This document shows, piece after piece, positions 1-41,673 of a DNA stretch of 41,673 nt (positions are counted from its first letter, which is position 1; each line of letters begins with the position of its first letter). The notes below the pieces were generated by a model. It saw only the letters and a program-made list of their open reading frames with translations. It did no database searches and was not told the DNA's origin. The stretch lies in assembly GCA_017482385.1 (NCBI GenBank), contig JAFUNI010000011.1:1-41673 (forward strand), written 5' to 3'. This DNA comes from Oscillospiraceae bacterium (GTDB taxonomy: Bacteria; Bacillota; Clostridia; Oscillospirales; Oscillospiraceae). The translations under genes were made by a program, and so were the position numbers.

Positions 1-63
1 CGGGAATCGAACCCATGTTACCGCCGTGAAAGGGCGGTGTCTTAACCGCTTGACCAACGGGCC
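1..63 (-). tRNA. tRNA-Glu (UUC), 3' end cut by window edge
   Basis: Read on the minus strand, the 5' end is at 63 (GGCCCGT acceptor strand). The D arm, anticodon stem CCGCC/GGCGG and a loop with anticodon TTC follow, then the GGGTTCGATTCCC T arm. The 3' acceptor strand and CCA lie outside the window. It starts at the base after the encoded CCA of the upstream tRNA-Met, so both are processed from one transcript. Confidence 0.93.
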
Positions 64-139
64 TGGTAGCGGCGACCTGATTCGAACAGGTGACATACCG
101 GGTATGAACCGGCTACTCTACCAACTGAGTTACGCCGCC
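64..139 (-). tRNA. tRNA-Met (CAU), elongator type, CCA encoded
   Basis: The minus strand gives a complete cloverleaf. The acceptor GGCGGCG (139-133) pairs with CGCCGCT (74-68). The anticodon stem GCCGG/CCGGT closes a loop TTCATAC with anticodon CAT, and the T loop reads TTCGAAT. CCA is encoded at 66-64. The first acceptor pair is a normal G-U, so this is not the initiator type, which has a mismatch there. A CAT anticodon could also be the Ile2 tRNA after lysidine modification, but elongator Met fits better overall. Confidence 0.88.
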
Positions 140-169
140 ATATTTTCACTATGGAAAATCAGCTTTGTC

Positions 170-198
170 ATTATACACAGGGTTTGTCGGTTTGTCAA
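170..198 (-). promoter_or_regulatory. Consensus sigma-A promoter for the tRNA-Met/tRNA-Glu unit
   Basis: On the minus strand a perfect TTGACA (198-193) is followed by 17 bp and a perfect TATAAT (175-170). Transcription would start near 163, about 24 nt before tRNA-Met. Confidence 0.88.
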
Positions 199-256
199 GA
201 ATTATTTGCGTATTTTCCGGGGAATTTTTGGAAAGAATCCTTTTTGAGGTGATAAA

Positions 257-652
257 ATGCGGTTTATAAAACCGATTGCACTGTTTTTTGTGGGTGGAAC
301 AGGCTATGTTGCCCTGGAACTTCTGTGGCGGGGGTGGAGCCATTTCAGTATGTTCCTGGCCGGGGGCACTTGCTTTCTGCTTTTGGGAAAGCTGAATACC
401 GTCCGGCCCAGGCTGCCTCTGCTTGCCCGGGGTATTGTCGGGGCAGGTATCATTACGATGATCGAACTGCTGGCAGGGCTTGTATTCAACCGGGATTACG
501 GGGTTTGGGATTACCGGCATCTGCCCGTGAATTTCCACGGGCAGATCTGCCTGCGGTTTTTTCTGCTATGGATTCCCCTCAGTCTTGGGGCAATGGCGCT
601 ATACAGCTGGCTGCAAAAGCGTCTTGCAAGGCTGTGGCGATTTGCCGCATAG
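257..652 (+). CDS. Putative ABC-transporter permease-like small membrane protein (CmpB / PF06541 type)
   Basis: A 131-aa protein with four probable membrane helices (about residues 5-20, 28-46, 56-78, 97-118). The stretch with a conserved glutamate (MIELLAGLVFN), then VWDYRHLPVNFHGQICL and a tryptophan-containing last helix, matches what I know of the PF06541 'putative ABC-transporter type IV' membrane family. The molecular function of that family is not established. A GAGGTG ribosome binding site lies 8 nt before the ATG. I see no clear promoter of its own. Its last 74 bp overlap the antiparallel 3' end of the glycosidase gene, so the two are convergent without an intergenic terminator. The family call rests on motif resemblance only. 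Confidence 0.72.
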   Translation: MRFIKPIALFFVGGTGYVALELLWRGWSHFSMFLAGGTCFLLLGKLNTVRPRLPLLARGIVGAGIITMIELLAGLVFNRDYGVWDYRHLPVNFHGQICLRFFLLWIPLSLGAMALYSWLQKRLARLWRFAA

Positions 653-2303
653 ATTCTGCATCTGCCTTGCACACCCGGCGGTCATAGGTGAGCATGCCGT
701 TGATCTCATCCTCCACATCGGACACTTGGGTGATGATGGCGGCGCACAAGCCACGGTCGATTGCGGGCAGCACCTTGGTGATATACAGCTCCGACAGGGA
801 AGTTTGGAAATGCTCCCGGGATTTACAGGTTTTGTAGCCGTAGGCCTTGTCCGGGTTAAACAGGTGGCCCTCCACGGCGTAGGCGTAGCCGCCGAACTCG
901 CTGAGCACCAAGGGTTTGTCCGAGGGTTTCAGCGCAGACCAGGGGGTGTAGTAAATATGGCGGCTGTCCACATCGGTTTCCGTGCCCCGGAACCAGCCGG
1001 AGGTGGTGTCGATGATGCGGCTGCTGTCTAAGCTTTTTAGCTGTTCATAGGCGGCACTGCCGTCGAACTGTCCCCAGCCCTCGTTGAAGATGGTCCAGTA
1101 GAGGATACAGGGGTGATTCTTTAACTGCTTGACGGTGGATTCCATTCCTCGCAAAAAGGCCTTGCGGGTATTTTCGTCCCGGTGCATCTTCTTGTCATTC
1201 CGTTTTTGAATGCCAATGGTGGGGAGCGCGGTATCCCGGAAGAAGCTATAATCGCCGTTGTTCACCATATCCTGGAAAACCACCATACCCAGCCGGTCAC
1301 AGGCATAGTAAAACAGCTCCGGCTCTACCTTGATATGCTTGCGCAGGGTGTTGAAGCCCAGCTCTTTCATTTTTAGGATGTCTGCCTCAAAACAGGCGGG
1401 GCTGGCGGGGGTGTAAATGCCGTCGCTCCAATAGCCTTGATCCAGCAGGCCGTGGAAGAAATAGGGCTTGCCGTTGAGGCACAGCCGGGGGATGCCGTTT
1501 ATCTCTTTGGTTTCCACAGCGCGCAGGGCAAAATAGCTTTCTACCCGGTCGAATTCCGTTTCAATGGAGAAGTGGTACAAATAGGGGTCTTCAGGCGTCC
1601 AATGCCGGGGATTTTCCGGGGTGATGACCGCCTTGCCGTCAGATAGAGGATATTCCTTGTCCTCCAGTAGGATTTTACCGGACAGGGCAGGGGTGACGGA
1701 AATAGTCGCGGATTCCAAAGTTACCTGGATATCCAAGTTCTCAATATATTGTTCCGGAACACTTTCCAGCCACACCGTCTGCCAAATGCCGGACACGGGA
1801 GTGTACCACATACCGCCCCGCTTCAAAGTCTGTTTGCCGTAGGGAAGGGTGGTGTCACGCAGATCGTCGTAAACTGCAACGACGATTTCGTTCTCCTCTT
1901 CCAATGCCGCGGTGATGTCCATGGAAAAGGCCTCATAGCCGCCAACATGGTCGCCAACCAACTTTTGGTTTACATAAATCTTTGCGGTTTGGTCTGCCGC
2001 ACCGATATGCAGCAGAACCTTGCCTTTCCGGAAACCATCCGGGAGGGTGAAGCTACGGCGATAGAAAAGCCATTTCCCGGTATAGCTATCTACATCGGCA
2101 AGGCTGAGCATACATTCGGGACAGAAAGGAACAACGATCTCTTGATTGTATTCCTCCGGCAACTTGCTATCGTTTGATATGACAAAATCCCACGGACCGT
2201 TTAGGTTTACATAACTATCCCGTTTTAACTGGGGGCGGGGGTATTCCTGCCAGGGGGCTTTGGTGATTTCTTCGCCACGGGCGGTGTATAAATCATTCAG
2301 CAT
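579..2303 (-). CDS. Glycoside hydrolase family 2 protein (beta-galactosidase/beta-glucuronidase-like)
   Basis: This 574-aa protein has the GH2 order: an N-terminal jelly-roll sugar-binding domain (about 20-180, with the typical NLNGPWDF near 33), an immunoglobulin-like domain (about 185-265), and a TIM barrel (about 275-560). The catalytic acid/base is E408 in FNEGWG, and the nucleophile is E469 in LSEFGG. No signal peptide is visible, so it should act in the cytosol on sugars imported by the adjacent MFS transporter. Its ATG lies inside the 3' end of that gene (11-bp overlap), which implies translational coupling. It is shorter than the roughly 1000-residue LacZ type because it lacks the extra C-terminal domains. 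Specificity (galactoside, glucuronide, mannoside) cannot be read from the sequence. The 3' end overlaps the opposite-strand gene ending at 652. Confidence 0.9.
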   Translation of the reverse strand: MLNDLYTARGEEITKAPWQEYPRPQLKRDSYVNLNGPWDFVISNDSKLPEEYNQEIVVPFCPECMLSLADVDSYTGKWLFYRRSFTLPDGFRKGKVLLHIGAADQTAKIYVNQKLVGDHVGGYEAFSMDITAALEEENEIVVAVYDDLRDTTLPYGKQTLKRGGMWYTPVSGIWQTVWLESVPEQYIENLDIQVTLESATISVTPALSGKILLEDKEYPLSDGKAVITPENPRHWTPEDPYLYHFSIETEFDRVESYFALRAVETKEINGIPRLCLNGKPYFFHGLLDQGYWSDGIYTPASPACFEADILKMKELGFNTLRKHIKVEPELFYYACDRLGMVVFQDMVNNGDYSFFRDTALPTIGIQKRNDKKMHRDENTRKAFLRGMESTVKQLKNHPCILYWTIFNEGWGQFDGSAAYEQLKSLDSSRIIDTTSGWFRGTETDVDSRHIYYTPWSALKPSDKPLVLSEFGGYAYAVEGHLFNPDKAYGYKTCKSREHFQTSLSELYITKVLPAIDRGLCAAIITQVSDVEDEINGMLTYDRRVCKADAESMRQIATALQDAFAASCIAPLPQD

Positions 2304-3588
2304 TTTTCTTCTCCTTTTTCAGCAGGCCGAACAGGGGCAGCAGCACACCGAAGATACAAACTGCTGCCACAAAGGCCGCCAAAAAGATATTCTCGTTGGG
2401 CACGAAAGAGGTAGTGCCGTCGTCATTGACGATGGTATCTGCATTCCGCAGCACCCAGGCGCCGATGGCCGGGCCGATGACACCGGGGATCAGCACCTGT
2501 CCGATGATCCGCTGGCCCTGGAACATACCGGCTTTCTTTTCCGGGGTGCGATCCCGGAGCATTGCACCGAACACAGCCATACCGGAAAGGTAGCCGCAGA
2601 GCATGATCAGTGTGCCGGCAAAGACCAAGGCGGTGTTTTTGAAGAAGAACAGCACAAGGAATCCACCCATCAGCAGGCCTAAAGGAGGCAATACGCTGAT
2701 CCGGAAGCCCTTGCGGTCATAAACCTTGCCGTAAAAGAAGGTAAAAGCAGCAGCTAAAATGATGGCCGGGGCAAAGAGCAGGACATAGTTGTCCATACCC
2801 AAGGAGACAGTGTAGTACAGGATCAGGTAGGGCATAAAGATGTTGATGGCGATGCCGAACACACTGTAAGCCAGCAGGGTGATGTACAGGGTTTTGTTTT
2901 CCTGGATGATTCCCGGGCGGAATCCGTAGATCAGATTTGCAAAATAATGTTCGTTACCCCGGGTGTCCAGCTTCTTTTCCTCGATGAGGAAGAAGCCCAA
3001 AAGGCCCATCAGAAACACAACAGCACCGATGACAAGAAATACCAGCGTCCAGCCGCTTTGCTTGTTCAGATCCACACCCATAAAGCCGCCGAAGACCACC
3101 AAAATGGCAAGCAGCGGCATCATGGAGTTGATGCCCTCCACAGCGCCCCGGTTGGTTTCGTCGGTGGAATCTGTGACCCAGGCGTTGAAGCAGGCATCGT
3201 TGGCAGAAGAACCGAAGAAGGTCATAACGCAATCCATAACGATTACCAGCGACACACCAATGCTGGCGGCAGAAGCTGCAGTGGGGAACAGGGCGTTGAT
3301 CACATCCATACGGATCAGCGCAAAACTTAAAATGGAAACACCCCAGCACAGATAGCCGCCGCAGATAAACAGCTTTCGCTTGCCGATCTTGTCGGAAAAT
3401 GCGCCTACCAGCAAGGTGGTGACCGTTGCGGCCACGGCAGAGGCGGATACCATGGCAGAGATGGCCTCTGCGCTGGCGTTGAACATTTTATAGATGAATA
3501 CGTTAAAGTACATATTCTCCATAACCCAGGCAACCTGTCCTACCAGGCTGAAAATCACCAGGGCCAAATAGAATTTCCGAGATTTCAT
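2293..3588 (-). CDS. MFS transporter, probable sugar/glycoside importer
   Basis: A 431-aa protein with about 12 hydrophobic segments. A major-facilitator motif A (GAFSDKIGKRK, about 62-72) lies between helices 2 and 3, and a basic KKEKKN tail is cytoplasmic. It is first in an operon with the GH2 glycosidase, whose start codon overlaps its stop. From that pairing I infer uptake of an oligosaccharide or glycoside that the glycosidase then hydrolyses; the substrate is unknown. The ATG is preceded by an AAGGAGGG ribosome binding site. That site forms the 3' arm of a perfect 14-bp hairpin (3595-3630), so translation is probably conditional. The overall look resembles the sugar-transporting SLC45/GPH-like MFS groups, but I cannot place it in a subfamily. 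Confidence 0.85.
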   Translation of the reverse strand: MKSRKFYLALVIFSLVGQVAWVMENMYFNVFIYKMFNASAEAISAMVSASAVAATVTTLLVGAFSDKIGKRKLFICGGYLCWGVSILSFALIRMDVINALFPTAASAASIGVSLVIVMDCVMTFFGSSANDACFNAWVTDSTDETNRGAVEGINSMMPLLAILVVFGGFMGVDLNKQSGWTLVFLVIGAVVFLMGLLGFFLIEEKKLDTRGNEHYFANLIYGFRPGIIQENKTLYITLLAYSVFGIAINIFMPYLILYYTVSLGMDNYVLLFAPAIILAAAFTFFYGKVYDRKGFRISVLPPLGLLMGGFLVLFFFKNTALVFAGTLIMLCGYLSGMAVFGAMLRDRTPEKKAGMFQGQRIIGQVLIPGVIGPAIGAWVLRNADTIVNDDGTTSFVPNENIFLAAFVAAVCIFGVLLPLFGLLKKEKKNAE

Positions 3589-3594
3589 AAAAAT

Positions 3595-3630
3595 CCCTCC
3601 TTATGTGCCCAGTATAGCACATAAGGAGGG
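3595..3630 (-). promoter_or_regulatory. Perfect 14-bp hairpin sequestering the MFS ribosome binding site (possible attenuator/terminator)
   Basis: The arms CCCTCCTTATGTGC (3595-3608) and GCACATAAGGAGGG (3617-3630) are perfect inverted repeats with an 8-nt loop. In the minus-strand transcript the 3' arm is the Shine-Dalgarno of the MFS gene and the 5' arm is an exact anti-Shine-Dalgarno. The stem is followed by ATTTTTATG, so the same element could also act as a weak terminator for pdaA read-through. No U-run follows on the plus strand, which argues that it works in the minus direction. Confidence 0.8.
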
Positions 3631-3639
3631 AAAGGGCAA

Positions 3640-3665
3640 TGATACATTATATATAATATGTATCA
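3640..3665. promoter_or_regulatory. Gapped palindrome TGATACAT-N10-ATGTATCA, candidate operator
   Basis: Eight-base inverted arms (3640-3647 and 3658-3665) flank an all-AT 10-bp centre. The element overlaps the pdaA stop codon and lies just upstream of the MFS/GH2 operon. This is the size and symmetry expected of a dimeric repressor site. The AT centre contains TATAAT read on the minus strand, which could be the -10 of the sugar operon, but I see no good -35 at the right distance. The regulator is not encoded in the window. Confidence 0.45.
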
Positions 3666-4433
3666 AAACAGCGTGTCGATGGAGGCGAAGCGGTAGCCGG
3701 CAGATTCCCATTTGGTGAGCAGTTCGTCCAGGATCTCTGCGTTAGTTGCTGAGGTAGAGTGGAGCAGCACCACGGCACCGTTGTGAATGCGGGGCAGGAG
3801 CTTGGTAAAGGCTTCGTCCCTGGTGGGCTGGGCATCGTTCCGCCAATCCACATAGGCAAGGCTCCAAAACACTGTTTTATAACCCAAGTCCTTTGCCATT
3901 TGCAAGTTCTGCTGGTTGTAGATCCCCTGGGGTGGCCGGTAGTACTTGGGCAGCTCCTTGCCGGTGGTTTCTTTGAACAGGGTTTCCAAATCCTGCAGCT
4001 CCTTGGCAAAGGCCTCTTTTTCTGAGAGCTTGCTCATATCAAAGTGGTGCATAGTATGGTTGCCCACGATGTGACCCTCGTCCACCATTCTTCTTACCAG
4101 GTCGCCGTTGCGCTCTATGTAATTGCCCACCAAGAAGAAAGCGGCGGGGGCGTTGTGCTTTTTCAGCACATCTAAGATTTTAGCGGTGCTGCCGTTTTCG
4201 TAGCCGGAGTCGAAGGTGAGGTAAATGACCTTTTCGTTGGTATTACCCAAATAGGCTGCGTCATAGTATTCAAGCTGCTTTGTGTTTGCCGGGCCGGTGG
4301 GGGGCTGTCCTTCCGTTTGGAAAGAAAGACCCCAGGATCCGGTTTCTACGGTCAAATTCCAAAATTGGGTGATTCCCAGTATCATAGCGGCGCACACGGC
4401 GCCCACAGCGATCCAAATATCCTTTTTACGCAT
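3663..4433 (-). CDS. pdaA: Polysaccharide deacetylase, PdaA-like (delta-lactam-biosynthetic de-N-acetylase)
   Basis: A 256-aa protein with an N-terminal hydrophobic anchor (about 6-22) and a NodB-fold deacetylase domain (about 68-254). Motif 1 is LTFDSGYENG (D75), motif 2 is GNHTMHH (H126, H130), motif 3 is RPPQGIYN, and the last conserved block is LLHSTSATNAE. The 'FDxGYENG' form, with a non-Asp residue after the first Asp, is the PdaA signature rather than the general TFDDG form. PdaA removes the acetyl group from muramic acid during muramic delta-lactam formation in spore cortex, so a sporulating organism is inferred. I chose the ATG at 4433 because GGGAGGG lies 6 nt upstream. An in-frame ATG at 4481 has no ribosome binding site and would add 16 residues. 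The gene is divergent from the S10 operon. Confidence 0.87.
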   Translation of the reverse strand: MRKKDIWIAVGAVCAAMILGITQFWNLTVETGSWGLSFQTEGQPPTGPANTKQLEYYDAAYLGNTNEKVIYLTFDSGYENGSTAKILDVLKKHNAPAAFFLVGNYIERNGDLVRRMVDEGHIVGNHTMHHFDMSKLSEKEAFAKELQDLETLFKETTGKELPKYYRPPQGIYNQQNLQMAKDLGYKTVFWSLAYVDWRNDAQPTRDEAFTKLLPRIHNGAVVLLHSTSATNAEILDELLTKWESAGYRFASIDTLF

Positions 4434-4572
4434 AATATCCCTCCCGGCACATTTTATGGGGGTGAAAATGGGAATATACACAAGATATTGTGTCGGATTT
4501 TGGGCGGAAAATAAATTCTGCGAAATGTACGAAAATGCAGTGAAATTTTTGTGATTTTTTCCAAAAAAATGC

Positions 4573-4601
4573 TTGACAACTGTCTAATATGGTGGTATCA
4601 T
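4573..4601 (+). promoter_or_regulatory. Promoter of the S10-spc-alpha ribosomal operon
   Basis: Perfect -35 TTGACA (4573-4578), a 17-bp spacer and -10 TATCAT (4596-4601, five of six consensus bases). Transcription should start near 4608, leaving a leader of about 265 nt before rpsJ. No other equally good promoter is seen before rplQ. Confidence 0.85.
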
Positions 4602-4607
4602 AATCGA

Positions 4608-4874
4608 GCGCGTGTAGGGACATTCTGCGCGTGCGATGCGATGATGCAGGAGATTGCGCCTAAAAAGCGGTAACTTCTGCGGAGTATGTCCGGTCATCGG
4701 GCGGCTGAACTGCTTCTGTTTTGCGCTGCGTATATCGCTGCGGCAGAGGAAAGGTCGGCCTCGGGTCGGCCATTTTTCTTGGCTCGGAATGATACGCACG
4801 GTAGCGCGGACAACAGTTCACCGTACCCAGACATCAAGCAAACTGAGTACGAAAATTTAGGAGGAAAACAAACA
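4608..4874 (+). promoter_or_regulatory. Long 5' leader of the S10 operon with possible attenuator
   Basis: This ~265-nt untranslated stretch is relatively GC-rich. It contains an in-frame mini-ORF MMQEIAPKKR (ATG 4641, TAA 4671-4673), a possible CTTCTG/CAGAGG pairing (4713-4718 with 4744-4749), and a direct repeat GGTCGGCC (4753-4760, 4764-4771) followed at once by ATTTTT (4772-4777). Pairing of the two GGCC cores gives a short hairpin plus U-run that could attenuate transcription. Ribosomal-protein operons are commonly autoregulated through such leaders. Which protein would bind here is not known. Confidence 0.5.
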
Positions 4875-5186
4875 ATGGCAAACCAGGAAATGATCCGCAT
4901 TCGGCTGAAGGCTTACGATCATCAGTTGATCGACGCCAGCGCAGCCAAGATCGTCGACACCGCTAAGCGCAACGGCGCTGCTGTGTCCGGCCCCATCCCC
5001 CTGCCCACCAAGAAGGAAGTTGTTACCATCCTTCGTGCTGTTCATAAGTATAAGGACAGCCGTGAGCAGTTCGAGCGCAGAACCCATAAGAGACTGATCG
5101 ATATCCTCAACCCCAACCAGAAGACCGTTGAGGCTCTGATGAGCCTGGATCTTCCCGCTGGCGTTGAGATAGAGATAAAGCTGTAA
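4875..5186 (+). CDS. rpsJ: 30S ribosomal protein S10
   Basis: A 103-aa protein that is S10 throughout: [20 protein letters not shown] at the N terminus, the PIPLPTKK loop, and [13 protein letters not shown] near the C terminus. It is part of the small-subunit head and also serves as the transcription antitermination partner NusE. The start is the ATG at 4875 behind AGGAGGAAAA. The reading frame stays open upstream but lacks a ribosome binding site and family similarity there. It is first in the operon. The stop codon overlaps the left arm of an inverted repeat that begins at 5185. Confidence 0.98.
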
Positions 5187-5211
5187 TCCTTATACATTAT
5201 ATATAAGGATT
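5185..5211 (+). repeat. 10-bp inverted repeat right after rpsJ
   Basis: AATCCTTATA (5185-5194) pairs perfectly with TATAAGGATT (5202-5211) across a 7-nt loop. It begins within the rpsJ stop codon and is followed by GC-mixed sequence rather than a T-run, so it is not a classical terminator. It may act as a processing or stabilising stem. Confidence 0.75.
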
Positions 5212-5313
5212 CACCGCTGCCCGCACTGAAAAGCATCGGGCGACGGGTCATGTTGGCAAAGAGTTCCCAATGCTCCGCGTCAACCAATAACCTAAAAAAG
5301 GAGTAAAACCAAA
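5212..5313 (+). promoter_or_regulatory. Structured intergenic leader before rplC
   Basis: Together with the preceding stem this makes a 127-nt gap, while most neighbours in this operon are 12-25 nt apart. Visible pairings are GCCCG/CGGGC around 5219-5241 and TTGG/CCAA around 5254-5271, with CAT/ATG flanks. AAAGGAG precedes the rplC start. An internal autoregulatory site for L3 or L4 is plausible but unproven. Confidence 0.45.
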
Positions 5314-6036
5314 ATGCAAAAAGCAATCATCGGCAAGAAAGTGGGCATGACCCAGATCTTCGATGAGACCGGCAAGGTGATCCCTGTTACCGTCGTGGAA
5401 GCAGGCCCCTGCACCGTTACTCAGAAGAAGACCATCGAAACCGACGGCTATGAGGCCGTCCAGCTGGGCTTTGAGTCCGTTAAGGAGTCCAAGCTCTCCA
5501 AGCCCGAGGCTGGCCATCTGAAGAAGGCTGGCGTTGAGGCTGTTAAGCACCTGAAGGAGTTCCGTCTGGAAGACTGCTCTGCTCTGAATGTGGGCGATGT
5601 AGTCAAGGCTGACACCTTCGCTGCTGGCGACTGGATCGACGTGACCGGTATTTCCAAGGGCCACGGCTACCAGGGCGTCATCAAGCGCCACGGCGCACAC
5701 CGTACCGATATGACCCACGGCGGCGGTCCTGTTCACCGTCACGCTGGTTCTATGGGCGCTTCCTCTCATCAGTCCCGTATCTTCCCCGGCAAGATCGGCG
5801 CCGGCCAGATGGGCAATGAGCAGGTCACCATCGAGAACCTGGAAGTCGTCCAGGTTGACGCAGAGCTGAACATGATCGTTATCCGCGGCGCCATCCCCGG
5901 CCCCAAGGGCGGTCTGGTCTACATCCGCAACACTGTGAAGACCCACAAGGTAAAGCAGGCCGGTGCAGACATCAGCAAGAACCCGCAGAAGGCTTCCGGC
6001 AGAAACCCCCAGAAGGCATCTGCAAGAAACGGTTAA
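5314..6036 (+). CDS. rplC: 50S ribosomal protein L3
   Basis: 240 aa. The N-terminal [16 protein letters not shown], the central loop region [20 protein letters not shown] that reaches toward the peptidyl-transferase centre, and [15 protein letters not shown] are L3 hallmarks. It is about 30 residues longer than a typical bacterial L3. The extra C-terminal tail holds a short tandem duplication (NPQKASGR then NPQKASAR, residues about 223-238). The duplication is also visible in the DNA, so it looks like a recent slippage or duplication. The gene is followed 19 nt later by rplD. Confidence 0.97.
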
Positions 6037-6055
6037 GGAAAGGAGATCTTAAACT

Positions 6056-6676
6056 ATGCTTACTAAGGTTTATAATATGTCCGGCGAGCAGGTTGGCGAG
6101 ATCGAACTGTCCGAAGCTGTGTTCGGCATTGCTCCCAACCAGTCCGTGGTTCACGACGTTGTTAAGAACCACCTGGCTAACAAGCGTCAGGGCACTCAGT
6201 CCGCTCTGACCCGCGCTGAAGTTTCCGGCGGCGGCAGAAAGCCCTGGAGACAGAAGGGCACCGGCCGCGCCCGTCAGGGTTCCACCCGGGCTCCCCAGTG
6301 GACTCACGGCGGTATCGTGTTCGCTCCCAAGCCCCGCGACTACAGCTACACGCTGAATAAGAAGACCCGCCGTCTGGCTCTGAAGTCCGCTCTGAGCGCC
6401 AAGGCTGCCGAGACCGCAATCGTGGTCATCGACGAGATCAAGATGGATGCTCCCAAGACCAAGGAGTTCGCAGCTTTCCTGAAGGCTGTCGGCGTGGAAG
6501 GCAAGGCTCTGGTTGTTACCGCTGCTGCTGACACCAACGTCATCAAGTCCGGCCGTAACATCGAAGGTTGCCAGGTCACCTTCGCTAACCTGCTGAACGT
6601 TTACGACATCGTGAACGCCAAGAAGCTGGTTCTCGACAAGGCTGCCCTCCAGAAGATCGAGGAGGTATTCGCATAA
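6056..6676 (+). CDS. rplD: 50S ribosomal protein L4
   Basis: 206 aa. It shows the L4 pattern: an N-terminal domain, then the basic extended loop with [19 protein letters not shown] (about 60-78), which lines the peptide exit tunnel, and a globular C-terminal half. In gamma-proteobacteria L4 represses its own operon; no such activity can be read here. Its stop codon shares one base with the rplW start (TAATG), so translation is coupled. Confidence 0.97.
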
Positions 6677-6969
6677 TGAACACTTATGATATTATTCTGA
6701 AGCCGGTTATTACCGAGCAGTCCATGGCTGATGTTGCCGACAAGAAGTACGTCTTCCAGGTCGCCATCAACGCCAACAAGACCGAGATCAAGGCTGCTGT
6801 CGAAGAGATCTTCGGCGTGAAGGTTGCCAAGGTCAACACCGTCCGTATGCAGGGCAAGGTCAAGCGCACCGGTGCTTATCCCGCCGGCCGTCGCGCCGCC
6901 TACAAGAAGGCGATCGTTACCCTGACTGCTGATTCCAAGACCATCGAGTTCTTCGAGGGTATGATCTAA
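6676..6969 (+). CDS. rplW: 50S ribosomal protein L23
   Basis: 97 aa. The N-terminal [13 protein letters not shown], the [20 protein letters not shown] core and the basic loop are typical of L23, which sits at the exit tunnel and docks trigger factor and SRP. It starts on the last base of the rplD stop and has no ribosome binding site independent of the rplD 3' end (GGAGG at 6661-6665). Confidence 0.97.
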
Positions 6970-6993
6970 TCTCAATAAAGGAGCGAAACGCAA

Positions 6994-7830
6994 ATGGCTA
7001 TTAAAACTTTTAAGCCTTACACCCCGTCCAGAAGAAACATGACTGTTTCCGCTTTCGAGGGTGTTGACAAGAAGGCAAAACCTGAGCGTAGCCTGGTTGA
7101 GACCCTGAAGAAGAACGCCGGTCGCAACAGCTATGGTCACATCACCGTCCGTCATCGCGGCGGCGGCAACAAGCGTAAGTATCGTATCATCGACTTCAAG
7201 CGTCAGAAGCTGGACATCGAAGCTACTGTTGAGCGCCTGGAGTACGACCCCAACCGCAGCGCATTCATTGCTCTGATCAAGTACACCGATGGCGAGCTGG
7301 CTTACATCCTGGCTCCCAACGGCCTGAAGGCTGGCGACAAGGTTATCTCCTCCGCCAATGCCGACATCAAGCCCGGCAACTGCCTGCCCATCGCTAACAT
7401 TCCTGTCGGTACTGTTATCCACAATGTGGAGCTGCAGCCCGGCCACGGCGCACAGCTGGTCCGTTCCGCCGGTACCGCTGCTCAGCTGATGGCTAAGGAA
7501 GGCGACCTGGCTCAGGTTCGTCTGCCCTCCGGCGAAGTTCGTTACGTTCGCACCAACTGCACCGCCTGCATCGGTCAGGTCGGCAACGTTGACCACGAGA
7601 ACGTGCACATCGGTAAGGCCGGCCGTACCCGTCACATGGGTATCCGTCCCACCGTCCGCGGTTCTGTTATGAACCCCAATGACCACCCCCACGGTGGTGG
7701 TGAAGGCCGCGCTCCCGTTGGCCGCAGCGGACCTGTTACCCCCTGGGGTAAGCCCGCTCTGGGTTACAAGACCCGTAAGACCAAGAACCGCACTGACAAG
7801 TTTATTGTCAAGCGCAGAAACAGCAAGTAA
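6994..7830 (+). CDS. rplB: 50S ribosomal protein L2
   Basis: 278 aa, full family length. [11 protein letters not shown] in the OB-fold region and the C-terminal [16 protein letters not shown] loop (about 225-240), which carries the conserved histidine near the peptidyl-transferase centre, identify L2. AAAGGAG lies 9 nt upstream of the ATG. The codon choice is strongly biased, as in the rest of this operon, and produces long open frames on the other strand that are not genes. Confidence 0.98.
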
Positions 7831-7844
7831 GGAGGAACTAAGAT

Positions 7845-8123
7845 ATGTCTAGAAGTATCAAGAAGGGCCCTTTCGTTGCTCCTGAGCTGTACAAGCGCGT
7901 GGAGGAACTGAACAAGGCCGGTGAAAAGAAGGTTCTGAAGACCTGGTCCAGAGCTTCCACCATCTTCCCCTCCTTTGTCGGTCACACCATCGCTGTTCAC
8001 GACGGCCGGAAGCACGTTCCCGTCTATATCACTGAGGATATGGTCGGCCACAAGCTGGGTGAGTTCGTTCCCACCCGTTCCTTCCGCGGTCACTCCGGCA
8101 GCAAGACCGCCAATTCCAAGTAA
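7845..8123 (+). CDS. rpsS: 30S ribosomal protein S19
   Basis: 92 aa. The opening [10 protein letters not shown], then [41 protein letters not shown] and RSFRGHS are all standard S19 blocks. S19 forms part of the small-subunit head contacting S13 and the A-site tRNA region. AAGGAGG lies upstream. It sits 14 nt after rplB and 12 nt before rplV. Confidence 0.98.
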
Positions 8124-8135
8124 GGAGGTACTGAA

Positions 8136-8471
8136 ATGGAAGCATTTGCACATGTAAAGTACGTCCGTATGTCTCCCCGTAAGGTGAAGCTGGTTTGCGA
8201 CATGATCCGGGGCAAGGACGTGAAGACCGCCGCCGCTTATATGAGCCAGACCTCCAAGGCCGCTTGCGAGCCTATGGCCAAGCTGCTCAAGAGCGCTGTG
8301 GCAAACGCTGAGCACAACCACGGTATGAACGCCGATAATCTGTACGTTTCCACTGTGATCGCTAACCCCGGTCCCGTGCTGAAGAGAGGCCGCATCGCCT
8401 CCCGTCGTGGTTTCGTCCGTATTATGAAGAGAACCACTCACATCACCATCGGTGTGAGCGAGAAGGCTTAA
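8136..8471 (+). CDS. rplV: 50S ribosomal protein L22
   Basis: 111 aa. YVRMSPRKVKLVCDMIRGK, then KSAVANAEHNHGMNADNL, and the long beta-hairpin RGRIASRRGFVRIMKRTTHITI that lines the exit tunnel are clear L22 features. It is preceded by AAGGAGG and separated from rpsC by 12 nt carrying AGGAGG. Confidence 0.97.
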   Translation: MEAFAHVKYVRMSPRKVKLVCDMIRGKDVKTAAAYMSQTSKAACEPMAKLLKSAVANAEHNHGMNADNLYVSTVIANPGPVLKRGRIASRRGFVRIMKRTTHITIGVSEKA

Positions 8472-8483
8472 CAGGAGGTTGCT

Positions 8484-9245
8484 ATGGGACAGAAAGTTAA
8501 TCCCCATGGACTGCGTGTTGGCGTAATCAAGGACTGGGATTCCCGCTGGTATGCCCGCGAGGACAAGGTCGGCGACCTGGTTGTCGAGGATTACAACATC
8601 CGTAAGTATCTGAAGGAAAAGCTCTACGCCGCTGGCGTAGCTAAGATCGAGATCGAGCGCTCCAACGGCAAGGTCAAGATCAACATCAACTGCTCTCGCC
8701 CCGGCGTTGTCATCGGCAAGGCTGGCGCTGAGATCGAAAACCTGCGCAAGGACGTTGAGGCCCGTCTGGGCAAGGCAGTGAACCTGAACATCGTTGAGAT
8801 CCGCAGCCCCGACCTGAACGCTCAGCTGGTTGCAGAGAACATCGCTGCTCAGCTGGAGAAGCGTATCTCCTTCCGTCGCGCAATGAAGAAGGCAATGCAG
8901 CAGGCTACCCGTCTGGGCGCTAAGGGTATCAAGGTTACCTGCGGCGGCCGTCTGGGCGGTGCTGAAATTGCCCGTTCCGAAACTTATCACGAAGGCACCA
9001 TCCCCCTGCAGACCATCCGTGCTGATATCGAGTACGGCTTCGCTGAGGCTGCCACCACTTACGGCCGCATCGGTGTTAAGGTTTGGATCTACAAGGGTGA
9101 GGTCCTGAACACCACCCTGCGCGCAGCTGCTCCCGAGCCCGAGAAGCGTGAGCGTCGCGAGCGTCGTGGCGAGCGTAACGGTGAGCGCCGTGAGCGCCGT
9201 CAGGGTGACCGTCCTAACTACCGCAGAGAAGGAGGTAACCGCTAA
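8484..9245 (+). CDS. rpsC: 30S ribosomal protein S3 with Arg-rich tail
   Basis: 253 aa. The start [19 protein letters not shown], the KH domain with [15 protein letters not shown] (about 74-88), and the C-terminal [12 protein letters not shown] / [14 protein letters not shown] blocks identify S3, part of the mRNA entry tunnel. It is roughly 35 residues longer than the common bacterial form. The extra tail (about 215-253) is almost all Arg, Glu, Gly and Asn, with repeated RERR-type units and a matching repetitive DNA sequence. The stop overlaps the rplP start by one base. Confidence 0.97.
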
Positions 9246-9676
9246 TGCTGATGCCCAAGAGAGCGAAGCACCGTAAGGTGCAGCGCGGTCGTATGACCGG
9301 TACCGCCACCCGCGGTAACAAGGTTGCCTACGGTGATTTCGGCATCCAGGCTCTGGAGCCCGGCTGGATCACCGGCAATCAGATCGAAGCAGCCCGTATC
9401 GCTATGACTCGTTACACCAAGCGTGGCGGTAAGGTCTGGATCAAGATTTTCCCCGACAAGCCTTATTCCAAGAAGGGCCTGGGTACCCGTATGGGTAACG
9501 GTAAGGGCGCACCCGAAGGCTGGGTCGCTGTTGTAAAGAACCAGAGAGTGATGTTCGAGATCGGCGGCGTTTCTGAGGAAGTGGCCCGCGAGGCTATGCG
9601 TCTTGCTCAGCACAAGCTGCCCATCAAGACCCGCATCATCGCTCGGGAAGCAGACACTGAGATTGGTGGTGAATAA
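9245..9676 (+). CDS. rplP: 50S ribosomal protein L16
   Basis: 143 aa. The N terminus [17 protein letters not shown], then [24 protein letters not shown] in pieces, [13 protein letters not shown] and KLPIKTRII match L16, which organises the A-site side of the large subunit. The first ATG (9245, in a TAATG overlap with rpsC) fits the family start better than the internal ATG two codons later. Confidence 0.97.
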
Positions 9677-9882
9677 TGATGAAGGCAAAAGAAATCAAGG
9701 AAATCCGCGGCCTCTCCGTTGAGAAGCTGGAGGCAAAGCTGCAGGACCTGAAGAAGGACCTGTTCATGCTGCGTATGCAGCACGCAACCAATCAGCTGGA
9801 TAACCCCATGCAGATTGCAGCGGTCAAGAAGGATATTGCCCGCATCAAGACCATTATTCGTGAGAAAGAGACCAATGTCTGA
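9676..9882 (+). CDS. rpmC: 50S ribosomal protein L29
   Basis: 68 aa, a helical hairpin protein. [20 protein letters not shown], then [20 protein letters not shown] and an [12 protein letters not shown] end are typical of L29, located near the exit tunnel beside L23. Start and preceding stop overlap by one base (TAATG); a second in-frame ATG follows directly and could be used instead. Confidence 0.96.
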
Positions 9883-9895
9883 GGAGGAAACGTAA

Positions 9896-10159
9896 ATGAC
9901 TGAGAATACCAGAGCATTCCGTAAAACCAGAATCGGTCAGGTCGTCTCCGATAAGATGGACAAGACCATTGTGGTTGCAATTGAGGATAGCGTGCAGCAT
10001 CCTCTGTACAAGAAGACTATGAAGCGGACCTACAAGCTGAAGGCACACGACGAGAACAACGAGTGCGGCATCGGCGATACCGTTGAGGTTATGGAGACCC
10101 GTCCTCTGTCCAAGGACAAGAGATGGAGACTCATCCGCGTCATTGAAAAGGCTAAGTAA
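9896..10159 (+). CDS. rpsQ: 30S ribosomal protein S17
   Basis: 87 aa. [59 protein letters not shown] and a VIEKAK end are diagnostic of S17, an OB-fold 16S rRNA binder needed early in assembly. GAGGAGG lies 9 nt upstream of the ATG. Confidence 0.97.
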
Positions 10160-10173
10160 GGAGGTCGGCAGAT

Positions 10174-10542
10174 ATGATTCAGATGGAAAGCTACCTGAAG
10201 GTTGCCGACAACACCGGCGCCAAGGAAATCCACTGCATCCGGGTTCTGGGCGGCTCCAGACGGAAGTTCGGCAACATCGGCGATGTGATCGTTGCTTCTG
10301 TTCGTAAGGCTGCTCCCGGCGGCACTGTTAAGAAGGGCGATGTAGTTAAGGCTGTTATCGTCCGTACCAAGCGGGGCGTGCGTCGTGAAGACGGCACCTA
10401 TGTCCGCTTTGATGAGAACGCTGCTGTTATCATCAAGGAAGACAAGAACCCCAGAGGCACCCGTATCTTTGGACCGGTTGCCCGCGAGCTGCGTGAGAAG
10501 GACTTCATGAAGATCCTCTCCCTGGCTCCCGAAGTTATCTAA
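10174..10542 (+). CDS. rplN: 50S ribosomal protein L14
   Basis: 122 aa, the usual length. [57 protein letters not shown] and a C-terminal [18 protein letters not shown] match L14, which bridges to 16S helix 14 and is the binding surface for the ribosome silencing factor. AAGGAGGT precedes the start. Confidence 0.98.
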
Positions 10543-10556
10543 GGGGGTAACAAGGT

Positions 10557-10862
10557 ATGAACATTAAGAAGAATGATACCGTTATCGTCCTGTCCGGCAA
10601 GGACAAGGGCGTAAAGGGCAAGGTGCTGGTCGCTATGCCCGCAGAAAACAAGGTTATCGTGGAGAAGGTCAACGTCGCTACCTGCCACACCAAGCCCCGT
10701 AAGCAGGGCGAGACCGGTGGCATCGTAAAGAAGGAGACCCCCATCCGCGCTTGTAAGGTTGCTCTGTACTGCGAGAAGTGCGGTAAGGGCGTGCGCGTTG
10801 GTCACAAGATCGACGGCGACAAGAAGGTCCGCGTTTGCAAAAAGTGCGGCGCCGAAATCTAA
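10557..10862 (+). CDS. rplX: 50S ribosomal protein L24, zinc-ribbon form
   Basis: 101 aa. The KOW motif region KNDTVIVLSGKDKGVKGKVL (about 5-24) and NVATCHTKPRKQGETGGI show L24, an assembly initiator at the exit tunnel. The C-terminal half carries two CxxC pairs (C72, C75 and C94, C97) flanking VRVG, predicting a zinc ribbon that many bacterial L24 proteins lack. The upstream site is AAGGGGG, slightly different from the AAGGAGG used by neighbours. Confidence 0.96.
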   Translation: MNIKKNDTVIVLSGKDKGVKGKVLVAMPAENKVIVEKVNVATCHTKPRKQGETGGIVKKETPIRACKVALYCEKCGKGVRVGHKIDGDKKVRVCKKCGAEI

Positions 10863-10880
10863 GAGAGGAGGAGTTAATCA

Positions 10881-11420
10881 ATGGCTAGAATGAAAGAACT
10901 GTATGTTAGCGAGGTTGCTCCTGCTCTGAACAAGAAGTTCGGTTACAAGAGCGTTATGCAGATTCCCAAGCTGAGCAAGGTTATCGTGAACGTTGCCTGC
11001 GGTGAGAGCAAGAACAATGCCAAGGAGATCGAGGCTATCTGCAAGGATATCGCCACCATCACCGGCCAGAAGCCCATCACCTGTAAGGCTCGTAAGTCCG
11101 TCGCTAACTTCAAGCTTCGTGAGGGCGAAACTGTTGGCGTGAAGGTCACCCTGCGCGGTGAGAAGATGTACGAGTTCCTGGACCGTCTGTTCAGCATTGC
11201 GCTGCCCCGTGTCCGTGACTTCCGTGGCATCAACCCCAACTCCTTTGACGGCCGTGGCAACTATGCCTTCGGTCTGAAGGAACAGCTGATCTTCCCCGAA
11301 ATTGAGTACGACAAGGTAGACAAGATCCGTGGTATGGATATCTGCATCTGCACCACCGCTACCACCGATGAGGAAGCCAAAGAGCTGCTGACCCAGCTGG
11401 GCGCTCCCTTCCAGGCTTAA
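10881..11420 (+). CDS. rplE: 50S ribosomal protein L5
   Basis: 179 aa. [61 protein letters not shown] and [20 protein letters not shown] are L5 signatures. L5 binds 5S rRNA in the central protuberance. GAGAGGAGGAG lies upstream. It is 18 nt from rpsZ. Confidence 0.97.
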
Positions 11421-11438
11421 TTTAGGAGGAAAGAATAA

Positions 11439-11624
11439 ATGGCTAAAACTTCTATGATCCTGAAGCAGCAGGCTGAGCCCAAGTTCTCCAGCCGCCGCTA
11501 CAACCGCTGCAAGATCTGCGGCAGACCCCATGCTTACCTGCGCGACTACGGCGTATGCCGTATCTGCTTCCGTGAGCTGGCTTACAAGGGCCAGATTCCC
11601 GGTGTCAGAAAAGCAAGCTGGTAA
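11439..11624 (+). CDS. rpsZ: 30S ribosomal protein S14, zinc-binding type Z
   Basis: 61 aa, the short zinc form. [19 protein letters not shown] is followed by CKIC (C24, C27) and CRIC (C40, C43), which form the zinc site, then [16 protein letters not shown]. It has AGGAGG 9 nt upstream. It is the last gene before the 199-nt structured gap that separates it from rpsH. Confidence 0.97.
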
Positions 11625-11823
11625 TAACAAATTTAAGCGACCCCTTAAGGATTGCGAAAATTGGTTTGGTACAACTAACTGTACCTCGGTAAATTTTTAA
11701 TGTAAACATGGTTCGGTTCGTCCCGGGAAGATGGAGCTTCGCCGCAAGGCGCAGCTCGCATTCCCCGGATACCCCCGAATCTCAACGGGTTGAGCCCGTA
11801 ACTTCTAAAAGGAGGATATTAAC
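11625..11823 (+). promoter_or_regulatory. 199-nt structured leader between rpsZ and rpsH
   Basis: No ORF. Pairings visible by eye are GGTACA/TGTACC (11668-11673 with 11680-11685) and a long imperfect hairpin over 11721-11770. In that hairpin an outer TCCCGGGAA..TG/CA..TTCCCCGGA stem encloses GAGCT/AGCTC and a GCC-GCAA-GGC tetraloop tip. Next come two mutually exclusive stems, CTCAA/TTGAG (11781-11785 with 11790-11794) or ACGGG/CCCGT (11785-11789 with 11795-11799), directly before the AAAAGGAGG ribosome binding site of rpsH. I infer an autoregulatory ribosomal-protein leader (S8 is the obvious candidate) or a processing site. No strong internal promoter was found. Confidence 0.6.
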
Positions 11824-12222
11824 ATGCAAATCACCGATCCCGTAGCAGATATGCTGACCCGCATCCGGAATGCGAATTCTGCAAAGCACGACACCGTGGA
11901 TGTCCCCGCCTCTAACCTGAAGAAGGCTATTGCTCAGATCCTGCTGGACGAGGGCTACATCAAGGCTTTCTCCATCGTGGAAAACGGCAACCAGGGCGTC
12001 ATTCACATCACTCTGAAGTATCTGGAAAAGAAGCAGCCTGTCCTGTCCGGTCTGCGCCGCGTTTCCAAGCCCGGCCTGCGTGTCTACGCCGGCGCTGAGG
12101 AGATGCCCCGCGTTCTGAAGGGCCTGGGCATTGCCATCGTTTCCACTTCCAAGGGTGTTATGACCGACAAGAAGGCCCGTGAGCTGCACATCGGCGGCGA
12201 AGTCATGGCTTTCGTTTGGTAA
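11824..12222 (+). CDS. rpsH: 30S ribosomal protein S8
   Basis: 132 aa. The start [20 protein letters not shown] and the C-terminal [27 protein letters not shown] (read in overlapping pieces) are standard S8. S8 binds 16S helix 21 and in E. coli represses the spc operon by binding its mRNA. That makes the structured region directly upstream a natural candidate target. Confidence 0.97.
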
Positions 12223-12235
12223 GGAGGAAAGCAGA

Positions 12236-12781
12236 ATGTCTAGAATTGGTAAAAAGCCGGTTACCATCCCGGCAAATGTTACAGTGACCGTTGCCGAAGG
12301 CAATGTTGTTACTGTGAAGGGCCCCAAGGGCACCCTGACTCAGACCATGCACCCCGATATGCTCATCAAGGTCGAGGGTAATGTTCTGACTGTTGAGCGT
12401 CCCGACGAGGAGCATCTGCACAAGTCCCTGCACGGCTTGACCCGTACCCTGATCAACAACATGGTCGAGGGTGTTGAGAAGGGCTACAGCAAGGAGCTGG
12501 ACGTCAACGGCGTTGGCTTCCGTGTAGAAAAGAAGGGCACCCAGCTGGTTATGCGTCTGGGCTTCTCCCATGAGGTCATCATGGAAGAGATCGACGGCAT
12601 CACCGTTGAAGTTCCCAACCCCAACAAGATCATTGTCCACGGCATTGACAAGCAGGCTGTTGGTCAGTTTGCTGCCGAAGTTCGTGGTAAGCGTCCCCCC
12701 GAACCCTACAAGGGCAAGGGCATCAAGTACACCGACGAAGTTATCCGCCGCAAGGTTGGTAAAGCCGGTGCTAAGAAGTAA
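12236..12781 (+). CDS. rplF: 50S ribosomal protein L6
   Basis: 181 aa. [19 protein letters not shown] opens the protein, and [20 protein letters not shown] (about 152-171) is the rRNA-binding signature. The ATG at 12236 follows AAGGAGG by 9 nt. The frame stays open into rpsH (to 12179), but that extension overlaps S8 and has no family support. Confidence 0.97.
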
Positions 12782-12796
12782 TGGAGGTATTGCGAA

Positions 12797-13156
12797 ATGG
12801 TTAAGAATATCGATAAGAACGCAATGCGCCTGAAGCGTCACATCCGCGTTCGTGGCAAAATCTCCGGCACTGCTGAGTGTCCCCGTCTGAACGTGTTCCG
12901 TTCCAATGCGAACATCTACGCTCAGATCATTGACGACGTAAACGGCGTAACCCTGGTTTCCGCCAATACGCTGGAAAAGGAATTTGAAGGCGCTACCGGC
13001 AACGTTGAGGCTGCCAAGAAGGTAGGTCTGGTCCTGGCCGAGCGGGCCAAGGCTAAGGGCATCGAGCAGGTCGTGTTCGACCGCGGCGGCTATATTTTCC
13101 ATGGCCGTGTTGCTGCTCTGGCTGAGGGCGCCCGTGAAGGCGGCCTGGATTTCTAA
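12797..13156 (+). CDS. rplR: 50S ribosomal protein L18
   Basis: 119 aa. [20 protein letters not shown], then [38 protein letters not shown] and a REGGLDF end identify L18, which binds 5S rRNA with L5. A weak TGGAGGT ribosome binding site lies between rplF and this start. Confidence 0.97.
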
Positions 13157-13174
13157 GGTAGAGGAGGAAAAGAA

Positions 13175-13684
13175 ATGGCTTACGAAAAGACTCCTAAGAA
13201 TGAAGCTCCTGAGCTCATTGAGAAGGTCGTTTACCTGAACCGTGTCTCTAAGACCGTTAAGGGCGGCCGTGTTATGAAGTTCTCCGCTCTGGTCGTTGTT
13301 GGCGACGGTAAGGGTACCGTCGGTTACGGCCTGGGCAAGGCAGCCGAAGTTTCCGAGGCTATTCTGAAGGGCATCACCGATGCCAAGAAGAACATGGTCA
13401 AGGTTTCTCTGGCTCCCCACGGCACCATTCCTCACGAGGTTACCGGTATCTTCGGCGCTGGCAAGGTGCTGATGAGACCCGCACCCGAAGGTACCGGCGT
13501 TATCGCCGGCGGCGCTGTCCGTGCAGTTATGGAAGCAGTTGGCATCCGGAACATCACCGCTCGCTGCCTGCGTTCCAACAACCCCCAGAACGTTGTTAAG
13601 GCAACTATGGTGGGTCTGCAGTCCCTGCGTTCTCCCCAGCAGATCGCTGCGATCCGTGGTAAGAGCGTAGAAGAAATCGTGTAA
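13175..13684 (+). CDS. rpsE: 30S ribosomal protein S5
   Basis: 169 aa. The double-stranded RNA-binding-like N-terminal domain has [25 protein letters not shown] sequence (here beginning [20 protein letters not shown]). The catalytic-fold C-terminal domain contains [20 protein letters not shown]5 acts in decoding fidelity at the mRNA entry. GAGGAGG is upstream. Confidence 0.97.
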
Positions 13685-13699
13685 GGAGGGCAATTGACA

Positions 13700-13882
13700 A
13701 TGACTAACTTGAAGATTACCCTTGTTAAGAGCCTGAACGGTCGTCTGGAAAAGCACATCGCTACCGCCCACTCCCTGGGCCTGCGTAAGATCGGCCAGAC
13801 CACCATCCAGCCCGACAACACCCAGACCCGCGGCAAGATCGCCAAGATCGGCTATATGCTGCAGGTTACCGAAGTAGAATAA
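13700..13882 (+). CDS. rpmD: 50S ribosomal protein L30
   Basis: 60 aa. [39 protein letters not shown] and [16 protein letters not shown] are L30. The start chosen is the ATG at 13700, 9-10 nt after AAGGAGG. An in-frame TTG two codons earlier sits closer to the ribosome binding site and is less likely. Confidence 0.95.
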
Positions 13883-13896
13883 GGAGGAGAAGACAA

Positions 13897-14337
13897 ATGA
13901 AACTTCACGAACTCTCTCCTGTTGCTGGCTCCACTCAGGTAGCCAAGCGTAAGGGCCGTGGCATCGGCACCGGCAACGGCAAGACTGCCGGCCGCGGTCA
14001 CAAGGGTCTGTACGCCCGTTCCGGCGGTAAGGTTCGCGCCGGCTTTGAAGGCGGCCAGATGCCTCTGGTTCGTCGTATCCCCAAGCGTGGCTTCAACAAC
14101 ATTTTCGCAAAGCCTCTGACTGCCATTAACCTGACAGTTCTGAACCGCTTTGAAGATGGCGCAGTTGTTGACGCTGCTGCACTGATTGAAGCAGGCATTC
14201 TGAATGCTTGCCCCTATGGCCTGAAGGTACTGGCAAACGGTACTCTGACCAAGAAGGTTACCGTTAAGGCTGCGGCTTTCTCTGAGTCTGCTAAGGAAAA
14301 AATCGAGCAGGCAGGCGGAAAGGCCGAGGTGGTTTAA
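13897..14337 (+). CDS. rplO: 50S ribosomal protein L15
   Basis: 146 aa. [20 protein letters not shown], the Gly/Arg-rich [38 protein letters not shown] and a GGKAEVV end match L15, a late-assembly large-subunit protein. The stop codon directly abuts the GTG start of secY, as is common in this gene pair. Confidence 0.97.
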
Positions 14338-15609
14338 GTGTTTAGCACATTAAGAAACGCCTGGAAGCTTCCCGACCTTCGTAAGAAGCTGATCTTCACC
14401 ATGATGATGCTGCTCATTTACCGGATCGGCAATGCAATTCCCGTTCCTTATATCAATGTTGCAGCCATGTCTGAGTACTTCAGCGCAACTTTGAGCGACA
14501 CTATCCTGGGCTTGTACAATGCTATGTCCGGTTCTGCCTTCTCTCAGGCATCCGTTCTGGCATTGGGCATTCAGCCCTACATCAACGCTTCTATTATCAT
14601 TCAGCTGCTCACCATTGCCATCCCCGCTCTGGAGCGTTGGTCCAAGGAAGAGGGCGAGATGGGTAAGAAGAAGATTGAGCGTCTGACTCGCTACACCACT
14701 GTGGCCCTGGGCGTACTCCTGGGCTTCGCATACTACACCATGATCAGCAGCCAGTCCGGTATTATCACCAATGACGGCATTCTGCCCGCTATCGTGATCA
14801 TCCTGGCATTCGCTGCCGGTTCTTCCGTAGTTATGTGGATGGGTGAGCAGATCACCGAATTCGGCATCGGCAACGGCATCTCCATGATCCTGTTTGCCAA
14901 CATCGTTGCCAGCCTGCCCGCAACTGCCAACACTCTGTTTGGCTCCAATATGTTTGCTTGGTGGGTTGCCATCATCATCGCAGTGATTCTGTTGCTGCTG
15001 ATCGTCTTCATCGTGTTCATCAACGATGCAGAGCGCCGGATTCCCATTCAGTACGCCAAGCGTGTTGTGGGCCGTAAGGTCTACGGCGGCCAGAACACCA
15101 ATATGCCCATCAAGGTGAGCATGTCCGGTGTTATGCCCGTTATCTTTGCACAGTCCATCGTATCCCTGCCCGCTACTATCTGCACCTTTATCGGTAAGGA
15201 TGAGGGCAAGCTGTATGATACTCTGTTTGCAAGCAACAGCTGGGTTTACGTTATTATGTACGGCCTGCTGATCTTCTTCTTCAGCTGGTTCTACTCCACC
15301 ATCCAGTATGACCCCACCGAGATGTCCAACAACCTGAAGAAGAACGGCGGCTTTATCCCCGGCTTCCGTCCCGGCAAGCCCACCGCTGACTTCATCAAGA
15401 AGGTCATCAACAAGATCGTGGTCTTCGGTGCTGTGTACCTGGCTATCGTAGCTCTGCTGCCTTTGGTTGGCGGCAAGCTGGTGCCCGGTGTCAGCAGCCT
15501 GGCCATCGGTGGTACTTCCGTCATCATTATCGTGGGCGTTGCTCTGGAGACTGTACAGGCTCTGGAGGCTCAGATGCTGATGCGCCACTACAAGGGTTTC
15601 CTGGATTGA
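14338..15609 (+). CDS. secY: Protein translocase subunit SecY
   Basis: A 423-aa polytopic membrane protein with ten predicted helices, the pore of the Sec translocon. LPDLRKKLIFTMMMLLIYRIG (helix 1), NASIIIQLLTIAIPALERW, ITEFGIGNGISMILFANIV and FRPGKPTADFIKKVINKI are SecY landmarks. The start is GTG at 14338, immediately after the rplO TAA, with GAGGTGG inside the rplO end as ribosome binding site. Translation is therefore coupled to L15. Confidence 0.97.
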   Translation: MFSTLRNAWKLPDLRKKLIFTMMMLLIYRIGNAIPVPYINVAAMSEYFSATLSDTILGLYNAMSGSAFSQASVLALGIQPYINASIIIQLLTIAIPALERWSKEEGEMGKKKIERLTRYTTVALGVLLGFAYYTMISSQSGIITNDGILPAIVIILAFAAGSSVVMWMGEQITEFGIGNGISMILFANIVASLPATANTLFGSNMFAWWVAIIIAVILLLLIVFIVFINDAERRIPIQYAKRVVGRKVYGGQNTNMPIKVSMSGVMPVIFAQSIVSLPATICTFIGKDEGKLYDTLFASNSWVYVIMYGLLIFFFSWFYSTIQYDPTEMSNNLKKNGGFIPGFRPGKPTADFIKKVINKIVVFGAVYLAIVALLPLVGGKLVPGVSSLAIGGTSVIIIVGVALETVQALEAQMLMRHYKGFLD

Positions 15610-15625
15610 TCGCGGAGGCAAACAG

Positions 15626-16261
15626 ATGAATTTGATTCTTTTGGGTGCCCCCGGCGCCGGTAAGGGAACACAGGCGGAGATGCTGGCTGCAAAGCTGCAG
15701 ATCCCTTCCATTTCTACCGGCAATATGCTCAGAGAGGCTATCGCAAACGGTACCGAGCTGGGCAAGCAGGCGAAACAGGCAATGGACGAAGGCAAGCTCG
15801 TCTCCGATGAGCTGGTTCTCGGCATTGTGAAGGAACGGACTGCAAAACCCGATTGTCAAAACGGCTTTATCCTGGACGGGGTGCCCCGCACCCTGGCCCA
15901 GGCCAAGGCTTTGGACGAGATGGGCGTGCGTTTGGACCACGTTGTTTCCCTGGAAATTGACGATGCTGTGATCGAAGGCCGTATGACCGGACGGCGTGTC
16001 TGCCCCAAGTGCGGCGCAAGCTATCACATCACCGCCAACCCTCCCAAAAAGGACAACACCTGCGACCAATGTGAATCCGAGCTGATCATCCGTAAGGATG
16101 ACGCGCCGGAAACCGTGAAGAGCCGTTTGGCTATCTATCACGAAACCACTGAGGTCTTGAAGGATTATTACGCTGCCCAAAACAAGCTTCGCCTTGTGGA
16201 AGGTAACCAGTCCATCGAAGGTGCATTCCAGGATATCTTGAAGGCCTTGGGAGTAGAGTAA
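15626..16261 (+). CDS. adk: Adenylate kinase
   Basis: 211 aa. It interconverts AMP + ATP and 2 ADP in the cytosol. The P-loop GAPGAGKGT spans 7-15, the AMP-binding region holds STGNMLR (30-36) and DGVPRT (84-89), and the LID carries a four-cysteine zinc site (C126, C129, C146, C149) typical of Gram-positive long-form enzymes. Its stop overlaps the map start (TAATG). Its placement between secY and map is the standard Bacillota arrangement. Confidence 0.97.
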   Translation: MNLILLGAPGAGKGTQAEMLAAKLQIPSISTGNMLREAIANGTELGKQAKQAMDEGKLVSDELVLGIVKERTAKPDCQNGFILDGVPRTLAQAKALDEMGVRLDHVVSLEIDDAVIEGRMTGRRVCPKCGASYHITANPPKKDNTCDQCESELIIRKDDAPETVKSRLAIYHETTEVLKDYYAAQNKLRLVEGNQSIEGAFQDILKALGVE

Positions 16262-17040
16262 TGATCGCAATCAAAAATGAACAAGAGCTTTCCGCGATGC
16301 GTCAGGCCTGTAAAATTACCGCGGCAGCCCGTGCTTTGGCAGGGGAAATGGTAAGACCGGGCGTATCTACAAAAGCGATTGACAGAGCCGTGCGGGAGTT
16401 TATCCTGACCCAGGGCGCAAAACCGTCGTTCCTCGGTTATCACGGCTTCCCCGGAAGTACTTGCATCAGCGTCAACAATACCGTTATCCACGGGATTCCC
16501 GGCAGCTATGTGTTGCAGGACGGCGATATCGTTTCTGTTGATGTGGGCGCTTACTACAAGGGATTTCACGGAGATTGCGCAGCTACTTTCCCCTGCGGTA
16601 CGGTAAGTGCCGAGGCCCTAAAGCTGATCCAAGTGACGAAGCAGAGCTTCTTTGAAGGAATGCGCTTCGCCAAAGCCGGACACAGAGTGTCCGATATCTC
16701 CCACGCCATTCAGACGTATGTGGAGTCTAACGGTTTTTCAGTTGTGCGTTCATTCGTAGGTCACGGCGTAGGCGCACAGTTACACGAAGAGCCTGAGGTG
16801 CCGAATTTCGGAAACCCCGGGCACGGGCCCAGATTACTTCCCGGTATGACACTGGCAGTTGAGCCGATGGTGAACCAGGGCACATTTGATGTGAAGGTTC
16901 TCAAAGACGGCTGGACTACAGTGACCACCGACGGTAAGCTGTCTGCCCACTATGAGAATACTGTACTCATCACCGACGGGGAGCCGGAAATACTCACCGT
17001 CGCCGAAGGAATGCAAGGTAATCAACCTATAGGAGGTTAA
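16261..17040 (+). CDS. map: Type I methionine aminopeptidase
   Basis: 259 aa. It removes the N-terminal methionine from new proteins. The five metal ligands are all present: D94, D105, H168, E201 and E232, with the conserved H77 in NNTVIHGIP. No N-terminal zinc-finger extension is present. It starts on the last base of the adk stop. The C terminus is slightly extended past the usual end (MQGNQPIGG), because the frame runs over the ribosome binding site of infA. Confidence 0.96.
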
Positions 17041-17044
17041 CGAC

Positions 17045-17263
17045 TTGGCAAAGGACGACGTAATCGAAATTGAAGGCATCGTAACCGATGCACTGCCGAA
17101 TGCTATGTTCAATGTCGATATCGGCAACGGACACATCATTCTGGCACACATTTCCGGCAAGCTCCGTATGAATTTCATTAAAATCTTGCCCGGTGACAAG
17201 GTAACTGTTCAAATGTCTCCCTATGATCTGACCCATGGCCGGATCACCTGGAGAAGTAAGTAA
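17045..17263 (+). CDS. infA: Translation initiation factor IF-1
   Basis: 72 aa, an S1-type OB fold. [40 protein letters not shown] and [20 protein letters not shown] are IF-1. The start is TTG at 17045, 4-5 nt after the AGGAGG that also covers the end of map; no ATG fits the family N terminus. No KOW-domain gene lies between map and infA, unlike in many Clostridia. Confidence 0.96.
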
Positions 17264-17299
17264 GAAACAAGAGATTATCTCTATTGGAGGTTAAACAGT

Positions 17300-17413
17300 A
17301 TGAAAGTAAGACCGTCCGTTAAACCCATGTGCGAAAAGTGTAAGATCATCAAGCGCAAGGGTCGCGTTATGGTAATTTGCGAAAACCCCAAGCACAAGCA
17401 GAGACAAGGCTAA
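17300..17413 (+). CDS. rpmJ: 50S ribosomal protein L36
   Basis: 37 aa. [20 protein letters not shown], then [17 protein letters not shown]. The zinc ligands C11, C14, C27 and H32 mark the C+ form. TTGGAGG lies 9 nt upstream of the ATG. It lies 36 nt after infA and 19 nt before rpsM. Confidence 0.97.
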
Positions 17414-17432
17414 TAGGAGGTGCAGTTAGAAT

Positions 17433-17801
17433 ATGGCACGTATTTCTGGTATTGACCTTCCCCGCGAGAAGCGTATTGAAGTTGCGCTGACTTATATCTA
17501 CGGCATCGGACCCGCCCGCGCAGCAAAGGTTCTGGAACTGACCAAGATCGATCCCGACACCCGTGTTAAGGATCTGACCGAAGATCAGGAAGCACAGCTG
17601 CGTGAGACCATCGAAGGTAACTTCATCATCGAAGGTGACCTGCGTCGGGAAACCGCTATGAACATCAAGCGGCTGAGCGAAATCGGCTGCTACCGTGGCA
17701 TCCGTCATCGTCGTGGCCTGCCTGTGCACGGCCAGCGCACCAAGACCAATGCCCGTACCCGCAAGGGTCCCAAGAAGACCATTGCTAACAAGAAGAAGTA
17801 A
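17433..17801 (+). CDS. rpsM: 30S ribosomal protein S13
   Basis: 122 aa. [52 protein letters not shown] and [17 protein letters not shown] are S13. The basic tail reaches the P-site tRNA. AGGAGGTG is upstream. Confidence 0.97.
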
Positions 17802-17815
17802 GGAGGGATATGTAA

Positions 17816-18214
17816 ATGGCTAAGGCTACTAAGAAGGTTGTTAAGCGCCGCAGAGAGCGCAAAGTAGTTGAGAAGGGCGCGGCACATATCCGTTCCTCTT
17901 TCAACAACACCATGGTTACCATCACTGACCTGGAAGGCAATGCCCTGAGCTGGGCTTCCTCCGGCGGTTTGGGCTTCCGTGGTTCCCGTAAGTCCACTCC
18001 CTTTGCTGCTCAGACTGCAGCAGAGACTGCTGCCAAGGCTGCTATTGACAGCTGCGGTCTGAAGTCCGTCGAGGTCTATGTTAAGGGCCCCGGTCAGGGA
18101 CGTGAGGCTGCTATCCGGGCTCTGCAGACTGCAGGTCTGGAAGTCGTTATGATCAAGGACGTCACCCCCATTCCTCACAATGGCTGCCGTCCCCCCAAGA
18201 GACGTCGTGTCTGA
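17816..18214 (+). CDS. rpsK: 30S ribosomal protein S11
   Basis: 132 aa. [58 protein letters not shown] and [16 protein letters not shown] are S11, part of the platform and mRNA exit channel. AAGGAGG lies upstream, 14 nt after rpsM. Confidence 0.97.
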
Positions 18215-18239
18215 TTTCGGAATAGGAGGAATTTGAATT

Positions 18240-18836
18240 ATGGCTAAGAATATGCAGCCTGTGCTGAAGCGTTGCAGAACGCTGGGCGTTTCTCCTGCCG
18301 CAATGGGTTACAGCAAGACTTCCAACAAGAACCCCGGCGGTCAGAGAAGAGCTAAGAAGTCCGAGTACGCTACTCAGCTGACTGAGAAGCAGAAGGTCAA
18401 GTTTGTATACGGCATCCAGGAGAAGCAGTTCCGTAACTACTACGAGAAGGCCGCTCGCCAGGAAGGCAACACCGGCGACAACCTGCTGACTCTGGTTGAG
18501 CGCAGACTGGACAATGTTGTCTACCGTCTGGGCTTCGCTAACTCCCGCCGTCAGGCCCGTCAGCTGGTCAACCACGGTCACTTCACCGTAAACGGTGGCC
18601 GCGTGAACATTCCCAGCTACCTGATCAAGGCTGGCGATGTTGTGGCAGTTTGCGAGAAGAGCGCTTCCAATGCCTTCTTCAAGGGCTTGAAGGAAGCTGA
18701 CACCTTTGTTGCTGCTCCCAAGTGGCTGGATCGCGATAAGAACACTCTCACCGGTAAGGTCGTTGCTATGCCCACCAAGGCAGATATCGACTTCGACATC
18801 GCTGTTCACCTGATCGTCGAGTTGTACTCTAAGTAA
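18240..18836 (+). CDS. rpsD: 30S ribosomal protein S4
   Basis: 198 aa. The S4 RNA-binding domain RRLDNVVYRLGFANSRRQAR with LVNHGHFTVNGGRVNIPSY is clear. The N-terminal region has a single cysteine (in KRCRTLGVS) rather than the four of the zinc-binding version, so this is the zinc-free form. In the alpha operon of E. coli and in B. subtilis S4 is a translational repressor of its own mRNA. The gap after it (77 nt) is longer than the operon norm. Confidence 0.96.
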   Translation: MAKNMQPVLKRCRTLGVSPAAMGYSKTSNKNPGGQRRAKKSEYATQLTEKQKVKFVYGIQEKQFRNYYEKAARQEGNTGDNLLTLVERRLDNVVYRLGFANSRRQARQLVNHGHFTVNGGRVNIPSYLIKAGDVVAVCEKSASNAFFKGLKEADTFVAAPKWLDRDKNTLTGKVVAMPTKADIDFDIAVHLIVELYSK

Positions 18837-18913
18837 TCGACACCCTGTCCGTTCGAATGCTATTGCTGGGTGCATTCTACACCCCGCACACTAAATTAGG
18901 AGGGTAAGATTCT
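18837..18913 (+). other. 77-nt gap rpsD-rpoA with a small hairpin
   Basis: GAATGC (18856-18861) can pair with GCATTC about 11 nt later; no T-run follows. TTAGGAGGG precedes the rpoA ATG. No promoter is obvious. It may be a processing site. Confidence 0.35.
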
Positions 18914-19873
18914 ATGGTAGAAATTGAAAAGCCTCGTATCACTTGCCTGGATACTCCCGAGGATCCTTCTTACGGCAAGTATGTTGTTGAGCCCCTGGAG
19001 CGCGGCTACGGTATGACCTTGGGTAACTCCCTGCGTCGTATCATGCTCAGTAGCCTCCCCGGCTACGCCGCAACTTCTGTGAAGATCGCCGGCGTACAGC
19101 ACGAGTTCTCCACCATTCCCGGTGTTACCGAGGATGTGACCGAGATCGTTCTGAATGTGAAGCGTATGATCATGAAGCTGCACAGCCAGGAGCCCAAGAC
19201 CGTATATATCGACGCTGTTGGTCCCTGTGAGGTCACCGCCGGCGATATCAAGGCTGATGGCGAGGTTGAAATTCTGAATCCCGAGCTGCACATCTGCACG
19301 CTGGGTGAAGGTGCAACATTCAATATGGAGATCACCCTGTCCCAGGGTCGCGGCTATGTTCCTTCTGATCGGAACAAGACCGCACAGACCGTGATCGGTG
19401 TGATTCCCATTGACTCCATCTATTCCCCTGTTACCAAGGTGAATTACACGGTGGAGCCCACCCGTGTTGGCGACAAGACTGACTTTGACAAGCTGACCCT
19501 GGAGGTCTGGACCGATTCCACCATTTCCGCTAAGGACGCTGTGTCCCTGGGCGCTAAGATTCTGTCCGACCATCTGACAGTGTTCACCAACCTGTCTGAC
19601 ACTGTCGGCACTGGCTCCACTGTTGTGGAGAAGTCCGCTGATCGCCCCGATACCAAGCTGGCAATGACCATTGACGAGCTGGATCTGTCCGTTCGTAGCT
19701 TCAACTGCCTGAAGCGCGCCAATATCAACACTGTTGCTGATTTGATCAGCAAGACCGGTGAGGATATGATGAAGGTGCGTAACATGGGCAAGAAGTCCCT
19801 GGACGAAGTGCAGAAGAAGCTGGAAATGATGGGCTTGTCCCTGGCCAGCGAGGATTCCGGCAGCAACAACTAA
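18914..19873 (+). CDS. rpoA: DNA-directed RNA polymerase subunit alpha
   Basis: 319 aa. The N-terminal domain holds the assembly region [20 protein letters not shown] (about 33-52). The C-terminal domain has the helix-hairpin-helix [20 protein letters not shown] and the following block [19 protein letters not shown], which bind UP elements and activators. Length and domain order are normal. Confidence 0.98.
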
Positions 19874-19896
19874 TTCTGAGTTAGGAGGAAACGTTT

Positions 19897-20238
19897 ATGT
19901 TCGGTACTCGTAAACTGGGCAAGACCAGCGCACAGAGAAAAGCGCTGCTGCGTCAGCAGGTAACCGATCTGCTGGAAAAAGGCAAGATCGAGACCACTTT
20001 CTGCCGCGCTAAGGAAGTTCAGCCCGTTGTTGAAAAAATGATTACCCTGGGCAAGAAGCAGGGCCTGGCTAACTACCGTAAGGCTCTGTCCTTCATCACC
20101 AAGGAAGACGTGGCTAAGAAGCTGTTTGATGAGATTGCTCCCAAATATGCTGAGCGCAATGGCGGTTACACCCGTGTGACCCGCATCGGCGCCCGCCGCG
20201 GCGATGCTGCTGAGATGGCAGTCATCGAGCTGGTTTGA
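19897..20238 (+). CDS. rplQ: 50S ribosomal protein L17
   Basis: 113 aa. [40 protein letters not shown], and [20 protein letters not shown] with VIELV at the end are L17. It is the last gene of the ribosomal operon, followed within 20 nt by a strong terminator. The energy-coupling-factor ATPase genes and truA that often follow rplQ in Bacillota are absent here. Confidence 0.97.
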
Positions 20239-20257
20239 TCCCCGGTTCATAACAAAT

Positions 20258-20293
20258 AAAAGAGCGTGCTGCGATTGCAGTACGCTCTTTTTA
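20258..20293 (+). terminator. Intrinsic terminator of the ribosomal operon
   Basis: A 15-bp stem with one G-U pair (20258-20272 with 20277-20291), loop GATT, core GAGCGTGCTGC/GCAGTACGCTC, ending in TTTTTATT. The A-rich left flank also makes it usable from the minus strand. Confidence 0.93.
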
Positions 20294-20297
20294 TTGG

Positions 20298-20326
20298 TTG
20301 CAAAGTTGAAGATATTGTGCTATGCT
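20298..20326 (+). promoter_or_regulatory. Promoter of the tandem EEP genes
   Basis: TTGCAA (20298-20303), 17-bp spacer, TATGCT (20321-20326), directly after the terminator and 28 nt before the first EEP start. Each hexamer matches the consensus in four positions. Confidence 0.6.
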
Positions 20327-20353
20327 TAGAAAAAAGCAAAGAGGTGCGGTGAA

Positions 20354-21067
20354 ATGAAGATTACCCTTATGAGCTATAACACCCAGCATTGTTTGAACTA
20401 CGTGACCCGGGAAATCGACTTTGACATTATGGCGGACACCATCCGCAAGTGCGGCGCAGATATTATTGGCCTGCAGGAGATGTTCAATTTGGGCGAAACC
20501 GAGGCGTTTACAGAGCAAACGGCGGTTTTGGCAGAAAAGCTGGGATTCTACTACTATTTTGCCGAGGCAACCAAATTGGAAAAGGGGAAGTATCCCTACG
20601 GCAACGGTCTTTTGTCCCGCTATCCTATTCTGGAGGCGGAAACGGTGATCATCCCCGACCCGGAGGTGCGCACCGGCAAGCGGTATTATGAGACCCGGTG
20701 CCTTTTGAAGGCAAAGCTGGATGTGGCCGGTGGCCTGAATGTGCTGGTTACCCATTTTGGGTTGAATGCTGACGAGCAGGAGAATGCTGTGAATACAGTG
20801 ATCGCCAATCTGCCCCGGGAAAAAGGTGTGCTGATGGGCGACTTCAATGTGCGGCCGGAAAATGAACGGATCGTTCCTATCCGGGAGCGTCTCTACGATA
20901 CTGCGGAGCTGTTTAACGGAGAAAAGGGTAGTTGGCCTTCCGATGAGCCCAGAGGAAAGATCGATTACATCTTTACCACAAAGGATCTGCAGGTTCTCAG
21001 CGCAGATATCCCTGCCATCGTATCTTCTGACCACAGACCACATATTGCAACCATTGAACTTGCGTAA
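20354..21067 (+). CDS. Endonuclease/exonuclease/phosphatase (EEP) superfamily protein, copy 1
   Basis: A 237-aa Mg2+-dependent phosphoesterase fold that fills the whole protein. N9 in MSYNTQH, E42 in GLQEM, H134 in VTHFGLN, D163 and N165 in MGDFNV, and D226-H227 in SSDHRPH give the complete EEP active site. No signal peptide is visible. Members of the superfamily cleave DNA, inositol phosphates, sphingomyelin or nucleotide-type phosphodiesters; the substrate cannot be told from the sequence. The AGGTGCGG ribosome binding site precedes the ATG. It lies 15 nt upstream of a close paralogue and shares its operon. Confidence 0.88.
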   Translation: MKITLMSYNTQHCLNYVTREIDFDIMADTIRKCGADIIGLQEMFNLGETEAFTEQTAVLAEKLGFYYYFAEATKLEKGKYPYGNGLLSRYPILEAETVIIPDPEVRTGKRYYETRCLLKAKLDVAGGLNVLVTHFGLNADEQENAVNTVIANLPREKGVLMGDFNVRPENERIVPIRERLYDTAELFNGEKGSWPSDEPRGKIDYIFTTKDLQVLSADIPAIVSSDHRPHIATIELA

Positions 21068-21082
21068 AAGAGGTGTTACGAA

Positions 21083-21793
21083 ATGAACATTACCCTTATG
21101 AGTTACAATACCCAGCACTGTATGAACTATCTGACCAAGGAAATCGACTTTGATATTATGGAAGATACCATACGCAAGTGCGGTGCGGATATCGTCGGTA
21201 TGCAGGAAATGTATAAAAAGGGCGTGGGATCGGTTCGCCTTCCCCAGGCAGAGCATTTGGCAGAAAGGTTGGGCTTTTACCACTATTTTGCATCGGCACT
21301 CCACGCCAAAGACGGCAACGATTATGGAAATGCTCTTATTTCCCGGTATCCCATTTTGGAGGCGGAGACCATCATGATCCCCAATCCGGTGGAGAAGAAA
21401 TACCACGGTTACTACGAAACCCGCTGCCTGCTGAAGGCAAAGCTGGATGTGGCCGGTGGTCTGACTGTGCTGGTCGGCCACTTTGGGTTGAATCCCGATG
21501 AGCACGAAAATGCTGTGGATACAGTGCTTGCCAATATGGCTGATGAAAGATGTGTCCTAATGGGCGATTTCAATATGCAGCCGGAAAATGAGATTTTGAA
21601 CCCCATCCGGGAGCGGCTTTACGATACGGCGGAGAAGTTTGACGGGCCCAAGCTTAGCTGGCCTTCGGACGATCCCACGATGAAGATCGACTACATTTTT
21701 ACATCCAAGGATCTGCAGGTTCTCAGCGCGGATATCCCCGCCATCGTGTCTTCCGACCACAGACCCCATATTGCAACCATTGAAATTGCATAA
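21083..21793 (+). CDS. EEP superfamily protein, copy 2 (tandem paralogue)
   Basis: 236 aa, with the same active-site set as its neighbour (N9, E42, GHFGLN, MGDFN, SSDHRPH). The N-terminal 40 residues and the last 30 are nearly identical to copy 1, as is the DNA, while the segment around residues 43-80 (KKGVGSVRLPQAEHL and on) differs completely. This is the pattern of a tandem duplication that has diverged in one loop, perhaps to change substrate. AGAGGTG precedes the start. A terminator follows right after the stop codon. Confidence 0.88.
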   Translation: MNITLMSYNTQHCMNYLTKEIDFDIMEDTIRKCGADIVGMQEMYKKGVGSVRLPQAEHLAERLGFYHYFASALHAKDGNDYGNALISRYPILEAETIMIPNPVEKKYHGYYETRCLLKAKLDVAGGLTVLVGHFGLNPDEHENAVDTVLANMADERCVLMGDFNMQPENEILNPIRERLYDTAEKFDGPKLSWPSDDPTMKIDYIFTSKDLQVLSADIPAIVSSDHRPHIATIEIA

Positions 21794-21796
21794 AAC

Positions 21797-21835
21797 AACC
21801 CCGGGAACGGTAGTTCCCGGGGGTTCGTTTTTATT
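21797..21835. terminator. Bidirectional terminator between EEP copy 2 and the ceramidase-like gene
   Basis: AACCCCGGGAAC pairs with GTTCCCGGGGGTT (one bulged G), loop GGTA, followed by CGTTTTTATTTG on the plus strand. The minus strand leaves the stem toward AATGG..TGTTTTATG. It sits between convergent stop codons, so it probably serves both. Confidence 0.85.
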
Positions 21836-23177
21836 TGAGGTTTTTCAGCATATCCAGACCCTCTTTGATGAGGATCTCCGCAACGCCGGCCTTGTAGTTG
21901 GAGCCGCCGGCCTCGTAGCCGCCCTCTTCGTAGCACTCCAGCATGGGGAAGTAGCCTTCCTTGGCGTTGGTGTTACAGGTGGGCAGGACCATTGCCCAAT
22001 CGGGAGCTTCCTTCAAGCCACGGCCTACACCGGTGAAGGGCTCGCCGGGGATACCAACCATAGCCACAGGGCCGATGGCGATGCCGGAAAGGGGCATCTG
22101 GAAGCTTGCAGGGCCATTCTCCAGCCGCACCAGGCGGCAGGCCTTGGCAACAACGGTGGTACGCATCATACCCACCCAGGGCAGCTCCTCGTCGCGGCCT
22201 TCTGCATGGATCTGCTGGATCCGATGGGCTTCTGCCATATCATCTTCGGGCGTAGGCATATTGGAGGGGACTTCCAAAATCTTCTGGGTGAAACGGATGG
22301 AGTCCACATCCACATACTTGACCTTATCCCAGGTCTGCAGCACGCCTGCGGTGACCACACGGCCTAAGTACTCTGCGTGCTTGTAGCCACGGGCCACATC
22401 GTCGAAGTCCATAAACATATCGTTGAGGTAGCCGCCGGTGGGGTGAACATTCACATGGTTCACATCGCCCTGGGCGCCGTTGAAGAAAATGCATTTGGTG
22501 TTGTCCAGCACCTTTTCCACGGTCTTACGGGTGAAGCCGGGCCAGTCAGCGGAGATTTTGCAGCCGCCAACGGTGTCGGGATGGTTGCCGAAGTTAACGA
22601 GGGCAAAACTCTGACCGTCTTCCCGGTCAAAGCGGAGCACATTCACCCGCTCATCCACATCGCCGATGGGGTGGAGAATGTCGGGATTATCCACGCCGGG
22701 GTTGGTGCGGACAGAGCCATCCTTCATGCGGAAACGGCGGACAAAGGCAATGTTGGGTGCATGACCCACACCGTAGCCCATCTTGGCAGGCTTCAGATCA
22801 TCCAAAGCCATCTTGGCTACATCGCCCATCTTCCGTGTGACGGTTTGGGCATACTCGATCTCCAGAGGATCGGTGGGGTTGGGATTCAGGAAAGGACCGG
22901 TGTGGGTGTGGGTAGAGTGGATGTACACAGCCTCCCAGGGAAGACCGGTCACATCGCAGATCTGCTGACGCATAGGATTCAGCACGGACTTCACGATGCC
23001 GCAGTGGTCAATGGCAATGAGGACCGCTTTGCTGTCGCCACAGGCAACAGCCAGGCAGTTGATCTCCAGCTCATCCAGGACGCCGTCAGCGTTCCGGCGG
23101 ATCTGGTAACCGGCCATACCGATGCCCAGCATAGGGGTGACATTTACACGGGAAAAACCAACTTGTAATGTGTTCAT
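21831..23177 (-). CDS. Neutral/alkaline ceramidase-family hydrolase (N-terminal domain only)
   Basis: 448 aa. The opening VGFSRVNVTPMLGIGMAGY, the IHSTHTHTGP block (about 88-97), FGNHPDTVGG, SADWPGF and IPGEPFTGVG match the neutral ceramidase N-terminal domain (PF04734), a zinc amidase fold. True ceramidases carry a catalytic serine in a GDVSPN motif. Here the corresponding site reads GAQGDVNHVN, so the serine seems to be Asn and ceramide hydrolysis is doubtful. There is no signal peptide and no C-terminal Ig-like domain, so a cytosolic hydrolase of another amide or ester is more likely. It is the last gene of the recD2-comF-mreB operon, 5 nt after mreB, with AGGATAAAGATT as a weak ribosome binding site. 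Confidence 0.8.
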   Translation of the reverse strand: MNTLQVGFSRVNVTPMLGIGMAGYQIRRNADGVLDELEINCLAVACGDSKAVLIAIDHCGIVKSVLNPMRQQICDVTGLPWEAVYIHSTHTHTGPFLNPNPTDPLEIEYAQTVTRKMGDVAKMALDDLKPAKMGYGVGHAPNIAFVRRFRMKDGSVRTNPGVDNPDILHPIGDVDERVNVLRFDREDGQSFALVNFGNHPDTVGGCKISADWPGFTRKTVEKVLDNTKCIFFNGAQGDVNHVNVHPTGGYLNDMFMDFDDVARGYKHAEYLGRVVTAGVLQTWDKVKYVDVDSIRFTQKILEVPSNMPTPEDDMAEAHRIQQIHAEGRDEELPWVGMMRTTVVAKACRLVRLENGPASFQMPLSGIAIGPVAMVGIPGEPFTGVGRGLKEAPDWAMVLPTCNTNAKEGYFPMLECYEEGGYEAGGSNYKAGVAEILIKEGLDMLKNLK

Positions 23178-23182
23178 AATCT

Positions 23183-24223
23183 TTATCCTCTCATCAAACG
23201 CTTTCGCGCAATATTTACTGGGCCGTCGGTCATACGGGTGATCCAGGCAAGGCTCTTGCCGCAGCCGTAAGCCACGCAGGCGGCGGGATCGTCAGCAATG
23301 GTACAGGGGATACCCACTTCCTTTTCCAGGAGCATATCCATACCCCAAAGCTGGCTGCTGCCGCCGGTGAGCACGATACCGGTTTCATTGAGGTCGCCAA
23401 CCAATTCTGCGGAGGTATCCTCCAGCATGGCATTTACCGCCTCGGCGATTCGGAGGGCGGGCCGGTAAAGAACGCCGCAGATTTCCGTGGAATTGACTTC
23501 AATACTTCTGGGTCTGCCGGACTTGGCATCTCTGCCCTTGACTTCCATAAACAGCTCTTCGTTCCGGCGCAGTACGGAACCGATTTGGATTTTAATATCC
23601 TCTGCGGTGGACTGACCGATAACGACTTGGTGGTTACGGCGGATATGCCGGGCGATGATTTCGTCGAAATGGTCACCGGCGATCTTCAAAGAGGTGGCAT
23701 TTGCCACGCCGTTCATAGAAAGCACAGCGATATCAGTTGTGCCGCCGCCCATATCTACGACCAAATGGCCCTTAGGACCGCTGATGTCCAGACCTGCGCC
23801 AAGAGCTGCTGCCAAAGGCTCTTCGATCAGGTACACACGGCGGGCACCGGCTTCCAGAGCGGCATTGATAACGGAACGCTCTTCCACCTCGGTGATGCTG
23901 CTGGGCACGCAGATGATCACTCTGGGCTTGGGAGTGAAGAGGGAAGATTTGTTGGTGGCGGAACGGATCAGATGCTGCAGCATCTTCACGGTCATTTCGT
24001 GGTCGGAGACCACGCCGTCTTTCAACGGGTGCATAGCCACCACATTGCCGGGGGTACGGCCCAGCATATTCCGGGCGGCAGCGCCAACCTGGAGGATCTT
24101 ACCGGAGTTCTTATCCACGGCAACCACAGAGGGCTCTCTTGCGGTGATGCCCTGGTTTGCGGCATAGATCAAAACATTGGAAGTACCCAGGTCAATACCT
24201 AAGTCTTGGGATACAAATTGCAT
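23183..24223 (-). CDS. mreB: MreB/Mbl-type rod-shape actin homologue
   Basis: 346 aa. The actin-fold nucleotide site is visible as LGIDLGTSNVLIY (phosphate 1), MGGGTTDIAVLS (phosphate 2), and GIVLTGGSSQLWGM (adenosine motif), with EEPLAAALG between. It polymerises under the membrane and guides cell-wall synthesis. There is no mreC or mreD next to it, so this is more likely an Mbl or MreBH-type paralogue than the mreBCD copy. It lies 8 nt after comF, with AGGTGAGG as ribosome binding site, and just before the ceramidase-like gene. The exact paralogue needs a phylogeny. Confidence 0.92.
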   Translation of the reverse strand: MQFVSQDLGIDLGTSNVLIYAANQGITAREPSVVAVDKNSGKILQVGAAARNMLGRTPGNVVAMHPLKDGVVSDHEMTVKMLQHLIRSATNKSSLFTPKPRVIICVPSSITEVEERSVINAALEAGARRVYLIEEPLAAALGAGLDISGPKGHLVVDMGGGTTDIAVLSMNGVANATSLKIAGDHFDEIIARHIRRNHQVVIGQSTAEDIKIQIGSVLRRNEELFMEVKGRDAKSGRPRSIEVNSTEICGVLYRPALRIAEAVNAMLEDTSAELVGDLNETGIVLTGGSSQLWGMDMLLEKEVGIPCTIADDPAACVAYGCGKSLAWITRMTDGPVNIARKRLMRG

Positions 24224-24231
24224 AACCTCAC

Positions 24232-24888
24232 CTACTTATTCTTATCTTGATGGGCCGCTGCCATAGCGGCGCAGTATACTTCTTTTGCACCGGCCACCAG
24301 AAGGACCCTGGCGCATTCTGAGGCGGTGGCACCGGTGGTGATCACATCGTCCAGCAGAAGGATCCGTTTTCCCCGGATCGGGTCGGAGTCTTTGATCCTG
24401 TATGCGCCCAGCACATTGGCCCGGCGCTGGGATACATCCTTGAAGCCCGATTGGGGCGGTGTGTTGCGGATTTTCCGCAGGGTGGAAATGAGATTAACAT
24501 CCAATTCGTTTGCCACAGCTCCGGCAATCAGCTCCACCTGGTCGTAGCTGCGGTGGAATTTTCGTAAGGGCGACACAGGGATATAGGTAAGCACATCGTA
24601 CTGATCAAAACCCTTTTGCTGCAGATGCATAGCCAATGCCCGTCCGTAGGACAGAGCATAATGGCGTTTCTTGCCGAATTTGAATCGGAGCATACTTGAT
24701 CGAACATCATCTTTATAATACCACAAAGCGGTCCATCCTGCAACAAAAGAAAGCCTAAATTTTGGTTTTTCCATTTCCGGGGTATTCTGCCGGCAACGGT
24801 GACAAATATCCGTCTCTTCCCGGGAAAGAAGGCTCTTACACAGCACGCATTTGGGTGGAAACAGCAAGTCGAGCAGCCAGGAAAACAA
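24232..24888 (-). CDS. comF: ComF family protein (phosphoribosyltransferase-like)
   Basis: 218 aa. The N-terminal zinc finger (C14, C17, C29, C32) is followed by a type I phosphoribosyltransferase domain with RILLLDDVITTGATASE (about 174-190). The YIPVSPLRKFHRSYDQVELIA block is typical of ComF. In naturally competent bacteria ComF helps turn incoming single-stranded DNA into recombinants. The start is a TTG, 3 nt after the recD2 stop, with AAAGGAG in the recD2 3' end, so the two are translated together. Confidence 0.9.
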   Translation of the reverse strand: MFSWLLDLLFPPKCVLCKSLLSREETDICHRCRQNTPEMEKPKFRLSFVAGWTALWYYKDDVRSSMLRFKFGKKRHYALSYGRALAMHLQQKGFDQYDVLTYIPVSPLRKFHRSYDQVELIAGAVANELDVNLISTLRKIRNTPPQSGFKDVSQRRANVLGAYRIKDSDPIRGKRILLLDDVITTGATASECARVLLVAGAKEVYCAAMAAAHQDKNK

Positions 24889-24891
24889 GGG

Positions 24892-27105
24892 TTACGCTCC
24901 TTTGTTCTGCAGGCGTAGCTTTAGGCCTGTGTAACGGCGGCCGGTCTTGGCGTTTTGGGTCATGGTAGCCACGGTCTCCGGACGACCTGCAATGATCAGC
25001 AACTCCCGGGCTCTGGTAATGGCGGTGTAGAGAATGCTGCGGCTGAGCAGGTAGCTTGACGCATTCCAGGCGCTGAGGATCACAGCCCGGTACTCGCTGC
25101 CCTGGCTCTTATGCACGGTCATGGCGTAAGCCAGCTCCAGTTCGTTTAACTGGGTGAAATCATAGTCTGCCTCCCGGTCATCGAAGACTACGGTGAGCAC
25201 TTCCAACTGGTTGTCCACCTTGGTGACGATACCCACGTCGCCGTTGAAGATACCGGCGCCCACGGCGCTGCCGTCGGTTTTTTTCCACAGCAGGTCATAA
25301 TTGTTGCGGATCTGCATGACCCGGTCACCCACCCGGAATACCGTGTCGCCCACGGCTTTCTCCTGCTTGGTGGGGGCGGCGGGGTTTAGGTGCGCCTGGA
25401 GCAGCTTGTTCAGAGCCACAGTGCCCGCTGGGCCTTTCTTTGTGGGACAAAGCACTTGAATTTGGTCGGCAGGAATGCCCATATTTTGGGGCAGCCGGGC
25501 AGCGCACAGGCCAACGATGGTTTGGGCCACCTGTTCCTCGGAACGGCCTTGCAGGAAGAAAAAGTCGCTTTTTGTGTTCCGTAGCTCCGGCATTTCGCCC
25601 CGGTTTACCCGGTGGGCATTCATAACGATAAGGCTCTCCTGGGCTTGCCGGAAGATCTCCGTCAGTTTTACAGCCGGGAGCATAGCGCTGCGGAGCATAT
25701 CACTGAAGGGAAAGCCCGGGCCCACGGGGGGAAGCTGATCCGGGTCGCCTACTAAAATCAAGCGGGCAGTTTGGGGAACGGCCTGCAGGAGGCTACCCAA
25801 AAGCTGCACATCCACCATGGACATCTCATCCACAATGACAGCGTCAGCTCGCAGAGGGTCACTTTCGTCCTTGGCAAAGAAAAGCTTGCCGGTGTGGGGG
25901 TCAATGCCCGCACCCAAGAGCCGATGAATGGTGGATGCCTCCCGGCCTGTCACTTCCGTCAGCCGCTTGGCGGCCCGGCCTGTGGGGGCGCACAGCAAAG
26001 TTTTCAGCCCCATTTGCTCGTACAGGGACAAAATGCCGTTAAGAACGGTGGTTTTACCGGTACCGGGGCCACCGGTGATCAGCAAAAGTCCGGAGGTGGC
26101 AGCTTCCTGCAGTGCCAGCTCCTGCTGAGAGGAGTATTCTAAGCCGCTACTTTGGGCGGCGGTACGAAGCTTCTTGCTGAAGGATGCCGGGGCGGGGTAG
26201 CGGGTGGCGGTATGTGCCAGTAAACGCTGGGTGCAGTAGGTTTCAGCCCGGTACAGCGGGGGCAGATAGAGAATTTGTATGTCCGCCAAATAATCCCGCA
26301 CCAGCTGCTCCTCTTCCAAAAGCCGGGCAATACCCATTTCTACGGTGGCATTGTCCACATTCAAAAGCTGGGCGGTGGCACCGATGAGCTTGTCTTCCGG
26401 CAGGAAACTGTGGCCTGCGGTGAGATTGTAGCGCAGCTCAAAGAGAATGCCTGCGCTGACTCGCCGGGGATCGTCTCCGGCAACACCTAAGTCGATGGCG
26501 AAACGGTCCACAGCGCCAAAGGGCGCTTCCAAGTCTTCGTCCATCAGCAAATAGGGATTGTCATAAAGCAGGTCGATGGTGGCCTCGCCGTAAACTTTAT
26601 AGGTTTTTACTGCCAGTTCTGTGGGTAGCTGGTGGAGGGTGAAGAACTCCATCAAATGGCGCATACCCACCTGTAGGCGGAAGGCCTCGCCGATCTCCAT
26701 AGCCTTTTTGTCGGAGATGCCCACAACCTCTGCAAGGCGCTCCGGCTCCCGTTCCATAACCACTAAGGTTTGATCGCCGAATTTTTGCACGATCCGGTTT
26801 GCCATCACAGGGCCGATGCCCTTGATGACACGGCTAGAAAGATATGTAATGATTTGCGGGGCGGTTTGGGGCATCAGCCGCTCCAAAAATTCTGCCTCGA
26901 ATTGTTTGCCGTAGCTGCTGTGGGTGGCCCATTTGCCGGTGACCATCAGCCGTTCGCCGATAGCCGGCAGGGGAATGGTGCCCACTACTGTGACGGTTTG
27001 ACCGTCCTCTGACTGCAGGCGAAGGACGGCGTAGCCATTATCATAATTTTGAAAAACAACGGCGCCAATGGTGCCCTGTAAAATCTCCAATTCCTGTTGA
27101 TGCAA
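24892..27105 (-). CDS. recD2: ATP-dependent RecD2-like DNA helicase
   Basis: 737 aa. It has the long N-terminal region with helix-hairpin-helix repeats (IKGIGPVMANRIV near 95-107), which sets RecD2 apart from RecD. The SF1 helicase core follows: Walker A GGPGTGKTT (345-353), Walker B VIVDEMSMVD (about 428), and VHKSQGSEY near the C terminus. RecD2 unwinds DNA 5' to 3' in repair without RecBC. The start codon is TTG at 27105, 7 nt after GGAGG; no ATG suits the family N terminus. It is the first gene of the minus-strand operon, but no convincing promoter could be assigned. Confidence 0.94.
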   Translation of the reverse strand: MHQQELEILQGTIGAVVFQNYDNGYAVLRLQSEDGQTVTVVGTIPLPAIGERLMVTGKWATHSSYGKQFEAEFLERLMPQTAPQIITYLSSRVIKGIGPVMANRIVQKFGDQTLVVMEREPERLAEVVGISDKKAMEIGEAFRLQVGMRHLMEFFTLHQLPTELAVKTYKVYGEATIDLLYDNPYLLMDEDLEAPFGAVDRFAIDLGVAGDDPRRVSAGILFELRYNLTAGHSFLPEDKLIGATAQLLNVDNATVEMGIARLLEEEQLVRDYLADIQILYLPPLYRAETYCTQRLLAHTATRYPAPASFSKKLRTAAQSSGLEYSSQQELALQEAATSGLLLITGGPGTGKTTVLNGILSLYEQMGLKTLLCAPTGRAAKRLTEVTGREASTIHRLLGAGIDPHTGKLFFAKDESDPLRADAVIVDEMSMVDVQLLGSLLQAVPQTARLILVGDPDQLPPVGPGFPFSDMLRSAMLPAVKLTEIFRQAQESLIVMNAHRVNRGEMPELRNTKSDFFFLQGRSEEQVAQTIVGLCAARLPQNMGIPADQIQVLCPTKKGPAGTVALNKLLQAHLNPAAPTKQEKAVGDTVFRVGDRVMQIRNNYDLLWKKTDGSAVGAGIFNGDVGIVTKVDNQLEVLTVVFDDREADYDFTQLNELELAYAMTVHKSQGSEYRAVILSAWNASSYLLSRSILYTAITRARELLIIAGRPETVATMTQNAKTGRRYTGLKLRLQNKGA

Positions 27106-27150
27106 GCGATCGCCTCCTGTCTTTTTTTGTCTTCTGTAAGTTTACTATAT

Positions 27151-27182
27151 TTTTGGGAAATTATAAAGAGGTTTTGGGAAAT
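27151..27182. repeat. Direct repeat TTTTGGGAAAT, two copies 21 bp apart
   Basis: Copies at 27151-27161 and 27172-27182 lie in the divergent region between recD2 and the ATP synthase operon. The 21-bp period places both on the same face of the helix. They are AT-rich and could be chance or a regulator site. Confidence 0.5.
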
Positions 27183-27200
27183 AATTTGAAAAAAGGCTAC

Positions 27201-27228
27201 TTGCATAATATGGAAAATTTGGTATAAT
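27201..27228 (+). promoter_or_regulatory. Promoter of the ATP synthase operon
   Basis: TTGCAT (27201-27206), 16-bp spacer, perfect TATAAT (27223-27228) preceded by TGG, an extended -10. Start is expected near 27235, about 23 nt before atpZ. Confidence 0.82.
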
Positions 27229-27257
27229 ATAAGACAATATATAATGGGGTGGAATGT

Positions 27258-27512
27258 ATGAAAACTTTGCACCTGCTTGTTTGGCTGACCCAGCTGGGTC
27301 TTAGCACCGCAGTTCCCCTGGCAGGTTTTGTTCTGTTGGCTGTTTGGCTGAAGAACCGTTTTGATCTGGGCCTGTGGGTGGTGCTTTTGGGCATTGGATT
27401 GGGGCTGTTTTGCGCCGTTGACGGATTTGTCCGGAATCTGAAGGTGCTAAACAGGCTGAGCAAGGATAAAGAAAAAGAAGAACCCCCTGTTTCCTTTGGG
27501 GAACACGATTGA
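27258..27512 (+). CDS. atpZ: AtpZ/AtpI-family ATP synthase accessory membrane protein
   Basis: An 84-aa protein with two membrane helices (about 6-29 and 36-58) and a charged C-terminal tail (KDKEKEEPP). Its position as first gene before atpI and the 'G..L..W.....D..L......G' pattern fit the AtpZ type, small helpers for c-ring assembly or Mg2+ supply. The start is the ATG at 27258 behind GGGGTGG; a GTG three codons earlier overlaps that ribosome binding site. The gene symbol rests on position as much as on sequence. Confidence 0.72.
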   Translation: MKTLHLLVWLTQLGLSTAVPLAGFVLLAVWLKNRFDLGLWVVLLGIGLGLFCAVDGFVRNLKVLNRLSKDKEKEEPPVSFGEHD

Positions 27513-27525
27513 TTGGAGAGCATAA

Positions 27526-27933
27526 ATGGACGTACGGAAAGAACTCCTCCGGCAGACCGGCATTGTGGCCTTGGGCGAAGCCCTGGGCGTGGCGGCTATG
27601 ATAGGAATTTTTGCCCTGCTGGGGAAATTTGATATGGGTGTGCTTTGGGGCGGCATCGTTGGCGGCCTGGTGGCAATTGCCAATTTCTTTGTGATGGCCA
27701 TCGGCGTAAACATTGCTGCGGACAAGGCTCAAAACCAGGATGTAAAGGGCGGACAGGCGGCTATCAAGGGCTCTTATGCGCTGCGAATGCTTGTAATGGC
27801 AGTGGTGCTGTTTGCCTTTGCCAAAAGCGGCATCTGCAATGTGATCGCCCTGGTGGTGCCGCTGGTGTTTGTGCGGTTTACCTTGACCCTTTGGGAATTT
27901 TTCAGAAGAAAGCCGGGTGATAAGTCAGTATGA
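27526..27933 (+). CDS. atpI: ATP synthase subunit I (AtpI-like)
   Basis: 135 aa with four hydrophobic helices (about 12-32, 38-62, 85-102, 105-124) and a basic end. VLWGGIVGGLVAIANFFVMA is typical of the AtpI/UncI family, proposed to chaperone c-ring assembly. TGGAGAG precedes the start. The stop overlaps the atpB start by 4 bases (ATGA type), so the two are coupled. Confidence 0.82.
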   Translation: MDVRKELLRQTGIVALGEALGVAAMIGIFALLGKFDMGVLWGGIVGGLVAIANFFVMAIGVNIAADKAQNQDVKGGQAAIKGSYALRMLVMAVVLFAFAKSGICNVIALVVPLVFVRFTLTLWEFFRRKPGDKSV

Positions 27934-28829
27934 ATATAAGTGTTGACGGCGCATTTATCTATTTTACCATTCCCATATTCGGTGGGATCCCTATTACCCA
28001 GACCACAGTATCGTTTTTGATCGTAACAGTGATTTTGTGCTGGGCCTGCATTGCTTTAGGCAAGGGGCTGAAAAAACGCCCGGATGGCAAGCAGGTGATG
28101 GTGGAAAAAGGTGTGATGATGCTGCAAAATATGGTGGTGGAAACTATGGGCGCTCATAATGTCCATTGGACTCCCTTTATTGGCACCATATTCCTCAGCT
28201 CCATCTGCGGTACACTGATCGGATTAACAGGCTTTCTGCGTTCGGCAACAGCGGATGTAAGCTGCGTGATGGTCTGGGCGCTGATGGTCACGGCGATCAT
28301 TTGGTATAACAGCATCAAAAACAAAGGTTTTGGCGGCTGGCTCAAGGGCTTTACTGAGCCTATCGTGGTGATGACACCGATGAATATCGTGTCGGAGATC
28401 GCCCAGCCTTTGTCTATGGCTTTCCGTCATTTCGGCAATGTGGCCGGCGGCGGTGTTATTACTACCATTATCTACGCAGCGCTCAGCGCGGCCTCCGTGG
28501 CAATTTTGAATTTGATCGCATCGCAGGGTTGGCTGGTTGGCGCAGTGATGATGGCGGTTGGCGCAGGTCTTTGTTTCCTGTGGAAGAAAAAAGGAAAGAG
28601 AGCGGCACTGGTCTTTGGCATCCTTTCTGGGGTGCTTGGCTTGTTTGGCCTGTTGCAGGCGCTGGGTGTGCTTTCGGGTATTCCCATCCTGTCTTACGGT
28701 ATTCCTGCCGTGCTTTCCTGTTATTTCGATCTGTTCTCCGGCTTTGTGCAGGCCTATGTATTCAGCTTGCTTACGATGGTGTATATTGCCGGATCTCTCC
28801 CGGAATCCCAAGAGAAAGAAAAAACTTAA
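27930..28829 (+). CDS. atpB: ATP synthase F0 subunit a, with an internal extra segment
   Basis: 299 aa. It forms the ion half-channels next to the c-ring. The essential arginine is R166 in LSMAFRHFGN, and the final helix has FDLFSGFVQAYVFSLLTMVYI with the conserved Q274. In E. coli these two points are about 42 residues apart; here they are 108 apart. The extra part (about 196-250) is hydrophobic with a KKKGKR turn, which suggests one additional pair of membrane helices. The start overlaps atpI by 4 bases. No frameshift is needed to read the insert. Confidence 0.93.
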   Translation: MNISVDGAFIYFTIPIFGGIPITQTTVSFLIVTVILCWACIALGKGLKKRPDGKQVMVEKGVMMLQNMVVETMGAHNVHWTPFIGTIFLSSICGTLIGLTGFLRSATADVSCVMVWALMVTAIIWYNSIKNKGFGGWLKGFTEPIVVMTPMNIVSEIAQPLSMAFRHFGNVAGGGVITTIIYAALSAASVAILNLIASQGWLVGAVMMAVGAGLCFLWKKKGKRAALVFGILSGVLGLFGLLQALGVLSGIPILSYGIPAVLSCYFDLFSGFVQAYVFSLLTMVYIAGSLPESQEKEKT

Positions 28830-28871
28830 TTCATAAGTAATTATAAACAACAATATTAGGAGGAAATTATT

Positions 28872-29117
28872 ATGGAATTAGCAAACGCAATCGCAATCGC
28901 CGGCAAGGCTATCGGTGCAGGTCTGTGTATGGGTATCGGCGCTATTGGCCCCGGTATCGGTGAAGGTAATGCTGTAGCTCACGCGCTGGACGGTATGGCG
29001 CGTCAACCCGAAACTGCAGGTACTCTGCGTTCCACTATGATCATGGGCTGTGCTATCGCAGAGACCACCGGTATTTACTCTCTGGTTATTGCGCTGCTGA
29101 TTATGTTCCTTCTGTGA
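28872..29117 (+). CDS. atpE: ATP synthase F0 subunit c (rotor ring), two-carboxylate type
   Basis: 81 aa, a helical hairpin. Helix 1 has GIGAIGPGIGEGNAV, the loop is ARQPE (R44-Q45-P46), and helix 2 has AIAETTGIYSLVIALL. The ion-binding glutamate is E64, with T65, T66 and Y69 in the Na+-liganding positions. Helix 1 has E31 where the Na+-type Ilyobacter protein has glutamine. A Glu in both helices is the motif described for the Na+-driven synthase of Fusobacterium nucleatum. Na+ coupling is inferred, not shown. TAGGAGGA precedes the ATG. Confidence 0.95.
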   Translation: MELANAIAIAGKAIGAGLCMGIGAIGPGIGEGNAVAHALDGMARQPETAGTLRSTMIMGCAIAETTGIYSLVIALLIMFLL

Positions 29118-29152
29118 TCTCCCAAAAGACTATTTGAAAGGAGTACGCAGAA

Positions 29153-29659
29153 GTGGGACGATTTGAAGCATTTGTAGGCGTAAACTTTTGGACTGCTCTG
29201 TTCGTTCTGCTGAACACGCTGACCATTTATTTCGTAGCCAAGAAATTCCTTTTCGGTCCGGTTATGAAGATTATTCACGACCGCCAGCAGGAAATTGACG
29301 ATATGTATGCCCAGGCGCAATCCGCCCAGGACAGTGCGAAGGCTTTGGAATCGGAATATCAGACCAAGCTGGAAACTGCCCAGGAAACCAGCGACCGGCT
29401 GGTGAAAGAGGCTGTGGCCCGGGGCAAGAGCCGGGAGGAGGAGATCATCCGCCAGGCAAACCGGGAGGCCGATGCCATCCGGGAGAAGGCTTCTGCGGAC
29501 ATCGCCCGGGAGAAGAAACAGGCTGTCAGTGAAGCCAAAAATGAGATTTCCTCTTTGGCTATGGAGATCGCCGGCAAGGTGGTCGGGCAGTCTTTGGATG
29601 CAGCCCGGCAGGAGCAGCTGGTAGACAGCTTCCTGGAAGAATTGGGTGAGCAGCCATGA
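29153..29659 (+). CDS. atpF: ATP synthase F0 subunit b (peripheral stalk)
   Basis: 168 aa. One N-terminal membrane helix (about 10-32, NFWTALFVLLNTLTIYFVAK) is followed by a long charged coiled coil (about 40-150), rich in Glu, Lys, Arg and Ala. The start is a GTG at 29153 behind GAAAGGAGTACG. The stop overlaps the atpH start by 4 bases (ATGA). Length and layout are normal for a homodimeric b subunit. Confidence 0.93.
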   Translation: MGRFEAFVGVNFWTALFVLLNTLTIYFVAKKFLFGPVMKIIHDRQQEIDDMYAQAQSAQDSAKALESEYQTKLETAQETSDRLVKEAVARGKSREEEIIRQANREADAIREKASADIAREKKQAVSEAKNEISSLAMEIAGKVVGQSLDAARQEQLVDSFLEELGEQP

Positions 29660-30204
29660 GCCAGGCAGGAACTGTTTACGGCCAGGGTCTTTATACCCTG
29701 GCGCAGGAGGAAGGCTTGGAAGAACAGATTTTGGGTGAGCTGGCGGTTTTGCAGACCGCATTTGGCGAAAACCCGGAATTTCTGAAGCTTCTTGCCTCCC
29801 ACAACATCCCCTTGCAGGAGCGGCTTGACCTTTTGGAAGAGAGCTTCCGGGGGAAGGTGCATCAGTATGTGCTGAATTTCCTCAAACTGCTGACGGAGAA
29901 GAACCATATCCGCCAGTTTCCGGAGTGCTGTAAAGCCTACAGGGAGCAGTACAATACTGACAAGGGCATTTTGGAGGTGCAGGTCTTTACGGCGATTGCC
30001 CTCAGCGATGCCCAAAAAGTCCGTTTGACGGACAAGCTCACTGCCCTCACAGGCAAGAAAATCTCTCTTCTTTGTAAGATCGATCCTGCCGTGTTGGGCG
30101 GCGTACGCCTGCGCTATGACGGCTGCCAGGTGGACGGTACCATCCAGGGCCGCCTGGATGAAATGAGCAAGACTCTGAAAAATGAGGTAAATTATGGAAC
30201 TTAG
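29656..30204 (+). CDS. atpH: ATP synthase F1 subunit delta
   Basis: 182 aa. An N-terminal helical bundle ([21 protein letters not shown] onward) is followed by a C-terminal domain ending [33 protein letters not shown] is the conserved C-terminal motif. It links the peripheral stalk to alpha3beta3. The C-terminal 11 bases overlap the atpA start. Confidence 0.93.
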
Positions 30205-31702
30205 ACCGGAAGAAATTACGAAAATCATCCGTAGTCAAATCAAGAACTACGAAAATAAATTACAGACCAGCGAAACAGGTACGGTGATCCTGTCCGGTGA
30301 CGGCATCGCCAAGGTGTCGGGACTGGACAAGTGTATGGCCGGCGAGCTGGTGGAGTTCCCCAACGGTGCTTATGGTATGGCGCAGAACTTAGAGGAGGAT
30401 ACTGCCTCCATCGTGGTTTTGGGCAGCGATAACGGCATCAAAGAGGGCGACACCGTCAAGCGTACCGGCAAGGTGGTGTCCGTGCCTGTGGGCAAGGGCC
30501 TCATTGGCCGTGTTGTGAATGCCTTGGGTGAGCCCATCGACGGCAAGGGCCCCATTGAGGCGGATGCCTACCGGCCTATCGAATCCCCGGCACCCGGCAT
30601 TATCGAGCGTGAGCCCGTCAATGTGCCTTTGCAGACCGGTATCAAGGCCATCGACTCCATGATCCCCATTGGTCGGGGTCAGCGTGAGCTGATCATCGGT
30701 GACCGGCAGACCGGTAAGACCACCATTGCCACCGATACCATTCTCAACCAAAAGGGCAAGGATGTTATTTGTATCTATGTGGCCATCGGACAGAAGCGTT
30801 CCACTGTGGCCCAGATCGTGAATGCCTTGACCCTGGGCGGCGCAATGGACTACACCACTGTGGTTTCCGCTACCGCATCGGAGCTGGCGCCTATGCAGTA
30901 CATTGCCCCCTATACCGGCTGTACTATGGGTGAGCATTTTATGCTGCAGGGCAAGGATGTGCTGGTGATCTATGATGATCTCAGCAAGCACGCAGTGGCC
31001 TACCGTGCCATTTCTCTGCTGATCCGCCGTCCCCCCGGACGGGAAGCCTATCCCGGCGACGTGTTCTATCTCCACTCCCGGCTTTTGGAGCGGGCCGCCC
31101 ATATGTCTAAGGCAAACGGCGGCGGCAGCTTGACCGCTCTGCCCATTATCGAGACCCAGGCCGGCGACGTGTCTGCCTATATTCCCACCAACGTTATTTC
31201 TATTACCGACGGACAGATCTTCCTGGAAAGCGAGCTGTTCAATGCCGGTGTTATGCCTGCGGTGAACCCGGGTATTTCCGTGTCCCGTGTGGGCGGCGCT
31301 GCCCAGATCAAGGCCATGAAGAAGGTGGCAGGTTCTTTGAAGCTGCTGTACTCCCAGTACCGGGAGCTGCAGAGCTTTGCCCAGTTCGGTTCTGACCTGG
31401 ATGCAGACACCAAGGCAAGACTAGCTTTGGGTGAGCGGATCGTGGCGGTGCTGAAGCAGAAGAACAATGCCCCCGTGGAGGTTGCCCACCAGGTTTGCAT
31501 TCTGTACGCTGTGGTAAACGGCTGGCTGAACACCTTGGAAGTGGACAAGATCCCCGAGTTTGAGCGTCGGCTGTCCGAGCTGATGGAGACCCGCTATGAA
31601 AAGGCCCTTATTTCCATCCGGGAGACCGGCAAGCTGGAAGAGGCTGCTGAAGAGAGCATCAAGGAAGCTTTGCAGCAGCTGCTAAGCGAAATGGGTGGCT
31701 GA
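30194..31702 (+). CDS. atpA: ATP synthase F1 subunit alpha
   Basis: 502 aa. Walker A is GDRQTGKT (169-176), and the alpha signature [17 protein letters not shown] is present. It binds non-catalytic nucleotide and alternates with beta in the F1 head. The ATG lies 11 bases inside atpH with GAGGTAAATT upstream as a weak ribosome binding site, so translational coupling is likely. Confidence 0.97.
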
Positions 31703-31703
31703 T

Positions 31704-33966
<2,263 letters not shown>

Positions 33967-33968
33967 AA

Positions 33969-35477
33969 ATGGATTCTATGGAGCAAAAGCAGCAAGCGGT
34001 GCTGACTGTGGCGAAAGCTTTTTATGACCGTGGCGTTTACACCCAGTATGACCAGCGGAGTATGGACCGTCTGATCCAGGTCACACCCCGGCGCAGAAAG
34101 TATCTGCCTCCGGAGGCCGGTAACAGTCAGTATACCCATTTTTTGGATTGCTCCGGCTATATGAGCGCTATCTATTTGACTGCTTTTGGCTATGAGCTGC
34201 CCTCCGATCTGACCTGGATCATGGTGGATCAGATGGAGCCCCGGAAATATCTGTATAACCTGACCCACGAGGAGACCTTTGCAGATATTCAGCGGGTCAA
34301 GGATGAGATGTATGCGATTTTGCAGCCTGGTGATCTGATCACCTGGCAGCGGTATACGGGCAGCGGTCATATCGTTATGTACCTGGGTGAGGGGCGCTAC
34401 ACCGAATGCACAACCCCGCCCAAAATGAAAAACAGCTATAATTACGAAGAATGCAAGAACCAGCTCTATGAGCGCGGCCTGTGGTGGCGTGACACATTGG
34501 ATGTGAAATTCCCCCTGACCCAGGAAGATTGGGAGAACAACAAGGGTTTGTTCCACGAAAACATTAAGCGTTTCTCGATTCACCGGCCTCTGGAAATTGT
34601 GGGAGATATCCTGCCCCAGGCAAAGCTGCGTATGGGGAGCGCCAAGGATTTGTGGTGCGCGGTGGAAAACTCCGCCCCCGGCTTGCGCCAGGCTTATCCC
34701 GGCGGTAAAGTAGATTATACCGTGATCGTCCGCAATCAAAATGCGGAGGAAAAGGACATCGCTGTGACCTTTGCTGCGCCTGCCGGTACGACTTTTGCCG
34801 ATGAGGGCAAGGCGGAATTTGCCTTGCAGGCCGGCGAAGAAAAGCGCGTGACTTTCTCTGTCACTGTGGACGGCGGCAACACCGCTATCCAGTTAGAAGG
34901 CCCCAAGGTGACGGTCAATGATTTGATCATTTATGCCCATCCGGTGCTGTTGGGTCGGCAGATGACAGATAGTCAGTGGGAAACTGTTAAGGAAACCGCT
35001 TTGGCAGAACTGGCTAAGGGCGAGACCTCTGTTGCCGCTGCTGCCAAGGCTTATGGACGATTGGGTATTCAAATAGACCCGGTGCAAAAGCATTACAGCT
35101 GGGGCAAATTCTGCTACCACGATACCCCCGTCGGCGATGTGATTTCCCGCCGCCCCCAAAAGCCCTTTGAGGACTTGGCGGTCTACACCGGCTTTGGCGG
35201 TAAGAATGTGATCACCCCGGAAATGGCCGCCGGCAGCTATGTGCGCACTACATTTATTTCTGCTGCTGATCTGCTTCCCGGTGATGTGATCCTTTGTCTG
35301 GAGGACAGCTTTGGAGATGTTGCCTACAGCGCCTTCTTTGACGGGGAAAAGCTTATCGGCTGCTTTGAAGCGGGTGGAAAGACCCGCAGCATTTCCGGTG
35401 AAGAGATGGATACATTTATAGACAGTCTGTTTGGCCGCTTTGCGTTCCTGCTTTTGCGGCCTGCACAGGGATTGTGA
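33969..35477 (+). CDS. NlpC/P60-like two-lobed protein of unknown role, inside the atp operon
   Basis: 502 aa, no signal peptide or membrane helix, so cytosolic. The N-terminal part resembles NlpC/P60: FLDCSGYMSAIYLTAFG with C61, then LQPGDLITWQ (118-127) and SGHIVMYLGEGRYTEC with H134. The middle (about 235-315) looks like a beta-sandwich of the NEW3/DUF11 kind (YPGGKVDYTVIVRN, LQAGEEKRVTFSVTV). The C-terminal part (about 430-500) repeats the first lobe's layout: LLPGDVILCLE, then VAYSAFFDGEKLIGCFE. It has Ala where the histidine should be, so this lobe would be inactive. It starts 2 nt after atpD with GAGGAG in the atpD end, and it shows no obvious change in base or codon use. I do not recognise a named family for the whole protein. 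The substrate is unknown: peptide cross-links are the classic NlpC/P60 target, but a cytosolic enzyme must act on something else or on recycled peptides. Confidence 0.72.
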   Translation: MDSMEQKQQAVLTVAKAFYDRGVYTQYDQRSMDRLIQVTPRRRKYLPPEAGNSQYTHFLDCSGYMSAIYLTAFGYELPSDLTWIMVDQMEPRKYLYNLTHEETFADIQRVKDEMYAILQPGDLITWQRYTGSGHIVMYLGEGRYTECTTPPKMKNSYNYEECKNQLYERGLWWRDTLDVKFPLTQEDWENNKGLFHENIKRFSIHRPLEIVGDILPQAKLRMGSAKDLWCAVENSAPGLRQAYPGGKVDYTVIVRNQNAEEKDIAVTFAAPAGTTFADEGKAEFALQAGEEKRVTFSVTVDGGNTAIQLEGPKVTVNDLIIYAHPVLLGRQMTDSQWETVKETALAELAKGETSVAAAAKAYGRLGIQIDPVQKHYSWGKFCYHDTPVGDVISRRPQKPFEDLAVYTGFGGKNVITPEMAAGSYVRTTFISAADLLPGDVILCLEDSFGDVAYSAFFDGEKLIGCFEAGGKTRSISGEEMDTFIDSLFGRFAFLLLRPAQGL

Positions 35478-35484
35478 GGATAGT

Positions 35485-36288
35485 ATGGATCTTTACTTGT
35501 TGAAAGACGGAAACCCGGAGGCAGTAGAACCTGCCCACGGTACCTATATCACCTTTGACAGCCACGGCAGCCGCCTGTTCGGCAGACTTCTGCTGCCGGA
35601 TTTCTTCGACAAGGAAAGCCGCTGCCCTGTGGTGCTGATGCTCCACGGTCATCCCGGCGGCGATAAGAACTTAGACATCGGTGAGGCGTTGCGGGCTAAC
35701 GGCTTTGCAGTGGCTGTGATGTCCTATCGGGGTGTTTGGGGCAGCCATGGCAACTATTTGCTGTCCCACAACATTGAGGATGTGATCTCCGCGGTAGACT
35801 TCCTGCGGGAAAAGGCGGAGGTGTATCGTTTAGATCCGGAGAAGGTCTTCCTGTTCGGACACAGTATGGGCGGCTTCTCTGCGCTGAACGCTATGGCGTG
35901 CGGTCTGAAGGTCAGCGGCGCAGTGCTGATGGCACCTTACGATGCCGGATATCAGTATCTGTATAACCGCCCCAATTTCGACAGCGTAATGGCCTGCAAG
36001 GAAAGCGGTTATTTTAACCTTGCTTCGGAAAATGCCCTGGAAGAGGATGCGGGGGAAAATGCAGAAAAGTGGAGCTTCCGCAATCTGATGGCTTCCTGGG
36101 ATAAGCGTGTGCCTATGGCATTCATCGACGGCGTCAAGGATACAACCTCTACAAAAATGGGTCCGCTGGTGGAAGAAATGAAGAAGGCCGGATTTGATGC
36201 AACCTGCCATCTGCTGGAGGACGGCCATATGTTCCCCATGCACCGGGCTACCATTGCCCGTATCGCAATCGGGCATTTTAGCAAGTAA
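35485..36288 (+). CDS. Alpha/beta hydrolase (serine esterase/peptidase-like) inside the atp operon
   Basis: 267 aa. The oxyanion motif is HGHPGG (54-59), the nucleophile elbow is FGHSMGGFS with S127, and the last catalytic histidine is H248 in EDGHMFPMH. An acidic residue in FIDGVKDT (about 215-222) could complete the triad. It has the compact core of acyl-peptidase/esterase relatives without a propeller domain and without signal peptide. The ATG at 35485 is 7 nt after the preceding stop, with GTGAGGA as ribosome binding site. It is sandwiched between the NlpC/P60-like gene and atpC. The substrate is not deducible. Confidence 0.85.
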   Translation: MDLYLLKDGNPEAVEPAHGTYITFDSHGSRLFGRLLLPDFFDKESRCPVVLMLHGHPGGDKNLDIGEALRANGFAVAVMSYRGVWGSHGNYLLSHNIEDVISAVDFLREKAEVYRLDPEKVFLFGHSMGGFSALNAMACGLKVSGAVLMAPYDAGYQYLYNRPNFDSVMACKESGYFNLASENALEEDAGENAEKWSFRNLMASWDKRVPMAFIDGVKDTTSTKMGPLVEEMKKAGFDATCHLLEDGHMFPMHRATIARIAIGHFSK

Positions 36289-36306
36289 TTTGAAAGGGGA
36301 GACCCT

Positions 36307-36717
36307 ATGAACACCTTTTCTTTGAAAATTGTAACCTCCGACGGCCTGCAGTTTGAAGGTCAGGCGGAGGAACTGATCGTCCGCGCAGTCAGCGGCGATT
36401 TAGGTATTTTGGCCGGGCATATGAACTGCGTTGCTCCCTTGGGAATGGGTATGGCCACGGTGAAGATCGATGGGGAAAAGCGCTATGGCGCTTGTATCGG
36501 CGGTATGGTAACCGTACTGGACGGCAGCGTGAAGTTAGTGCCCACTACCTTTGAATGGGCGGATCAAATCGATGTCGCCCGGGCTCGAGCCTCCGAGGAA
36601 CGGGCTAAGGAGATCCTTGCAGATAAAACCTCCAGCAACACGGATATTCATTTGGCAGAAGCCCGTTTGAAGCGTGCGTTGATCCGTCAAAGCGTGGCGG
36701 CATACAAGCCGAGATAA
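36307..36717 (+). CDS. atpC: ATP synthase F1 subunit epsilon
   Basis: 136 aa. The N-terminal beta-sandwich begins FSLKIVTSDGLQFEGQAEEL, with GDLGILAGHMNCVAPLG (about 30-46). The C-terminal two-helix domain (ARARASEERAKEIL, AEARLKRALIRQS), which can inhibit ATP hydrolysis, is present. GAAAGGGGAG precedes the start. It is separated from atpD by two foreign-looking genes (2.3 kb) yet lies only 18 nt after the second of them, so it still belongs to the same transcript. Confidence 0.93.
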   Translation: MNTFSLKIVTSDGLQFEGQAEELIVRAVSGDLGILAGHMNCVAPLGMGMATVKIDGEKRYGACIGGMVTVLDGSVKLVPTTFEWADQIDVARARASEERAKEILADKTSSNTDIHLAEARLKRALIRQSVAAYKPR

Positions 36718-36729
36718 AGGAGATAGATT

Positions 36730-37503
36730 ATGTTTGGTATTCGATTGAAATGGCTGGGCTGCGCCTGCTTTGAGATGGATTTTGACGGCCTGCACGTGGT
36801 CAGCGACCCCTGGATCACCGTCAACGAAAAGAATGACCTGACCTGGGAGGATGTGGAAAAGTGTGACTATATCACCCTGACCCACTCCCACAGCGATCAC
36901 ATTAGGGATATTCCTGCTCTGATGGAAAAATTTCCTGCCTACCTGATGTGCGGTGAGCAGACAGCTCTGCCTATGATGAAGTGGGCCAATGTGAATCCTA
37001 TGCGGGTCTACCCGATGAGCGCCAATTTGGAACTGGATATGGATAAGGTGAAGATCAAGGCGCTCTACGGCCGCCACGGCCCGCTGCCCGGCACCGGTCT
37101 GGAGCGAATTGAGAAATTGAAAGCAAGTCCCTTCTACGGACAAAGCGAAGTGCTGACAGAACTGGGCATTTTGGGCGATTTTGAATATCGGAATTTCCTG
37201 TACACAACTCCCAATGGCACCAAGATGCTGATTTGGGGCAATAAGATTGCCCGTCCCGACCAGCGGAATATGCTGAAGGCAGAGGGCGCGGATATTGGCA
37301 TCATCCAGGTCACCGGCACAAATAAGGCCGAGGATATGGCGGCAGCCTGCAAGGAGATGGGCTGCAAGGTGGTTATTCCTCACCATATCGACTATCCCGG
37401 CGACTATATGCGCCAGACCAATGCCCTCAAAGATGCTCTGGCAGAGATTGCTCCGGAGATCCGGTTCATCCTGCCTGAATACAACAAGTGGATCGAATTA
37501 TAA
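36730..37503 (+). CDS. Metallo-beta-lactamase-fold hydrolase (UlaG-like)
   Basis: 257 aa. The metal motif THSHSDH (H52, H54, D56, H57) and a later VVIPHHIDYPGD with metal-binding histidines fit the MBL fold of the UlaG/L-ascorbate lactonase group or a nuclease-type relative. No signal peptide is seen. AAAGGAG lies 12 nt after the atpC stop, and an intrinsic terminator follows the gene directly, so it is the last cistron of the atp transcript. Function unknown beyond a metal-dependent hydrolase. Confidence 0.85.
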   Translation: MFGIRLKWLGCACFEMDFDGLHVVSDPWITVNEKNDLTWEDVEKCDYITLTHSHSDHIRDIPALMEKFPAYLMCGEQTALPMMKWANVNPMRVYPMSANLELDMDKVKIKALYGRHGPLPGTGLERIEKLKASPFYGQSEVLTELGILGDFEYRNFLYTTPNGTKMLIWGNKIARPDQRNMLKAEGADIGIIQVTGTNKAEDMAAACKEMGCKVVIPHHIDYPGDYMRQTNALKDALAEIAPEIRFILPEYNKWIEL

Positions 37504-37506
37504 GAC

Positions 37507-37540
37507 AAAAACGGCAACGAAAAATCGTTGCCGTTTTTCT
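37507..37540 (+). terminator. Intrinsic terminator of the ATP synthase transcript
   Basis: A perfect 14-bp stem AAAAACGGCAACGA/TCGTTGCCGTTTTT with an AAAA loop, ending in TTTTTCTGTTTT. It begins 4 nt after the stop codon of the MBL-fold gene. Confidence 0.95.
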
Positions 37541-37551
37541 GTTTTAGGGGG

Positions 37552-37579
37552 TTGACAAAAGAAATAAAAGGAGTATGAT
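37552..37579 (+). promoter_or_regulatory. Promoter of the MATE gene
   Basis: TTGACA (37552-37557), 16-bp spacer, TATGAT (37574-37579), 40 nt before the start codon. Confidence 0.85.
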
Positions 37580-37619
37580 ACGGGTGAATAGAGTATGCCT
37601 TTTGTAGGAGGGTTTATCT

Positions 37620-38978
37620 ATGAAACTGACAGACCAAAAGCCGCTACTATTTACCAATAAGGCGTTGGCGGCAATTGTGATTCCGGAGATGCTGTCCGGC
37701 GTTTTGGCTATTGTGGCGGGGCTTGTGGACTCGGTCATGGTATCTGCTGCCGGCGAGGCGGCAGTGAGCGCGGTTTCGCTGGTGGATACGGTCAATCTGC
37801 TGTTTATCACAGCCTTTACCGGTATGGCAAACGGCGGTAGTGTGATCACCTCTCAGTATGTGGGCAGCAGGAATTATGAGAAGGCCCGCATCAGCGCCAA
37901 TCAGCTTTTGTACTTAGCAACGGCTGTGGCAACGGGCTTGATGGCTGTTCTGCTTTGCTTCCGGGAGCCGGTTCTGCGGTTGGTGTACGGCCAGCTGGAA
38001 CAGGATGTGTTCCAAAATGCCGTTACCTACTTTTGGATAACCCTCTTGGGCTTTCCCTTCTTTGCTATGGGCGCATCTTCTACTGCGGTGCTGCGGTCTG
38101 TGGGCAAAAACCGCCAGGCAGTGTCTACGGCCATTGCCTATAATGTCCTCAATGTGATCGGCAATGCCATTTTGATCTACGGTTTCCATATGGGTGTGGC
38201 AGGCGCTGCCATTTCTACCACTGTTAGCCGGGTGATTTATGCAGCGATCGGTTTGTGGTTTGCTCACAATAAATCCTTGCAGGCGCATTTTGAGGATGTG
38301 TTGAAGTTCCGGCTGGATCATGACATTCTGCGCCGGGTGTTCCGGATCGGTATCGCCAACGGAACGGAAAACAGCCTGTTCCACGTGGGCAAGGTGCTGA
38401 TCTCCGGCCTGCTTGCCACCTTTGGCACGGCTGCCATTGCGGCTTATTCTGCTTCCTACACAATCAACAATATCGGCTGGGTGATCGTCAGCGCTTTCAG
38501 TACAGTGATGCTGCCGGTGGTTGGACAATGTGTGGGCGCAGGAGAAGTGAAGCAGGCAAAGCTGAATATGAAGAAGCTGGTGGGCGCAGCAACGGTTGTT
38601 CTGGCGGTGCTGTTTGCCGGTATCTACTTCTTGCGGGGCAGCTTGGTACACCTCTATGATTTTGAGGCAGAGACCCTCGAATTGGCAGCCTACTACACCG
38701 GAGTGGGCGCAATCGCATCTCTGGTGAGCCTGTATTCGTTCTCCTTTGTGCCGGCCACCGGTTTCCGGGCGGCGGGAGATATTCGGTTTACGATGATCTT
38801 CTCCAGTGCCTGCATGTTTGTATTCCGTGTGGGTTTCAGCTTTGTGGCCTATTGGATAAAGCCGGAGCTTGGCCCTCTGTGCATTTACATCGGTATGTGG
38901 GCAGACTGGTTTGTCCGTACTGTCGTCAATATTATCCGCTACCGCAGCGGCAAATGGATCCACAAGAGATTGGTATAA
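37620..38978 (+). CDS. MATE family efflux transporter
   Basis: A 452-aa polytopic protein with about 12 helices in two six-helix halves. The N-terminal helix has IVIPEMLSGVLAIVAGLVDSVMVSAAGEAAVSAV (read as family-typical blocks), and GGSVITSQYVGSRNYEKAR follows helix 2. Exports drugs or metabolites in exchange for Na+ or H+; no substrate can be named. AGGAGGG precedes the ATG. It forms a monocistronic unit with its own promoter and a terminator. Confidence 0.92.
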   Translation: MKLTDQKPLLFTNKALAAIVIPEMLSGVLAIVAGLVDSVMVSAAGEAAVSAVSLVDTVNLLFITAFTGMANGGSVITSQYVGSRNYEKARISANQLLYLATAVATGLMAVLLCFREPVLRLVYGQLEQDVFQNAVTYFWITLLGFPFFAMGASSTAVLRSVGKNRQAVSTAIAYNVLNVIGNAILIYGFHMGVAGAAISTTVSRVIYAAIGLWFAHNKSLQAHFEDVLKFRLDHDILRRVFRIGIANGTENSLFHVGKVLISGLLATFGTAAIAAYSASYTINNIGWVIVSAFSTVMLPVVGQCVGAGEVKQAKLNMKKLVGAATVVLAVLFAGIYFLRGSLVHLYDFEAETLELAAYYTGVGAIASLVSLYSFSFVPATGFRAAGDIRFTMIFSSACMFVFRVGFSFVAYWIKPELGPLCIYIGMWADWFVRTVVNIIRYRSGKWIHKRLV

Positions 38979-39012
38979 AAAACACGGCAACGATTTTGTT
39001 GCCGTGTTTTTT
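38977..39012. terminator. Bidirectional terminator between the MATE gene and sfsA
   Basis: AAAAAACACGGCAAC pairs with GTTGCCGTGTTTTTT across GATTTT, with A-tract and T-tract on the two sides. It lies between convergent stop codons. Its core CGGCAACGA is nearly the same as that of the terminator at 37507. Confidence 0.94.
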
Positions 39013-39689
39013 TACAATCTTACTTCTACAGGGGAATGCAGAGCCATCGAATCCGGGGTGACTTTGCAATCCATTGCTAAAATCTGCACACCGGCAGCGG
39101 CGGCTTCCCGGAGGGCAGCACCAAAATCCGGGTCGGTTATGTCATTGGGGTGCAGGTATTTTACATCTGCCATCTGAATAACGAACAAAACATATGCGCC
39201 GAAGCCCGCCTTTGCAAGGGCGGTCAGTTCCCGTAAATGCTTGGCACCCCGGGTGGTGGGGGCATCGGGGAAGGCGCACACCCCATCGTTTTCTAAGGTC
39301 ACACCTTTTACCTCTAAAAAACAGGCTTTGCCGTCCCGGGTGAAAGAAAAATCGAACCGGGAATCTCCCTGGCGGCTCTCGGGTTTTAGGTTTTCAATTT
39401 GTCCCAATCCGCCCTTTTCCAGCCACTGCCTAGCGGCAGCGTTGGGGGCTTGGGAGTCCATATTGATGAGCCGGTGTCCCTTTTGTACGGCGATCAAATC
39501 ATACCCGGTTTTTCGGGCGGGATTGTCGGATTTTTCGCACCAAACCTTTGCACCCACAGGAAGCAGCTCCCGGCAGCGGCCGGTGTTTTTGACATGGCAG
39601 ATTTCTTCCTTGCCGTCAATTTCAATATGGGCAATAAATCGGTTGGGCCGGGCAAAAAACACCCCCGGCACGATGTTTTTGTATTCCAT
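39012..39689 (-). CDS. sfsA: SfsA family protein (DNA/RNA nuclease-like)
   Basis: 225 aa. The N-terminal OB-fold part has FFARPNRFIAHIEIDGKEEICHVKNTGRC (read in pieces), and the C-terminal nuclease-like part has RFDFSFTRDGKACFLEVKGVTLE followed by APTTRGAKHLRELTAL. E. coli SfsA was first described as a regulator of sugar fermentation; the fold is PD-(D/E)XK-like. The start is the ATG at 39689, which has AGAGGTG 6 nt upstream. Two earlier in-frame starts have no such site. Confidence 0.92.
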   Translation of the reverse strand: MEYKNIVPGVFFARPNRFIAHIEIDGKEEICHVKNTGRCRELLPVGAKVWCEKSDNPARKTGYDLIAVQKGHRLINMDSQAPNAAARQWLEKGGLGQIENLKPESRQGDSRFDFSFTRDGKACFLEVKGVTLENDGVCAFPDAPTTRGAKHLRELTALAKAGFGAYVLFVIQMADVKYLHPNDITDPDFGAALREAAAAGVQILAMDCKVTPDSMALHSPVEVRL

Positions 39690-39745
39690 AAGCACACCTC
39701 TTTTTAATAGCATAGCAGATTTTCGCCATTTTGCAAGCAAAGGAA

Positions 39746-39773
39746 TTGACTTATTTAGGAAAACGTCTATAAT
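39746..39773 (+). promoter_or_regulatory. Promoter of the class I amidotransferase-like gene
   Basis: TTGACT (39746-39751), 16-bp spacer, perfect TATAAT (39768-39773); start codon 30 nt downstream. Confidence 0.85.
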
Positions 39774-39802
39774 GATAAAAAACGCGGAAGGGAAGTAACC
39801 TT

Positions 39803-40516
39803 ATGAAGAAGAAAGTAATCGGCATTCTCCCGTTTGGCATCCTTTGTGATCCGGAAAAGCGCGATACATATACCTTGGTCAACAATTATATCAAGCGGGT
39901 ACAGGAGGCTGGCTGCATTCCCGTGTGCCTGGCACCTGTGGACGGTCGGCTTACCCAGGAGCAGCTGGAGATGTGTGACGGCTTTGTCGCCCAGGGTGGC
40001 ACCCAAATGTGGCCCTACCATTTCCAGGTGATCGACCACGCCTATAACACCGGCAAGAAATACTTGGGCATTTGCCTGGGTATGCAGCTGATCCACCGGT
40101 ATTATGCTATGCGAAAAATGGTGGCGGATATGGGTTTGGAGGGCGATGTTCTTGAGAATATCATGGACCTGTTCTACAACAAAGCGGTGGGCCACGATCT
40201 GCTCCATGCCGTAGAAGGTCATTGGCTGATAGAGCATGACCCCCTGCAGCAGGGTAAGGACGCTGCTAAGCACGATGTGGATGTAGTACCCGGCACTGTG
40301 CTGAACCGTTTGCTGGGCAGAACGAAAGCGCGTGCGGCAAGCTTCCACCATTGGCGGGTAGAAGATCCCGTGGAAGCGCTGACGGTCAATGCTTGGGCAA
40401 CCGACGGCACAGGCACCATCGAGGGCCTGGATAACGGCAGCAATATCTTAGGTGTCCAGTTCCACCCGGAGGTGGACGATATGCTCCCGGAGATTTTCAA
40501 ATTCTTAACTGAGTAA
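39803..40516 (+). CDS. Class I glutamine amidotransferase-like hydrolase (gamma-glutamyl-GABA hydrolase family)
   Basis: 237 aa, peptidase C26 type. The nucleophile is C91 in LGICLGMQ, and the His-Glu pair is H221 and E223 in VQFHPEVDD. GGTQMWPYHFQ follows the first strand set, as in PuuD-like enzymes. The fold cleaves gamma-glutamyl amides. The natural substrate here is not evident, and there is no puu gene nearby. It stands alone behind its own promoter; the GGGAAGT upstream is a weak ribosome binding site. Confidence 0.88.
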   Translation: MKKKVIGILPFGILCDPEKRDTYTLVNNYIKRVQEAGCIPVCLAPVDGRLTQEQLEMCDGFVAQGGTQMWPYHFQVIDHAYNTGKKYLGICLGMQLIHRYYAMRKMVADMGLEGDVLENIMDLFYNKAVGHDLLHAVEGHWLIEHDPLQQGKDAAKHDVDVVPGTVLNRLLGRTKARAASFHHWRVEDPVEALTVNAWATDGTGTIEGLDNGSNILGVQFHPEVDDMLPEIFKFLTE

Positions 40517-40588
40517 AATAAAAAGCGCCGCGCAAAAGCGTGTTATCCTTAACGGAGTTTACGCAAACCGAGTAGGATGATAGAAATT

Positions 40589-40621
40589 GACAGTATGGCA
40601 AATGCTATACTGTCTTTTCTT
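40589..40621 (+). terminator. Intrinsic terminator with upstream folded stretch
   Basis: GACAGTATGGC pairs with GCTATACTGTC (one G-U) around AAAT, followed by TTTTCTT. Upstream, TTATCCT (40543-40549) can pair with AGGATGA (40574-40580), enclosing GTTT/AAAC. It probably ends the amidotransferase transcript 70 nt past its stop, or a small RNA. Confidence 0.75.
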
Positions 40622-40686
40622 ATGCAAAAGCGAAATAGGAAGTGACGGCATTATCTTGGCTTGGGTGGAAAAAGCTATAATTATGT

Positions 40687-40695
40687 GGTATAATA
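40687..40695 (+). promoter_or_regulatory. Extended -10 promoter candidate for the ABC transporter
   Basis: TGG-TATAAT with a perfect -10 hexamer (40690-40695) but no recognisable -35. A second TATAAT lies at 40676-40681. Either would give a ~130-150-nt leader before the start codon. Confidence 0.55.
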
Positions 40696-40730
40696 CTATT
40701 TAATAGTTCAAATGACAGTAAATCACAAAG

Positions 40731-40740
40731 GTAATTACCG
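40731..40740. promoter_or_regulatory. Perfect 10-bp palindrome GGTAATTACC in the ABC leader
   Basis: It lies 36-45 nt downstream of the -10. Position and symmetry suit a repressor site, as often found before small ABC export operons, but no regulator gene is in view. Confidence 0.35.
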
Positions 40741-40836
40741 ATGAGACACTGAAAACGACCGAATAGGCAAAAAACAACATTTCCTCTTTTTTATTTGCTA
40801 TTATGGTACTGCAAATGAAAAAGGAGGATGACATAT

Positions 40837-41562
40837 ATGCAAGATATAAAAACTACCCAGCTTGTCAAGCAGTATAAGAATCTGACTGCTGTAGACAAGC
40901 TGGGTTTAGAAATTCAGCAGGGCGAATTGTTCTCTCTTCTCGGCGTGAACGGTGCCGGAAAGACTACGGTTATTAAAATGCTTTCCTGCCTGACAAAACC
41001 TACGAGTGGAGATGCTATTGTAGGTGGATACAGCATTACAAATGAACCGGAACAGGTAAAGCGGCTGATTGGTGTATCTCCGCAAGAAACCGCCGTTGCT
41101 CCTAACCTTTCCGTAAAAGAGAATTTAGAACTAATCTGCGGTATCCACGGTTTTTCAAAAGAAAAAACGAAAGCAAAGATACAGGAACTGTCCAAGCAGT
41201 TTTCCCTGGACAGTGTTCTTCAGAGGAAAGCCGGTAAATTATCCGGCGGCTGGCAACGGCGTGTCAGCATTGCTATGGCATTGATTAGCGAACCCCAAAT
41301 TCTATTCTTGGACGAACCCACGCTTGGTTTGGATGTCCTTGCAAGGCACGATCTATGGGAATCGATATGTGCTTTGAAAGGTAAAATAACGATCATCCTT
41401 ACGACACACTATATGGAAGAAGCTGAGGCACTTTCTGATCGCATCGGTATTATGAAAAGCGGTAGACTTCTTGCAGTAGGAACAGTAGAAGAATTGAACG
41501 CAGCGGCTGGAACAAACGATTTTGAAACAGCTTTCGTTTCTATTGTAAAGGAGGGTGCGTAA
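40837..41562 (+). CDS. ABC transporter ATP-binding protein (export type)
   Basis: 241 aa. Walker A is GVNGAGKT (36-43), the signature LSGGW (135-139) has Trp in place of the usual Gln, Walker B is ILFLDE (155-160), and the switch histidine is in LTTHYMEEAE. This is the DrrA/CcmA-like class paired with ABC-2 permeases and used for drug, peptide or lipid export. The ATG at 40837 is 9 nt after AAGGAGG; an in-frame ATG at 40828 is too close to that site. The stop overlaps the permease start by one base. Codons are more A+T-rich than in the neighbours, which hints at transfer. Confidence 0.93.
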   Translation: MQDIKTTQLVKQYKNLTAVDKLGLEIQQGELFSLLGVNGAGKTTVIKMLSCLTKPTSGDAIVGGYSITNEPEQVKRLIGVSPQETAVAPNLSVKENLELICGIHGFSKEKTKAKIQELSKQFSLDSVLQRKAGKLSGGWQRRVSIAMALISEPQILFLDEPTLGLDVLARHDLWESICALKGKITIILTTHYMEEAEALSDRIGIMKSGRLLAVGTVEELNAAAGTNDFETAFVSIVKEGA

Positions 41563-41673
41563 TGAGAATGATGACTTTTGCCAAGAGATGTGCCAAAGAG
41601 ATTTTGCGAGATCCAATCAACCTTGGCTTCGGTCTGGGATTTCCCTTGGTCTTATTAGTGCTTTTAAGCGCTA
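41562..41673 (+). CDS. ABC-2 type permease, 3' part outside the window
   Basis: The first 37 codons are visible: a short basic N terminus (MRMMTFAKRCAKEILRDPIN) and the start of a hydrophobic helix (FPLVLLVLLSA). The ATG overlaps the TAA of the ATPase gene and has GGAGGG just upstream. It is the expected membrane partner of the ATPase; the rest is cut off. Confidence 0.85.
   Translation, partial: MRMMTFAKRCAKEILRDPINLGFGLGFPLVLLVLLSA

Follow-up and report, generated by a model that had tools for sequence, protein, structure and literature searches.

Passenger genes in the 3' part of an Oscillospiraceae ATP synthase operon: a probable recent insertion in several steps

Gene content and signals at the locus

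The window analysed here, meaning the whole stretch of 41,673 nucleotides, is one complete contig (G000:C32) of a host genome (G000) of 2.39 Mb in 35 contigs, and it carries an ATP synthase operon. The operon is adjoined by recD on the minus strand and runs through an ATPase_gene1-like gene, atpI, atpB, atpE, atpF, atpH, atpA, atpG and atpD; 3' of atpD lie genes for an NlpC/P60 protein and an alpha/beta hydrolase, then atpC, a gene for a metallo-beta-lactamase-fold (MBL-fold) protein, a terminator and a MATE gene (the names recD, atpB, E, F, H, A, G and MATE were assigned by eye from ORF translations). All features from atpD to the terminator are on the plus strand. atpD (32569..33966) encodes an F1 beta subunit of 465 aa with the C-terminus KHKTEEK followed by TAA (TIGR01039, 836.8 bits, cut-off 462.85), and atpC (36307..36717) an F1 epsilon subunit of 136 aa (PF02823, 57.7 bits; TIGR01216, 74 bits, cut-off 67.25). 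The PF02823 match is the single one in the entire host genome and, judged by these profiles, the atpD and atpC of this locus are the true synthase subunits.

The first inserted gene (33969..35477) encodes the NlpC/P60 protein of 502 aa (PF00877, 34.8 bits, cut-off 23), and the second (35485..36288) the alpha/beta hydrolase of 267 aa with a GHSMGG nucleophile elbow (PF20434, 44.5 bits, and PF12146, 43.6 bits, both above cut-off); both products are without a hydrophobic N-terminus. A first-pass annotation had described two unrelated hydrolase genes between atpD and atpC of an otherwise normal operon, and the ORFs and profile matches confirm this, the spacings that it gave (2 nt from atpD to the NlpC gene, 7 nt from there to the hydrolase gene and 18 nt from there to atpC) being exact. 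The MBL-fold gene that it placed 3' of atpC, followed by one terminator, is likewise present: the gene (36730..37503; 257 aa; PF13483, 44.1 bits, cut-off 24) was probably gained separately, and an intrinsic terminator recognised by pattern scan (37507..37538) ends the transcription unit. The range originally assigned to the feature starts at 33967, which falls 2 nt before the NlpC start codon, and the MBL-fold gene lies outside it.

By inspection, a ribosome-binding site precedes each start, as had been noted from the sequence: GAGGAG sits within the last codons of atpD for the NlpC gene, TGAGGA spans the NlpC stop for the hydrolase gene, and the sites upstream of atpC and of the MBL-fold gene read GAAAGGGGAGA and AAAGGAGA, respectively. 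A pattern scan of the plus strand between 33966 and 37507 returned no promoter-like and no terminator-like site, which is weak evidence because overall scan counts are close to those of shuffled sequence. Together with the spacing and the common strand, this absence of internal signals makes it likely that the inserted pair is transcribed with the atp operon.

The three additional genes resemble the atp genes in composition, with GC of 0.52-0.54 (atp genes, 0.50-0.57) and GC3 of 0.62-0.67 (atp genes, 0.49-0.70), and so give no sign of a foreign source. Among 12 direct-repeat families and 14 inverted pairs of at least 14 nt between 33700 and 37700, none has copies at both insertion edges, and no recombinase was recognised by eye among the neighbouring ORFs; the first-pass annotation had likewise noted no trace of a transposon, a repeat or a base-composition shift. 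In Rfam, no match reached the gathering threshold across 26900-41673. The composition, repeat and recombinase results bear on the idea that the genes are mobile-element cargo, delivered by a transposon, an integron cassette or a phage moron whose ends have since decayed. Patchy occurrence and the existence of distant homologues in other families (both detailed below) would fit such an origin. However, besides the host-like composition and the missing repeats and recombinase, pattern scans of viral contigs, which detect close relatives only, found no relatives of the three proteins, and no relative of the NlpC protein was found in phages or plasmids. We consequently regard mobile-element cargo as very unlikely.

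Distribution among relatives and likely order of events

A search of the 136 genomes of the genus set, its own included, recovered one close homologue of the NlpC protein besides that of the window, at 95% identity, in a sister species (G127), where the same NlpC-hydrolase pair again lies between atpD and atpC; weak NlpC matches (26-35% identity) occur in four further congeners (G117, G128, G129 and G141). Since the same pair occupies the same place in a second genome, the arrangement is beyond chance. Measured by coordinates, the distance between atpD and atpC match ends is 2343 nt in both the window genome and G127, and at most 26 nt in all 76 other congeners with both genes among the matches listed. 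This count covers 78 of the 136 genomes, the other 56 having no match or falling outside the matches listed, and two (G099 and G111) being left out for their single merged atpD/atpC match. The empty site was read directly in G141, G041, G051, G120, G121 and G137. In a search of 200 genomes of the family (137 with a match), atpD and atpC are adjacent, within 101 nt, in 51 of 51 genomes of other genera among the matches listed, of which 26 are pairs of matches and 25 are single merged matches picked by eye. Insertions between atpD and atpC are therefore rare among the genomes read (2/78 in the genus, 0/51 in other genera of the family).

The first-pass annotation had proposed that conservation of the gene order in several genera would speak for a functional module, and that close relatives with atpD and atpC adjacent and the inserted genes elsewhere would speak against it. 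As far as the genomes were read, only two sister species carry the pair at this junction, so the expected conservation failed to appear; in close relatives atpD and atpC do lie next to each other, yet the search of the 136 genomes of the genus found the NlpC gene nowhere else in a close copy.

Might the arrangement be an artefact of assembly, or neutral debris? It would be compatible with such an explanation that G127 was assembled from a metagenome, that the genome of the window is split over 35 contigs and that the MBL-fold gene after atpC is found in one genome only. Two genomes of different species nevertheless agree on the pair at both junctions, the frames are open and constrained, and the spacing and ribosome-binding sites are clean, so that we consider this explanation extremely unlikely. 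The insertion is real, young and local.

Selection on the inserted genes points the same way. Between the window genome and G127, the NlpC gene has a dN/dS of 0.129 (synonymous differences 63.8, nonsynonymous 32.2; dS 0.22) and the hydrolase gene one of 0.117 (synonymous differences 26.8, nonsynonymous 12.2; dS 0.17), alongside 0.086 for atpC (dS 0.28) and 0.013 for atpD (dS 0.14), these ratios deriving from only two species and being silent on what is selected. Because both inserted genes are under purifying selection, the pair is not a pure chance leftover, and because its dS values are like those of its neighbours atpD and atpC, it fits one shared insertion. The data fit joint inheritance of the pair under functional constraint since the species split and, as far as sequence can tell, the insertions in the two genomes are consistent with a single event.

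The exact junctions of 33 congeners free of the insertion indicate what the site looked like beforehand. In 29 of these, atpD and atpC overlap, by 4 nt in 26 and by 1 nt in 3; three others (G001, G046 and G045) have 0-2 nt between the genes, and a 13-nt spacer that carries a ribosome-binding site for atpC occurs in G141 alone. Having lost the overlap without gaining an insertion, G001, G046 and G045 indicate that loss of overlap alone does not bring one. The empty site of G141 (GCAAATAATTGAAAGGGGAAGCCCTATG) can be set against the left side in the window genome, where GAGAAATAA leads into AAATGG from the NlpC gene, and against the right side, AAGTAATTTGAAAGGGGAGACCCTATG. The left insertion edge coincides with the atpD stop codon TAA (33964..33966; empty site of G141, GCAAATAATTGAAAGGGG), and the right edge (36286..36306) comprises the hydrolase stop codon TAA and, behind it, the former spacer, which holds the ribosome-binding site of atpC and is common to G141. 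From this comparison it follows that the pair sits at the end of atpD, that TAA is present on both sides and that the old atpC ribosome-binding site was retained. In a tree of atpD from 33 genomes, restricted to congeners (two genomes, G040 and G024, were dropped for their short atpD), the window genome and G127 are sisters (100/99) and G141 branches next (100/100), while the nearest other members of the clade (G041, G051, G121, G137 and G120) have overlapping atpD and atpC. Transfer of the whole operon from another genus is unsupported, given that this tree, in which no outgroup genus was sampled, places the window genome and G127 within the sampled congeners.

The reading that we prefer, and consider likely, is that passenger genes entered the ATP synthase operon in its 3' part, recently and in steps, and were kept by selection. 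Under this scenario, the atpD/atpC overlap would have been lost in a first step, giving way to a short spacer that carried a ribosome-binding site for atpC; the NlpC/P60-hydrolase pair would then have inserted at the atpD stop codon, leaving that ribosome-binding site intact; and the MBL-fold gene would have been gained separately between atpC and the terminator, in the window genome alone. Loss of the overlap apparently preceded the other steps and may have made the site accessible, and we infer the order of events as a series of gains. Entry was probably by illegitimate recombination, perhaps via the TAA present at both sides, whose short identity would have offered the route. No donor locus with the pair together was found among 394 genomes of the order and the loci examined, so arrival as a unit, or by transfer at all, is presumed rather than observed, and a composition so similar to that of the host gives no hint of an outside origin. 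Once in place, the pair would be transcribed from the atp promoter, with its translation coupled to that of atpD. The atp promoter is strong and growth-linked, and the insertion may have become fixed if its products were useful when made during growth, without any action on the synthase.

A different emphasis is conceivable, in which the inserted proteins are secondary and the important consequence is for the synthase itself: the insertion would uncouple translation of atpC from that of atpD, lower the amount of epsilon relative to beta and so alter inhibition of ATP hydrolysis. The overlap of atpD and atpC in 29 of the 33 insert-free congeners, its loss in G141 and the displacement of atpC by 2.3 kb in the window genome and G127 are all compatible with this suggestion. 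Yet G141 is uncoupled without any inserted genes, the atpC ribosome-binding site has been kept, so that output may be unchanged, and both inserted proteins are under purifying selection, unlike a mere spacer. An effect of this kind is in our view very unlikely to be what the insertion is about.

Predicted roles of the inserted genes

The NlpC/P60 protein combines three regions. An NlpC/P60 domain (aa 58-153; 34140..34427, plus strand), recognised by profile match and alignment, carries C61, H134 and E146 in the three catalytic positions. A FixG_C match below cut-off, together with DUF11 in 10 of the 17 relatives in the alignment, suggests an Ig-like domain (aa 226-330; 34644..34958, plus strand). 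Profile-profile comparison of the N-terminal and C-terminal parts (probability 90.7% over 33 columns, versus 0.6% for the N-terminal against the Ig part) brings out a second, degenerate NlpC-like repeat that lacks the catalytic Cys and His (aa 431-464; 35259..35360, plus strand). PF00877 is matched by 16 of the 17 alignment rows, that of the window included (E 0.01). C61 and H134 are present in all 16 rows that cover them, whereas the third catalytic position varies, being Glu in the window protein (E146) and G127, Asp in G387 and in a protein from a sheep-rectum MAG, and His in the other 12 of 16 rows, including a fragment from G395. A structure model built from a 4-row alignment was poor (pLDDT 56.3), and one from a 17-row alignment was good (pLDDT 85.3, pTM 0.85). 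Fold searches were uninformative on the NlpC part, because matches to the Ig-like domain took up the PDB lists and those in the viral list were weak and mixed.

Longer proteins in the genus and in the order have the same layout of NlpC domain, Ig-like domain and degenerate C-terminal repeat. This architecture is shared by NlpC/P60-Ig proteins from the clade of the window protein, such as a 540-aa lipoprotein-like paralogue in the host genome (G000:C14), but they are 18-23% identical to the window protein, have His where it has Glu at the third catalytic position and, in the two that were read, including the paralogue, possess a lipoprotein-type N-terminus; the N-terminus of the paralogue is hydrophobic, that of the window protein is not. 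A second comparison is offered by YkfC-type NlpC/P60 endopeptidases, which according to PMC2954226 act in cell-wall peptide recycling and read gamma-D-Glu with Tyr226 and other residues. They resemble the window protein in the NlpC/P60 domain, the Cys-His pair and the absence of an apparent secretion signal, and one homologue of the window protein likewise lies beside peptide-transporter genes. The window protein differs in its Ig-like domain and degenerate NlpC-like repeat, in the Glu at its third catalytic position and in an apparent Glu instead of Tyr226; no SH3b was found, there being no Pfam match to SH3 at E 1, with 57 residues preceding the domain match. That Glu (Glu49, at position 11 before the Asp of Asp-Cys) is present in 16 of 16 rows and was equated with Tyr226 by spacing, not superposition, while the counterpart of another compared residue is D80 or L81 depending on gap placement. 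Given an invariant Glu at the Tyr226 spacing, a cell-wall-peptide substrate is possible, not indicated. The protein may be a cytosolic amidase or peptidase of imported peptides, possibly of cell-wall peptides.

The alpha/beta hydrolase keeps GHSMGG in 3 of 3 alignment rows and scores above cut-off for both BD-FAE and Hydrolase_4; we take it to be a putative esterase or amidase that works at the step of the NlpC protein or at an adjoining one. The MBL-fold protein keeps its HxHxDH ligands in 3 of 3 rows, as do its sequence relatives, the UPF0173 metal-dependent hydrolases (PDB 3x2x, 6hrg and 7e3v), from which it differs in falling under the NCBIfam cut-off (NF001911, 53.5 bits against 144). No MBL match occurs within 16 kb around the operon of G127, where atpC is followed by a terminator-like hairpin (by inspection) and then the MATE gene, nor was any found after atpC in G141, G041 and G051. 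The gene was probably acquired in an event separate from insertion of the pair, and a gain in the window lineage is simpler than a loss in G127, which is nonetheless possible.

More distant homologues place these genes in quite other surroundings. Among 394 genomes of the order, NlpC homologues of about 45% identity occur in two (G387 and G395), the best hydrolase homologues are 31-39% identical, and MBL homologues of 40-44% identity occur in three; within 61 genomes of the genus, hydrolase matches other than that of the window are weak, the strongest having E 4e-9 and 30%, and MBL matches reach 32% at most. The NlpC homologue of G387 (44-45%) has neighbours encoding an alanine dehydrogenase, an amidohydrolase and an MmgE/PrpD protein. 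In G395 the homologue adjoins a gene of the ornithine-cyclodeaminase family, and that of the sheep-rectum MAG (50-51%) lies beside genes for a family-5 solute-binding protein, two oligopeptide-transport-type permeases and a SIS-domain protein. These three neighbourhoods differ from one another; they point to amino-acid or peptide scavenging and suggest no connection to ATP synthase. The hydrolase match in G387 is weak (E 4e-4), G395 is absent from the hydrolase matches, and neither has an MBL match. The hydrolase homologue of G236 has no NlpC-like neighbour in the ORF list, the one neighbour scanned of the MBL homologue in G416 gave no match, and around the MBL homologue of G320 lie genes of the DHDPS-family, FAD-oxidoreductase and Fe-ADH types. 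In the loci examined, homologues of the NlpC, hydrolase and MBL-fold genes were not seen together. In our reading, the passenger genes probably act in cytosolic peptide hydrolysis.

This brings us to the proposal of the first-pass annotation, that the three hydrolases act together as a metabolic module tied to the synthase or to energy state, for example in recycling cell-wall peptides at times of plentiful energy. The common strand, tight spacing and absence of internal signals by pattern scan, the purifying selection on the pair and the position of NlpC homologues beside peptide-uptake or amino-acid genes would all suit it, and an NlpC/P60 enzyme of Chlamydia recycles peptidoglycan peptides, according to PMC9928106. 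However, as far as was read, the pair lies here in two sister species only, the MBL-fold gene is missing from this place (after atpC) in G127, the MBL homologue of G320 keeps the company just described, and such an insertion is found in 0 of 51 other genomes of the family among the matches listed. The proposal is therefore unsupported, and we judge it very improbable. A combined variant, in which displacement of atpC from atpD and the presence of two cytosolic hydrolases on one message tie the amount of epsilon, the inhibitory subunit, and the breakdown of imported peptides to a single transcript, appears highly improbable; if true, nutrient recycling and ATP-synthase inhibition would change together.

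Probable growth of a core operon

That operons grow by insertion is already known as such; Price, Arkin and Alm are said to have described growth by gene insertion in 2006, in The life-cycle of operons, which is among the references of PMC3845653. The likely stepwise insertion described here is alike in that unrelated genes join an existing same-strand operon and would use its promoter. It differs from the general case in its site, the atpD-atpC junction, at which the genes overlap in 29 of 33 insert-free congeners, and in that likely intermediates (overlap, spacer, insertion and further addition) survive in close relatives. A literature search yielded no publication that we recognised as describing such an insertion between atpD and atpC. 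Living relatives thus still show what were probably the successive steps, and this allows the sequence of events by which an operon grew to be read. A further implication is that a gene can lie within a core operon without having a part in the function of that operon, which calls for caution in guilt-by-association annotation. In our reading, the locus represents a well-preserved example of passengers being picked up by an operon in a gut bacterium, rather than evidence of a new energy-linked system.

Spacers and repeats around the ATP synthase genes

The spacer between atpG and atpD extends to about 190 nt in the sister species G127 (stretch L078, reverse strand), as against 22 nt in the window (32547-32568), and short palindromes such as CCCCTTCGGGGC are abundant within it; we regard the longer spacer as a repeat-like insertion in the same ATP synthase operon. 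A palindromic intergenic repeat of the GTGGCAATCTCC type lies 3' of atpC, between atpC and the MATE gene, in the congener G041 (stretch L079, reverse strand), and the window contains none of the four 12-mers sought.

Second atpD-atpC copies and long NlpC/P60 relatives

Two congeners carry, alongside the normal copy, a second and divergent atpD-atpC copy (G047:C76 and G048:C201), the atpD part of which is 62-65% identical to that of the window. Elsewhere in the window's own genome (G000:C35; L084 4733-10238), two open frames lie in tandem, one 911 and the other 912 aa long; both have NlpC-like and Ig-like parts and are long relatives of the inserted NlpC/P60 protein.

Divergence of the downstream MATE gene

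The downstream MATE gene (window 37620-38978) has a dS of 0.70 relative to G127, whereas the 12 other genes compared between the two range far lower, from 0.05 to 0.28; this disparity in sequence divergence suggests that the MATE gene was replaced through recombination.
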